A stretch of 64,000 nucleotides of DNA. Origin: Psilocybe azurescens (Eukaryota; Basidiomycota; Agaricomycetes; Agaricales; Agrocybaceae). The stretch spans positions 744,001-808,000 of the forward strand of contig JAJIRX010000622.1 of assembly GCA_023853785.1 (NCBI GenBank), given 5' to 3'. Each line of letters begins with the position of its first letter. The stretch's first letter is position 1. Under the pieces are notes generated by a model. The model was not told the DNA's origin and made no database searches. It saw nothing but the letters and a program-made list of their open reading frames with translations. This document shows positions 1 through 64,000 of this stretch, piece by piece. A program made the position numbers and the translations under genes.

Positions 1-1249
1 ATTCAGAGGAGTCTGCGTCTGAATCCGGTTCTGATGGGTCTTCCGACGACGAGGGTGAAAGTGGCGAGGACGTTGAGATAGAGGAGGGTGAAGAAGGGGA
101 AGACGACGAGAATGTAGAAGGCGACGAGGAAGAAGACGAAGAAGACGACGAGGAAGAGGATCCCAACGTCACCGTCGGCCAGGCACTCGTCGACCCCGTC
201 TACGTCGTATCCGTACTGCCCGAAGTAAAAGCATGCATCGTCTGCCCAGGAAAGCTGCTCAAGGGCGCTAAAATGGTGCAACTGCACCGGATTTCCAATG
301 CATGTACGCTTTTGCTTGAGTATCGAATTCCCCTGAGTTAACTGACACTTTCATCCTCCTTTCCTTCAATTTTGTCTCTCATAGGCACATGAAAGACGTC
401 TCAAACAGTTCACTGCCCTTTCCGTGGACGCTGATCCTAAGGAGAGCGCTTGGGAAGTTCTCAAAAACCACGCAGAAGAGAAACCGAAGCTCTCATTGGC
501 ACCTTCAACGTCTGCTACCTCTAAGCGAGCTGAGAAAAAGGTGCGTTTGTTACCTGGACGCAGCTCATCGCGTATTGAATAGTTCTTTCATTGTATCAGA
601 AAGTACAACAGGCTCGTCGCAAAATAAAGCGCGAAAAATTCAAGGCTAGACAAGCTAAAAAGCACTAGCTGCGTCGACGTCAGCGACAGGATCCGCCCCA
701 GCAGACGCTGCAGAAGCAAAACCCAAAATCAAGAAGGCAAAGAAAGCAACAGACGGTAAATCCGCTTCCGCTTCTGCCTCTGCTGACCCAACAACCACAC
801 CAACCACACCAACCACACCAACATCCCCACCCACAAAGAAACGTAAACTGGAATCAACGAAGACCCCCCCTTCAAAATCAGCCGCCCCTGCTTCAGATAC
901 AGCAACCGTCGAACCTCCCAAGCCCAAGAGGCCAAAGCACCGAATTCCCAATTTCAATTCTACAGCGCCTTCTGCAGAAACTATAGCTGATGCCAGCAAC
1001 GCTGGGAAAACGCAGGAAACTGTGAAGAATATCGTCAGGTCGACTTCGGACAGAGCCAAAAACGCGCGTTCAAGGGCGATGAGCATGTCTGGACGTGACG
1101 GTAAGCAAAGTCGCGGAGAACGTGGAGCATTTGGCGGAGGTAGGGGTAGAGGTAGTAGCGGTGGCGGGAGAGGTGGAGGTGGTATTAGGGGTAGGGGAGG
1201 AAGGGGAGGCGAAGGTGGAAGAGGAAGAAGGGGAGGTGGGAGATCGTGA
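1..1249 (+). CDS. Nucleolar-type C2H2 zinc-finger protein with acidic, Lys-rich and RGG regions (5' partial)
   Basis: The gene enters the window already open and is read in frame from base 3. A Glu/Asp-rich stretch comes first, then a U1-type C2H2 finger (CIVC near 250-260, then H-x5-H across the first intron), then KESAWEVL and a basic segment. The tail is Lys/Pro-rich and ends in GRGRG/RGG repeats with a stop at 1247-1249. I place exons at 1-299, 385-540 and 600-1249. The first intron needs a GC donor (GCATGT at 300) to keep the finger in frame; the second is GT-AG. After the run of five A at 657-661 the frame must shift by one missing base; otherwise a TAG at 666 ends the protein before the RGG tail. 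An acidic/basic/RGG composition with a single finger suggests a ribosome-biogenesis protein. The family is not identified with certainty. Confidence 0.6.
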
Positions 1250-1908
1250 TATGTGCCAGCCTACATGCCATGAATATCTTTGATCGACACCCTTATTTCC
1301 TCAGAAGGCTTAAAAAATGTCCTCAAAAGGTCGACAACCAGCGTTCATCCGTAAACAGGCCATTGTTTCATTTGTGAAACCCTGGCATAATTTTTTCTAT
1401 TCGGTAAGCGATTGGGGTTCATTGCTGGAGAATAAGTATGCATCATCTTATTTCGAACAATGTTCGATGGGGACTGTTTCGAGATAAGAAGGGAGAATGG
1501 ATGAATATAACCAAAATGAGAAAACAAAATTTCCGTGAGACCCACCTTTGTCCAGTCCAGGAATTCCAACGCATGCAACACAAGTCTCAACCCAGGTTGG
1601 AAACTTTCTGTTCCAGAGGGGCACAATAGCTACAGGTGTTCTCGAGTACGCGAATGACTGGGAGATGCCAGACAGTGGTTTGCTTGGCTGCTTGCCGGCT
1701 GTCGGTAAAGATATATATCACTGCAATTGTTCTACATACGGTCTTTTACATACGGTCTCGCTACTAATGATGACAAGCGGTCAAGTTTCCTCTTCTGCCT
1801 TCATCGTCACACACTCTAAAGTCTGTCTAGCAGTGTATCCTATCATTCGACAGGCTTTGCAGGAATATCAAGACAACTTTTCACGCGCTGTGCTCAGTCT
1901 CTAACTTA

Positions 1909-3496
1909 ATGGACAATTTGAGCGCGAGCCAATGTCTCAGTCAACCACCACTCCTGTTACCAGCTGCGAGCACTCCGACCAATGATTCCATCAGTCGAGA
2001 CACGTTCAGAAGGCTGCCATTGGATATCCAGTCTCAGTATGCTATGGTGAGTATTCGAAGTCATTTGACTGCCTTATTACCAAACACTGACCATCTTCTT
2101 TGGTATGTTTCTGCTAGCATTACAATCTCCAGAACGCCAACACTCTTGACTCTGAGGCAATATGTGCTATACTGTGCACCAAGAATGAATGGATCCCGGC
2201 GCTTGACATCCCCGGCCATTTACAATACCCTACATCCAATGGACTTATCATCTACAAGGACGTCATGGATCTCGTCGACTTCTTGGCCACAGAGTGTTCA
2301 GATCATGGAGAATCACCTGCAGGGCTTGCTAACTCTCTACATGGCGACTCTCCGCCTCCTTTGAATTACGAAGGACACGTTGAGGAATCAGAAATTATGC
2401 CCTTGTCATCCGGCTGTCTTTTCAGCACTCCAAATGCCCTGGAACAGACCCTCAAGCGTCTCAGGCAGGGAATACTAGAATCTCAAAATTGCGTTCGCGA
2501 TACATCGGCCGACGTGTTCGAATTCCAGGCCAAGCTCGCAGGGGAGACATCATACCACGTTCAAGTCGTTGGATTAATGGCTGATGCCGTTCAACAAGTA
2601 GCTGATCACCACGTTTCTACAGAAGCTATGCGATTCAGCCTAAAGCGACAGCATGATGGCTACAATGGCAGTCAGGATATAGTCCCAGATGGGTTTTGCA
2701 TTGAAGGCAGTCCCTACAAATTCATTGAAAGGCCTCTTAAGAAAAGAAGACTGCTGTGGCGCGACGACAGCGATGGCACCAGTCCACAAGTGGGCGTGAA
2801 ATCCGTCGACAAATCGTTGTGGCGGAATGCCCTGTTTGGAGCCACCTGTCCTAGTGACCAAGACTCACACAATACCGATAGCAGCTACTTGCTTTCAAGT
2901 ATTCCCGGGCAAGATCTTACGGGTGACGACTTGCTGGAGTATTCGGACGATGCATCGGATTCGACATTGCAAGAGCATGCCAGTCCATTAACTCCCTCGG
3001 AAAAAAGTTACCTATCCCTGAGCGGTTGTTGCTTAGGAGGAAGAAAAGGAGTCAGAGAAGGAATATTCCTTTCCTCCAGTTTCCAGTTCACCCGATGGAC
3101 GAAGCTGTCGAACACGGATCTCTGTCTGACAGCGGCCTGAGCACAGATAATTCGGAGAGCGATCATCGGGACATGACGACACTTCTGCGCTCCTGGCCAC
3201 CCGCCTGGCCTGAATCTCTGGGTCATTACCGAGGAAACCCTAAATATGGTACTGTTGGTGATGATAGTTGTACATACATCCCTGGGTATAGGGATCAACG
3301 AGCCAGGAAAATCACATTCTTCAAGGAAGGACGACGAGAGAAGTTTAGGCGAATGATCGAATTGGATGAGAATGGAAAGCAAATACATTCTGATCCTGAC
3401 TGGCTAGTCTGCGATGTGGATGCACGCATTGAGAGTATATTCTGGTCTGACCGCTATGTCTACGCCTTCGACGATCAAGAATGTAAGTATTTCTAG
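1909..3496 (+). pseudogene. Family F protein, copy A (one-base frameshift, otherwise intact)
   Basis: This copy encodes the same protein as copy C (12273-13984, minus). Exon 1 is 1909-2046, and the intron 2047-2117 is phase 0 with GTGAGT and CTAG ends, shared with copy C. Exon 2 runs in frame from 2118 to the run of six A at 3001-3006. There one base is missing relative to copy C, so the direct reading ends at 3140. In the next frame the C-terminal domain continues without a stop to 3496, including AWPESLGHYRG-like and PGYRDQRARKIT motifs. A Lys/Arg-rich LKKRRLLWRDD stretch resembles a nuclear localisation signal. Function is unknown. With only one lesion this could be a working gene with a sequencing error, but copy B shares the same A6 run. 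Confidence 0.6.
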
Positions 3497-3829
3497 TAGT
3501 CTCGAAATCCACCGTTTTATTACCTTCGTTGGGCTCGAGGTACTCGTTGATTCATCAATGTAACTCAACCGTTAAAGCAATAAATTTGCACCTTATTTTA
3601 AATAGCTAGATATTTGAACTACCTTTGTGTTTAGAAAAATATCATGGTCCACTGGATAAGATATATCAAGATGTCACAGAAGATTGTAATTTAAAGACTA
3701 CCGACCATGTCGAAAGCACAAATCGCCGTTATGGCGGGGAAGGGTTAAGATTTAACTGAGATTGATCAACCTGATTTATGAAATTACTTGTCAGACTATA
3801 TTAACTTTCTTGCGCTGTTTGACTGCTCT
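3497..3829. other. Convergent spacer between copy A and the kinase-tail fragment
   Basis: This 333-bp AT-rich stretch holds no coding sequence that I can support. It corresponds in position and length to the spacer at 11939-12272 in the other arm, but no clear base-level match is visible. Confidence 0.5.
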
Positions 3830-4410
3830 GGGCGGGGATACGGCATTGCACTTTCGCGAGCGTTCCTAATTGTGCATTTTTGACGGTGAGAAGAACCATT
3901 GCGCCGTGGATATACTCCGCGAGAACGCTTTTTCTGCCTGCGATGCCAACATCGCTAAGGCAGAGGTGTAACCAGAAGTAACCCAGTCAGTCCTGGGCAG
4001 CAATGCAGAAGAGGTCCCAAGGCTGTGAGGACATCGAGCAGTATGAGAATCCTGGGAGGGCTGCCAGAGTTGTTGATCTGCAACTGCCAAGTGAATATCG
4101 TTCAACAACCCATTAGGAGAGGGGGTTCGTAAATCGGACAAGTTAGTGGTAAAGGTACGACTGCATGGACACTGCAGTTCAAACGAGACCAGAGCAGAAT
4201 TATGTCGAGAAACAGCAATATAATTGACTTGCTGAGACTTGTTACTCGGAGACTGCATGAGAGATGGAGATTGGGATCGGGAAGGCAGGGAAGGTAGGGA
4301 GCGTCAGAATTGTCGGGATCATGGTGGTCCAAAGTAATGGCACCTTTCCAGGATTGGTGGGTAAATGCGCTTAGGTGAGTAATAATGAGTGACCGAGCAG
4401 GAGAAGAGGC
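3830..4410 (-). pseudogene. FHA-kinase C-terminal tail fragment
   Basis: On the minus strand this matches the Ser/Pro-rich tail of the kinase at 9417-11938. Shared motifs include FTTNLS, RTPSP, DIHL, TDW and TSGYTSALAMLASQA. Similarity starts near the kinase stop (about 3830) and reaches back to about 4405, where it is cut off abruptly by the start of family F copy B on the opposite strand. No FHA or kinase catalytic part is present. The frame is broken near both ends relative to the intact gene, so this is a dead fragment left from the inverted duplication. Confidence 0.75.
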
Positions 4411-4419
4411 ACTGTAAAT

Positions 4420-5577
4420 ACTCTGGAACAAATTCTTAAACGTCTTAAAAGGGAATACTCGAATCCCAGCGAAACGTTCGCGAAATATCAGCCAATGAAT
4501 TTGACTTCTAGGCCAACTTCGCGAGGGAGACCTCATACCATGTTTGAGTCATTAGATTAATGGCCGATGCCGTTCAACAAATGGCTGCTCACCAAGATCC
4601 AACAGGGGTAGATGGGTTATCCACGGAGAAGCACCTACCGATCCCTCCGACGCGCCCCACCACCGGCAACAATCTGGCGGATAAATCTCATTCCAATAAT
4701 ACCAGCGTTTTCCAAGTCCAGTTAGACGGTGTTCGACCCAGCCTAAACCGACAGCGTAATAATCACAATCACAGCAGGGAGAAAGTTCCAGATGGGCTTT
4801 ATACAGGAGGAGGTCCCTATGATCAGATCTGCGTTAAAAATCTTAAGAAAAGAGGGATGCTGTGGCTCGATGACAGCGATGGTATCAGTCCCCAAGAAAC
4901 CGCCTAAGCCGATAAAACGGTATGTTGGAGTGCCCCGTCTGGGAATATTTATCCCAGCGAGCGAGAGTCACTCAGTACAGACACCAGCTATTCTCTTTCG
5001 AGCATTCCCGAGCAAGATCTTACGGGGGCGACCTGCTGGAGTATTCGGACGATGCTTCGGACTCGGTACTGGAGGAACCTGTTAGCCCATTAATTTCCTC
5101 AGAAAAAAGCTACCTATTCCTCAGAAGGTGCTGCTTGAGAGGAAAGAGAGGACATGAAAAAATCGTCTCGGCACCGTCTTGCAATTTCCGGTCTACCCGA
5201 TGGGCGAAGCCGTTGAACACGGATCTCTTTCTGAAAGCGGACTGAGGACAGATAACTCGGAATATGATCATCACAACATGGCGACGCTTTTGCGCGCTTG
5301 GCCCCTGGTCTGAGTCCCTGGGCCGTTATCGAGGAGATTATAGATATGCTTCGCATGGTGATGATTGGCATTTCTTATATAAACCTGGGTACAGGGATCA
5401 GCGTGCCAGGAAAATAACATTTTACAAGCTAGGACAACAACCTACTATGATGCGAAGTTGGAAGGAAATAGACAGCGATCCAAACTGGCTGAATTGTGAC
5501 GTTTATGCACAAATTGGTCCGACTGTCATGTATACATGTTTGACGACCAGGAACGGAGGTTCTTCTTGCAGTATTTG
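4420..5577 (+). pseudogene. Family F, copy B (5'-truncated and decayed)
   Basis: The sequence aligns with copies A and C from the LEQTLKRLR-like region to the C-terminus near FDDQE. The N-terminal exon and the start are missing. Frame is lost several times: an early stop before 4560, a stop at about 4905 (copy C reads on into LPVDKTLWW), a shift near 5030, the same A6-run shift seen in copy A at about 5103-5108, and another after 5245. LLEYSDDASDS, GPWSESLGRYRG and PGYRDQRARKIT-like motifs remain legible. It lies head to head with the kinase-tail fragment at 3830-4410 and directly follows that breakpoint. Confidence 0.8.
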
Positions 5578-5624
5578 AATGCGGCCTGAGAGCGCAAAGC
5601 ATGGCACAAGCGCAGTAGTCTGAA

Positions 5625-7738
5625 TCATCTTGATTCCGGACAGGCCCACTTCGCATGAATCCAATCAAGGACATATTTCCCAAAAACTTCTGAAACCTTG
5701 TAATTATGGGCGAGGCAAGGCCATTGAGTAATCGTCATGAAGAATGTCCAATGGTCATCGCATAATCCAAGGTAAATAAACAAATCCGTAAGATGGAATA
5801 AAAATAAAAGCACAAATCCAAAAGAATTAGAAAGCAATATAGAACCAGTCAAAAGTGATAAGAGAAAGAGAAGACGGACGTCGGACATGGGAATGAAAAG
5901 GCAACAACATTTCCTCAAGCCAGACTTTTGTAGGACGCCGTCTGTCATCTGGATGACCTATGACGACGGAAGCAAAAGGCAAGTCAGTAATCCGACCAGG
6001 TACACGGTGCACCTAGTGTAAGAGAAATGAAACACTAACTTTGTTTATATCTGGTCTCTCCGCTGGATTGACCTTCAGCATGCTATCGATGAGGTTTTTG
6101 AGGCCTTGCGAATACGCAGACTGCGGGTGCTTGTACTGCGCATTCAGCACAGCCATAGCTATTGACCCTCCCTGCTCAGTTGTTTGCGTATTTTCAAAGG
6201 GTGAGTGAGAGTACGCGAGGGCGTATAATGTGCACCCCAAAGACTATGGAAAGAAATATAAGAATGGGAAATAAGGTGGAGGAATAGAACACGACATACC
6301 CAAATATCCACCTTCTCGTCAATTGTCTGGCCTGTTTTAACATCGAATAGCTCGGGTGCTCGATAGGCCATCGTACTTTGCTCTGCCGCAATATCCTTCA
6401 TTGATATGGATTAATTGGACAGCCGTGTATTGTGAAGCGATATACGCACCTGCTGCAGCAAAGCCTGTGATCGATTCTCAATATGCACCCTTGCCATCAT
6501 CGTGCTTCCGAAATCCATGAGAACAGGTGTTTTTCCATCATCCGCTATCATGACATTACTAGACGTTGAATTGAAAACGGACGTCAGTCTACGAAGGGCG
6601 ACAAAACGTCACTGCATATACAGAAAATGGAACTCACCCAGGTTTTAGGTCTCGATGCGCATAAGGCACAACTTCTAACGTCGGATTACCCTGCCGCTGC
6701 GCATTCTCCACCTCTTCATCACCATCAAACACCACCTCACCCTCGTCCTCCACCTGATGTCTCGTCACCAAGGGCACACTCGCTGACGCGCCGTCGTACG
6801 AATATCCGCCTTCCGCGTCACCCTCTGCCTGCGGGAACCTCTCATCGTGCTCATCATCAAGATGGTCGTTGTTCCTGGAAGCTTTTCCAGCGGCACCGGT
6901 CTTCTTGGCGGCGACAGCGGAGCGGGGTGTTGTCGGTCGGTACTCATGCATAGCGCGTACTGCTAGGCAGGTTCCGCGGAAGAGGCGGACCATGTCTTGT
7001 TCGGGGAAGTGACGTCCATTTACGAGGTTGGCGTTGATAGCGTCTTGCAGATTTCCGCGCTGTGCATGCCTCGGGGATGAATATGGGAGAGTGAGAGGTC
7101 TAGTTGTAACATTACCTTGTAGAGCGGAAGGAATAGATATACTATCTGACCTTCACCATCGGGGTCTTGAACAACAGCCGAGTCCTGCATCGATGTCAAG
7201 TGGTGTTTTAGAAGAGAGGAGACTATACGCACCATGATACGAATAATATTTGGATGTCTGTGACAATAAACGTGTCAGCAGTGCTCAACCATATTCCCCT
7301 AAACCGCTAAAACGCACTTAAATCTCCGGTATGCCTCTACTTCTCTCATAGCCTCTTTCACACCTTGTGCACCCGTGGGACACCGAATCTTTTTCAACGC
7401 GAATTGTCTCTGCGCAGAACACAATCTTCAGAGCGAACAGTCACATGGGTACCGGAGCGGCCTTACCCCACTATCTTCATCTTGAGCGAGATAAACGAAC
7501 GAGAAACCGCCCTCCCCGAGCACTTTGATGATTTGGACTACGATTTGCGTCAATACACAGATTGAAGGACTCTTTGAAGCATAACGACGTAGAAAGCAGC
7601 CCGTGACTTACACGTCCGTCCATTGATCTTGACCTTCGGCGTTTGCTGGCACAGGCACGAAGACAACGCCCACAGAGCATCTTTTGCTTGATCTCTAAAG
7701 TTTTCCAGCGCACGAGATAGTTGTGGTGGTAGTGACAT
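5625..7738 (-). CDS. ENV7: STK16/ENV7-type serine/threonine kinase (NAK family)
   Basis: Ten exons can be joined in frame: 7738-7612, 7537-7467, 7409-7318, 7257-7233, 7184-7116, 7059-6638, 6558-6450, 6395-6300, 6243-6040 and a last one starting about 5957. Together they read as a complete kinase: glycine loop LGEGGFSFVYL, lysine in FALKKI, HPNIIRIM, catalytic loop YAHRDLKPGN, MDFGS (DFG), APELFDVKTGQTIDEKVDIW, LGCTLYALAYSHSPFE and NPAERPDI. This order and the APELF/DIWSLGC signature are those of STK16 in animals and Env7 in yeast, a palmitoylated Golgi/vacuole-associated kinase. An acidic insert of about 90 residues lies between MHEY and the HRD loop. The N-terminus has a Cys pair (SSCLC), a possible acylation site. 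The end of the last exon is uncertain; the 5625 stop follows a poorly conserved stretch. Confidence 0.85.
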
Positions 7739-9416
7739 TTTGTATGAAACGTAGATGTTTTCCGCAGTGGAAGCTGTGGAAGCTTTAAAGTCTGAACTGG
7801 AAACCAATTCGTTGATGCCGCGTCTGCGGCTCCCATTCAGGGTGGTGGACTTCGTGTGAATATTATTGCTTGTCACTAAACGCCACAGCTTCCAATCCAA
7901 ACAACGCAGCTCGAAGGGGACCAGCCGCAAGCCAGCCGCAGATTTCTCTCCAAAATCTTCGAATCGCATCAGGTTGTCTCGAAGATGAATGCACTGTCTT
8001 CTCGCTTATTCATGTCGCAGTATGACTGCGAATGAGAGGAAACGTCGGACTGAAAACTCGGAAATTCGAGCAAACCAAACCCTTCCAGAGTCTTGATTTC
8101 GAGCTGATTTCGAGACACTATTGAAACACTATTTGATGTCGTTCCACTAAGTATATTCATAACTGCGCGTTTTTCCCTCTAAAGCGACGATGTACGGATG
8201 AGGAGGATCAATGACCAGGTGAGCCAAGAGCCAAATCTCTACTCCAGATAACTCCAAGAACTTTTGCGCAGATAATGCAGGAGGCAGCTACTATGTAGGT
8301 ATTTGAGGTGCTTTCACGTACACATATCCATCACAGAAGTTGAACCTAGAAAGGTAGGACTAGGTGGTTTTTGAGAGGTTTGTATGTTGGGGGCCCTTCT
8401 GTGCGGCCCCGGGAGCACTGTACTTTCGTCAAACCTGACTTTACATTTGCTCCCAACCCGAGACGCTTACAAGAGGCGCCTGGATTAAAAATAATATTCC
8501 AGCAATATTTATAGTCAGTGGTTGCCATTCTCGCATGCTGGTTGAACAAGCCCCTTACATTTCTTATGTCGAATGACCAGGTTTCAATATTCCCTACCTT
8601 ACCTCGCTCTGAAAATGACGTCGCCATTCTGCCCCACTTTTCATGAATTCTGCTTCAGTAGAGGCCGCGATTTAGGAACGCGGGATCAGGCTGCTCACCA
8701 GCTCTGACTCCGAGGCGACAATGATGGCTGCAGCAGTACACTTTAAAAGTTTATATTCCAAGAGATATACAGCTTCGATCTCATTTCGACAGAAGGGGCT
8801 CAGAAACACTCGCCAGTGGCTCAGCTGCGACAGAATACAATGCGTCAGTCTATCCAACGACTATGCGAGTCGCCTTGCTGACGCTTTGTTGTTTTAATCC
8901 TTGTTCTGGTGCCCAATGCGATTGTTTGGGACATATTGGAAGGTATTGATCCCGAATGGCTTCGAACAGCCGCGAGACTCATGCACTATATCTCCTTCTG
9001 GAGAGGCAACTTTCAACGCCAAGCGCCCTTTACTTACTGATTTCGACGTCGAAACCTTCTGTTACGGGTCACGGGTGCTTTTTCACCCCCAAATCACTGT
9101 CTGCCTCATCAAACCGACCTGGATTTTATCATAGCATCCCAAGAGCACCATTTTAAACTCTCAATTGCAAAATGGTGCACGCACATTCGAGAATCATCTT
9201 GCTTCGGGGTCGAATATATCTTTGGTGGCTCAGATGTATTTCCAATTGACTGTAAGCATCCAGTCTATTGTATATTTCGGCTTATACAACCTCAAACCTG
9301 TGCCACCCTTGGGCGCATTGTTGACTGAGAAGAACGTATAAAGATGTCACTATGGGTATCGTTTTTTATTGAACTGGCACACATTCCCCCTCTACAGCTC
9401 TGGTTTCCAACACACT
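7739..9416. other. Intergenic region between STK16-like and FHA-kinase genes
   Basis: I see only short open frames on both strands here and no recognisable domain. It should contain the promoter of the minus-strand STK16 gene and that of the plus-strand FHA kinase. Confidence 0.4.
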
Positions 9417-11938
9417 ATGGAAATCTATGATGTTTCTTCTTACAGGTCTGATAGAGACTGGCTAATTACTACACACCAGCACTCTATTAATTCCAGTCTG
9501 TGGGGATTTCTGACATGCTCTAACGGCAGTCGAGTGGCGAGCTTCAGTAGGGAAATCAGGGAGCACACATTCGGCAGCAGCGTCTACAACAACACTGTGG
9601 TCAAAGGGACTTTTATTGGTATGTATTCATGACCTTGTAAGTTAATGCTGCACACTTACGGAGATATTCCAGGTGATCACCATTGTACTATTGTTTGGGA
9701 CGGCCAAGAGACTATAGATAGTGTAGTTTCTGTTCGTGTTTCGTCACACATGTCTGCAGATACCTGGGTGAGCTTTGTTTAAATTTGTGCTTCATCATGC
9801 GCTTACAGTATGTGTCTAGATAAATGAAACACACATAAGTGGAGACCTGGACACATCCGTTTGTCATGGGGATATGATACATTTTGGTACCTTGGATGGG
9901 GAACATAGTGCGTAGTTTCAATCAAGCCATTAGACTGCGAGATTTATTATTATTATTAGCATATCTATATCATCACTCAGCCCATTTGAAAGTCGCGAAA
10001 CCATTAGAAGGTGTCTACAATGTGGATGGTCCCGTGGTTGGAAATGGTTCTTTTGGAGTTGTCCGTCGTGTCTGCTCTCGCAATTCTGGCGAGTACAAGG
10101 CAGCAAAGAGAATCAATCTTGCGAGCGTAAACGACGAATCATACGAGCTCTCCATTATGCTCCTTCTCAACAGTCGGAAACACAAGAATATCTGCAACAT
10201 TGAAGATTTTTTCATTCAGACTGGCCCTAAAGTCATCGGTGTGCGGTATCATGCCTGCTCAAGCGCTTTATTAATGATTATATTCGTGCAGATATTGTGA
10301 TGCCATTGTTGAAAAAGAACCTGGCGAAATACTTGCATGAGAGGCACGAAGAAGCGAAGACCAACCCTGCATGTGCAATTTGTTAGTTTCTCACCTATCC
10401 TGTATGATTCCTGGCCAGCTCAATACTTCTACTCTGAACAGCGGAAAAAGAGGCCAAGAGCACCACGTTCCAGATATGTGATGCAATGAAGGTGGGTGTG
10501 AATATTTATTCTATGCCACACCAGTCCATCTCAGCATTCTATTCAGCACGTTCACTCAGATGATTTGATACATTATGATCTCAAGCCGGAGGTACGAGTG
10601 AACGTGCCATTCCATGATGTTCCAAAGACTAACAACACATAGAATATTCTTGTTTCTTCGGAAAGCCCGCTAACGGTTAAGGTAGCCGATTTCGGTATTG
10701 CTACCATGATAGTCTCCACTGAACGCTATCCGGTAAGCCATAGTCTTAAACTGTGGGAGTAGGATCGATCTCACCGCTCGAAAACAGACACCGTGTGGAA
10801 CCATTGGATACATGGCACCAGAGATAGTTCAGTGCCAACCGCACACCAACTTAGCTGATAGCTGGGGCGTTGGGGTCATGATATTTCAACTGTAAGCACA
10901 GTGCCATCCTGTCTGAAATGGTCTGAACAAAGATTTCAGGCTTACAAATAATGTCACCCCGGAATTTTCGGACAAATGGGAGCTAAACTCTGCGCCTCTT
11001 GACGAACTAGTAACAAAGGGCATCATAACGGAACAAGGTATGCCATTGGGTATTGCCAGGAATAATATGCATTAATTCTGCGCTACTTAGCGAGGGAATT
11101 CACCCAGAACCTTCTCAAAGCTGACTGGGAAACAGAGCGTTCATCTCTGACAGAAGCATTGGAACATTCATGGCTACGTGATACTGTGGAAAACATTGCA
11201 TCAGATGTGTCTGTTAAATCGTTTGAACAAACATTAGATCTCGGACGCTCTCAGGAGAACGTCAATAGCGCGGCTCATAGTGGCATCCACCTTCAACTGG
11301 TCACCATGTCAGAAGGGGTGGACGAGGATATGACTGACGATGTAGTAGTATGGAGTACCCGGACTCCCTCTCCTGCTCTGTCACTCAATGACACTCACCT
11401 AACCTCATACTTCTGCGCATCCTGGAAATGTACCAGTACCTGGGACCACTATTATGCCTCTAATCCTGATGCTCCCTGTCCTCTCGATCCCCGATCCCCA
11501 TCTCCCACACAATCTCTGAATGATGAGCCTCAAGAAGTCGTTGATACTGTTGTTTCTCGACCTACTCCTGCTTTGGTCACATTTGAATCACAGCGTCCAG
11601 GCAGTCGCACCTTCACTACCAACTTGTCCAATTTACGAACCCCCTCTCCTAGTGGGTCGCTGAGCGATATTCACTTGGAAGCTGCAGACCAACAACCCTG
11701 GCAATCCTCCCTGGATCCATGTACTCTCCAATGTCCTCCCAGTCTTGGGACCCTTGAGTCTTCTGCATTGTTGGCCAGGACTGACTGGTCTACTTCTGGT
11801 TACACCTCTGCCTTAGCGATGTTGGCATCACAGGCAGCAAAGTGTTCTCGCGGAGTCTATCCTGGGCACAATGGTTCTCGTCTCAACCGTACTATCAGGA
11901 AAGCTCGCGAAAGTGCAATGCCGTATTACCGCCCATAA
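9417..11938 (+). CDS. FHA-domain serine/threonine kinase (Rad53/Chk2/Dun1-like architecture) with Ser/Pro-rich tail
   Basis: Exons joined at GT-AG introns give an N-terminal FHA-like domain (EHTFGSSVYNN, GDHHCTIVWDG, ADTWINETHI, CHGDMIHFG), then a kinase domain and a long tail. Kinase motifs are GNGSFGVVRR, lysine in YKAAKRI, HYDLKPEN, ADFGIAT, GTIGYMAPE and DSWGVGVMIFQL, all in frame across at least eight introns. The FHA core has FGSS where GRS is usual and D-H-H in place of the S-x2-H phosphothreonine-binding motif, so phosphopeptide binding may be altered. The tail (from about 11200) is rich in S/T-P and has TPSP/SPSP repeats. The start is the ATG at 9417; an upstream in-frame codon at 9369 is TTG. 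It converges on family F copy C, and its tail is partly duplicated at 3830-4410. Checkpoint function is inferred only from architecture. Confidence 0.75.
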
Positions 11939-14250
11939 GCTCTTTAATACACTGCCTATAGCGACTTCTATAATCCTTCACCGATCATTTATATGGCAAC
12001 AGGGACTTGGACCGTCGATACGAGTCATCTACATATGTATGTTTCGTAATTTCAAGTAATTATCGATTAACGCTCTATCCATTGGGTACAGAGTTTGTTT
12101 ATATAATGAATAGTATATCTTACCTGGACCCAATATTATCAGTGTGGACACAAAGATAATGCATAGCCGCTCAAAACAGGATAACACATATTAGTTGCTT
12201 CAGAAATGAATCTCAATTAATTAGCGAATGCATCAATTTAAGAGAAAATATGCTAAATCTCCGCTTCCAAAGCTACTCGAAGAACTTCCATTCCTGGTCG
12301 TCAAACATGTATACATGACGGTCCGACAAAAACATAGAGCCAATTTGTGCACCAACGTCACAATTTAGCCAGCATGGATCATTTTGCAACTTCTTCATAC
12401 TTCGCCTCCAGGCCGGTTGCCGTTCTAGTTTGTATAACGTTATTTTCCTGGCATGCTGATCCCTGTACCCAGGTTTGTATGAGTGACCATCATCACCAAG
12501 TGAAAGATATCTGGGATCTCCTCGATAATGACCCAGGGATTCAGACCAGGCAGGCGGCCAAGCGCGCAAAAGCGTCGTCATGTCGAGATGATCATCTTCT
12601 GAGTTGTCTGTGCTCAGGCCGCTTTCAGACAGAGATCCATGCTCAACGGCTTCGCCCATCGGGTAGACTGGAAATTGCAAGGCGGTGCCAAGGCGATTCC
12701 TTTTCAGGGACCGCTTTTTGCTCTCAAGCACCAACTGCTGAGGGATAGGTAGCTTTCGTTCTGAGGGAGTTAATGGGCTGACAGGCTCTTGCAGTGTTGA
12801 GTCTGATGCATCGTCTGAATACTCCAGCAGGTCATCGCCCGTAAGATCTTGCTCAGCAATACTCGAAAGAGAATAGCTGATATCTGTACTGAGTGACTCT
12901 CGATCGCTGGGATAGACATTCCCAGACAGAGAACTCCACCACAACGTTTTGTCGACAGGTAGGGCTGCTTCTTCTGGACTGATACCGTCGCTATCATCGC
13001 GCCACAGCATCCTTCTTTTGTTAAGATTTACGATGTAGGTCTGATCATAGGGACCTCCTCCTGTATAAAGCCCATCTGGAACTGTCTCCCTGCTATGATC
13101 GTGATTATCACGCTGTCGTTTTAGGCGGGGCCGTACATCGTCTACCTGGATTGGGAGAACATATGCATTACTGAGACGAGATTTATCCGCCAGATTGTTG
13201 CCTGTGCTGGGAAGTGTCGGAGGGATCGGGAGGTGCGGTTCTGTAGATGACCCGTCTACCCTTATGGGATCTCGGTGAGCAGACATTTGTTGAACGGCAT
13301 CGGCCATTAATCCAACGACTCGAACATGATATGATGTCTCCCTCGCGAGCTTTGCCTGAATGTCGAACACATCGGCCGCTGTTTCGCGAACGCAATTTTG
13401 GGATTTTAGTGTTCCCCGTCTAAGATGCTTGAGGGTCCATTCTAGAGCTTTTGCAGTGTTGTAAAGACGGTCAGATGACAAGGGCACAATTTCAGATTCC
13501 TCAACCTGTTCTTCGTGACTCAAAAGAGGCAAAGAGTCGCCACTGACGCCACGTAGAGAGTTAGGGAGCCCTGCAGGTGATTCGCCTTGATCTGAACGTT
13601 CTGTGGCCAAAAAGTCGACAAGATCCATGACATCCTTGTAGATGACAAGTCCATTGGATGTAGGATATTGTAAATGACCGGGGATGTCAAGCGCCGGGAT
13701 CCATTTGTTCTTCGTGCACAGTATGGCACATATTATCTCAGAGTCAAGGGCATTGGCGTTCAGGAGATTGTAATGCTAGCAAAAACATAACAAAGAAGAT
13801 GGTCGGCGTTTCATAACAAGGCAGTCAAATGGCTTTGATTACTCACCATAGCATATTGAGACTGGACCTCCAATGGCAGCCTTCTGAACGTGTTTCGACT
13901 GATGGAATCATCAGTTGGAGTGCTCGTAAGTGGTAACAGGAGCGGTGGTTGACAGAGAGATTGGCTCGCGCTCAAATTGTCCATTAAGTTAGAGACTGAG
14001 CACAGCGCGTGAAAAGTTGAGTCTTGATATTCCTGCAAGCAGGTTGTATTGCCTGTTGTACGATAGGATACGCTACTAGACAGACTTCCGAGAGTGTGAT
14101 GATGAAGGCAGAAGAAGAAGAAGAAACTTGGCCGCTTGTCATCATCAGTGGCGAGACCGTATGCACAACACTGTATATAGAACAATTGCAGTGATATCAA
14201 GGACTCCTACTCTATGTTTGCCGACAGCCGGCAAGCCAAGTGTTCAAACA
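11400..14250. repeat. Right arm of the inverted segmental duplication (kinase tail plus F copy C)
   Basis: This is the reverse-oriented partner of 1660-4410. It carries the intact versions of both genes, so it probably represents the ancestral arrangement. Similarity to the left arm continues upstream of the F start, covering the promoter region up to about 14250. Confidence 0.75.
12273..13984 (-). CDS. Family F protein, copy C (intact; unknown function)
   Basis: Exon 1 is 13984-13847 and exon 2 is 13775-12273, joined in phase 0, giving about 546 residues with no internal stop. I do not recognise a domain. Visible features are an N-terminal segment rich in Ser/Pro/Leu, a conserved block around LDIPGHLQYPTSNGL and VMDLVDFLA, a middle Ser/Thr-rich region with a basic NLNKRRMLWRDD patch (possible nuclear signal), an acidic LLEYSDDASDS motif, and a C-terminal block with SESLGHYRGDPRY, PGYRDQHARKIT and MFDDQEW. 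The C-terminal block is the most conserved part among the three copies and is probably the folded unit. The gene converges on the FHA kinase, ending 335 bp from its stop, and the pair was duplicated together. A nuclear role with the kinase is a guess. Confidence 0.7.
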
Positions 14251-16301
14251 TTCACTGTTCAGTCACGCGATATGCCTGAGATGCCTCAGCCAAGCAGCAA
14301 ATGGCTTTGGTTGTGCTTTGGAATAGTTGCCCGTTGGTTGCTCTGACGCTCTGAAGACTTCTGAAGATCTGAATCTTCAAGTCGTATCTATGCCAGAACA
14401 CAAGGTTCCCCATGTGCTGCTCAGTCTGCTGCCTTAGTCGTGAGTCGTGACAGAGCGTTTTTAACTGCAAATGTATACGGTACTTGGCCAACGGTCTGGT
14501 AAATGTTATCATTGAACAGCTCGAAATCCCGGTACAGTTTGTCTATGGAACTGCTGTCAACATCCTGTCTTCTCTGAACTTATACTCGAGTACAGCTCCA
14601 CCTGACTTGGTCATGCACTACACCACCAGGACCAGAGTCCACCACAAGCATACCTCTTCGCCAAGTAGTCGTGTTCCTTTTAGCTGATGGCACTGTCTCC
14701 AAAGCGCTAGGGACCCCGGCCACATACTTCGATAAAAAGCCGACGCATTGACTGGAGGACAGTATCCGACACGCAATACGTGGCCCAGATTTGTCTGTTC
14801 TTGACTATGGCTCGCTTGCAACTTTACCGACAGGATCAATTTGGACTTCTCCTACTTACCTTGTGTGGACTACGTCATGCTCTTATAGATCTCTGAAGCA
14901 GCTTTTTGCTTCGATCCCGATAACTTGGAACGAAAGCGAAGAATTCAGTGTCTTCGAGAGATCAAGAAGTGTCCCCATGATAGGCCAAATGGGCTCCAGA
15001 TTTTGGTTCTGTACGGATCTAGCACGACAGTACATATTATAGGGCGATACCATGAATATCCTATGACAGCACTGTATTTTTACGGGTTTAAAGGTTCATG
15101 GTATGTAAATAACGCTTGCTGGCACTGGCACACGTTTTTGCATCTTCGATACGTACCCGCTCGCAAACTGTATCGGCCTCTTTCTCTCAGGTCGTTATCT
15201 GAGGCGGCCGGACTTCATCAATAACAATTGAGATATAACGCCGATTCTTGAGGTGAAAATGCGCTAGAAACCTGCGACGATATAAATGTCTAAAACCAAA
15301 CCGACCCGACGACCGGCACTTCTATGTCAACCGCAACAACGCCGATTTTGTTTACATGCTTGACACATACGGATACTATACCAAGTCTATCTCCTGGGAT
15401 TCTGATTCCTATAGGCGTATCGGATATTTTTCTCGAGGTATGTTCCTGGTTGCACCACTTGTTTGTTTGAGCGGTTAATTATGATTTTCTTTCCGCCCCA
15501 CAGATATAAATAGGAAGTAAAGGGACAATTGGAGAACACTGGTGGTGCTACTAGTAGTCGTCATTGGGAAACATCACTCTGTCGATCCACAGCCTAATCC
15601 CACTCCGCAAGTGCCGGGTATGGCTGAGAAAGATATTAGAAAAGCCGGGCGTTGTTTGTTCGGGTGTCATTCGCAGCAGCCATAGAAGAAAACTTGGCAA
15701 CATGGGGCTCGTTCACTTCTCGAGGCGTATGAAGCCCACTAGTTCGGGCCTCGCAGAAAGGGTATGTTGTAAAATTAAATGGAACGGCGGGCGGATGAGA
15801 TGCCTGAGTTACCCGGCTAATTCATGGTACTGCAATAACATCTCCGCTGTTACTCCTTGACCTCGGAGTCCATACCTTCTGTTTATTTATATCCTAGTCG
15901 AGAAGAATGCCGCTCATATAAATACCAGAACAGCCTGGATTTTTCATAGTTTCGTCTTATTTGCGATCGACCATGACCATATTCGAGTTGACGACGATGT
16001 ATGTTCAGAGGCCACTTTATATCATCGATTGATGGTAACAACAAATATTGTAGGAAACCCAATGTCAACGAATCTGATTGCGAGCATGAGAAAGAACAAG
16101 ACTCAAGAATCGAAACACTCTTCTACAACGACCCTACATCCAGCTTCTCTTCCGTTATCGGCCTGAAAGGGCCAAGAATCTCCTGGATCACGTTTCCAGC
16201 ATATGGTGAGTGGCTTAAGCCTTTTGAACCCGAACCATCATGGTGATATGGGCGACCGTATGACATGAAGGGTACTCAATTGTTGTTTGACAGGCTATTC
16301 G
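14251..16301. other. Unassigned region with coding-like scraps
   Basis: Short segments look protein-like on the plus strand, for example NRNNADFVYMLDTYGYY near 15340-15390 and PRISWITFPAYG near 16170-16205. I could not join them into a gene, and stops and shifts are frequent. This may be a decayed gene or one with many small exons. The stretch just upstream of 16301 should include the F-box gene promoter. Confidence 0.3.
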
Positions 16302-18037
16302 ATGTCGACATTCCCATTGAGCGATCAGGAGGCCCGCATTTGGCTCCGTATTGTTGGACTATCTGAAGATGAGGTTTCGCGCGTCAACTCGTCCCTAGAG
16401 TATCACAAGGAGCGCCTTCAAAGCATAACTATCCAAATCGACTCCGTCGTCGATCCAGTACCGGGAAGTGAAGAATTTCGGACGACCTTCTGTGGGTTGC
16501 CTTTCAGAAGGAGAAGGAAAGTTGGCAGGAAACGGAAGAATGAGCCAACCAGGTTGCCAGGGGCCCTTGTTATGTCGGAGGAAGCCACTGCGAAATCCAT
16601 CGCCAACCTCCGCTCTCTGCTCTCTCCAATACGACGTCTCCCCCCGGAAATTTTGACAGAGATATTCCAGTATTGTCTTCCCCAGGCAAATTCATTCGCC
16701 CTTCTCCGTACGAAGCTCCCCTTCTCCTTACCCATGTTTGTAGCGCATGGCGAAATGTATGTTTAGCGAACCCACTTCTATGGCGCTCACTTGAGATTAC
16801 CAACGGGTCTGGTACACTCGACATAAATCACAGGCGCAATATCTCTGCCCTTACCCATATGTGGTTTTCTCGGGCAGGCACTTGTCCACTCTCATTTTCG
16901 GTCGAGGACGACAACATTTGGGTACAGCGCGTCATGTCTACCCTCGGGAGTCTTGACCATCGTTTCCGGCATCTGAAGATCAACATACCGCAGTCAGCTG
17001 GCCTCCAGTTTGAGCCCGATCGGAACTATTCCGCCCTAGAAACCTTCGAAATATTTACTCCGCAAGGCCTCGAAGATTTTCAAGTCGCCACGCTCTCCAG
17101 CTCTTTATTGATGAATGCCCCGAAGCTTCGGGAATTTATTTGGAATAACGGTGCACACCTCCCACCGTCACACATCCGTATGCACTGGGGCAATCTGACG
17201 CGCTTGACACTGAACACCAGCATCAATATTGACCAATGTCTGATGATCATGTCCAAACTCGAGCGAGTGACCCATCTCACGTTTCACAATATCTGTCTGT
17301 CCAACCCTTCGGTATCCCATCTCAACGTCACCTTACCTGAACTCACCTCTTTTATCGTCTGCGCGGACTATAATATTTCTCGCATATTTGAGGAGGTCAC
17401 CATTCCCAAACTCAACGAGCTCATTTTGAATCTCCGTTATTGGCCAAATAGGTCGATCACGAATTTCCTTCGTCGGTCTCGATGTCCTCTGCAAAGTCTG
17501 AATCTTTACTTCCCTCCATTGACGGAGTCGGACCTTATCGAGTGTCTACAGATTGTCCAGAGCACTCTAAAAGACTTTACTGTTCAAAGCAATCCAGGAA
17601 TGTATTCTGTTACTGATAACATCATTGATCGACTCACAGACACGGGTGTCGGGGAGGTTCTATGTCCGAATCTGTCCGTGATGGCTCTTTACGATTGCAT
17701 TTCCTGTTCGCCTGGTCGCTTCGCGAATATGGTTCGATCTCGTCTGCGGCCCCTGCCTGCCATTCCCAGTAATTCGGACGTTCCAGGATCAACACACATT
17801 CGCCGATTCCAACGTGTCGTACCTCTTAGAGTAATCGAGATGTACGATGGTGAGGTAGAATTGCATCAGTTAAAAGAGCTGCGTGCACTGGGGTTGGTCT
17901 TGAAAATGTATTCGCTAGACGGCCTTGCTATAGAGATGTCGCAGGAGGATATCGAGCGGTTGAGGGCATTCATGGAGGAGGGCTTGGTGTTGCGGGTTTA
18001 TGAACCAACGACTGGACATTTTGGACCAATAGAATAA
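16302..18037 (+). CDS. Agaricomycete F-box protein with leucine-rich C-terminal region
   Basis: The first ATG in the open frame is at 16302. The protein opens with a helical segment, then LRSLLSPIRRLPPEILTEIF, the F-box start typical of the large agaric F-box families. The frame then breaks at the C run 16680-16683: adding one C joins it to the downstream frame (GKFIRPSPYEAPLLL, THVCSAWRNVCLANPLLW), which completes the standard F-box region. That frame runs open to 18037. The remaining 400 residues have regularly spaced Leu/Pro motifs (LTRLTLNTS, LTHLTFHNI, LQSLNLYFPPL) as in LRR-type substrate receptors. The presumed role is substrate selection in an SCF ubiquitin ligase. I treat the frameshift as a probable sequencing error, so this is one gene and not two. 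Confidence 0.8.
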
Positions 18038-18265
18038 ATCATATGGTCTTTGTATTAGATATGTATAGGATGTAAAGTAGCGCAACGGCAACACAACGGA
18101 AGCAATCAAGTACTAGCAATTCATATTCAATTCATCGGACAATTTTAGGCCGCGTCGGGGTTTTAAAAACAAACAACGCGTAAATAATGACTGGTTGACG
18201 CGCCAGACGCGTCTTACATTAGTCACTCGTTCTTGTTCTTACCCTCATTGAAATTCACCATCAAT

Positions 18266-19453
18266 ATGTCTGAACAAATCCCCTCTGCCCCTGCTCCATC
18301 GACACCTCTAAAGGAATCATACACATATCACTCTCCGACACCAACAGCTGCAGGCCCTTACATCCTGGGGGTGGACGAAGCTGGTCGAGGACCAGTCCTG
18401 GGTCCTCTGGTATACGGAGTTGCATATTGTCCAGCATCTTATCAAGAAGAAATGGAAGCACTTGGCTTTGCGGGTAAATTCATCCGAGGTTGCTCATCCT
18501 ACTATCTGCAGTCTTACTCACCGTGCACGTATTTCAGACTCAAAAACACTGAACTCAGCAACGAGATCGGGTCTACTCGATATTCTCAGTTCTGATCCTC
18601 CGAATCTTGCTTGGTCTGTACGAGTCGTTAGGTGTGTGTTCAGACGAGTAAAGGCTCCAAGATCTCAGTCTAATGCGTCTCTATAAAGTCCTCAGGCAAT
18701 ATCCAGCGGCATGCTGCGCCGTCCACCAATAAATCTTAACCGGCAATCAGAAGATGCAACGATCCTACTTATTCGAGAGGTCCTGGCGAAAGGGATTGTT
18801 CTATCAGAAGTGCGCTCTATCCTAGAGTCTTTCTCTATTTCTCTATTTCTTATCTATACGTCAAAGGTTTACGTCGATGCTCTCGGAAACACAACAACGT
18901 ATGAAAAATATCTTTCATCCCTATTCCCAGACATACAGTTCACGGTAACCCAGAAGGCCGATTCCAAATTCAAGATTGTGGGAGCAGCTAGTGTAGCCGC
19001 CAAAGTGACAAGAGATGCATGCGTTGAAGGGTGGCATTTCGAAGAAAGCGTAGACGGGAAGGAAGAACAGCCATGGTCATCAGCTCTTGGGTCAGGATAT
19101 CCATCAGGTTCGTTTTTGCTTGTTCACCTGGGGGAAAGTGTGGCTCAAATGGAGTCTTTAGATCCGAATACTCAAGCATGGCTGAAAACGGCTGTGGATC
19201 CTGTGTTTGGGTTCCCTAAAATCGTACGCTTCTCCTGGACGACAGTCAAGGTCATTCTAGACAAAAGTGCCCATCCTGTAAAATGGTAATGATGATTTCC
19301 TTCTCTTTTGCGGCATATGGTCTCTTACGGATATCTAGGGTCGACGAGGGCCAAGCTTCCTTAGTCAAAGCCTTCGAAGTCGGAAGCGGTCCTGACAAAG
19401 GACGATGTGCTGTTACGAAAGACCTACATATCAAAAGTGTGGATGTACTTTGA
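18266..19453 (+). CDS. RNH201: Ribonuclease H2 catalytic subunit A
   Basis: Exons read [21 protein letters not shown], then [14 protein letters not shown], then [51 protein letters not shown](D), [21 protein letters not shown] and the C-terminal [12 protein letters not shown]. This is the complete order of motifs of eukaryotic RNASEH2A, including the acidic catalytic residues in DEAGRG and VDALG and the aspartate of TRD. The enzyme cuts the RNA strand of RNA/DNA hybrids and removes single ribonucleotides from DNA in the nucleus. All introns are GT-AG and the frame holds throughout, in contrast to several neighbours. It ends 119 bp from the stop of the convergent SNU66 gene. Confidence 0.93.
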
Positions 19454-19571
19454 ATCGTCATATCTTTTGTATATCTAGCTTTATTTTGCACGACCGCTAT
19501 CTGATTAGGTTCAAAACTTAACTACACACCGAGAACATAAATAAGGAAAAGAAACGAGCGACTGGATATAT

Positions 19572-22491
19572 TTAGCGTCTCTTGGGCGGCGGAGAGCCTT
19601 GGGCTTCCTCTCCCGCTTTTCTCTTTGTTCCCAGACCGAATGCGACCTTGACACGGTCAGACGGCACCGCCGATCCGCCTGGAGAGGGGGCCTCCATGAC
19701 TGCAGAGGATATGCGCGAGAAACCAGCCTTTGGGGCAGGTGACGCCGATGCGGATGTTGTTGGTGTGATTCCGTTCGATGTCAGGTGAAGCTGAGGAGCA
19801 GGGACGGTCATAAAGCCCGAATCGGCTGCGTTTTGTGCATTCTTGCTTTCCTTCTTCTTCTTGGTCTTCTCTGTTTTGCCTTTGGCGAGAGGTTGGGCAT
19901 CCAAGAAGTCGCTAGCTTGTGGCACAGCACTGATAAAAAAGGAAGAATAGACGTTAATCGTAGAATCGAATATGACATATGCGTCAAGACATACCCTCTG
20001 TTTCCGACGGACAGAACAAAGTGGGCCTGCCCAGCCTTCTCCTGTCTCTGCTGGAAGGCTTTGTTCATACTCAAGGGCGTATCGCCGCTCGCCATAGCCT
20101 CCTTCTTCTTCTCTTCAGCGATCTTTTTCAAACGTTTCTCCGTCTTCATTTTACCAGAGCCTTTTCCGTGGAATTTGTGCGAAAGTGCCTTCCAAGCCTC
20201 CTTAGCCGTCAGAGCGCGACCGAAATCGTCATAGTAGACAATATTGACGTCTGGCTTGTAATTCTTGAAAGCCTCCATGTTCTCTCGAGCTTCCTGTTGT
20301 TCCCGAAGTCGGTTCTCGTACTCCCTCTGGGCCTGGTCCTTATTCGCGCCACGTGACTGGAGACGCTCCAGGTCACGTTGAGCAACCCTGCGCCGTTGGT
20401 CAGCTAACCAGAGATCCCTTTGCCTTTGGGTCTTCTCTCGGTCCACTTGATCCGCAGAAGGTTGAGCGAGGATACCTTGCTGTCTGAGTATGGTGAGAGT
20501 AGCCGCCATTCCAGTGCTGAATGACTGCTCGCCGGATGTGCCAACCTCTGGCTCATTTGCACCATGTTCCACGGCAGCTTGTTCCTCCGCTTCGGTCTGC
20601 TTGATTGCATTTTCGATAGCGTCTAGCATGTTCATATCGTAGTCTTCGTCCTCTTCGTCCTTGACCCGGACCTCTCCCGCTTCCAGTTCCTCCAGGGCAA
20701 CATCTCCATCGGTCATGGAGACATCTCTCGGTTCTGACTTCATGCGCGAAGACTCAGGGGCAGCTTGAGGTATTGTAACCTCTTTGGGCTCTGCTTTCGG
20801 TTTGACGATAGGATTGTTTCCAACTGCTTGTACGAACTCCGAAGTTTCGTCAAAGGTCAGGCCTCCTTCTTCATGGTCAGGGTCTTCATTCTTGATCATT
20901 AGCTGGTTTTCCTCCTCTTCCTCTTTGGCCCGTTCTTCAGCAACTGCGGAAACGATGGCATTATGTCTTTTGTAAATCGAAAATATTGAAGGTACTCACT
21001 CTTTTGGCCAGATCTTCTGGAGAGATCTTTTGGTTTTATGAAGCTTGGCTTTTCGAGAGCGAGCTAAAGCGGCTTGCAGTTCGTCGTCGTCGACAAAATT
21101 GGCATCAAGGTTTCGTACCATAGGAACAACAGGCTCGTCATCGTCCATCGGATCTTTAGAAAGTTCGTTGTCCGCAGGTACTCGTCGACTTGGACGTTTC
21201 TTCTTGGTCTAAAAAGTGTTTCAGTACCCATATCACGGAATTAAGCCAAATGTTTACTAACCTTGGGTTTTTTGAAGCCAACTTCACCTTCTTGTACGTA
21301 GTCGGCAGTAGAAATATTTTCTGAAGAGATCATGAAAAAGATGCCCGCACTGATAGACAACATGAACGTACTGGCATAATCGATGTTAAGAAGTGTTTTA
21401 TTCATAGAAGTGGCAGTTTGCAGCTTTTTCTCTTCTTGGAAAGCTTTGTTCGAAATGGTGGAACTGCCTAGCCTGAATTCCTAGAGAACCATCAGAAGAA
21501 AATAAAGGAAGTTTAATTCATAGGGCCTACTGTACTCCGAGACCCTTCTATGTCTTCATCGTACTTGGCCAAAATCGATCGCTTCATCAAACCTTGGTGG
21601 CCCTCCGCGAATTCATCGTCATCATACCCGGTATAATCACGTTTCTTGACTTTCAACTCCAGCCGCTCTTTTAGTCTTTCTTCTTCCGCCATTTCGACAT
21701 TCTGAAGCTCGTCCTCTATAGCGAATGTAAGTGGCAGTTTTTCGAGAAAAATGCATTAAACTGTACCTTCGTTATCAAGAATCCGACTGTCCTTCAGTGT
21801 GAGTATCCGAGCTTCGCCTTCGTCCATTTCGTCAAAGTCATGGCTGACCTTGAGACCGACGAGATCGCCTGAAGAAAACCACAATCATGTCAATTACCAA
21901 ACGGTGCATGCAATATACAAGGATGGGGGCAACTCACGTTCTGTATAATCTTCTTGCAATTCCTTATCACGGTTCTCAAACTCCTGCTGCCTCTTTTTCG
22001 CCAACTCCTTTTCCTTCCTCTTGTTTCTCTTGATCCATTGCAAGGTGTCGTCTACGTCCTCTGCTGCATCGCCGAGAGTTGCTCCTTTCAGTCCTGTATT
22101 GAGTTCTCGTCGATTCCGCACCCTGTCGAAGCAACACATATGAGCATCGGAATATCCTTAGGCTTCATGGTTGGGTCTGAGGAACCCGGGGAAATTGCAA
22201 TGAAGCGACAGTAACATGTAAAGAGGGAAACAAACTTACTTGGCTATTTTATCCTGAATTTTCCTGCAAAGAAAGACAGATGCAAATATATAAATACTTG
22301 TGGGTCCAGCACGGAGAGATTACTTACTTTGCATCCCTCTCCTTTGCCTCCTTCTCTCGCAACTTGGCATAGTTGTTTTCTGCCTGCGTATCCTTGTCTT
22401 CTGGGTCTTTGTCCTCAGTCAGCGGCTTGAGGCCTAGAGAAACACGAATCTTATTCGTCTCCTCCAGACTGATACTTTCTTCCATCGACAT
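19572..22491 (-). CDS. SNU66: U4/U6.U5 tri-snRNP component SNU66/SART1
   Basis: The start at 22491 gives MSMEESISLEETNKIRVSLG, the conserved SART1 N-terminus. Upstream in-frame codons to 22548 begin with TTG, not ATG. Later exons carry RRELNTGLKGATLGDAAED, DDTLQWI, NLDANFVDDDELQAAL, then a long exon 20899-19946 with GLTFDETSEFV, LDAIENAIKQ, MAATLTILRQQGIL and YYDDFGRALTAKEAWKALSH, and a last exon ending GSPPPKRR at 19572. These blocks identify SNU66, required to build the tri-snRNP before splicing. One frame problem is visible: at the T run 21028-21031 a base is missing on the coding strand (ISPEDLAK is recovered only by adding one A). It is divergent from the complex I gene at 22695. Confidence 0.92.
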
Positions 22492-22694
22492 AATGGCTTG
22501 ACTTGTTGTGGGTGGAGGTAGGACTTTGGATGTAGTGGTCAATGACAAGGAACGGTGGTATATGCGTTGGTGACATTGCTCAAGAATCGTTTACGTAATC
22601 CAAGTATTCCAACGTTGTTTCCCGACGACCTGTGCATCCTTCCGTCCTTCCTTAACTTACAGCCCAACATACAACATCGACGGTCTTGTCAGGG
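22492..22694. promoter_or_regulatory. Shared divergent promoter region
   Basis: About 200 bp separate the SNU66 start (minus) from the complex I subunit start (plus). Both are housekeeping genes, so a bidirectional promoter is likely. No clear TATA box is visible. Confidence 0.45.
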
Positions 22695-23045
22695 ATGTCG
22701 GCCATTACCTCGCCATTTCGTAATACATATCGCTACCTTGTGTGTTTGATTATGCCGCGCTGATCCTCAGGCTCAAGAAACTAACTCCGTGTTTTGTAGC
22801 AACGTCAAGCCCATGAAAACCCCGTCATTTTTTATTCAGTAGTTATTGGTGCTATTGGGCCAGTCATGGCCGTGGTTATTCCTCCAATTCGTGAAAACAT
22901 GGGATACAAGCATGCAGAGATGATCCCGGCCACGTATCCAGGTACGCTTACTTTGTCGTCTTCTATACGATTCATCTAAACTTCAACCTCGACCGTAGTC
23001 CCTAACCGTCCAAGAAGACCAACTGTTGGGTATGAAGACTCATAG
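22695..23045 (+). CDS. NADH:ubiquinone oxidoreductase 9.5 kDa accessory subunit
   Basis: Three small exons (22695-22739, 22800-22941, 22999-23045) give about 77 residues: MSAITSPFRNTYRYL, then HENPVIFYSVVIGAIGPV, IPPIRENMGY, EMIPATYP and a C-terminal PNRPRRPTVGYED. The HE(K/N)P-IF-S-VIG--GPV-----PPIR pattern and length match the fungal complex I 9.5 kDa subunit (NI9M), a single-pass inner-membrane accessory subunit. One hydrophobic segment (about residues 24-42) is the expected membrane helix. Too short for simple ORF finding; identified by splicing. Confidence 0.85.
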
Positions 23046-26000
23046 ACATTTGTTAGATGGAAGGAATACCGATGCTGTTATACAAGAACGCTATAGAGGT
23101 GTAAATATGAGCGAAATGTTGTCCCCATTCTCTTTTCCTTGACAAGACGCGAAATCTGAAGGCTTAAGCACCACGCTTGCTAGTGTTTCTCGTTGTGTCA
23201 CGCACGCTAAATGTCTGGAAAGTATCCGCAGTTTGAGTCCAGGTTGTCGGTTGGATTCATCCTTGCCTTTTCAGCTTCCTCTTTGCCACAAATCACAGGT
23301 GAGCTATTTCAATCTTCAAAACATTCTGATTAGCTGAACAGTCCAGCAAACAGCAGGGTGTCAGCCTCTATACCGGGGATGCCTAATGCTGTGGCAGATT
23401 CTCTTGCTTTCATTGTACTGGTGAAAGATCCTATTCATTTCCGTTGTACGACATCTCCCAATGGCCGATTTTTTCAAATGAATTCAAGGATCCAAGAAGT
23501 TTGTTCTCACACAGGGTTTCCAAGATTCAACAGGTCCATTCCCGCCACGGCAAACTAGCGTTGCATGGCGCCGCTCGTCGTAGCGGTGCAGGCCAGCTAC
23601 ACCCTTTCTCAAGGCCTCGTGAATACCCCAAAATGATGCTACTCACCTTCCTATAGGCTGTCGCAGCTCCCGTCCTTTCCAAGGCATCTTTCAAGTCTCT
23701 GTCTATGTTTGACGAATCTATATCACAACGGCCCGACATTGCCAGTCTTGAGAGTCCTCATTTCCTTGCGCGTGGGAGCCCATGAGAGTCTGCCGTCTGG
23801 GACAATTGGTATACATCGTGAACGGATGCAAAATGACCTCTTTTATTTTAACCAGCACACTGAAGACACATAAGCTATATACAATAGCACCCGCGACAAC
23901 CATCCTCTGGAACTCGCCCATCCTATTTTCGAACTCTGGGAATCCCCCAAGCCGGATCATCATAGGTGCCTCAAGACACTGTCCTTTTCTTGAGATCACT
24001 TCGGGTAGCACTAATTAAAGCCTTACCGCGAACCTTCTACGACGAGTTGCAGGATAGTATTTATGTTCTATTCCTTTAACTTTCATCGATAACGTCTAAA
24101 TTATTGATATTTTCTTTAATTGAACCGGTAACAGGGTGCTCATCTCACCCTCAATTCATGTGAACATTGCTGCGCAATACTCAAGAATTCGACACATTCA
24201 CCAAAAGGACTTCACCCCATTTTCTCCCGCATATGACCTGCGCGCATCTTGACTGAGAATGCTAACTTTGCCCTGCGTGCCTATTTTTCGTGTGGAAAAC
24301 TATTGTAAACCTTGACATCAGATCCGACATGTCCAGGATGAGTGCTTACATAGATGTTACTATATAGACATGGTCAAAATCACCGACTTTCACAGCCATA
24401 CACAAAGCTCAGCTGACCAGCACTGCTGATGCAAATCTCTTCCGTTGCGTACGCGTACAATTCTTCCGATTCAAACTGTTCAGCCAGGTTGGGATGCTCC
24501 ACAAAACCGCCGTCGTTTTCGTCGTTCCCCATGCGAAAATTCTTTGGTATGTAACTTCAAGGGAATTTTGGGCCGCTTAAGGTCATTCAGGCGGTGATAA
24601 ATCATAATTGCGATTAGGTGTGATCCCTTGTCATATTTTTGTCAGCTTTTACATGTTATCTCCTGAGCTGTTAACGATGATGCGCTCAATAGGCCGCCCC
24701 GCTTGTGATCATCCCATGTATGTTATGAAACATCGCTCAATGGTCACTAGATATCACAGGCTGGGTTTGCGTGGAACATTAAGAGCTCCTAAGTGCCTTC
24801 ACGTTGCTCTCATTTACAATCAACTTGGTTTGTGTCAAAGTCAAATAGTCATGATCAGGCTACGGCGGCCATAGAGGATAGCTCAAACGTGTCTGCCAAC
24901 CTCTTAGTAGCAAGTGACGAGTGGGAAGCTTCGAGCTTCGATAGTTAGTTCTCTGCTGCCGCTTGATAACCGTGTTAGCTCTAACACTAACTCTTCCTTC
25001 GAGGGGATGCAGTATGTGCAAGTATGTTCTAAAATAGACAAGCCACAAGACGTGCACGGCTGCTTTTCATGTCTCAAGATACGAACTCAGTAGGGATTGT
25101 TTTTGGATCGCTGTTATCTGATTGACTCCTCAGGTACCGGCTGTTCAGGCTATTATTGAATTAAGGCATAAGGCATGAATCGTTCAACACTGAGCGTCGA
25201 AAAGGGACGCGGTTCCAATTCCCCACCCCCACATTGCTAAAATCCCCAAATAATATTTCTCCATCCGCATCACATCGCATCCAGGTGTGGGTTTTGCTGA
25301 GATGATTTTACTGCGACGGCGCTCCTATCCATACTGCACACTTCGGAGAAGGGTAAGATCAAGGCTTGTTAAAAATATTTTCTCAAAGGGAGAGCTTTCC
25401 AAACGATAAAATCATTCGAGGTCCGGATGTTCCGTGGTACGGAGAAGGTCGGCTTCTGTGGTCTCTGATAATGTAATGGGTCATGCGGTGGAATCAGCTC
25501 GAAGTAATAAGTACCTATTATCAGCATTCGATCAACATGGGATGTGGAGGGTTTATCCGCCTGGAGTGTGGAGAGTAAATCCAGTTAAATTCTGGTACCA
25601 ATGCGATGATTTCAGGGACGTCGCTCTGTTCCTAGGATATAGATGTGCAGACAGGATACGCACAAAATGCTCTAATCATGAATGAATTGCTGTCCAAGAT
25701 GGCAACGTACTGCATGTGCACACGCTCTTAGGTCTATAAATAGACACCATAAACCCATCTGCATGAGCTGGAATCCTTCCGCTTGGCGTGCGCAAGCAAA
25801 AATGTGAGATATCAACGGATGTTCGCTATATGACATGTTCACTACATATTGACTACTATATGTAAGTTAGGTAAGGCTACATGTGCCCTCCGCTCGAACG
25901 GCACGAAGGTGGCATCTTTTCTGAACGTCGTTGGCGCTTGACAGCATAGTGTAGTAAAGATCTGACCGAACAATCCGGGATCCGTCTTCCCCCCACTCGA

Positions 26001-26335
26001 TGGATTTCCAGATTCTTGATATGTTCTGCGATAGAACCACAGGCCTATTTAAGTGACAGCTCCCGTAGATTATGGACACCTGTCATGCGTTGGCTGGGTT
26101 CTTACCATATTGCTAAAAATAGATCATCAATTCAGGACCTCAACGCGAAAGAAATGATGGTATTTGGGTCCCAATAGTTCTGAAGGGAGTAAATAATTCA
26201 CATTGACGTACTGTTTACCGACTGAAGGAAGTGCACATTCGATATAGTATAAATACACTAGACACCAGCTCCAAAAACGGTGCACATCTACTTTCTTTCC
26301 CGCCGCAACCCAAGTCTACAGAGGACTAATAAGAA
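23046..26335. other. Long gene-poor stretch
   Basis: About 3.3 kb without a gene I can support. Open frames are short, their starts mostly non-ATG, and none shows a domain. The last 100 bp hold the aquaporin promoter. Confidence 0.4.
26248..26255 (+). promoter_or_regulatory. TATA box of the aquaglyceroporin gene
   Basis: TATAAATA lies about 80 bp upstream of the aquaporin ATG, a plausible core-promoter position given a 5' leader of about 50 bases. Confidence 0.5.
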
Positions 26336-27896
26336 TGACTCCTCCTCTTGTTTACCAGCGCGACATAGTTAAGCGCCCTCGTATCTTCACGATATGGGAA
26401 AGAAAAAGGAATTCAAAAGAGGTACACTGGGCCATGGAGTGTTTTGCTGAGTCGGTAACTATCCAAACTCATTCGTCTGTACCCCCCAGTCCCTAATAAT
26501 GGGCGGTGTCTTTAGATGGGAGTTTTCTTCTATGTCTATTTCGGTGAGCCCATATACTCTTATGCTATAATCGCGGCTCTGAATGGTTTTGTACAGGTCT
26601 CGGTTCTCAAGTTGGCTGGGTAGTTGGAAACATCCTCAAGGAAGTAGGATTTTCCAGTCAGTCGTTTGTTTACCCCAAAGGGTCGAGAGCGCGGCTAATA
26701 GTGAATCTCTTGCCTTCTAGGTATCTTCCAGATTGGCATGGCATATTGTCTCGGTATCATATTTGCGCTCACTGTGTGTGCGGGCACTTCTGGGGGTCAC
26801 TTTAATCCGTGTGTTACAATCACATTATGCATATTCAAAGGCTTCCCCAAGGCCAAGGCTGTCAGGTAAGTGACTGCAGCAACTAAAGGGTGAAAAAAGC
26901 TCATTTTAGTGTACGCAGATATATCGTAGCTCAAATTCTTGGTGCATATATTGCCACCCTTGTTGTTTACAGTCAGTGGAAGGCTCTTCTCGATATTTCG
27001 GACGGAATACTTTTGAAAGCTGGCACTCTGGCCACCACTCAGTTCACGCCTAACGGTCCTGCTGGTGCTTTTGGCATGTATCTGCTTCCTGGTCAATCCC
27101 TCAGTCGCGTGTTTATGAATGAGTTCGTTAACGTACGTGTTCTTGCATAAGTATGCATTCTTCACCCACACTGACATTTTTGCCATAGTGCACGCTTCTC
27201 GCAATAATTATCTGGTCCTGCCTCGATCCTTCCAACATCCTGGTTCCGCCAGTAATGAGTACCTTTGTCATTGCATTGGCATAGTCCGTCATTTCCCCTC
27301 CTCAGTTGTTGAGGTCCATCTGAATGTCTATTTAGTGCCGCGTCTATCTGGGGCTTCGGAGTTCCAGGAGGTGTGTCATTTACGTTTAATGCACAGAGAG
27401 TCAGCGACTAAGGTGCATTCATCTAGTTTCACTGAACGCCGCGCGTGATGTAGGCGCTCGCCTGGCTGCAATGACTATCTATGGCATTGAAGGTAACTCT
27501 AGATAATCTTCAGACGGGGTGTAATTGCTAATGATGATTAAAAACTCGTAGCCAAAGGTGGAGCATATTCAGCAATATCGTCGCTTGTGAACATCCCAGC
27601 TACGATTCTTGGCGCAACAATCTATGAGCTATTCATCGTAGATTCTGACAGACGTAAGTCTGCTTCGCGCGATTTTTCAGGCTTCAAGCTTAATAAATAT
27701 GTCTTTAGCCGTGAGCTCAGGAGGTTTGGAATTTATGAACCATCATGCGAACCACCGCAGAACACTTCAGCAAGGCACTGGGGATAGACGGCACAGTGTG
27801 CAGAGCATGGTCGACCTTGGCGACACCTCGTCGCAGGAGAAGCCTAGTATCGCCACATTCGAACATGCCCCAGGAAACGGGAACATGCAAGTTTGA
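26336..27896 (+). CDS. Aquaglyceroporin (MIP family channel)
   Basis: Nine or so exons splice into about 350 residues. Order: cytosolic N-terminus (MTPPLVYQRDIVKRP), MGVFFYVYFG, SQVGWVVGNILKE, FQIGMAYCLGIIFAL, first pore motif GGHFNPCVTI, RYIVAQILGAYIATLVVY, NEFVNCTLLAIIIW, IALAYAASIWGFG, second pore motif SLNAARDVGARLAAMTIYG, NIPATILGATIYELFI and a hydrophilic tail ending at 27896. The NPA motifs are NPC and NAA, and the Asp after Arg in the second motif is the residue typical of glycerol-conducting members. Every junction keeps phase, some through weak donors (gtccgt, gtcagt). The channel should sit in the plasma membrane and pass water, glycerol or small polyols. Confidence 0.88.
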
Positions 27897-28793
27897 CAGA
27901 TCGGCTTACCGCCTTCAATGACCGCACTATTAAGCCACGCAAGTAAGGTGTGGTTAGGCGGAAAATTGGGAGCTTGCCAGGGAGATCGGGATGAATCTGT
28001 GGAGAGTGACACTGATTATTTGAGGATGTTTCGATGTACTTGTATCGTAGAGCATGTCCAGTCGCATCATAGGATCGATTGGGCAATAATAGGATATGAA
28101 AGCAGTGCTATAGCAGTATGTCTGATAATACAAAGTCTTGGCTCTGCTATCCAATCGCTATCTGAATGTCATGGATAGAACGATGGGTCAATTATTGAAT
28201 GTGAGTAAATGTAACTTACATACTTTGCTTCTTGAGATTGACTGTTAACGTCAAAGAACGTTCGTCAATAAGTAGAATAAATAAAGCCGCAGTCATGACA
28301 ATCGTCTGATCCTTTCAAAGTCCTTCACACCAGCCACGGCGTTCAACTTCCATTATTGAATTCATGCTCACTTCCGTGGATTCTGGCAACAAAACCCTGT
28401 CACCGTCCTATTTGACGGAAATAAGGGGAAAGGGCGACTGTAGCTATGCAGTGTAGATTTATGAAAGATCTGTCGGGTTGAGAACCATGAGAGACGAGAA
28501 TGAGAGCCACTGAAGGTTGTGGCCGGCAACTCGCGAGAGATAAGCGTGACCTTGGAAGACTTTTGGAATGCTTATTCAAAATTTCACACGGTGTAGCCCT
28601 GTCTCGGCCGCACGACGAAGCCGAGCATTCATGAAGGGGCATCCGGGAATGGAGTTGCCGGTATAAGATTCGTCGTTGCCGATGATGGTAAGAGTAAGCT
28701 TGTATAAAGTCCCCAGCTGCTCCTGTCGAGACTGTTACTCCAAACCCCGGTTTGCTTTACACCATCTAAGACGACAACACTCATACCGACGAT
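27897..28793. other. Intergenic region
   Basis: No gene supported. Only short frames on either strand; the last part should hold the promoter of the oxidoreductase gene. Confidence 0.4.
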
Positions 28794-30422
28794 ATGCCTC
28801 GACCGACCCAGTTCAAGCGCATCGTACTCAATTCGCGACCCGAAGGCGATATTGAGCCAGATACATTCGCACCGAAGTCCTTCCGTTCTCGTCTCTGAAA
28901 TTGGGCGAGAACGAAATCCTCATTCAATGCACTTGGCTGAGCTTAGACCCTGCTATGAGAGGTTATATCCGCGATATTAGAAGTTATCTTCCGCCAGTCA
29001 AGATCGGAGAGGTACGTCAAGCACAGACGGTCAAAGAAAGGACACATTGACATGAGCTGCGGGAGTAGGTTATGCGTGCTATGGGCCTTGGAGTGGTTAT
29101 TGAAGTGGGCCCGGGAAGTTGTTTCAAGGTTGGAGATAATGTGAGCGGACCATGGGGTGCGTAAAAGACTGAAAGTCCAAGTTCAAACCCAATTATATGC
29201 ATGTTAATGCCTCCGGTTTATGCACAGGTATGACGGAGTTCGCCGTCATGAAAGACAAATTTGTCGACAAGCTTGTGTAAGGCCAAATAACTGACTTGGT
29301 TAACACGTTGAACTAAAGATCGTCGTCTAATAGTATTCCTCGTGGTGTCGAGCCTCTCGACTTTTGAGTGTTCTTGGAAGCTCGGGTTCGTAAATTTCGC
29401 GTCGTTCCGAGCCCATCATCTGATTTAGAGCCCATGTATTCCAGGCTTAACCGCATACTTTGTGTGTCCTTTTCTGACTAAGGTGCTCAAAATTAGACAG
29501 ACATCTCGTTCGCAACTTTTAGGGCCTCAAAAAATTGGTGAGCTGAAAGCCGGAGAAAAACTTGTAGTATCTGGAGCTGCCGGTTCCGTTGGTTCCATTG
29601 CATGCCAACTTGGCAAAGCGGCTGGAGCCAAGGTGTACGCGATTGCAGGGAGCGATGAAAAATGCCGCTGGCTGGAGAAAGAGCTAGGTGTCCTTAAGGC
29701 ATTCAACTACAAGAGCCCCAGCTTCTATAACGACCTTAAAAAGACGTTGGATATTTGGACGTCTACTTCGATAACGTTGGGGGTTCGTCCGTCTCCTAAT
29801 TGGATTTTCAGTTGTATACGACTTACTGGGTCCCATAATAGGCGAAATTCTGGACTTCCTCTTAACTCGGTTGAATAAGGATGCAAGGATCGTCCTCTGT
29901 GGTATGTTAATAAGTTGGTAATAGACATTAACTATCTGAAGCTCATGACCAGGCGCTATATCCGCATACAGTCAGTATACTTCTGACAATTTTAAACTGT
30001 AGTGCTAATAATATACAACTCAGACGCTCCCAAGCCAAAGGGCCTACAAAGCTACCTCAATCTCATCTCCCAGCGGGCAAAAATTCAGGGCTTCATTGTG
30101 TGCGTCTTGTGGGACGTCTCCAGTTATTTAGCACTGACCAGCCTTGTCTCAGCATGGACTACACTTCGGAATATCCAGCAGCCATTGAAGAGCTAGGCAA
30201 GGGTCTAGCCAGCGGCCTCATCAAACGTAAATTCCACATCGTCGAGGGCGGTATCGAAAAGGCACCCGTAGCCCTGCCTATGTTGTTTAGCGGAGGAAAT
30301 ACAGGGAAATTGTGAGTATTGTCTCGCCCTTTGTGGCATGCGGCAACTTTGGCGAACTAATGCATGCAATTAGAGTGGTTAAGGTCTCCGATGCTCCTGT
30401 ATTAGTTGGGTCGAAGCTGTGA
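28794..30422 (+). CDS. NADP-dependent MDR-family oxidoreductase (prostaglandin reductase/leukotriene B4 dehydrogenase-like)
   Basis: Exons give MPRPTQFKRIVLNSRPEGDI, ENEILIQCTWLSLDPAMRG, SYLPPVKIGE, GLGVVIEVGPGS, KVGDNVSGPWG, MTEFAVMKDKFVDKLV, LKAGEKLVVSGAAGSVGS, KVYAIAGSDEKCRWLEKEL, AFNYKSPSFY, LDVYFDNVG, APKPKGLQSYLNLISQRAKI, EYPAAIEELGKGLASGLI and a terminal VVKVSDAPVL. The GAAGSVGS loop is the dinucleotide-binding motif of the zinc-independent MDR enzymes that reduce the double bond of enones and alkenals. The reading frame is lost four times by one missing base each: between 28850 and 28893, at the T run 29362-29365, at the A run 29529-29534 and near 29744-29746. Each is repaired by adding one base, two of them in homopolymers. 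I regard these as errors, though a young pseudogene is possible. Confidence 0.8.
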
Positions 30423-30786
30423 AGGCACAAATTTATGCCGGGTTTCAAACCATGGCCCATAAGATCACAGCCAGTATGTTATCCTCTACGCCATGTTATT
30501 GGCCCTTGAATCATGCTGGTAGCAGGTCCATTTCAGCAGCCTTCCTCACTTCAACAATTCGGAGACGAACGACGATCTATCTCAAATGATAATCAAACGG
30601 CCTACTTATTGCAACTACAGGAAATATTCCACCATTATCCCCAACTTCATGAACATACGCACGATCATCAAAGCCAATCGCCTATAAACCAACAAGAAAA
30701 AAATAAAAATAAAATAGCTAATCGTCATCTGATAGTACAATGGGTGAGCAGGAAATCACAATACTAAGGTAAAGTTGTGGGATGGA

Positions 30787-31678
30787 TCAAGCAGCGTGAA
30801 TCTCCTCAACATGTTTCTTGTCACCCGCTGCCTGGAGGATCTGCAAGAAAGGTACGGATGAGAAGACAATCAGAAAGATAGCCGAAGCTGTAACCTACCG
30901 CAAGGGCTTTGTTGACGTATTGCTTCTCGGCCTCCTCTTTTGAGACACTATGCACAGAGTGCCATGCATCCCTGAGTTCTCAAAATGTCAGATTGTGGGT
31001 GGAGAAACGACACGATTACAAGACTGACCATTTGGCCCTGCCCGCAAAATCAGCAGCAGCAGGACGGTGAGCATTGTTATCTCCAACTGTGGCTGTTAAC
31101 ATGTGAGAATGAATGACCAGTCAGATTATCATGGGTTTGGGCCTGTACCTTGCATGTAGTACTTATAGAACTTATGCGACGGAAAGAAATAGAAGAAATC
31201 AGTGTGTTTGAAATGGAAATTCTTAAACTGTATAAAAACGCACGAAAAGCTGATCAGCCTGACTGATCTGCACCGAACCATGCTTCGGCAGAGTACTGAC
31301 GATGGATACGGCTTTGTGGAACTTTGTTGCAACGCCTTTGCCTCGCTTGTGGAGATTTGTCTTCCTATCGAGTCTATTTTGCAACTTTTCAACGAGTTCT
31401 CGGGTTTTGAGTTCGGCGATAAGCTCAGAGCGGATGTCGTAGTCCATGATGAGGTCGCGTGCAGTGAGCTCGTCGAAGTAGTCACGTTCAGCAAGCTCGT
31501 CGACGTAGTTGCGGGCGTCGTACGACTCGTATTCGTTGTAGTCCTATTTAGTCGGCGAGGTGAATAATACCGAGAATGATTTCTCAATGAATGCAACATC
31601 ACTCACAACCTGGGCTTGCACCAACAGCGAAAGACCAGCGAAAAGCGAAAAGTAAGGAAGGAGTGTGGTGACTTTCAT
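30787..31678 (-). CDS. Secreted acyl-CoA-binding protein with pro-region
   Basis: The start at 31678 gives MKVTTLLPYFSLFAGLSLLV followed by QAQ, a clear signal peptide in its own exon (31678-31607). The next exon (from 31543) encodes a charged pro-region with repeated R/D-E-L motifs (DELTARDL, ELIAELKTREL) ending in HKRGKG, a Lys-Arg pair suited to Kex2 processing. Then comes an acyl-CoA-binding domain over four exons: FHKAVSIVSTLPKHG, FYKYYMQATVGDNNAHRP, AGRAKWDAWHSVHSVSKEEA and QYVNKALAILQAAG. The conserved Tyr/Lys ligand residues of ACBP (YKYY, AKWDAW) are present. ACBPs normally bind long-chain acyl-CoA in the cytosol without a signal peptide. All junctions keep phase; the stop is at 30787. 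A TATAAAAG box lies about 75 bp upstream. Confidence 0.85.
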
Positions 31679-31751
31679 GTCTGCAAGGATGTATGTGTGG
31701 TTGATAAAGTAAATACTGGATAGTGACTATCGAAATTTGCTAAAACCGCCT

Positions 31752-31759
31752 CTTTTATA
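31752..31759 (-). promoter_or_regulatory. TATA box of the secreted acyl-CoA-binding protein gene
   Basis: TATAAAAG on the minus strand, about 75 bp before the ATG. The same octamer precedes the small secreted protein gene at 37213-37220. Confidence 0.5.
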
Positions 31760-33152
31760 GTTTTTGCTCGGTCGTGTTAGTTGTATACATCATCAATATC
31801 GTTGTTGGCGCCTAATAATAAGTTAATTCAACGAATACAATCACCGCCCCGGTTAATTTTTTCCCGACACTGCTTGCTAGCGTCCAACACCCTTTTCGTC
31901 TCGGCTCTCCGGCTCTCAGAAGTCCCAAGTTCCGGGGTCTCGAGAAACCTCTGAAGTGACGCCTTGAGCTAAATGTGCATCTGCCCTCTATGTGGTCGAT
32001 ATGTTGCCTCTAGGCTTTCGATAAAGAACTAACAAATACCAAGCTCGGCCGAATATATTTTGTTGAGTCTAACTAGGCGAATGGAGCGTCGCTCACGCCG
32101 AGAACGATCTAAAATCATGTACGTTTCACGGAACCCTTAAGTCCTAGAAGCCCAATTTAATGTCTCTTACGCAAAGTCGGAATTATTCTGTGCGAAAGAC
32201 CATCGGTACTCACTACGGTCTCAGAAGGATCTGATCGGCAAACGCAGACTTTTGGAAATTTGGAGACAACGGTATGACGAACGGACCATACTCGAGAGCG
32301 GCGGAATGTTTCAAGTTTGAAGTCGTGATTCAAGATATCTGGTTATATCTCTCGGGCATTGAGCGATGTGCTGGATAGTAGCTAACGGTACCTTTTCAAG
32401 CTTCCGGCATTGTTTTAGCGCCCGTTCGTGTGCATTTAGGTTACAAATTTTTATTCAGTTAGACTTAGGATAAAGTTTGACGGACTTGAAAGTTGAATGC
32501 GTGAAAAAAAAAATCGTAGTAGGAAATGAGGCTCACTACGAATTAATGCTGGTTCATGGAGGTATAAAGGATGGTCCAATCTCCCAAACTTTTTAGTAAA
32601 GACCTCGAGATATCTGCCCCTAAGGTCAGTTCGCGGTCACCTGATAATTCGTATTTGCTCATGTGACACGCGGCGATGAAATGCCGATGTGAGTCCTTTC
32701 TTACTAAGCTTCGAAAGTTCGATGAAGACCACGATGTTCATTTTGTGTTCATTGGAATCGGCCAGCGACTTCACAAGTAAATTGGTCCCTCCAGTCACGG
32801 AATTCGAAGACACAAGCATGATAGCTGTTCACGAGCTTTCTGAACACTTTCCAACATATTTCAGGTTTTAAAAACCTACCTCGGCGAATAATTCCGCACC
32901 GAATGACCAAGCTGCTTCTAAACCTGCTTCTGCCTCATGCCACGGCATCGTATCTCCGTCAACCGATAGCTCTACACTTCAGAGGCCGCGTTGGGCCGGG
33001 AGGCCGCTCGCAACCTGCTCACTTTTAGGTTTTCATTTATTGTTGTTTCGTACAACATACATAATTACTAGCACGTTGCCGCCTAACTAACCCTTGTTCC
33101 TAACCCTCACTGAGCACCACACTCTATCATTGGCCTCGACGTTTGATAACAG
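31760..33152. other. Intergenic region between divergent secreted-protein genes
   Basis: No coding region supported. The genes on each side (ACBP minus, GH5 plus) are divergent, so both promoters lie here. Confidence 0.4.
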
Positions 33153-35568
33153 ATGCGCAAGAGTACCACAAGAAATGTACTTCCATTGGGGTTGATATGC
33201 CTTTGTTTTGAGGCCATTCTGCTTTTCTCTGGTTCCGGAGTGAGGGCTAGAGCGCAGCAGAAATGCCATTTGCAGCCTCGCAATCAAGCAGCTCTCCAGC
33301 CACCTACGAACACGGGTTTTGGTGGAGGAACGGCGAACAGTTCTGCACCAATAACACGAACATCAGCAGATCCAACTGCGGGTCAAGCAACCTCAACATC
33401 GCTTCCATCACCGACAGCTTTCAACTACGGCACGGATAAAATTCGTGGAGTCAATCTGTACGATTTATTTCTTTGCAATATTGCCCTGCTTACTGACTGG
33501 ACACCATACACGACAGCGGAGGATGGTTGGTATTGGAGGTAAATTTATTGATGCCGCATTGCAACATGTCACTGACGTCACTTTTCTTGCCAGCCCTGGA
33601 TAACACCGAGTGTCTTCGAAAGTACAGGAAACGACAACATCATCGACGAATTCACTCTGGGCCAACTATTGGACCAACAAACCGCGGAGACCCTCCTGAA
33701 AAATCATTGGGAAACTGTAAGTTCTCGTCTCCTGAACTTGTTTACGGAACTTACTCCGAATCAGTGGATAACGGAAGACGACTTTGCCCAAATACAAGCA
33801 GCAGGTCTCAATCATGTTCGGTATGTAACATACGAGATCTTCTCTACTACCGTAACTTATTAAATTCGCCCAGAATTCCCATAGGGTATTGGTCCATCCC
33901 CCTGACCGGATCCGATACATCCGCCTCCACCTCCACAGCACCTTACATCTCAGGAGCATGGACCTACTTCCTACAAGCACTCTCCTGGGCACAGAAATAC
34001 AACATCAAAGTGATCGCTGATCTTCACGGAGCTCCAGGGTCGCAAAATGGGTTCGACAACTCAGGGCAACGGACCAACAACCCTGTGTGGGCCACTAACC
34101 CTGATAACGTCACGCGAACGGTCGACACGCTCACGTTCATGGCAAAAGAAGTGGGGGATCAGATTAGCGTCATGGAGCTGCTCAATGAGGCTGCGGGATT
34201 CCGAGACTCTAATTGGGCGTCTGTGGTGAGGAATTTCTGGACGACTGCTTATGGTGCGGTAAGAGCTGTGGCAGGCGACGATATGCAAATTATGATCGGC
34301 GATGCATTTTTGGGTGTCGAGGTTGGTTCACTCTCGTCTTCAATAACATACTGCTGAAACTTTTTTATAAACACCCAGAGTTGGACGAACTTCTTGACTC
34401 CACCGCAAGGACATGGAGTTTTAATGGACTTCGTAAATTCCACAACAACGAATTGTCTTCATATACTAACCACCCTCTCAGCACGAATACCAGGTCTTCA
34501 GTGACTTAGAACTCAACAGGACATTTGATGAGCATGTTAGCGTACGTCTTCAGTTCTCTATAATGTCCTTATGTTCGCCGACCCTCTCTCAATCTTTACA
34601 CAACTCCAGTGGGCATGCACCAACATACTACCACCATTGGCTTCCTACGCTTCCAGCAACCTGTGGACAGTCTCGGGAGAATGGTCGAACGCGGTAACAG
34701 ACTGCGCGAAATGGCTCAATGGACGTGGCGTCGGTGCTCGCTGGGATGGGACCTGGTTCCCTGGCCCTGGGACGCAGGTGCACGGGAGTTGTGCAGACTT
34801 CACTGGGAATTACACCACATGGACTCAAGATTACATTGATTTCTTGAGAAAGTGGGTGTTTAAATTGGAGCATTGGAATGCGCCGTCTTGTCCTGAGTGC
34901 TGATGATATCCTTGTGTTAACTTTTTTGTAATCATTTAGGTATTGGGAAGTGCAGGTGGAAGTCGGAGAAGCAGTGCAAGGTTGGGTGTTCTGGACATGG
35001 AAGGTGAGTCGAGGTATTTTTGCGTCATTTTTCACCCAATCTATTCGAGGCTGGTGTTATTTGTCTATTATTGCTCGGTTCCATATTGCTGGATAAGAGT
35101 CGTGGTCAGGTCGTAGAACGTACGGCTGTTCTGCCTACATGGACAGCCCACATTCCATCGACTGTGGGCACCAAAATAACATCATCTACATCTTCTCGTA
35201 GAAAATCCGAGATTCATCGTAGTCCTTACCTCTTTCCATGAGAACTTATGGGATCTTCTTCCCTGATTTATAGACCACCTCACTATCATGTGTTGTGTGT
35301 TTATTGTGATGCTTCTCTTCTCCCTTCTGGAATATACACCCGCACTTATTTCTCATACTCTGCACACAACCCCTATGTGATTGCGTGCCATCACATGTCC
35401 CACCTGTTTGGATTTCTGATCAGGATTTAAACTCACACAAACTTATTCTTTTCTATTTTCTCTCCTCAGGCTGAGAATGCGGATGAATGGAGTTACCAGA
35501 GGGGACTGCAAGGCGGATGGATCCCTCAGGATCCTACGGATCGCAAGTTTCCGGGGATTTGTTCGTAG
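33153..35568 (+). CDS. EXG1: GH5 exo-1,3-beta-glucanase (EXG1-like)
   Basis: The N-terminus has a hydrophobic segment ([18 protein letters not shown]) serving as signal peptide or anchor, then a Ser/Thr/Pro linker. The catalytic domain is spread over about ten exons and in frame throughout: [77 protein letters not shown] (acid/base Glu), [23 protein letters not shown] (nucleophile Glu), [18 protein letters not shown] and a C-terminal [16 protein letters not shown]. These are GH5 subfamily 9 signatures. The enzyme trims beta-1,3-glucan at the cell wall. The last intron (35004-35469) is 466 bp, about eight times the usual length here. Stop at 35566-35568. Confidence 0.93.
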
Positions 35569-36542
35569 GCCAGGATCCAGTGTGCTTACACGCTTCGACT
35601 TGGGGCCAATACTTCGCCCGCCTACAAAAATCTGCGTTTGCCGTCAGTGGCCGTCTTCTATTGGTTTGGTTTTTCTTCACGATTTGGCCCGGGTTCCCCC
35701 CCTCTAACTATGAAATGAAGGGCTTTGTGGGTGGATCTATGATGTGTTGAGAGAGGTAGAGCTAATAGGGACTGACCTCGACACGCTCGATGGCAGGCGG
35801 ACAGATAATTACGATATCAGGTAGTATGCCATCTATAGGTAGCATGTAGAATACCAGAGGAGTTTACAGGTCGTATCAGACATGGGTAATCTAATTTATT
35901 CTAGTGCTCGAAGGCGAGGCGAGGAGACTGCAACTATAGGGCACTTGGGCGTGAGAGGCCGATATCGATCCTAGGCCTATTGATAGGCAGCAGGCTTCAA
36001 GCTTGCTTTGTGCGATCATGATATAAATACTGGAATATTACGTCTCCTGGACAGAATCCACAGGTCACTACAGTGGGTGTGAAAAGCTGACGGCCTCGGA
36101 AAACCTCACGGGCAAATTTGGAGAAGACATGCGAAAGGGAGTCTTTTGTAGGCCTAGGCAAGTATGAGTGGATACACACCTTCGTCAAATCTGTTCAGAA
36201 AAGCGGACCAAAAATAGTTTGAAGGCAATGGCAAAGGGACTCTCACGGAGATTTTGGTCATTGAATGAGCTGATAAAGATGCTAAATCTCTACCAGATGG
36301 CTAGCCACAACGGAGGATAATCACAAAAAGCCATTATCTTACATAGGACTGACACATGATTCTGGAGGCGACATCCTCGACTCGAGAACTACTCGAGTAT
36401 GCCCCGTCTTGCTACGTAGCAAGCACTCTTACTCACAACCTGACGGTACGAGAACATAGATCGTCCCATATATCACAATCCCACTAAATGTCAATTAATC
36501 TCTAAGAGCACATCAACTATAACAGAATAAGTGGTTTCATGC
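35569..36542. other. Intergenic region
   Basis: No gene supported. Serves as the shared 3' region of the convergent GH5 and small secreted protein genes. Confidence 0.4.
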
Positions 36543-37024
36543 TCAATAGTAACACAGTCCTTTCACTGTATTTCCCAGCAAAAGCATCTGCCTCGGCCCA
36601 TAGCATCTGCCATTGAATTTCCATCCGTGACCACGAAGATGCGCACATTCAGGACCACTGACATTGTGCTCTGGGCTACCACTACTGCAACTGCAAGAGG
36701 GTGACAATATAAATCAATCTGATCAGAATAAAAACGTGGTGCTGTACTCACTCCCCGTTAGGAGGTGCACGGGCAACTAAGAGAGCACGGGTCTCGAATT
36801 CTGTCCTTAGCCCACGGGCTTCAAGTTCATTGTCGAGTTCGTGACGTGCAACGATAGAATCCATGTTGTTCTGTACAACAAATTCGTGAGAAAATATGGA
36901 TATGCCAATAGCGAGGAGACGTCTATGGAAAAGACTGTCATAGAATTCTAACCTCATAGGCAGCTAGGGCAGTAGAGCTGACAAGGAGAGTAGCAACAGC
37001 AAAAATATTGAGGGAGAAATGCAT
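36543..37024 (-). CDS. Small secreted cysteine-containing protein
   Basis: Three exons (37024-36953, 36870-36752, 36690-36543) make about 112 residues. Exon 1 is a signal peptide (MHFSLNIFAVATLLVSSTAL). Exon 2 is a charged pro-region with alternating R/E/L motifs (HELDNELEARGLRTEFETR), similar in style to the pro-region of the acyl-CoA-binding protein at 30787-31678. Exon 3 holds the predicted mature part with four Cys (DCSSGSPEHN, GPECAHL, NGRCYGP, KGLCYY). If intron 2 is not removed the protein ends after PPNGE at 65 residues. No homologous family is recognised. It could be an effector-like or antimicrobial-type peptide, but that is only inferred from size, signal and Cys content. Confidence 0.6.
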
Positions 37025-39064
37025 GTTGTAAATTCTGCGGGACAGTCAATTAGGAGGGTTGCTGAATGGCATAAAAGTCACAAGCAGACGTACATTGAGT
37101 TGAGAGGTTTGAGATTGGAGGGCGCAGCCCAAAGTTGTGTGTGTTAAGATGAGAAAAGGAGTTGAGGAAATGCACCAGGCGCTTCTGAAGATGTCAAGCT
37201 GAATATATCAGCCTTTTATACCTATTTTCCACTGCGAGTTTTCATGTCGGGCTTCAAGGCTCTGCTTAAACGAGCAGCTCCAAATCTCGCTGGATTCAGG
37301 GACTGCTGTCTGTCGTAATATTGAACTATAAACTGGCAGATTGATATCAATGAGCAACAGTCTGCAACGATGCATTGTTTCTCGCTTCGTACTACTACTG
37401 CAAAATGACTTGGAAAAAATCCATTACATCTCTCTGACATCATGGCTAAGAGAGACCAAGTACTATTGTACGAGGCAATTAGTACACGCCCGCTATGCCC
37501 TACAACGTCGTCCAAATTGACGTTCACAGAGGATACTATTTGGTTGTCTTAGTAACATACACTCGTTGCAAACAACCCTAGCTGGCCATGCGTGGCATCG
37601 TCTTCTGTTCTTTTGCGACATGCTTCATCAGAGATCATTTGAGCAACATTTGAGCGCCCAAAAGAGAGCACATATTTGATCAGATCAAACTTTCTGACTC
37701 CGACCACTGACATATTAGTGAGAGTTACGGAAGAGCTACAACCTTCAAACCCGTCTGGACGGTTCTACGGTTGAAGTACGTTCCGTGGATATCTCGAGCG
37801 TTTGCTCATTTATGTCAGACGCCTTCCTTCAGCGTGTTGCAATGGTCTCGAAAAATTTTCTCGAACCATGGTACGACACAACGTTTGCATAACACAAACG
37901 CGCTCAATCCCTCGCTGACTTTAAGTATAATTTACATACACTTCATTCTTGGATTAATCCATGAGTGCGTTTTTACTGAATGATGGGGAGATTGTTGCCA
38001 GAAAGGGGCCCGAGTTGCTGGAAAGGGGGCATACGTATGATAAATAGGATCTGAAAAAGCTTAGATTTCTTCATTGGCTCTCGAGCTTCTATCACGCTAG
38101 GGCAGCGACTAGAGACAGAAAATGATGTAACAATCGGGATGTCCACATGTGCATAACGAGACACCGAGAAGGCCTGACGCATCTATTGCAAGTGCAAGGT
38201 TCAAATAGACCCAGATAGAGTTTTTTTAGAACAAAGTATCCCCCGACAATGGAAATCTGACAGCTGTCTGAACTCAACGCAGGGTGTGCAAGGTCGGACT
38301 TTCGCAATTCAGATCGTTCTGGACGGTGGCCAGTAAATCGTCCGAAATGGCTCGACGAGTGGTATATCGCCAATCTTGAGGTAGTGACTATGTGTCTGCT
38401 CGGACTCTTACTACTTGTAAGTTGCGGTGTCACTCTATCGAATAACAAAGCGGCCAAAAGAGAGTAAAGGGCTACTAAACTTGGGATGTGTGACATCAGT
38501 ATCCAGGAAACCCGAGCCTTCATTTGGAATGCCGCTCAAAGACAACGCGACGTTTTTTCACGGCGTAAAGTCCTAAAACGTGGACCTGGTTGGCAGTACA
38601 GGTATGCAGGAGCCTGCAGAGATTGTTGTGCTAATGTAAATGAATCCTTCCCCATTTGGAATCTGTGGGTGCCAGGTGCGAGACTTTTATTTCTCAGGAT
38701 CTGTTTCTTAGTTATTAAGTAGATGATACGTAGTCCAGGGATCCGACCGTCAATATGGAACGTGAACTCTGAATGAGAATGATAATAGGGCTGGTTAAAG
38801 CAACAGAGACAACAGCGACAAAAAGCACTACAATAATTGTACGTACAAGTAAAGAAAGAAAGTACCCAGATACAGTTTAAAAGGAGAAGAGAGTGGCAGA
38901 GATAAGTATTCAACGGACTTTGCAGCGACGAGAACCCAGGAGAAAACATGCGGGGCTGGGGGATGATGACGACGACGGCGGCGGTGATGATTATAGCAGA
39001 GGGAGAGCAACTAGTGGGTCCGGGGAGTAGAGTGGTGGGGGAAGAGACACAATCTCAAAGGCTG
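37025..39064. other. Gene-poor stretch
   Basis: About 2 kb with no gene I can support. A TATAAAAG (37213-37220, minus) lies 189 bp before the small secreted protein start and may be its core promoter, which would imply a long or spliced leader. Confidence 0.4.
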
Positions 39065-40405
39065 TCAGTATGGTTGAGGAAAGCCAGGTAGCCCCTGTAA
39101 TGCGGCGTTCGTCGCCTCTCTGACACGGCGCTTACTCGCTAGGTCACCAGATTGTCGGTATCCAGCAAAAACTTCTCGCAGTTGAAATAAGGAAGCTGCC
39201 ACCGAGTCTACAGAAAGAATGATGTCAACCGTTTCAGCACGGCAGACATGAGAATACAGCTACCACATACCGAAGTTGTTCTCTGCTTCTTTTGAAGCTA
39301 TTAAGATATAAATAGCTCAGTAAGCATATAACCCTTTATCTCGAAGAAACATATATGAAAGAAGGAAGATAAGACACGATAGCGTCAGGTACCGCTAGTC
39401 AGTTGGACAGACAGCCACTCTTTCATAGAAGAAGAGAGGCAAGAAACGCTATATTATAGGGGATCCTAAGAAAAAAAGCAGAGCTTGTGCACTCACCCCT
39501 TGCAGCCTGGCGCCCTCCTGCTGGATCTGCGCCACATAATATGCTCCATACGCCATCCCCGCGCCCATCTGTGCGCTCAGCTCCCCGACACGAGCGCTAA
39601 GCTCCCCCTTCCGCGCCTCCCAGGCGCGCATGAGCGCCTCGAACGAGCCGAGGAGTTGCTTCCACGCGTAATTGTCCCAAGCCTCGATCTCCGCCTTGTG
39701 AGTGCGGATATAGTCGCGCGGATGCTGTTCCCCTGATGCGGAGACGCCGTATGAGCCAGTCGATGCGTTCGTCGATGCCGCCGAGGCGCCTGTGCTCATG
39801 TTCTGACCCATGCCTGCTCCACCTAGCTGACCCAGACCCTGCTGTTGGCTTTGGTTCTGGTTCTGGTTCGCATCGCCCCAGCCTTGCCCTATGGACGAGT
39901 ACGGATCAAACTGGGCGATATACCCTGGATTACTTTGCAGCTGCTGCTGCGCGGGGTTGTAAGCGTTCGGGTTGTCCTGCGGCTGTTGCTGGCCTTGGAG
40001 ATAGCCATAGCTGCTCCCGCTGACATGCGCTGCGAGCTGCTGTCCAAAAGCTACTTGAAGGCTGGAAGGGCCCTCCTCCTCCTGTCTGTGATGGGTATGA
40101 TTGGACCCCCGGCGATAGATATCCGCCACCCATTGACATGCCACCCATCTGTTGTGGCTGCTGTTGCTGTGCATACCCCATATTCATCTGTGGCTGCTGC
40201 TGTGGATACTGCTGATACATCCCTTGCTGCTGCTGCTGCGGACTCACAAGACTCGTCCCTCCGTTACCCCATGAGCCACCATATTGCTGCTGATTTGTGG
40301 GGGTGGAGTCGAGAGGTCTGGAAATCGTGCGCTTGGATTAGTTCCGCCATCAGCGATGAAGGGGTTGTTCGTCAAGGGCTGGCTAGTACTGTAGCCGGCA
40401 TACAT
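39065..40405 (-). CDS. Gln/Gly-rich protein with conserved helical C-terminal domain (unknown function)
   Basis: The start at 40405 gives MYAGYSTSQPLTNNPFIADG, followed by a low-complexity region of Gln, Gly, Ser, Pro and Met (about 250 residues). A conserved-looking C-terminal part follows: HPRDYIRTHKAEIEAWDNYA, WKQLLGSFEALMRAWEARK, then over two short introns SKEAENNFG and DSVAASLFQLREVFAGYRQS, ending PGFPQPY at 39065. The frame needs three corrections: a missing C in the run at 40299-40303, a shift near 40035-40085 (an extra base or two missing), and a missing G beside the donor at about 39495. The helical block may mediate protein contacts. The family is not recognised. Confidence 0.6.
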
Positions 40406-40824
40406 CGATGGAACGGAGAGACCTGAAGTACTGAGTAATAGGATGAGTCTAAGGACATGACTGCGTATTAACCCTGGCCTTGTCCGAATGACCGAATCGG
40501 CGGCGCATACTTACGGTCACGTGTCGTAATCTATCTCCTAATTACATGTCATCGTCGGTACCTGTAACCTGGTATACCACTCCACAAAGCTGGATATTTG
40601 GGATCCTGGTTGCATTAGACTACATATCATATATTTATTATACAGCACCTGAGACCATGTCATGATTATCGGCCCCAGTATCAATATTGTCCGACCGAGA
40701 TGTTGAAAGTTTCATAATAAGTGGGGACCATAAAGTTTCGTGAAAGAGGAAGGTCATCATGAAATAAAAGTCGAAGACAGATCGTATCCCGAATACGAGT
40801 AATACTGTATTTCGTCGATGCTTC

Positions 40825-41677
40825 TCAAAGCCTTCGTTTCCGCGACACTTTCGGCACGGGAATCAATCCGAGCAATCCGAACGTCAGAGCATAGAAGGCG
40901 GACACTGCGCGGCAGATTATTAAATGAAACAGGCAGAATGATGGGTCGCTAGCTCACCTCCTATGGTACCTTTCACGTATCCCAAAGCCGACCATTGACC
41001 CAGTGTACTCACGGCTAGTAACCAACCAACTACAATAGACCCCGTTAAGACCTTGTGTAGAGTTCTAAAGTGAACAACGATGTCTGTATTTCCACTGAGA
41101 GGATAGCTTACGGGTATCACTGAAGAAAGGATTCCTGATTCTCTCCAAGTCTGATACTATGAGAGCAGGACATTTACAGTCAGCTTGGAGTAGAGATAAA
41201 AAGAAGGCAGCGTACATCAGGCTCCTCGCCTGTTATCCATGGCATTAGGAGCACATAGAGGAACAGGGTAACGGTCATGAAACCCAGACCCGACGCTCCA
41301 AATCCAGCAAGACTTCACTCCCGAAAGTTTCATATGGCCGCAGCGAGGTAGCGAGAAAATATGTGAATTCGGAGAAAAGGCAGATATCGTCAGATGAACG
41401 GTCATGAGCAAAAGTAATGAAAGACTAACCGAGCCCACGAGCCTCCATTGCCCTGGATAATCTTCCAAAAGTCGTTCAAAGTCCCAAGATAATATGTTAT
41501 AGCTGCCCCAGGAAGTACGAGCTTAAGCTGCCGCAGGGTATGTTGTGTCCACGGTACGTGTCTCACTTTCGTCTTCGTCGTCGTCGTTACGCCTGGCGGT
41601 GGTGCTGCAACTGACTTGGATCCCGAGGCGAACTGGGAGTGTGATTGGGAGATTGAAGTTGAAGTTGATACAGACAT
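40825..41677 (-). CDS. Small polytopic membrane protein (unknown function)
   Basis: The start at 41677 gives a Ser/Thr-rich N-terminus (MSVSTSTSISQSHSQ), then VPWTQHTLRQLKLVLPGA. Membrane segments come from later exons: SGLGFMTVTLFLYVLLMPWI, TGSIVVGWLLAVSTLGQW and VSAFYALTFGLLGLIPV, and the protein ends in the basic VSRKRRL at 40825. The junction between the second and third exon is off by one base unless one C before the donor is surplus. About 210 residues and three to four membrane helices. I do not recognise the family; the basic tail after the last helix fits an endomembrane protein. Confidence 0.55.
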
Positions 41678-43106
41678 TGGTGTATCGAGATGTACGCGGC
41701 TTCGATATATCTAACGAAAGTCCGTTTGGGAGGTCGAGTACGATATGCAATGAAGTGTACAGTAAAGAGTTTTCTGTCCGAGGGGTCTGTACTTTGGGGT
41801 TTCTGTTTATCACATGCCTACCCCATCGCACGTGTCACACATCATTTCACTCGCACGATGCACTGGGGCCATTAATTTTGTCCAGCTTCCTCCATCTGCT
41901 CAGTGCTGCCTTCCACTTACATTGAAAACTCCAACGGCCTCTAAACTTGGTCTAGGACCTAGTTTTTCAAATACTTCTAATGCGACATCGATTCCAGGTT
42001 CAAACTTATACCATAATTCGGGACAAACTCCACATCTAGTGTTGAGCTTGTGAATAACTGGAGAGCATTCAAAAGTTTCGCCGAGTTCAATCATGGTCAA
42101 CGTTAATCGATAATCATTGGAGGTTACATTCATGTTTGTTGAGTCTTATTATGATTCGGATACACTTGCTACTTGCATTACGCACACCAACATGACCATG
42201 ACTTGAAGAGAACAAGTTGGACCACACTGGCAATGACGAATCGATCCACTTAAGAGTATTTTAAAGCACCCCGTTGGCCACCTTTAAAACCATTGAAAGG
42301 GATCACACAGGATCCGGATTGTTTCGCATACGTTCAAGGATATCTACTCGAGTCCATGGTGCACGGGAACGTCCACAGCTACCCTGGACGAACCTGTCGC
42401 AATAAATTGCTCACAGCCCACAGTCACGAATATTTGCACGTTTCAGACCTCGGGGGGCAAGCCAGATGTGTTTCTTTGTGCCTATGTCAGTTATACGTCA
42501 TGCAAACCTCCAGCTGTTGTAAGGGTTGAATTAGTTGCGTATATGTTCAATTCTACGCGCGAGTCCAAACAAGCTTTGAGGGGACTCAAGGGGACCCTGC
42601 TTGTACGACATTGTACGCATGTATTCAAAAGCCAGATCTCTGGACCCCTAGTTTGTTGAAACTGGGCTTTGTCTTTCCAGGCCCCTGGATTGTTATGGAG
42701 CCGTACTGCTTGACTCATCCCATGTCCACGTACGTACGTTCCTTTATGGATTTTAACTCCGCAGCAATTAAACGGATAAACACGCTTCAAGTACACATGT
42801 AGTCTCTAAAAACTCCTTGCTTGATTCCTTCTGATTGGCGCCTCTACTTCGAATTAACACTGACAACGCACAGGACGCTATTGCATGATGTATCTTCCAA
42901 AATAACAGATCATTCAGCGAGCTGCAGATTTTATGGTACTCAGAGGGGATTGGCGTCGGGATTTGCATGGGAAGATATCATGTCTAGAAGTTGACATGAT
43001 ACATATCGGAGGTTGCGGGCGCGACCATTATGAAACCTGTGTATATAAGCACAGAGTTAGAAGCGTGTATCGGATGCATATTATCTGGGTCCCATCGCCC
43101 TCTAGC
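41678..43106. other. Intergenic region
   Basis: No gene supported; open frames are short and without recognisable motifs. The membrane protein gene and the 7TM gene diverge from it, so two promoters are expected. Confidence 0.4.
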
Positions 43107-44417
43107 ATGTCTGTTCTAGGCATGGATCCCAGGATCATCACCATTTCAGATGAAAAAGCTATAATCAGTGCAGCTCTCAACTCCTGTATGGTCCTTCTGT
43201 TTCTAATGGGTACGAATATCACACTCTGGCTTCGTTTTTTGAGACAACTCATACATAGTTAGGTATCTACACTATGGTTTATGCTGGTACTATGTACCTT
43301 TACCGTAAGTTTTACGCTTGCTTCGACTAGAAAGGAGCATTGACAGCCTTCATAGTGTCCAATAAAACCCCGAGCGCAAGCCGTCGCCTAATAGTGGCTG
43401 TCATCTCTACTTTATATGTGTCGTGTCTGGCGATATCAATACTTCAATGGTACTTCTTGCAACTGTCAGTGGTAAGCAATGGAGAGAGTCGGACAGCCAT
43501 CTACCTTTCTGTGTTAGCGAACGGGCCTCGGTGGTCGTATATGCTGTTCAACTTGCTCTTTTACGGCCTGTTTGTCGTGGCCGATGGGCTGTTGGTTAGC
43601 ACGACAACAAAATCCCCATATGAATCACACTCTTATTGGTGCATTATAGATTTGGAGATGTTACCACGTCTGGGGTCGATCAGTCATTATACTATCGGTT
43701 TTGCTAACATTTTTGTCGCAGAATTAGGTGAGTCCGTCGCATGAACGATCCATTCTTCTCATCTAAATTTGAAAATAACTTCAAGGTCTCTTCGTCACTG
43801 AGGTCGTCATCGCGGGCTTGAATGGTTTCGAGAGAACCACCGCACAATTCTCTCTCGCAAACAAAGTCCGGGGTGCTCTGTATTTTACGTCCTTTGGCAC
43901 CACAATTGTCACCACATTCCTTATTGCATACAGGATACATTGTGCTTACGCTCACGAGAAATTCTCTTCAAACCACTGGCTAAAGCATCTGGTGGTAGTC
44001 TTGCTCGAGTCGGCCGCCATTTATTCCCTTGTGATCCTCGCCTACGCGATCGGTAACACGACTCCTACCAGCTCAGTGGAGGAATCTTCTGTGCGAAGTG
44101 CAGCGATGTATCTGGAAACGATTGTCGCTATCACTGGAGTATGTCCTACATGCATACCGAGATGTTCAATCACGGCTAAAACACAGAATTAGGGTATGGC
44201 TCCAACTGTCGTAGTTGCCAGGATTGCCGTCACCTATCCTAACAATACGGCTAATGCCAATGCATCGAATCACATATCCGCAATCCAGTTTCAGACCCAA
44301 GGTGTCACTGGTGAGGGTATTCGGGAAACGGTTGAAGAAGACTATTTTGCAAGTCTGGGTGATAGCGGTTATAATTTAGGCCAGACAGATAGAAAGAAGG
44401 TGGAGCAAGATGTATGA
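43107..44417 (+). CDS. Seven-transmembrane receptor-like protein (agaricomycete type)
   Basis: Exons give an N-terminus MSVLGMDPRIITISDEKAII and a series of hydrophobic helices: ALNSCMVLLFLMG, IYTMVYAGTMYLYR, LIVAVISTLYVSCLAISI, WSYMLFNLLFYGLFVVADGL, IWRCYHVWGRSVIILSVLL, ALYFTSFGTTIVTTFLIAYR, VVVLLESAAIYSLVILAYAI and a last one near APTVVVARI. The DGLLIWRCYHVWG motif at the end of the fourth helix is typical of a large family of agaricomycete 7TM proteins annotated only as membrane proteins. The cytosolic tail is about 60 residues. One base appears missing at the exon end near 43724 (CAGAATTAG). Signalling function is assumed from topology only. Confidence 0.7.
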
Positions 44418-44924
44418 AGACAACGACGATCATGGGACGGGTCGGATTTGGGACGGATGAAGCTGCCATCATGCGCACGGTCCTTCAAGCAGAACAGTGT
44501 GGGGATTTAAAGCCAGGGGCCAACGTTGAACACAAGTTGAACAATTGATAAAAGAGGCCTCATCACAGCGATACTAGGCTGTGGCTGGATGATGCTCAGG
44601 TTGTATGTAACTCGTGCGCGTGAGGTATCGAGGCTGTGAGCGAAGGTGTTATGGCTCATGCAACACTACTACTAGATATACTAGGCTGTGACGGAGGGGA
44701 AATATATAAACTTCCGTTGGTAAGCTGTTTCTTATTTTGATAGTGGTAAACTAAATGTTGAATACCATAATAGTGGGTTATTCTTGGACACGTCAAAGCT
44801 TTAACTGCGCCATGTGTCTGGTATATAAATAAATTACAGCGTCCTCGTTACACAAACCATCTGTAACTGGTATCATGGATACTTCCATAGGTCTTCCACA
44901 CATTCATCGCGCCGAAGGATATAA
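44418..44924. other. Intergenic region
   Basis: Convergent 3' region between the 7TM gene and the SH3 gene; no coding signal seen. Confidence 0.4.
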
Positions 44925-45783
44925 TCAGAAAATGGCTCGGACCAGTCCTCCACCAATTGCAGAGCCTGTTATCATATGCGATAAGAAGAAAACTTGAAGA
45001 CAGAAAGAGACAGATATTCTTACCCGCGCCAAAACCGACACCTCCGACAGCAGAATGTGCCAACTTGATATATGTTGACGTGAATAACAGAGACAGGACC
45101 ATAATGCCACACTACTCACAGTGCTTTTATATTTGCCGTATTTGTCTTTCTTAGCTTCAGTCCCTGCCTGTTCTTGCAGACCCACTGAATTGACGCCTTG
45201 GCCAGGGGGTGGAGGCATATTGGTGCCATGCATAGCGGCGCCGAAGGGCTTATACGCCTTGGTGGGTGCAGGTGCGCCATTCGGGGCCGGCATTTGGACC
45301 TCGGGCAGTTTCTCGACGTATGTTGATGGGAAAAGGCCCTGCTTGCCGTGCACTCTGCCAGTCCACCAGTCGGCGTTGGTCTCCTCTACAATTTCTACGA
45401 CATCTCCAGGTGCGAAGGCCAAGTCATCGGCGTCCTGTGAGAAATCTGATTAGCAGACACACAGTGGTGACTTCTACGAGATTTACATCACCCTGGTAGG
45501 CCCATAGTGCCTTTGCCTTGGGAAGCGACGAGGACGGTGGAGCGGGTACAGCACGAGGAGCTGGGGTTCTATTGAATCCCATATTAGAGACACGGTTTGC
45601 CAGGGATGAAAGCGCTCCAGAGCTCTGATTAGTGGCCTGATTCGAGTTCGGCAGTTTCGTCAAGATAGCAGAGGCATCTGACTGCGAAATATAGTTCTGA
45701 GAAGCTAGGAAATTGACATTTTGCTCTATCTGTGAGACGACATGGGCAAGGAGAGCAGCAGTCTGGGGATCTTGAGGGGACAT
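44925..45783 (-). CDS. SH3-domain protein of the Lsb1/Pin3 type, paralog 1
   Basis: Exons give an N-terminal helical region (AALLAHVVSQIEQNVNFLAS, YISQSDASAILTKLP), an SH3 domain (KAKALWAYQGDDADDLAFAP, GDVVEIVEETNADWWTGRV, HGKQGLFPSTYVEKLP), a Pro-rich linker and a Gly-rich C-terminus ([14 protein letters not shown], then AIGGGLVRAIF and stop). The ALYDY-like, WWTGR and FPSTYV motifs are the standard SH3 ligand-binding surface. In yeast, proteins of this architecture bind Las17/WASP and regulate actin assembly. All junctions keep phase. A paralog lies at 53934-54926 in opposite orientation. Confidence 0.85.
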
Positions 45784-45951
45784 TGTTGTGGATGAAAGAA
45801 AAGGACAACAAAGTTGTGTAAGCCGCCTCCTAGTCACTCACTGATGGCAGATGCCGCTGCCGAAACGGACTTGGACCCTGGCAATTGTGGCTGTTCGATC
45901 AGGAAACAAAACCTAACCCTACAATTTCGTTTTCTCTCTCAAACGCACTTA
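45784..45951. promoter_or_regulatory. Divergent promoter between SH3 paralog 1 and pICln
   Basis: Only 168 bp separate the two start codons, so the genes must share or overlap promoters. Confidence 0.5.
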
Positions 45952-46908
45952 ATGCCTTCCGTCAATCTCATAACAGCTTTGCCAAACTTCGTAACCCAGG
46001 AGGAGCACACTGCCTTGGTAGCCTCGACACCGAATTCCTTCAGTGACATTCCGGCAGTTATCAAACACAAGGAAGAAAATGTAACGGTCACCTTGGACCC
46101 ACCTCTCGAGAACTTCTCAAACGAAAATGCAATCCAAGGAACGTTATATGTATTGACAAGGTCAAATCGGCATTTAAAGCTTTGATATATTCGAATATAA
46201 CTAACTGGTACGACAATACAGTGCATTGATCTTCATGGCCACCAATGGAACAGGTTTCTCAATCGAATACCCAGTGATAACTCTGCATGCAGTCTCCCGC
46301 GGAGAATCAGGACCATCGATATATTGCCAGCTTGACGAAAGCTTCGGCACTGAGAACGCAGCAGCCGTAGCTGACGACGATGCCGTCACGGATATGCGCG
46401 AACTCACCATCGTTCCACAAAACGCTCAGTCGCGTACGTCCCGTTTCAAGTTTAAAATATATCTGCATCGCTTATTCTAACTATGGACGCGAACCCATAT
46501 CTCTATCTCTCTTGATCTAGTTGAAACTATATTCGAATCCCTGTCACTATGTGCTTCTCTGCACCCCGATCCTCATGATGACGAAGACGATCTCGATGAC
46601 GCGTTCGTTGATCTCAACGGGTCGCCATTCGAAACCTTCAACGGAGATGAGAACGAAGAGCTCAGCGAAGTCGGGAGGGTGCGCAGCGATTTCCTCAATG
46701 ACAATCGATTTGCACCGTACTAGATCACATTCTTACGGCTTTGTTATCGTGATTACAGGCAGCTCTCGCCCACCTTGAGTCAATCATTTACGACCCCCAT
46801 AAACTCCAACCAGAGGAAGAGGAGGAAGAGGAAGATGAAGAGGGCGATGATACCAGTGCGAAGAAAGAACACGTTGCAGAGACGACAACGATAGAGGAGA
46901 AAAAATGA
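45952..46908 (+). CDS. pICln-like protein (methylosome subunit, CLNS1A/Icln family)
   Basis: Exons give MPSVNLITALPNFVTQEEHT, ENAIQGTLYVLTS, ALIFMATNGTGFSIEYPVIT, LHAVSRGESGPSIYCQLDES, an acidic loop, MRELTIVPQN, LETIFESLSLCASLHPDP, DLDDAFVDLNG and AALAHLESIIYDP, then an acidic tail. The PH-like core with GFSIEYP-ITLHAVSR and an acidic loop is the pICln signature. pICln holds Sm proteins for PRMT5 methylation and snRNP assembly. As read, the protein stops at 46906-46908 right after a run of six A (46900-46905). One more A would extend it through MMMDQMIDLDNE, so the true C-terminus is probably slightly longer. Confidence 0.88.
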
Positions 46909-47184
46909 TGATGGACCAGATGATCGATTTGGATAACGAGGTTATTGTACGTCTCAGCTCTCGCAAAAGCTTCATATTACAACTTGAATCCGCACGAAGA
47001 CCAAGAATATACTTAGATTTTACTGCGATTTGCTAACTGAACGAGGCGCTTTTGGGGAGATCTGATTACAGGTTTGGCGACCTTAACTACTGAGAGCAGG
47101 CAAAGCTAATTCTACAAAAGCAAGAAAACAAGACAAAATGAAGAAAAAGAAAAAAAAGTAGACACGATTATTTATTTATTTCAT

Positions 47185-50100
47185 TTACTTCTTGGGCGTT
47201 GAAAATGAGAAGAACGAATTGGGCAGGCTATTTGCAGGCGGAGGCGTCACAAAGCTCGGGAGAGGACCCCAATCGAAGTCCGCAGGCGGGGGTGTCACCG
47301 GCACAGCGCCAGTTCCCGGGGTTCGTTTGAGAGGGACAGAGGGTGCTTCCTTCTAGTCTCACCGCCGCGTGTACGTGAAGGAAGATTCGCCGCCTCAGTA
47401 GGGTTGAAGTTGTCCTCTGGGAGATTCCAGTCGGGCATCTCGGAGGCAGAGATCGTCGATGCCTCTGCAAACAACGATCCACCGATGGGAGTCTGGAACG
47501 CAAACCCGCTGAGCCCGCCTGATGTCGCCTTCTGCGGAGTTTTGAAAACAGAGGGCGCAGGGGGCGCTGTCGCAGCTGTATCGTTGAGCAGAGGCTCCTT
47601 GCGGACTGAGAGCAGGGCGATCTTAAGTCTGTGTGCAGATCGTTCGGCATTGAGTGCAGCTGCTGTGGTGGCTGCGACGTTCGGAGTCACGTCGTATTGT
47701 CGACGCTGTCCTACGTCAGGCAGGCGTGCATCTCTACGCGCCACGAAACCGCCTTTCTCTTCAACGTTGAGCTTGGAGATGCGGGCAGCCAGGCGTGAAA
47801 CTTCATCTGCTTGTTGATCAATCGCGATCTCGATGTTTCGATAAGTCCGGTTGATAGTGTCGAGGGAAGGAGCTCTAGAGTCGACTGTCAGTTTAAGGCT
47901 CTAAGCAGTAAACAACCAAATGGACGTACTTGACAGTGGGTTTATAGGATGCAGCTTGTGCCAATTTCTTCTTATTTTCCTGCAAGCGCGATTCAAGCTT
48001 CTGTACACGATCGCGGATGGCCTTGAGAAAGGAAGTTAGAACAGTGAAAAGTAAAGTAAAATAGAGTTACAAACCCTTATGTTCTTTCGAAGATGGGTCT
48101 GAGTTTCACTATGTTCTGGACCCAAAGTCCTCGACTTCAGCATTTTAGCAAAGTCCTTATCATCTCTGGCTTTGTGGAACCTGGCTATCTCTTCCTTTCT
48201 CGTACCACCTGCGTCGCCAAATAAGCACATATATACAGATTTCGTGGAAGGAGTTTACATACATTTCAACATGCTGCTTTGCAGATCGCGCACCACGTGC
48301 GTGTGCTTCTCGTGCGTAGCCTCCATCCCATCAAGCACGCCCTCGTATTGCAACAAAAGCTTCTTGAATTGGGCCAAGTCGCCCAAACTCCATTTCTCCT
48401 GGACACCGAGATCGCGTATGTTGCGCGAACCCCGGCCGAAGTGCCAGCTTGCTTCAACGCCTCTGCCAATTTTTGCCGTGCATAGACAGCTATTCAACGT
48501 CAACATAAACCAAACTCAGATTTTCACAACATAAATAACACACCTCTGCGAGATCATCAACAACCATGGTCACCAAGGCTGCACACTCTTTTGCATCCCT
48601 TCTTCCAGAATGGCTTCAGGAGACGGTTTCGGCGGGACGTTGGCCGGCACTTGCATAGCGAACGAAGGAGATTTTGGTGTTTGGATGTTGCCGAATAAAC
48701 TTGGAGAGCTAGCTGAGGGACCAGCAGCAGCAGGTTTCATCCCAAAGAAATTGGTAGGTTGAGGTGGCGAAGTAGCTTTTGCCCCGAAGAGACCTTGTCC
48801 AGTAGGAGGGGGGGACGCAGGCGCAGATTTGCTACCAAATAGACTAGGACCTCCAGCAGGGATTGGCGATGCAGCCGTGGCGCCACTCAAACTGAAAGGA
48901 GGCATGTTGAAAGCAGGTATGGGTGACTTCGAAATCAGGGGTGGTGGTGGGAAAAAGCCAGATCCTCCAAAAAGACTGGGCGTCGGTGTGCCAGGCGCAG
49001 CTGGCGCGGTTGTCGCGCGGGCTAGCTCCGGCTTAGATGGCGTTGTCGACGTCCACGAACTTATGGGCGTATCTTCTGCTGTGGCCTTGGGTATACCGAA
49101 CAGACTGGGAGCAGACTCTGCAGCCGGTTTAGCTCCCAAACTGAAAGTTGCTGGGGAGCTGGACTTGCTCGACGCCGAATCCGAGCCGCTTGAAGAAGCC
49201 TTCGCGATTGCAGGAGCCAAGAACGGACTGGGTGTCTGCGGTGGTCCCATAGTTGAAAGCAACGGCGGTGTTTTGGGTCTTTTCGTCGTTGGCGATTTAT
49301 CAGCGCTGGATTCCTCTGCCTCCTTGCTTACCTCCTTCGTTTCCACTTGCAAGACACCATAAACTGGCTTGGGCGAAACGGCTGGTTTGGCTTTTGGAGG
49401 CGACTTTTTCTTTTCGTCTTCCTCATCTTCTGCCGACACCGCATTCGCCAATGGCGAGCTGCGCACAGGTCGTGTGCTCGGTCTTCCCATTCCCAGGCTA
49501 AACGGCGAAGTAGATGAGGCGCCCCCGGCGTGGCCAAAGTCGGACTCGAACCAAACAACGGCTTCGATTCTTTCACAGGCGTGCTGGGCGGTGTTGTACT
49601 GGCCTCTCGAGCTGGAGAAGCGTTAGGAGAAGGAGAGGCCTCGTCATCAGCGTCGCCTGAAACTTCAATAGTGGGAACTTCAGGCTGAGGAGTAGCAGAG
49701 GGTGACCGAGAGACGGGAAGAGGCAGCTCAGGAGATGGTGTATTTCTATCCTCGGGTAGATCGTCTTGATCCGACTCTTCGTTTGCAGAATCGCCGTCTT
49801 TATACGAGGATTCGTCGTAGTTATCTGAAAGGAAATCGCTGTGCTCTCCATCTTCATCCGAAACTTCTCCCTCCTCCAACTCTCCGCTCCCATCTTGATT
49901 CGCATCGACCTCGACAAATGATCCAGAAGAGGACGCTGAGAGCGAGAGATTACCGTACGATGGCTCGCTCGGAATTGACTTCGATATTTTCTTATCGTCT
50001 TCCTTGGAACCGGAAGTACTGGCTTCACCTTTGTCTGTTTCTTTGGAGATGGGAGTGAACGCCGAACCGAAGGCTGGTTTATCTTGATTGGGCGTTGCAG

Positions 50101-53100
50101 CCAGAGCGGCGAAGACAGATACGCTTGCCTTCGAGCTCTCAGCTTCAGGCTTAGAGAACACCGGCGAGGCGGCTGGCTTGATAGGATCGGCAGCCTCGTC
50201 ACCCTTCGACTTCAACAAATCGGTAAACGACGTCTTGGGGCCCGCAAATGCAGAAAACCCGCTCGGAGCTCCGCTGAAAGCGCCGAATCCACCCACTGCT
50301 GGTGCCTTCGTCGGTGTTGTCTCTATCGACCGGGCGGGAGGAAACACGGACTTGGGACCACCGAGAGCAGATGTTGACCCGAACGCAGGGCTCGCTGTAC
50401 CACTGACTGGTGTTTTGGGAGCAGTAGAAATCTGGCCGAAAGCTGAGACTGGAGGTGGAGTCTCGTCGGGTTTCTTGAAGAACGCAGAGCTCTTGGGGGT
50501 TTCATTACTTCCGAACGCGCCAAACCCAGAAGCTGGCCTGAAAGCCGATGGCGTTACTTGTATGTTACCAAAAGCACCGGAGCTTGCAGCAGGCGTAGGG
50601 GAAGCACTTTGTCCAAAGGGCGAGGGCGACTTTGAATCATTGCCACCAAACGGCGAAGACGCCTTTCCATCTTGTTTTGTAAACGACGGCGCCGGAGCTG
50701 GTTGGGCCTCTGGCGAGGAAGGAGGAGAGCCGACTGGGCTATCATCTCCCTTGGCTAACGACGACCTGATGGTGGATGACCGGAAAAGAGATGAAGAACC
50801 ACCGGCAGGAGGTGCGTTTGGCGTTCCAAATACTGTTGTTCTTGGTTTAGGTTCAGCTGCTGGGGTTGAACTGACCGATGAGGAAGAGCTGGTAGCAGAG
50901 GATTTGAGTGTTTCAGTTGTTGTACTAAATGCAGAAGTGGTTGATGCAAAGGCACTAAAGCCGGAGGCAGAAGATGCTTGAGGGGCACTATCGCTGGAAG
51001 TCTGACCGAACGGTGAAGGTGTGGCAGAAGCAAAGGCACTGAAACCGCCTCCAGAGCTGGATGACGGTTTAGATGCGTTATCGCTGGAAGTCTGACCAAA
51101 CGGCGAAGGGGTGGTAGAAGCAAAGGCACCGAAACCGCCTCCCGAGCTGGGTGATGGTTTGGATGCATTATCTTGTGCAGTCGAACCAAATGCAGCTGGC
51201 GTGCCCGAACCAAATGCACTGAAGCCTCCAGTGGCAGTTGGCTTGGATTCTGCGGGCTTCTCCGTCGACCCTAGAGCAGATCCAAATGTAGTCGGAGTTG
51301 ACGCAAATGCACTGAAGCCCCCAGATGTCGTCGCAGGTTTCTGAGTTTGGGCGGCGTTTCCGAAAGCCCCAAAGGCACTGGTGCCAGAAGCTGAGCTAAA
51401 ACCTGGCTTACCAAATGACGGTTGTCCAAAGCCTGACTGGCCGAAAGCAGGTGAGGCAGTAGATGGAGCGGGGGCTTGGGTGGATTGGACGGGAGCAAAG
51501 GCCGAGACGGTGGTGGCGGATTTAGGTGCTGAGAACGCGCTGCTGGTCTGCAGATTGCCGAACGCTCCAAATCCACTTGCAGGTTTGACAAGAGAACCGC
51601 CGCCGAATGTGGAGCTTGTCGGCTGGGTAGTGGAGGTGGGCGCTGTCGAGAATGACCCAAACATGCTGTTAGTAGCGTTGGGATCGGTGGGGTGTGAGCT
51701 TCCCAGTGCTAAACCTCCAAATGAAGGTGTCGAGTCCGACATAGACGCTTCACGAGTCATTGTTGGCGAATCGGATGGAGACGCTGACTTGCTGGGGGTA
51801 GCAGGAGCTCCGAAGCTCCCTTGGCCAAAAACGCTGGTGCTGTTGCTAGAATTCAGGCCACCAAAAGCGCCGGTAGAAGGACTCGAGGAAAATGCCCCAG
51901 AACCGAACGCACCGCCGCCTCCGAAGGCTGCAGAACCACCGCTGAAAGCAGCAAAGCCAGTTGCAGGTGCCGCACCGCCAAATGCGGATGGTGTTGTGCT
52001 TGGCTGGTTGCTTGGTTGTCCGAAACTTCCTGAAGCTACGCCAAATGTCGAAGGTTGTCCAAATGACGACTTTCCAAATGCCGAAGTCGTCGACCCAAAT
52101 GCTGACGAAGTAGATGTCGATTGCTGTCCAAAACCTGTTTGGCCAAATGCAGGTGTGCTTGATGCTCCGAACGCTGACTGTGCTGGTTGTTGGCCAAAGT
52201 TTGACTGGCCAAAGGTGCTTACAGGTCCAGACCCGAAGGTCGAACTACCCATGTCTGAGTCTTTGCTCTTTTCCTGAGCTTCAGTCGACATCTGCGAATT
52301 TGCATCGCCAGTGCCTAATGCTTTCCCGTTCATCATTCCAAGATAAGGCTTGGTGTGTTCAACATACCAGCCTTGAAGCGAGCCATCGTTAAGATAAGCA
52401 TACATGATAGGTGAGTCATATCTGGGATCTGTCAGGTCGGCTTCAAGTCCAAGGAGAAAGGTATCGTTTAATTCTTTGTCCAGAGGAAGCGTCAGTGGAT
52501 TGTCCTGCGATTGACGATGCCACTGGTTCCCGACATTGCCCAGTATCTCCAAGTCAACTGACGCAAGATCTCCTACAACAGTGAGGTATTTGCTTTCGTC
52601 GCTAGCTGCGGAATCTACGTCCCACTTGGGGAAGTTGAGGATATATGCGGCTTGGTTGTCGCGATCTGAGGATAAGAAGGGATGGTCTGGAGCATAGTAG
52701 GTTGCGGTGGACGACTTTATATCGAGGACAACGATATGTTGTGTAGGGGAATTATTCTGAGCAGCATAGCTTGTGCGGAATGTGTGGCCGGGTCCGAGCC
52801 AATTTAATGATACGAGGATCGAGTCCACGGTCGGAGGTATGTGTTTGTGGGGAGTGGATTTATTTGTTGTCGAGAAAGTCAGGATGTCGCCAGTTTGCAA
52901 TCCTACGGCGATATGCTTGCCCTTCGGAGACCAATCAACTAGACAAAGAATGAGATGCATCACAGAATCCTACCATAGATTAGCTTACCAGCGATTGGCT
53001 GAGTCATGAGATCGCTAGCGACCCAACCTCCTTGAGATTCCAATTGCATATTGAGCAATTCAACCTTCCCATCACCAACGACTGCGACCAGGTCACTCAA

Positions 53101-53740
53101 ATTTGGCTCTGTTCCGGGATTAGGCAGGATTTGTCGAAGTGGCGAGGATTGTATCTGGTTTCTCGCCAACGGTTGTATATCATTCGTCCCAGGTGTGAAA
53201 AGAGATGAGGTGTCATATACAACCACTGATCCGTCATCTAGCCCAACTAGCAGCTTGGTCTCGCCACAAGCAAAAGCGACGATGTTTGCGCGTGTGGGAA
53301 TCGTCACAGTTCGCTTTGGATTGAACAGAGTTTCATCGTCTGGTTTTGCAGCCTCGGAAGCCGCGCGAAGTTCGTCAAGGGGTGAGAATATAAGTTCTGA
53401 ATGACAGTGAGATGAGACTACCGAGACAAAATACAACACATACCTGAACCAGAGCCAGACGACGGTGACTTCACAGCGACAAACCAACCCTTCGAGTTCG
53501 CGATGGCAAATAGACGATGGTATGAATTAGCTACTTGTGGACTCAAGGGAGACGAAAGCAGGAGTCTAGCATTTTTAGCGAGTTGACGAAACGTAGGATA
53601 CTAGAAAGAGCATAAGATGAAATGCACCGCAAAAAGAATGAAATACACGCATTAAATCCTTCAGATGGACAGTCTTTGGCGACAGAGTCGATGGTAATCT
53701 GTGATTGTAAAGGTCTGACTAGCTGCGTAAATTCGTTCAT
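47185..53740 (-). CDS. NUP159: FG nucleoporin Nup159 (Nup214-like)
   Basis: From the start at 53740 (MNEFTQLVRPLQSQITIDSV) the N-terminal half is a beta-propeller: YHRLFAIANSKGWFVAV, KLLVGLDDGSVVVYD, VDWSPKGKHIAVGLQTGDIL, NDGSLQGWYVEHTKPYLG. One exon of over 3 kb (52963-49328) then holds dozens of FG/FGQ/SAFG repeats and an acidic stretch. The C-terminal part continues with coiled-coil exons (EKWSLGDLAQFKKLLLQYEG, AIRDRVQKLESRLQENKKKL) and ends SFFSFSTPKK at 47185. This is the layout of Nup159, the cytoplasmic-face pore protein that docks the helicase Dbp5 for mRNA export. Frame must be repaired by one base at the C run 49522-49526, at 48589-48592, near 48430-48437, near 47349, and possibly at the first exon junction (about 53650). 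Such damage in an essential gene points to sequence error. Confidence 0.92.
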
Positions 53741-53933
53741 GATGATGTATTAGGAGGTCATTCAGAGAAAGAAAGAAGGAAAGAAGAGGGTCGCAGCCGT
53801 TGTTCAAGTCGACGCGTTTAAGTTCGGAGACGTTGAAAGGGTGACTCTGTGTGTCTTGTTTTCGTCACGTGGATTTCTAACCTAGGCTATATGTAAATAC
53901 GATTAACGAGCATCTTGACAAACTACCATTACC
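53741..53933. promoter_or_regulatory. Divergent promoter between Nup159 and SH3 paralog 2
   Basis: 193 bp between two opposite start codons; no clear TATA box. Confidence 0.45.
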
Positions 53934-54926
53934 ATGAACACAAATCGAGCAATTGAATACGTCGTCTCACAAACGAGGGAAAACATTTCCTTCTTACTCT
54001 CCGTTCAACAGATATCGCCAGGAGATGCACAAGATATACTCGACAAACTCCCCAGAATTGCTGGTGCGCCTTTCAAATCCTCCGAGTTGGACCGCTCCTT
54101 TCCAGCACCCTATTCCGACTACGTAGACGCGCGGAACCCTGCCCCACCTACAAAAACTCCCGTCAACCTTCTGACTGCTCGACCAGTACCACCCATACCT
54201 TCACCGTTTCTGTTTAGAGCGAAAGCGCTCTGGAATTACAACGAGGACGGAAGGGTAAACAATTCATCTTATCTCACCTTTTCCCGCTGTATAACGTTCG
54301 CTTTTCTGGATCCAGGAGCCAAATGACCTCACTTTTGCTGCAGGTGATATCATAGAAATTACGGACGAGAAGAACTCCGACTGGTGGACAGGTCGTCTTA
54401 ACGGCAAAGGAGGAGTGTTTCCGTCGTCCTACGTTCAGAAACTTCCCCGCGACCCACCCTCACGTCCCTTCCCTGTTGGTGGAGGACCACAGTACTCCGA
54501 ACAAACCTATGCGCCTCCACCTCAAAGTTTCCCCAGCGCACCAACCTACTATTCGTCGAACCCATATCCACCTCAGCAAAATAACTACTATGCACCACCT
54601 CCCCAGCAAAATGTCTCAAGCCCGATTTATCAAACTGCGCCTCCAGGCCACCCGCCACCGCCCGCAGCTGTCCCCGTGACGGCAGCTCAAGAGCCCGAGA
54701 AAAGCAAGGATTCTTCAAAGGAGGATTGGGAAATACCGTAAGGGTATCCTTTTTCAAGTCTTCTACGGCGCCTAACATCTTCACAGCTTGCTCATTCCGC
54801 TGCTGGCGGAGTTGGCTTCGGTGCAGGTATGCCGTTCCGCTCGTCCGATTTTGTGGCGTGTTCCGTCCTCATGTCATGTTTTCTAGGATCTGCTGTGGGT
54901 TCAGGTATCATCAACTCCATTTTTAG
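53934..54926 (+). CDS. SH3-domain protein of the Lsb1/Pin3 type, paralog 2
   Basis: Same architecture as paralog 1: helical N-terminus ([31 protein letters not shown]), SH3 domain ([51 protein letters not shown]), a longer Pro/Gln/Tyr-rich linker and the Gly-rich end ([26 protein letters not shown]). Two single-base gaps distort the reading. At AAA 54717-54719 one more A restores the GGLGNT junction to the Gly-rich exon. At the T run 54920-54924 one more T restores the stop after NSIF, matching paralog 1; as read the frame runs on to 55029. The Pro-rich linker could bind other SH3 or EVH1 domains. Confidence 0.82.
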
Positions 54927-55029
54927 GTTGTGGAAGTTATCTCGTATAATAATGAACCTGGGGCTCGCTCCTTCGGACAATGGACAACAACACTATATCA
55001 TACACTTGCAATACTGTTTTAATACCTAG

Positions 55030-55885
55030 AGACCAGATACACAATCCAATGAACGGCTCTTGTCTACTGGATCTAAAAATACACCCGTCAAGAATTCTCG
55101 GAGAACATATAGGCACGTCAAAAATCATACTTAAAAGGCGAACTCCTGCGGGGAACATTCCATCATTCATTGAGCATGAAAAGTTTAACCTCACATCCAT
55201 GCTTTGACTGCCTCTGCCGTTCGGGTCAGGCATCCGATTTGATGGGCTTTGATAAACTTCGTGTTTAGTTGACCACGGCTATGGATCGCAAATTCAAGCC
55301 GCGACCCATCTGTAAAGAACACTCTTCACCTTCCATGACAGCCGGTGAACGCAAATCATCAACACCACAAGTTTGATCCCGGTACGGAAGGTCTGCCGTC
55401 CTCTGGCCAAACTTGGACCTCTGCTTCAATTAATACCTGTGCAGAAGGTCGCGGTCTCGAACCTGACGTCCATACACATCTGCGACTTAGTGGGTGACGA
55501 AATGAAAGAGATCGCTCGATAATATATTCAATGCCGAACAGGAACAGATAGTGGACAGTGAGCTCCTGACGTTCCTGAAAGCTGCATCTCAAACCTTTAC
55601 GCATCTCGCACAAATGTCGCGATCCTGTTTCGCAAGCGTCTCTCTGAAATTATAAATACAGAACAAAACTCAGCGATGTTCATACCAGAGCTGGTCTCCG
55701 TTCTTCACTCGCCGCAGAGACTTTATCCCTCGTCCTCGTGAAGCTGTATTGCATTTCATATTTTACCTGTATATATATATACTGTATATCAAAGGTAAGT
55801 TTCATGCCGGTTCTTAGCAGTGTGGGCTATGGGATATGTTACTCATTCGTATTTGGCCACAGCTCTCGAGAAATAATTAATTAAG
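55030..55885. other. Intergenic region
   Basis: No gene supported in about 850 bp. Confidence 0.4.
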
Positions 55886-56448
55886 ATGTACTCACTAATG
55901 GATGCCTCGTCTACATGGGACTTGGAATATTTAAATTCTGGAGACTCGGTGTCCTATGTCACCGTCCAAGAAGGGGATATCATGAAAGCGAAACCCAAAT
56001 TTTTTGCCACGTCCACCTGGAACAGTGAGTCCATCATACACTTCGGTGTCCTTTATTCTTAGACGTTGGAGACTGATTTCATTACCCCAGGGGAACATAG
56101 GGCAACATCCGGTGATCGTTCTAACGAAACCAGATGCACAAGGACGAGTGCAAGTAGCCACCATGTCGCACTCCCATCCCAATAACCCTCCCACTCGACC
56201 TGCCTCTCTTTACGGGCTGCCAATAGACCCTAAGAAGGGAGAGAGCACCGTGAGCGTTGGCATTCCAAAGCTCATCCATATAAACAATCTTAAACCCAAT
56301 AATCCGCCCACCGCAATGTGCCCAAAGAACTTCGCCGAACTCGAGGCCGAGATCTGTATGGCTCTATTTCTGTGTGGTTGGGCGGCAGTCTAACATTTTG
56401 CCCGCAGATCATCAATGTCATCGGAGTATGAGAAGACATCGGAGCTAA
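55886..56448 (+). CDS. Small conserved protein of unknown function (possible SH3-like/PemK-like fold)
   Basis: The start at 55886 gives MYSLMDASSTWDLEYLNSGD, then VTVQEGDIMKAKPKFFATST. After an intron the next exon reads GQHPVIVLTKPDAQGRVQVA, TMSHSHPNNPPTRPA, VSVGIPKLIHINNLKPN and NFAELEAEI. The pattern (motif around H-P-x-V-V-L, then a short strand, then SH-H) resembles small agaricomycete proteins with no assigned function, and loosely recalls PemK/MazF-type beta barrels; that link is speculative. The splice from exon 1 to 2 is off by one base as read, and the 3' end after an intron at about 56356 is uncertain. Confidence 0.4.
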
Positions 56449-56917
56449 TTATTACTTATAACAAGGATACCCTATCTATTCACATAAAGTCCAGTCTAAT
56501 ATGTATTATTATGATAATTTATGTTATGTACATTAATATTTTTAATCTCTCGACAGATATCGGCGTGGTACTGTGGTTCCTCGTCCAAATGTAAATGGAG
56601 GTTATTTGAGCATACTGTACTTAGTCAATACGTATAAAAAGCTATTTTACGTATGGAAGTATATCGCGACTTGCCGCTAGTACTTCAGTATTTTCTAGTT
56701 TTCCTATCCGTTGCTCACTTTCAACTCAGAGGCAATGTGGGTCCGACAAGTGGATCCATAAGCGGCAACCGGACAAAGAACCGTAGGTGAGTTGATTGCC
56801 GGTTTTGGGACGCGGCCCGCTTGGCAACTCCGCACAAAACCTCTCGGTCGCCCGCTTACCCGTGTCTCAACTACTTACTCTTGTCCCTTCCCTCTATCAA
56901 GTTCCAACACCCAGAGA

Positions 56918-57945
56918 ATGAATGAATGTATCCCCCAAGGCGCCTTAAATTCCCTATCAGAGAAGTCTAAAACTTGCATCAACAACCTAAACAACTACTT
57001 CTCGACCTTGGAGCACCCTGATCTGTCCGTCAGTCGCGCATTAATCACTCTTGCACCGTGAAAACCAATACAACTCGTGTAGCTCAGGCCACCAACTAAA
57101 GAAGATTGCCGCTGTGTTAGCCCTGTTGTACGAAGAGGAAGGAGAGTTACGCGTGCTTCTCACTACACGCTCGCAACACCTTCGAACACATGCTGGACAA
57201 ACTGCTTTGCCAGGGGGAAATGGGATCCAACAGACACAAGTCTAGAAAAAACTGCGGTATGAGCTGCTGTATCTACATACAACCGTAGACTTTGACATAC
57301 TGTGATACCCTGTTAGTTTAGAGAAGCCAACGAGGAAGTCGCTCTGCCCATTGACAGCCCCTCTATCCATACCCTGGGCCTGCTTCCTCCCTTCATCTCA
57401 CTCCACAAGATATTAGTCACCCCAATAGTCGCCTTTCTCAGTGATCCAAAACTTCTTTCATTTCTAAAGGCATCAGAGGCTGAAGTATCGCACATATTCA
57501 GCCATCAGTTGGAAGCCATTCTCGATCCCTCTCTCGCGAAACGTGGCCCACTTGTGCCCATAGGAAGTGATAACTGGCCTTACGAGACGGAAGTATACGT
57601 AAGATCCCCCATGAATGATTTTTGGCAGGCTGAATGACTCGGATTACTCTGTATAAGAATACGAGCGACTCTGTAGTGCCGATGCTGGACAATACTGCCT
57701 ATCGGATGCATCGCTTCCGCACGTCAGCATCCCCTATCAAAGGATTGACGTCCGATATTCTGGTGCGTCTCTACACCGTTCTGGTCAAGAAAACATTTTG
57801 TGATACTGTTGTTTAGATCAAAATTTCAGAGGTAGCCTTTGCGAGAGCTACGCAATACGAACGCTATGCTCCAAACCAGCTGAAGAATATAGCGGATATA
57901 GTTAAAGCAGTCGAAAAATACGATACGATCATGACGATTCACTGA
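56918..57945 (+). CDS. PCD1: Nudix hydrolase, coenzyme A diphosphatase type
   Basis: Start 56918 (MNECIPQGALNSLSEKSKTC). Exons carry KKIAAVLALLYEEEGELRVL, TTRSQHLRTHAGQTALPGG, the Nudix box interrupted by an intron (GGKWDPTDTSLEKTAF then REANEEVAL), GLLPPFISLHKILVTPIVAF, NTAYRMHRFRTSASPIKGLT and ISEVAFARATQYERY, and end at 57945. The LPGGK--P-D-----A-REA-EEV-L variant with the LLTxRS element is that of Pcd1/NUDT7, which splits CoA into phosphopantetheine and 3',5'-ADP, usually in peroxisomes. The box is in frame only if one A is added at 57218-57220. The exon before it also needs one base fewer at the donor near 57059. No peroxisomal C-terminal SKL-type signal is seen. Confidence 0.8.
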
Positions 57946-59031
57946 CCTGGCACACCAACGTACTTGTGTAGAGATAAGTAGATACTTGGCATAGTTTATA
58001 TTGGTCCAAATTCTGATATTTAGACCTCGCCGTCATCTAAAGCAACGAAAAGACAGCCGGTAGCCTCCTCCAAGTAGAGGTCTCTACATTGATAGGTTTT
58101 AAACGGCAATTCCACTTCAGGCACTAGCAGATTTTCCACTGCAGGCGGCATGAATGTCCTTGGAATGGACACCTTCACAAGTTCCTGCTCAACCGTGTTC
58201 TCCTGTCGTGACAGCCAAACAGCTCGTTTTCCGGTCTTGCCGAAGCGTATTGGGTATTTTTCTTGTCGAACGGTAAAGTCAATGTATATGTGACTGGCCA
58301 TTCAGTGAACTGCAAATTTCGCTTGATAGGAAAGCAAAAAACGTTCATGCTTCCGTCGTCAATTCGAAGTCCATGGAACTCGTTCGAAATATAACCTACC
58401 ATAGTGAAGGACTTGAGGTCAGAAGAGGGGCACATAGGCTCAAAATCCAACACAGACACGGAACCGTTGATTTGGTCGACGGACGATTCCCATCCAATAA
58501 CTGGAATTGTATCCTCGGCGAGTAAGCATGATTCCTTTTTTGTGGCAAATAGCTTCCTAGGCAATTCTCCGATCTTAAACGCATACTTTCATTTTCCTGA
58601 TATATGGTATATTCGTAGTGTATGACTCGGATCCAACGAACATGATGTGGGACGGACAGATTCTGATTTTCGTTGCGTAACCGTGAGATCGCTAGTACGA
58701 ACGATGTCTAGTCAGCATCATTGAGAGGAACACGATAATGAAGAAAACGTGCGGCCATTTCTGGAGAATATACCTTTAAAATAACATTTGTATCGGTGTT
58801 GTGGAGAGGTATTTGGCAGGTCTCTTGTGATCCCTGTATAATATGCAGAAGTGCTTACGCAATTGATCCTGATACCTGTGAAGAACAAAGGGTGCCAGAA
58901 TGTTCTATCACATATTCTTTGACTAAAGAAGGTTCTTTGAAAGTACCATCCAATGAACGCTCGCCTTGCGGACTCGACTTGTAGACAGTTCATATGCTGA
59001 TGAAATCGAGTCGTCCGTGTCATAACGCGCT

Positions 59032-59034
59032 AAC
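59032..59034. repeat. Putative target-site duplication AAC, left
   Basis: AAC directly precedes the AGTGGGGAT terminus and recurs right after the other terminus at 62308-62310. Confidence 0.55.
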
Positions 59035-59082
59035 AGTGGGGATGACCAATCCCCACTAATGGGGATGACCAATCCCCACTAA
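59035..59082. repeat. Terminal hairpin plus perfect 23-bp tandem duplication
   Basis: AGTGGGGAT-GACCA-ATCCCCACT (59035-59057) is a perfect 9-bp inverted repeat with a 5-base loop. The 23-bp unit 59037-59059 is repeated exactly at 59060-59082. The right end has a similar hairpin (GGGAT-TGTGT-ATCCC, 62289-62303). Confidence 0.8.
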
Positions 59083-59306
59083 GGGTGAGAGCATGTGACA
59101 CATGTGTGACTACTGTGATGCCACAATTTCTATGAGACATTGTGTTTGGGCTTTCCACGGCATGATAATAAAGAATCTGCTGTTGCCATTATGTTCATAA
59201 AAGTGTTTTAGATGTTAATAGAAGAGTATAATTTTCAAATATTAAATATTGTTGTCAAAAAGCGAAAGGAGTGTGTTTCCCCTGCCAAATCTGTGCCTCT
59301 ACCTTA

Positions 59307-59580
59307 TTTTGAATAGAACTTGGCAACCAATGCGCCTATGCATATGATTTGTAGGAGTATTTTGCTCAGAATTTCAATCTGAATCGAACTCCGGAACCGG
59401 AATTTTTATTTTCAACCCCCATGTATGTTTATGTCCCATTTTTCACGTATATCTTGGACATATGGTCCAAAATTAAAAATTCTGGTTTTGGAGTTTGATT
59501 TATATCAAAATTATGAGCAAAATACTCCTACAAACTATATGCATAGGTGCCTTGGTTGCTGAGTTCTATTCAAAATTGTA
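59307..59580. repeat. Long imperfect palindrome inside the element
   Basis: The left arm (about 59307-59417) is the reverse complement of the right arm (about 59467-59578), with roughly 80% matches by eye. Both contain the block around ACCTATGCATA and AGGAGTATTTTGCTCA. The spacer is about 50 bp. Confidence 0.7.
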
Positions 59581-59812
59581 TTGGCATACCAATTTGGTGT
59601 GGCACAGCCACTGAGGGCATTCTATTTCAGCGTATATCTTGGGCATATGGTCGACAATTAAAAAATGAGTGCCATAGGTCGATTCAGATAAAAATTATGA
59701 GCAAAAACCTCATATAGATTATATGCATAGGTGCTCTGGTTGCTGAGTTATGTTTGAAATAATGTTTGGGACACTAATGTGGCATAGCACAGCCACTGAT
59801 GGCATTCCACAT
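59445..59812. repeat. Two diverged tandem copies of about 180 bp
   Basis: Copy 1 (about 59445-59628) and copy 2 (about 59632-59812) both run from a TATATCTTGG(A/G)CATATGGTC start, through ATTATGAGCAAAA and TATGCATAGGTG, to GCACAGCCACTGA and GGCATTC. Copy 1 also forms one arm of the palindrome at 59307-59580. Confidence 0.7.
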
Positions 59813-60180
59813 GTTACTAAATGGCGGCAGAACATGCTGCAAAGGCTCTGCATCAAGAATGGTGCACTCCTGGCTCGCATTTAGAGTACTTTTGCATACT
59901 TTCCACCACTACATATCACTCTAGGCCATATAATTGCACTACTTCAACCCTTTTTCTCATATTTTCTGTATAGAAAAGCATTAAATTCACTGTTGTAAGC
60001 CTTTAGCAAGCTCTAATTTGTACTTTTAGCTCATTTAAGCATAGACATTCAATCACATCATCACATATCCACATTTGACAACATTTTGCCCCAGAATAAG
60101 TGGTATGAACAATATTTTTGGCTGAGTATGATAATATCTGTTAACTCATTCTCAATTTCTCATGTCAGAAAACCCCAGCT

Positions 60181-62076
60181 ATGCCTCCTAAAAATCTCAC
60201 CAGCAACTAGAGCAAGCTTGGATGAAAGCTCTTGGATCTATGACTCAGAAGTGTGCTGCTCTTGGTTCTGAGACTGCAGCTGAGGATCTCTGGGATCCAC
60301 TGAGGAAGGCACTTGCCAGCAATAATGAGTTAGAGCAGCAGCTTGCTCAGAAGAGTTTAGAGTGTGAGAGCCTGCATTCTGATCTGGAGATTTCCTGGGA
60401 AAAGTGTGCCCAGCTTATGGGTGAAGTTTCTCACTGGCGATCTAAGCAAGAAGCTACATATCATAGTCTCCACATGGAGCACCAAAAGCAAACCATGGTT
60501 CTGCCAAGATTGACTGGCTTGAGCAGCAGAAGGAGATCCTTGTGTATGCTGAGAAAGGTTTCTTCATCTCTTTATCTGGGCAGGTTGTGGATGCCACAAG
60601 GATCTTAACACAGTCTGTGGTGGATATGCAGCCATGTCAGCACTATAGGATGTGCTCAAATTGCCAGGACCTGTTCTTCTTGCTAATCAGGATAATGATC
60701 CAGTTATCCAAGAGCGGACCACAGCTCTTGGGGAAGGTGATGTACCTACACTAGCCCAGCAACGTGCATTTGAGAAGTCTGACCGTGGTGCAATTAAGGC
60801 AGCTCAAATTGCTGGTGCTATTTTCAATCACAAGGATGACAAGAAGGGACACCATGATGTCTTTCGCTATTGGTGGTGGGAGCATGTTGGAACTCCATTT
60901 ACATTCCCTGACACATCCAACAATCGCTTCCAATCATATTGTGATGCAGCTGCAGCCTTGCTTTTATACAGAGATGTCTTCATTGAGTTTTTGATACATT
61001 TACGCATAAACAAGCAGAACTCTCAGTTTAACCATATGGAGCAAAATCTTTGGAATGCCCTTCACTGTGATGCTACTCTTGCTGAGTTTGCTGTCCTTGC
61101 TATATATGCTGAATCTGTCTCATACCCCTACATGAAATCCATTTGTACATCCAGAGACGAAGATCAGAACATGCTTGACCTTGGTCCTCTTCATCACCAT
61201 GTATATGACCACATGCAAAAATCATTGATAACCCTGATATTCTCATTGGAGCTTCCTCCTCACACTTGAATGCATCTCTGAATGGTGATGAATGGGAGAA
61301 TTCTGCTGTTGTTAACAAGGTGCTTGAAGTTGCCCAAAAACTGCCTTACTTTAAGGATTTGCTTGTGGCTTTTTTCACTGGTGCAGCAAACACTTGGGAA
61401 TGATTTACATCTGAATTTGCTGAGGGAGGGTTAATTGATGCAGCAACTGCAGAGGAGAGAGAATTGGCATGGCTGCCAGCCACAAATGATGAGAATGAAG
61501 GTGCCCTTGGGTCTTTCCAGCAGCTCATGAGTCGACAGCCACAGCTAACACTGCTCAATCATAATGCACTAGCCATGTTCTACAAAAATAATACACAAGC
61601 ATTTATGGCAGCAAAATTCACAGAACCAGAGGACTATCAATACCTATGCATGCTTGCCCGTGAGTCTCAAGGAGAGGAGAAGCAGTGGCACAAAGACATT
61701 GTCGAGTTCCGCAATATACGCCAAGTAAAAAAAAACAACAAGGAAGGAGAAACCTGAGAAGACAAAGAATGATAATGCAGAGCGGCTGGCAAATTTGGAG
61801 TTAGTACTTGACAAAGAGGAGGTCATGAAGCTCAAAGGAAATTGTCTGGCTGACCAGCTGAAGCTTTTTAAGCTTGCTGAAGCACCAAATCTTGCTACTG
61901 GTGCATTACCCACATTGGCTGATGAGAAGAGGAAGGCACTCTCAGATGCTGTTGATTTATTTTTGAATGGTAAATGGGAGATTGAGGAGGATAGTATTGA
62001 TGATGATAAGATTGGTGATGATGAACAGGAGTTACAGGATGTGGATGATAATGATGAATGGATAGATGAGGACTAA
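60181..62076 (+). pseudogene. Transposon-encoded protein (decayed)
   Basis: A single protein can be followed with several breaks. The N-terminal part is coiled-coil-like (ASNNELEQQLAQKSLECES, SHWRSKQEATYHSLHMEHQ). The middle has VIQERTTALGEGDVPTLAQQ, GHHDVFRYWWWEHVGTPF, HMEQNLWNALHCDATLAEF and ESVSYPYMKSI. The C-terminal part has NDENEGALGSFQQLMS, LNHNALAMFYKNNTQAFMA and an acidic end. The NDxNEGALGS motif recurs in a multi-copy agaricomycete family of unassigned function. Lesions: an early stop near 60208, shifts near 60500, 60640 and 61225, a TGA at about 61401 where CGA (Arg) would fit, and a shift in the A run near 61728. It is not functional as read. Confidence 0.65.
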
Positions 62077-62288
62077 AACTGCAATTTGTACCATAATTTC
62101 GGATTTTTGGCATTTTATTGGATATAAAAATGTTAATTCAGCCTTTTAATTTATTGCTAGATAGCATACTATGTCCCTTGTACAAAAAAATGGAGGGAAA
62201 CCATAAAGAACTCATGGAATTACAGTGTCTCAACATTTGTGATGTGCAGGGCTGTCACATGTGACATTATCAAGCCGCCGCCATCACA

Positions 62289-62307
62289 GGGATTGTGTAT
62301 CCCCACT
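62289..62307. repeat. Right terminal hairpin/TIR of the element
   Basis: GGGAT-TGTGT-ATCCC followed by CACT, the inverted counterpart of the left terminus. Confidence 0.65.
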
Positions 62308-62310
62308 AAC
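62308..62310. repeat. Putative target-site duplication AAC, right
   Basis: Matches the AAC at 59032-59034. Confidence 0.5.
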
Positions 62311-63068
62311 AGGAATGTAATGGCAGACATTACCATCTTTCGTCTAAGGAATTGTTTGTCAGGGTTGAACGTCCAAGAATAGAGTACTGCTCTTTTCGAA
62401 ATGGGGCCTCAAAGCAATGAACTTTCGTAGGTTCAAGAGTAATTGCGCACGGTGATCCAATAATTAGATTGTTTGACAGTGTCCGAATGCCCCACCGATA
62501 AGTAGGTGTATTAGTTCCGTCTTAAGGACAACTCGAGGAGATGAGCAAATTACGGCCCACAGGCCTCGTTTCAAACCTAGCTAATTCGAGATATCTTGGA
62601 GGTGGGACTATGATTCCAGTTCTCCTCGAGCTTCAAGGCATAACCCACAGCGGCCAGAACATTTTATATCGGATACAGGGAGATCCGCTAGTCGCCGGTC
62701 AATATCAAGAAGATCGATGTCGGTTATGGTGCCATACATAATCTAACGAGCACAAATCGTGCATAACATGGCAGGTCTACATGAGATCATTACCACGTTG
62801 TAAGCGCTGATGCTGGACAAGAGCTTGCTTGCATAAAAGATAGCAAATCTTGAGGATGTAGATGAATATACACACATCTGGAGGAATATCGGTTATGTTC
62901 ATGATCAGGGACATTGTGATTTAAAATTGACTGAAATTTAAAAACCTATTACTTACTAGTCTGCAGCCTTGCAAATATATCGGAGCATATGGGTCAATTC
63001 CGCAAACCTCGCAACTTCTTCTAAAAGCCAACAAATGTAGTTATGTAGAGTACGTAATGACGTTGGAT

Positions 63069-64000
63069 TCACGCTACAGTATGTATCTGACCAAATTCCA
63101 ATAAGTAAATCTCACTTGTATATAAAGCCATAAAAAGGCGACCAGAAGCCTCCTCAAAATACAATTCTCTACAATTCTTGGGTTCAAATGGCAGTCTCAT
63201 CTCGGGGACTAGCAGACTTTTCATCGTGGGGAGCGTTGTGCATGAGGTCGGAAACGATGCGATCGTCACCTCGCATTGGTCTGCGCTCCACACGGGGGCA
63301 CTGAGCGCCACACAGCTCGCTTTCCTGTCTTGCCCAAACGTGATGGATATGTAGTCGTGCTAGGTGGTATAGCTAACGTGTATGTGGCCTGGAATTCGGT
63401 GAACTGCAAATTTCTTTGGGAGGTGTCGATTGGAAAGCGGAAAAAGCCCAATCGTCCATCGGGGACAATATCACTGTAGTCATCGGACAATTCGCACAGG
63501 TTAACAAGCACCGTGAAGGACTTCAGATCAGAAAATGGGCATATAGGTTCGAAATCCAAAGCTTCCGGGTCATATACCTGCTTGACACTTTCATAGTCGA
63601 CGATGGACGATTCCCATCCAACAACTGGAATTTTATCCTCGGCCAGAGAGTATGATTCCATTATTTTCGTGTCGAATAGCTCCCTAGGCATTTCTCGAAC
63701 GTGTACTTTCATTTTTCGAGATATGATCCTGAAATTATGATATAGGGCGGACAGATTCTGACATCCGTTCGGATACCGTCAAATTGCTAATTCAAGCGAT
63801 GTTAATTAGATTGATTGAGAAGAATACGATGACCCAAAAAACGCACCGCAAGTTCTGGAGAATCTACCTTTAAAATAACATTTGTATTGGTGTTAAGAAG
63901 AAGTATTTGGTAAGATCTCGTAGATAGGTCCTCATTTACTCTAACGAGCAAAGTTGCTACTGCAATTGGTCCCGATACTTGCGAAAAGCCAAGAACACCA
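63069..64000 (-). CDS. F-box protein D2 (5' partial, tandem paralog of D1)
   Basis: The C-terminal part of a protein closely related to D1 runs from the window edge to a stop at 63069: MPRELFDTKIMESYSLAEDK, IPVVGWESS, LDFEPICPFSDLKSFTVLVN, GRLGFFRFP, RNLQFTEFQATYTLAIPP, RLGKTGKRAVW, CRELYFEEASGRLFMALYT. One base is missing in the G run 63294-63298 (minus-strand C run); adding it joins the two halves and aligns them with D1. Non-coding and exon sequence upstream (63720-64000) also matches D1 at 58620-58890, so the two genes are tandem duplicates. The F-box itself lies beyond the window and is inferred from D1. Confidence 0.65.

Follow-up and report, generated by a model that had tools for sequence, protein, structure and literature searches.

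How could an acyl-CoA-binding protein (ACBP) come to be exported by the ordinary secretory route, and what would it do once outside the cell? A 2023 review describes ACBP as leaderless across evolution and the conventional route as closed to it (PMC10497816). Acb1 and AcbA are reported to lack a signal peptide and to leave the cell by an autophagy/GRASP-type exit (PMC10497816, PMC11624172), and VdAcb1 failed in a yeast signal trap, its export being GRASP-dependent (PMC11624172). We analyzed a 64,000-nucleotide stretch of the Psilocybe azurescens genome (the window), in which an ACBP gene starts with a predicted secretory leader. From its sequence, we consider it probable that this leader-ACBP gene encodes a conventionally secreted, Kex2-cut precursor that would release a free 103-residue ACBP; this protein would bind acyl-CoA weakly and serve outside the cell as a signal or as a binder of another ligand.

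Gene structure and predicted secretory leader

We determined the structure of the fusion gene by splice modeling and rechecked all positions. The gene lies on the minus strand at 31678-30787 of the window, exactly from start codon to stop codon, and its six exons join in frame to encode 194 residues (22.2 kDa). All five introns are of the GT..AG type and are 56-73 bp long. The predicted splicing is that of the public model for CVT25_006422, annotated in Psilocybe cyanescens as a hypothetical protein; the two products are 100% identical. The features are as follows, in window coordinates.

31607..31678, minus strand: exon 1, residues 1-24 (splice model; identity to CVT25_006422; differences from the paralogue exon 7/1/15 by codon position)
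31613..31678, minus strand: predicted signal peptide, residues 1-22, within exon 1 (weight-matrix score 10.2, cleavage between VQA and QV)
31544..31606, minus strand: intron 1, phase 0, 63 bp, GTGAGT...TAG (position and phase as in the first intron of the leader paralogue)
31244..31543, minus strand: exon 2, residues 25-124, the remaining pro-region and the start of the ACBP domain in one open frame (splice model)
31343..31543, minus strand: acidic pro-region, residues 25-91 here, with 23-24 in exon 1 (homologous to the pro-regions of CVT25_001262 and JR316_0008542)
31445..31447, minus strand: Met57, the one in-frame ATG downstream of exon 1 and ahead of Met130 (residue scan)
31343..31348, minus strand: Lys90-Arg91, predicted Kex2-type site, the sole KR of the protein
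30790..31342, minus strand: predicted mature ACBP, residues 92-194, 103 residues, 11.3 kDa, pI 9.2, exons 2-6 (Pfam PF00887)
31149..31170, minus strand: exon 3 (splice model; intron positions as in cytosolic Acb1)
31153..31155, minus strand: codon for Met130, the residue aligned with Lys32 in human/bovine ACBP (gapless alignments, chains 2fj9 and 1aca)
31029..31092, minus strand: exon 4 (splice model; comparison with cytosolic Acb1)
30899..30971, minus strand: exon 5 (splice model; comparison with cytosolic Acb1)
30787..30840, minus strand: exon 6, including the stop codon at 30787-30789 (splice model; comparison with cytosolic Acb1)

Exon 2 alone carries, with no stop, both the pro-region (residue 25 onward) and the N-terminal 33 residues of the mature protein. 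Artefactual joining of two genes was ruled out by this open exon and by the identical public model. Methionine occurs in frame only at residues 1, 57, and 130, with none from 58 to 129. The preliminary description had named a transcript starting below exon 1, with the ACBP domain alone, as the case against a secreted protein; such a bare-ACBP transcript is impossible from any in-frame ATG of these exons. A start at Met57 may instead give a leaderless pro-ACBP that retains half of the pro-region.

We scored the signal peptide with a von Heijne-type weight matrix, using as controls 152 ATG ORFs of the window and 5000 shuffles. The score at the predicted cleavage site was reached by none of the 152 control ORFs and by 3 of the 5000 shuffles of the protein's own N-terminus. 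With the same matrix, the two leader relatives described below scored 5.6 and 6.3, and the genome's cytosolic Acb1 scored -3.1. After residue 22, mean hydropathy (19-residue window) is at most 0.47 throughout the fusion protein. The first 50 residues, comprising the signal peptide and the early pro-region, have low confidence in the AlphaFold model, with block means of pLDDT of 44-63, and we base no conclusion on their packing.

The pro-region (residues 23-91) has a predicted pI of 4.7, is marked by ARD/ERD-DEL half-repeats, and ends in Lys-Arg. Compared with the leaders of both Cys-peptide proteins described below, it has one extra 12-residue ARD/DEL unit (window 31487-31522, minus strand, residues 32-43). 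Three dibasics are found in the precursor (RK84, KR90, and KK185), with one KR and one core. KEX2 sites of fungal secreted precursors are given as KR, RR, or KK in one study; in keeping with this, P. pastoris processed precursors from C. cinerea, and Coprinopsis fruiting was impaired when kex2b or kex2c was lost (PMC9769878). In the genome analyzed here, proprotein-convertase P-domain matches occur at four places on two contigs.

The preliminary description of a signal peptide, a charged pro-region, and a Lys-Arg ahead of a complete ACBP domain holds up: all lie within one gene, the signal peptide by prediction, based on the Pfam match, the matrix score, and the identical public model. Conventional secretion with Kex2-type release, which it had also put forward, is what the leader would predict, in agreement with the P-domain matches.

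We also surveyed the surroundings of the gene by a Pfam scan of 20 window ORFs (18 of the 62 listed with at least 130 residues, plus two shorter ones beside the fusion gene). Eight of them matched a family at E <= 0.01, and five scored above the family cut-off (RNase HII, SART-1, zinc dehydrogenase, GH5 cellulase, and Nup159/214 propeller); there was no sign of a lipid- or peptide-signaling gene cluster among these 20 ORFs. The GH5 cellulase-like open frame (33497-34354, plus strand) is just above the Pfam cut-off and is divergent from the ACBP gene. A tRNA scan of the window found none.

Shared leader and probable origin of the fusion gene

A search of the organism's own genome (70.4 Mb, 937 contigs) with the leader gave five matches at E <= 10: two exons of the fusion gene, two of a paralogue (contig C603), and one weaker place, C529:684909 (37%, E 4.7e-4). 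The C603 paralogue matched at 59% over residues 38-86 (E 3.6e-13) and at 67% in exon 1 (E 0.035). It has an equal 24-codon first exon, an equal phase-0 intron after codon 24, and a homologous pro-region. Its mature part is a 4-Cys peptide unrelated to ACBP, and its product equals CVT25_001262 of P. cyanescens. As a second protein identical to a P. cyanescens entry, it places the genome in that species or very close to it. A P. cubensis relative, JR316_0008542, has a homologous signal peptide and pro-region, followed by a similar Cys-rich end with 5 Cys. That the leader is common to a second gene is new beyond the preliminary description; this recurrence, and the concentration of differences at third codon positions, speak against a leader that merely looks like one by chance.

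Both relatives resemble the fusion in their predicted signal peptide and homologous pro-region, and CVT25_001262 also shares the leader intron, but their mature parts are Cys-rich peptides of 51 and 65 residues if RR-cut. The dibasic conserved in the relatives is this RR, which aligns to RK in the fusion, with KK and RK as their second sites; the KR of the fusion is therefore not conserved. Leader identities are 51/82 between the fusion and CVT25_001262, 54/82 between the fusion and JR316_0008542, and 67/90 between those two. The ACBP leader is thus no nearer to CVT25_001262 than to its P. cubensis relative, a hint that the copies of the leader split before P. cyanescens and P. cubensis diverged.

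The paralogue CVT25_001262 (C603:472613-473016) is labelled HIT-type domain-containing in one source; its sole Pfam match is zf-Di19, below the cut-off, and it shares a KYKCPYC...DCSKFCKAK end with JR316_0008542. The weaker place (C529:684909-685124), about 90 kb from the fusion gene on the same contig, belongs to a protein of larger size whose ARD/ERD half-repeats resemble those of the fusion; they come after a weak signal-peptide-like start (score 2.5) and are followed by stretches rich in Thr/Ser, Lys, and His. Pro-regions with ARD repeats may form a wider class.

Three ACBP loci are present in the genome: the fusion gene, a leaderless 104-residue Acb1, and a third (C609:65268-65405) in which an ACBP exon is followed by what appears on inspection to be ankyrin-like sequence. 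The four introns of Acb1 correspond to introns 2-5 of the fusion gene in position and phase, and their retention rules out a retrocopy origin. By inspection, Gly94 within HKRGKGVATKF is the residue that lines up with the start codon of Acb1, and cleavage at the Lys-Arg would leave 103 residues versus the 104 of cytosolic Acb1. The introns shared with each presumed parent, together with the homology of both halves, point to a joining of DNA pieces close to where the Acb1 coding sequence starts. Judging from the sequence, the gene most likely arose when the leader part of a gene for a secreted peptide was joined in this way to an Acb1 body.

The preliminary description had proposed looking for the same fusion elsewhere. 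Our protein searches, which reach proteins sharing exact words, yielded 189 candidates in one search and 36 in another, among which the P. cyanescens entry itself was the only one with the leader. No P. cubensis fusion was found in these same searches, and they gave no support to the fusion as a widespread fungal class. Two rows with long N-termini, P0004 and P0006, were ruled out as further leaders by their hydropathy (0.56 and 0.63, versus 1.96), and P0010, with a hydrophobic N-terminus (1.9), was dropped because it is named as a fish STEAP2 protein, unrelated. In a tree of 11 ACBP rows, none of the 8 inner branches was supported.

The ACBP half

Following the Lys-Arg is a complete ACBP domain, based on a Pfam PF00887 match over residues 97-174 (E 4.3e-24, 84.9 bits versus a curated cut-off of 28.3). 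The best structural match of the AlphaFold model is the crystal structure of Moniliophthora perniciosa ACBP (3fp5; TM 0.90 on target, rmsd 1.0), and the modeled protein is predicted to adopt the four-helix ACBP fold.

We used gapless alignments to transfer residue numbers, matching residues 111-177 to 13-79 of the human-type chain 2fj9 and 111-176 to 13-78 of 1aca (offset 98). Position 32 is Met in the fusion and Lys in all 10 other ACBPs aligned. Y28, K54, and Y73, which we take to be acyl-CoA ligand residues of ACBP, are all retained (as Y126, K152, and Y171), and the ligand residue K32 is lost. In bovine ACBP (M24C background), K32A is reported to cut acyl-CoA affinity about 400-fold and to leave the fold intact (PMC10148872). 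The replacement of Lys32 by Met would thus be expected to weaken acyl-CoA binding. A role as an extracellular carrier of acyl-CoA also becomes less likely, since the lysine needed for tight acyl-CoA binding is Met.

The mature half also differs in composition from cytosolic Acb1, with a predicted pI of 9.2 versus 5.8. Histidines number 7 among 99 residues in the fusion ACBP half, 1 in cytosolic Acb1, and 0-2 in the other 10 aligned rows. The NTT N-glycosylation sequon of cytosolic Acb1 is absent from the fusion; among the eight aligned rows P0002-P0009, three lack a sequon and a fourth carries one only at another place, so its loss is uninformative alone. Relative-rate tests counted more unique changes in the secreted copy with five of six outgroups, at p < 0.05 with two of the six; the remaining outgroup, Russula, gave 10:10, with no excess.

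We tentatively suggest a separation-of-function ACBP, as one possible account of these features: with a borrowed leader, a basic and His-rich composition, and the loss of the lysine that holds CoA and lies just ahead of the ODN segment, the protein may have taken up extracellular work without acyl-CoA.

Predicted route, alternative readings and significance

The predicted features can be combined into a route. The precursor would enter the ER and lose residues 1-22, and in the Golgi a Kex2-type protease would cut after Arg91, at the sole Lys-Arg. The freed ACBP, 103 residues long, would then be exported by the ordinary route whenever it is made, and the intracellular acyl-CoA job would stay with the genome's leaderless Acb1. 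With Met at position 32 and a basic, His-rich composition, the released protein would bind acyl-CoA poorly and may act outside as a signal or as a binder of another ligand.

A receptor-type role outside the cell is plausible by analogy: extracellular ACBP is reported to act via Ste3 in yeast, and AcbA-derived SDF-2 via DhkA in Dictyostelium (PMC10497816). We obtained 43 exon-wise matches to STE3 receptors in the genome. These are the usual mating-type genes in Agaricomycetes, and we set the matches aside as receptor evidence. Many of the STE3 exons lie on contigs C777 and C800, with two identically scoring pairs across both, as if both mating-type haplotypes had been assembled.

Among the alternatives, a cationic defense or antimicrobial protein strikes us as unlikely. 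Here, the acidic pro-region would shield a basic mature part, and the helix bundle would bind microbial lipids or membranes. All three proteins with the leader do pair an acidic pro-region with a basic mature part (pI 4.7/9.2 in the fusion, 4.4/9.5 and 4.6/8.9 in the relatives if RR-cut), and copsin of C. cinerea is a KEX2-cleaved antimicrobial peptide (PMC9769878). However, the mature half of the fusion has no Cys, as is true of the whole 194-residue precursor, and a net charge that is modest (+3). Antimicrobial activity is not known for any ACBP of this kind.

Also unlikely is residence in the endomembrane or vacuole lumen, in which the ACBP would enter the ER, stay in the ER, Golgi, or vacuole, and handle lumenal acyl-CoA. 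A signal peptide predicts ER entry only, and pro-regions can sort proteins to the vacuole. Yet the C-terminus is IHAA, with no HDEL-type signal, and the change of Lys32 to Met speaks against any acyl-CoA job.

Quite improbable is a functionless chance fusion, which would be not expressed or not yet under selection, its open frame intact through recency. The record of one species only in the database searched would fit such a fusion, and the loss of the key Lys could be drift. Against it stand the six intact exons with GT-AG introns and the distribution of substitutions by codon position, which we counted because dS is undefined for the signal-peptide exon and for the whole leader. Differences between the two leaders are 28/8/44 by codon position, with a third-position share of 44/80 (one-sided binomial p 5.5e-5 versus one third). 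The signal-peptide exon pair gives 7/1/15 (third position 15/23, p 0.0017), and the pro-region pair alone gives 19/10/27 (p 0.015), with dN 0.27 and dS 1.75 (NG86). Secreted versus cytosolic ACBP gives 27/16/40 (third position 40/83, p 0.0035). For the ACBP half, dN is 0.227 versus dS 1.166 (NG86), or 0.296 versus 0.542 by YN00, which we report for this half only. Such a third-position excess says that there is coding constraint on the pair of copies, not on the fusion copy alone, and in the leader some of it may reflect constraint on the paralogue or predate the fusion.

Very unlikely is an SDF-2/ODN-like precursor, a secreted ACBP trimmed by a trypsin-like protease to a short signaling peptide as known for AcbA/TagC and mammalian DBI (PMC3901093, PMC10497816): secretion is predicted here too and single Lys/Arg sites for such a protease remain, but the mammalian ODN segment is residues 33-50 of ACBP (PMC10497816), and in the fusion Met130 stands just before the equivalent segment, position 50 is Ala, and the only dibasic of the mature part is the KK near the C-terminus. 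A trypsin-like cut ahead of this segment is not expected, because Met130 replaces Lys32. The comparison with SDF-2 made in the preliminary description is weakened by the same lost lysine.

The conventionally secreted, Kex2-released ACBP that we favor can be placed among known systems. It shares with fungal Acb1 and Dictyostelium AcbA the domain and the fold, with the genome's own Acb1 its introns, and with Acb1 and AcbA a place outside the cell, predicted in its case; it differs in having a predicted signal peptide (10.2 versus -3.1 for its own Acb1), a pro-region, a KR, and Met at Lys32. Arabidopsis AtACBP3, a plant class III protein listed as apoplastic, 39.3 kDa, and possessing a signal peptide and a transmembrane domain (PMC8146436), has the same combination of ACBP domain and signal peptide that is predicted in the fusion. 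In contrast to AtACBP3, the fusion protein is 22.2 kDa with no predicted transmembrane segment, and has a Kex2-type pro-region and a predicted free 11.3-kDa mature domain. The KEX2-processed repeat proteins (KEPs) and copsin of Agaricomycetes likewise combine a signal peptide with dibasic-site processing of a secreted precursor (PMC9769878), whereas the fusion has one mature domain after one KR and no repeated cores between dibasics.

Having a leader is no novelty for an ACBP, since plants have signal-peptide ACBPs (PMC8146436). In the literature that we covered, mostly outside subscription journals, we found neither a fungal ACBP with a signal peptide nor a small fungal ACBP carrying a Kex2-type leader in common with another peptide gene. 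In this mushroom genome, one predicted secretory leader, intron included, is joined to unrelated mature domains. If the predicted secretion is confirmed, an ACBP outside the cell would have been of enough use for its export to become fixed in the gene by evolution, and the fusion would be a natural experiment on whether ACBP needs acyl-CoA binding for its extracellular role.
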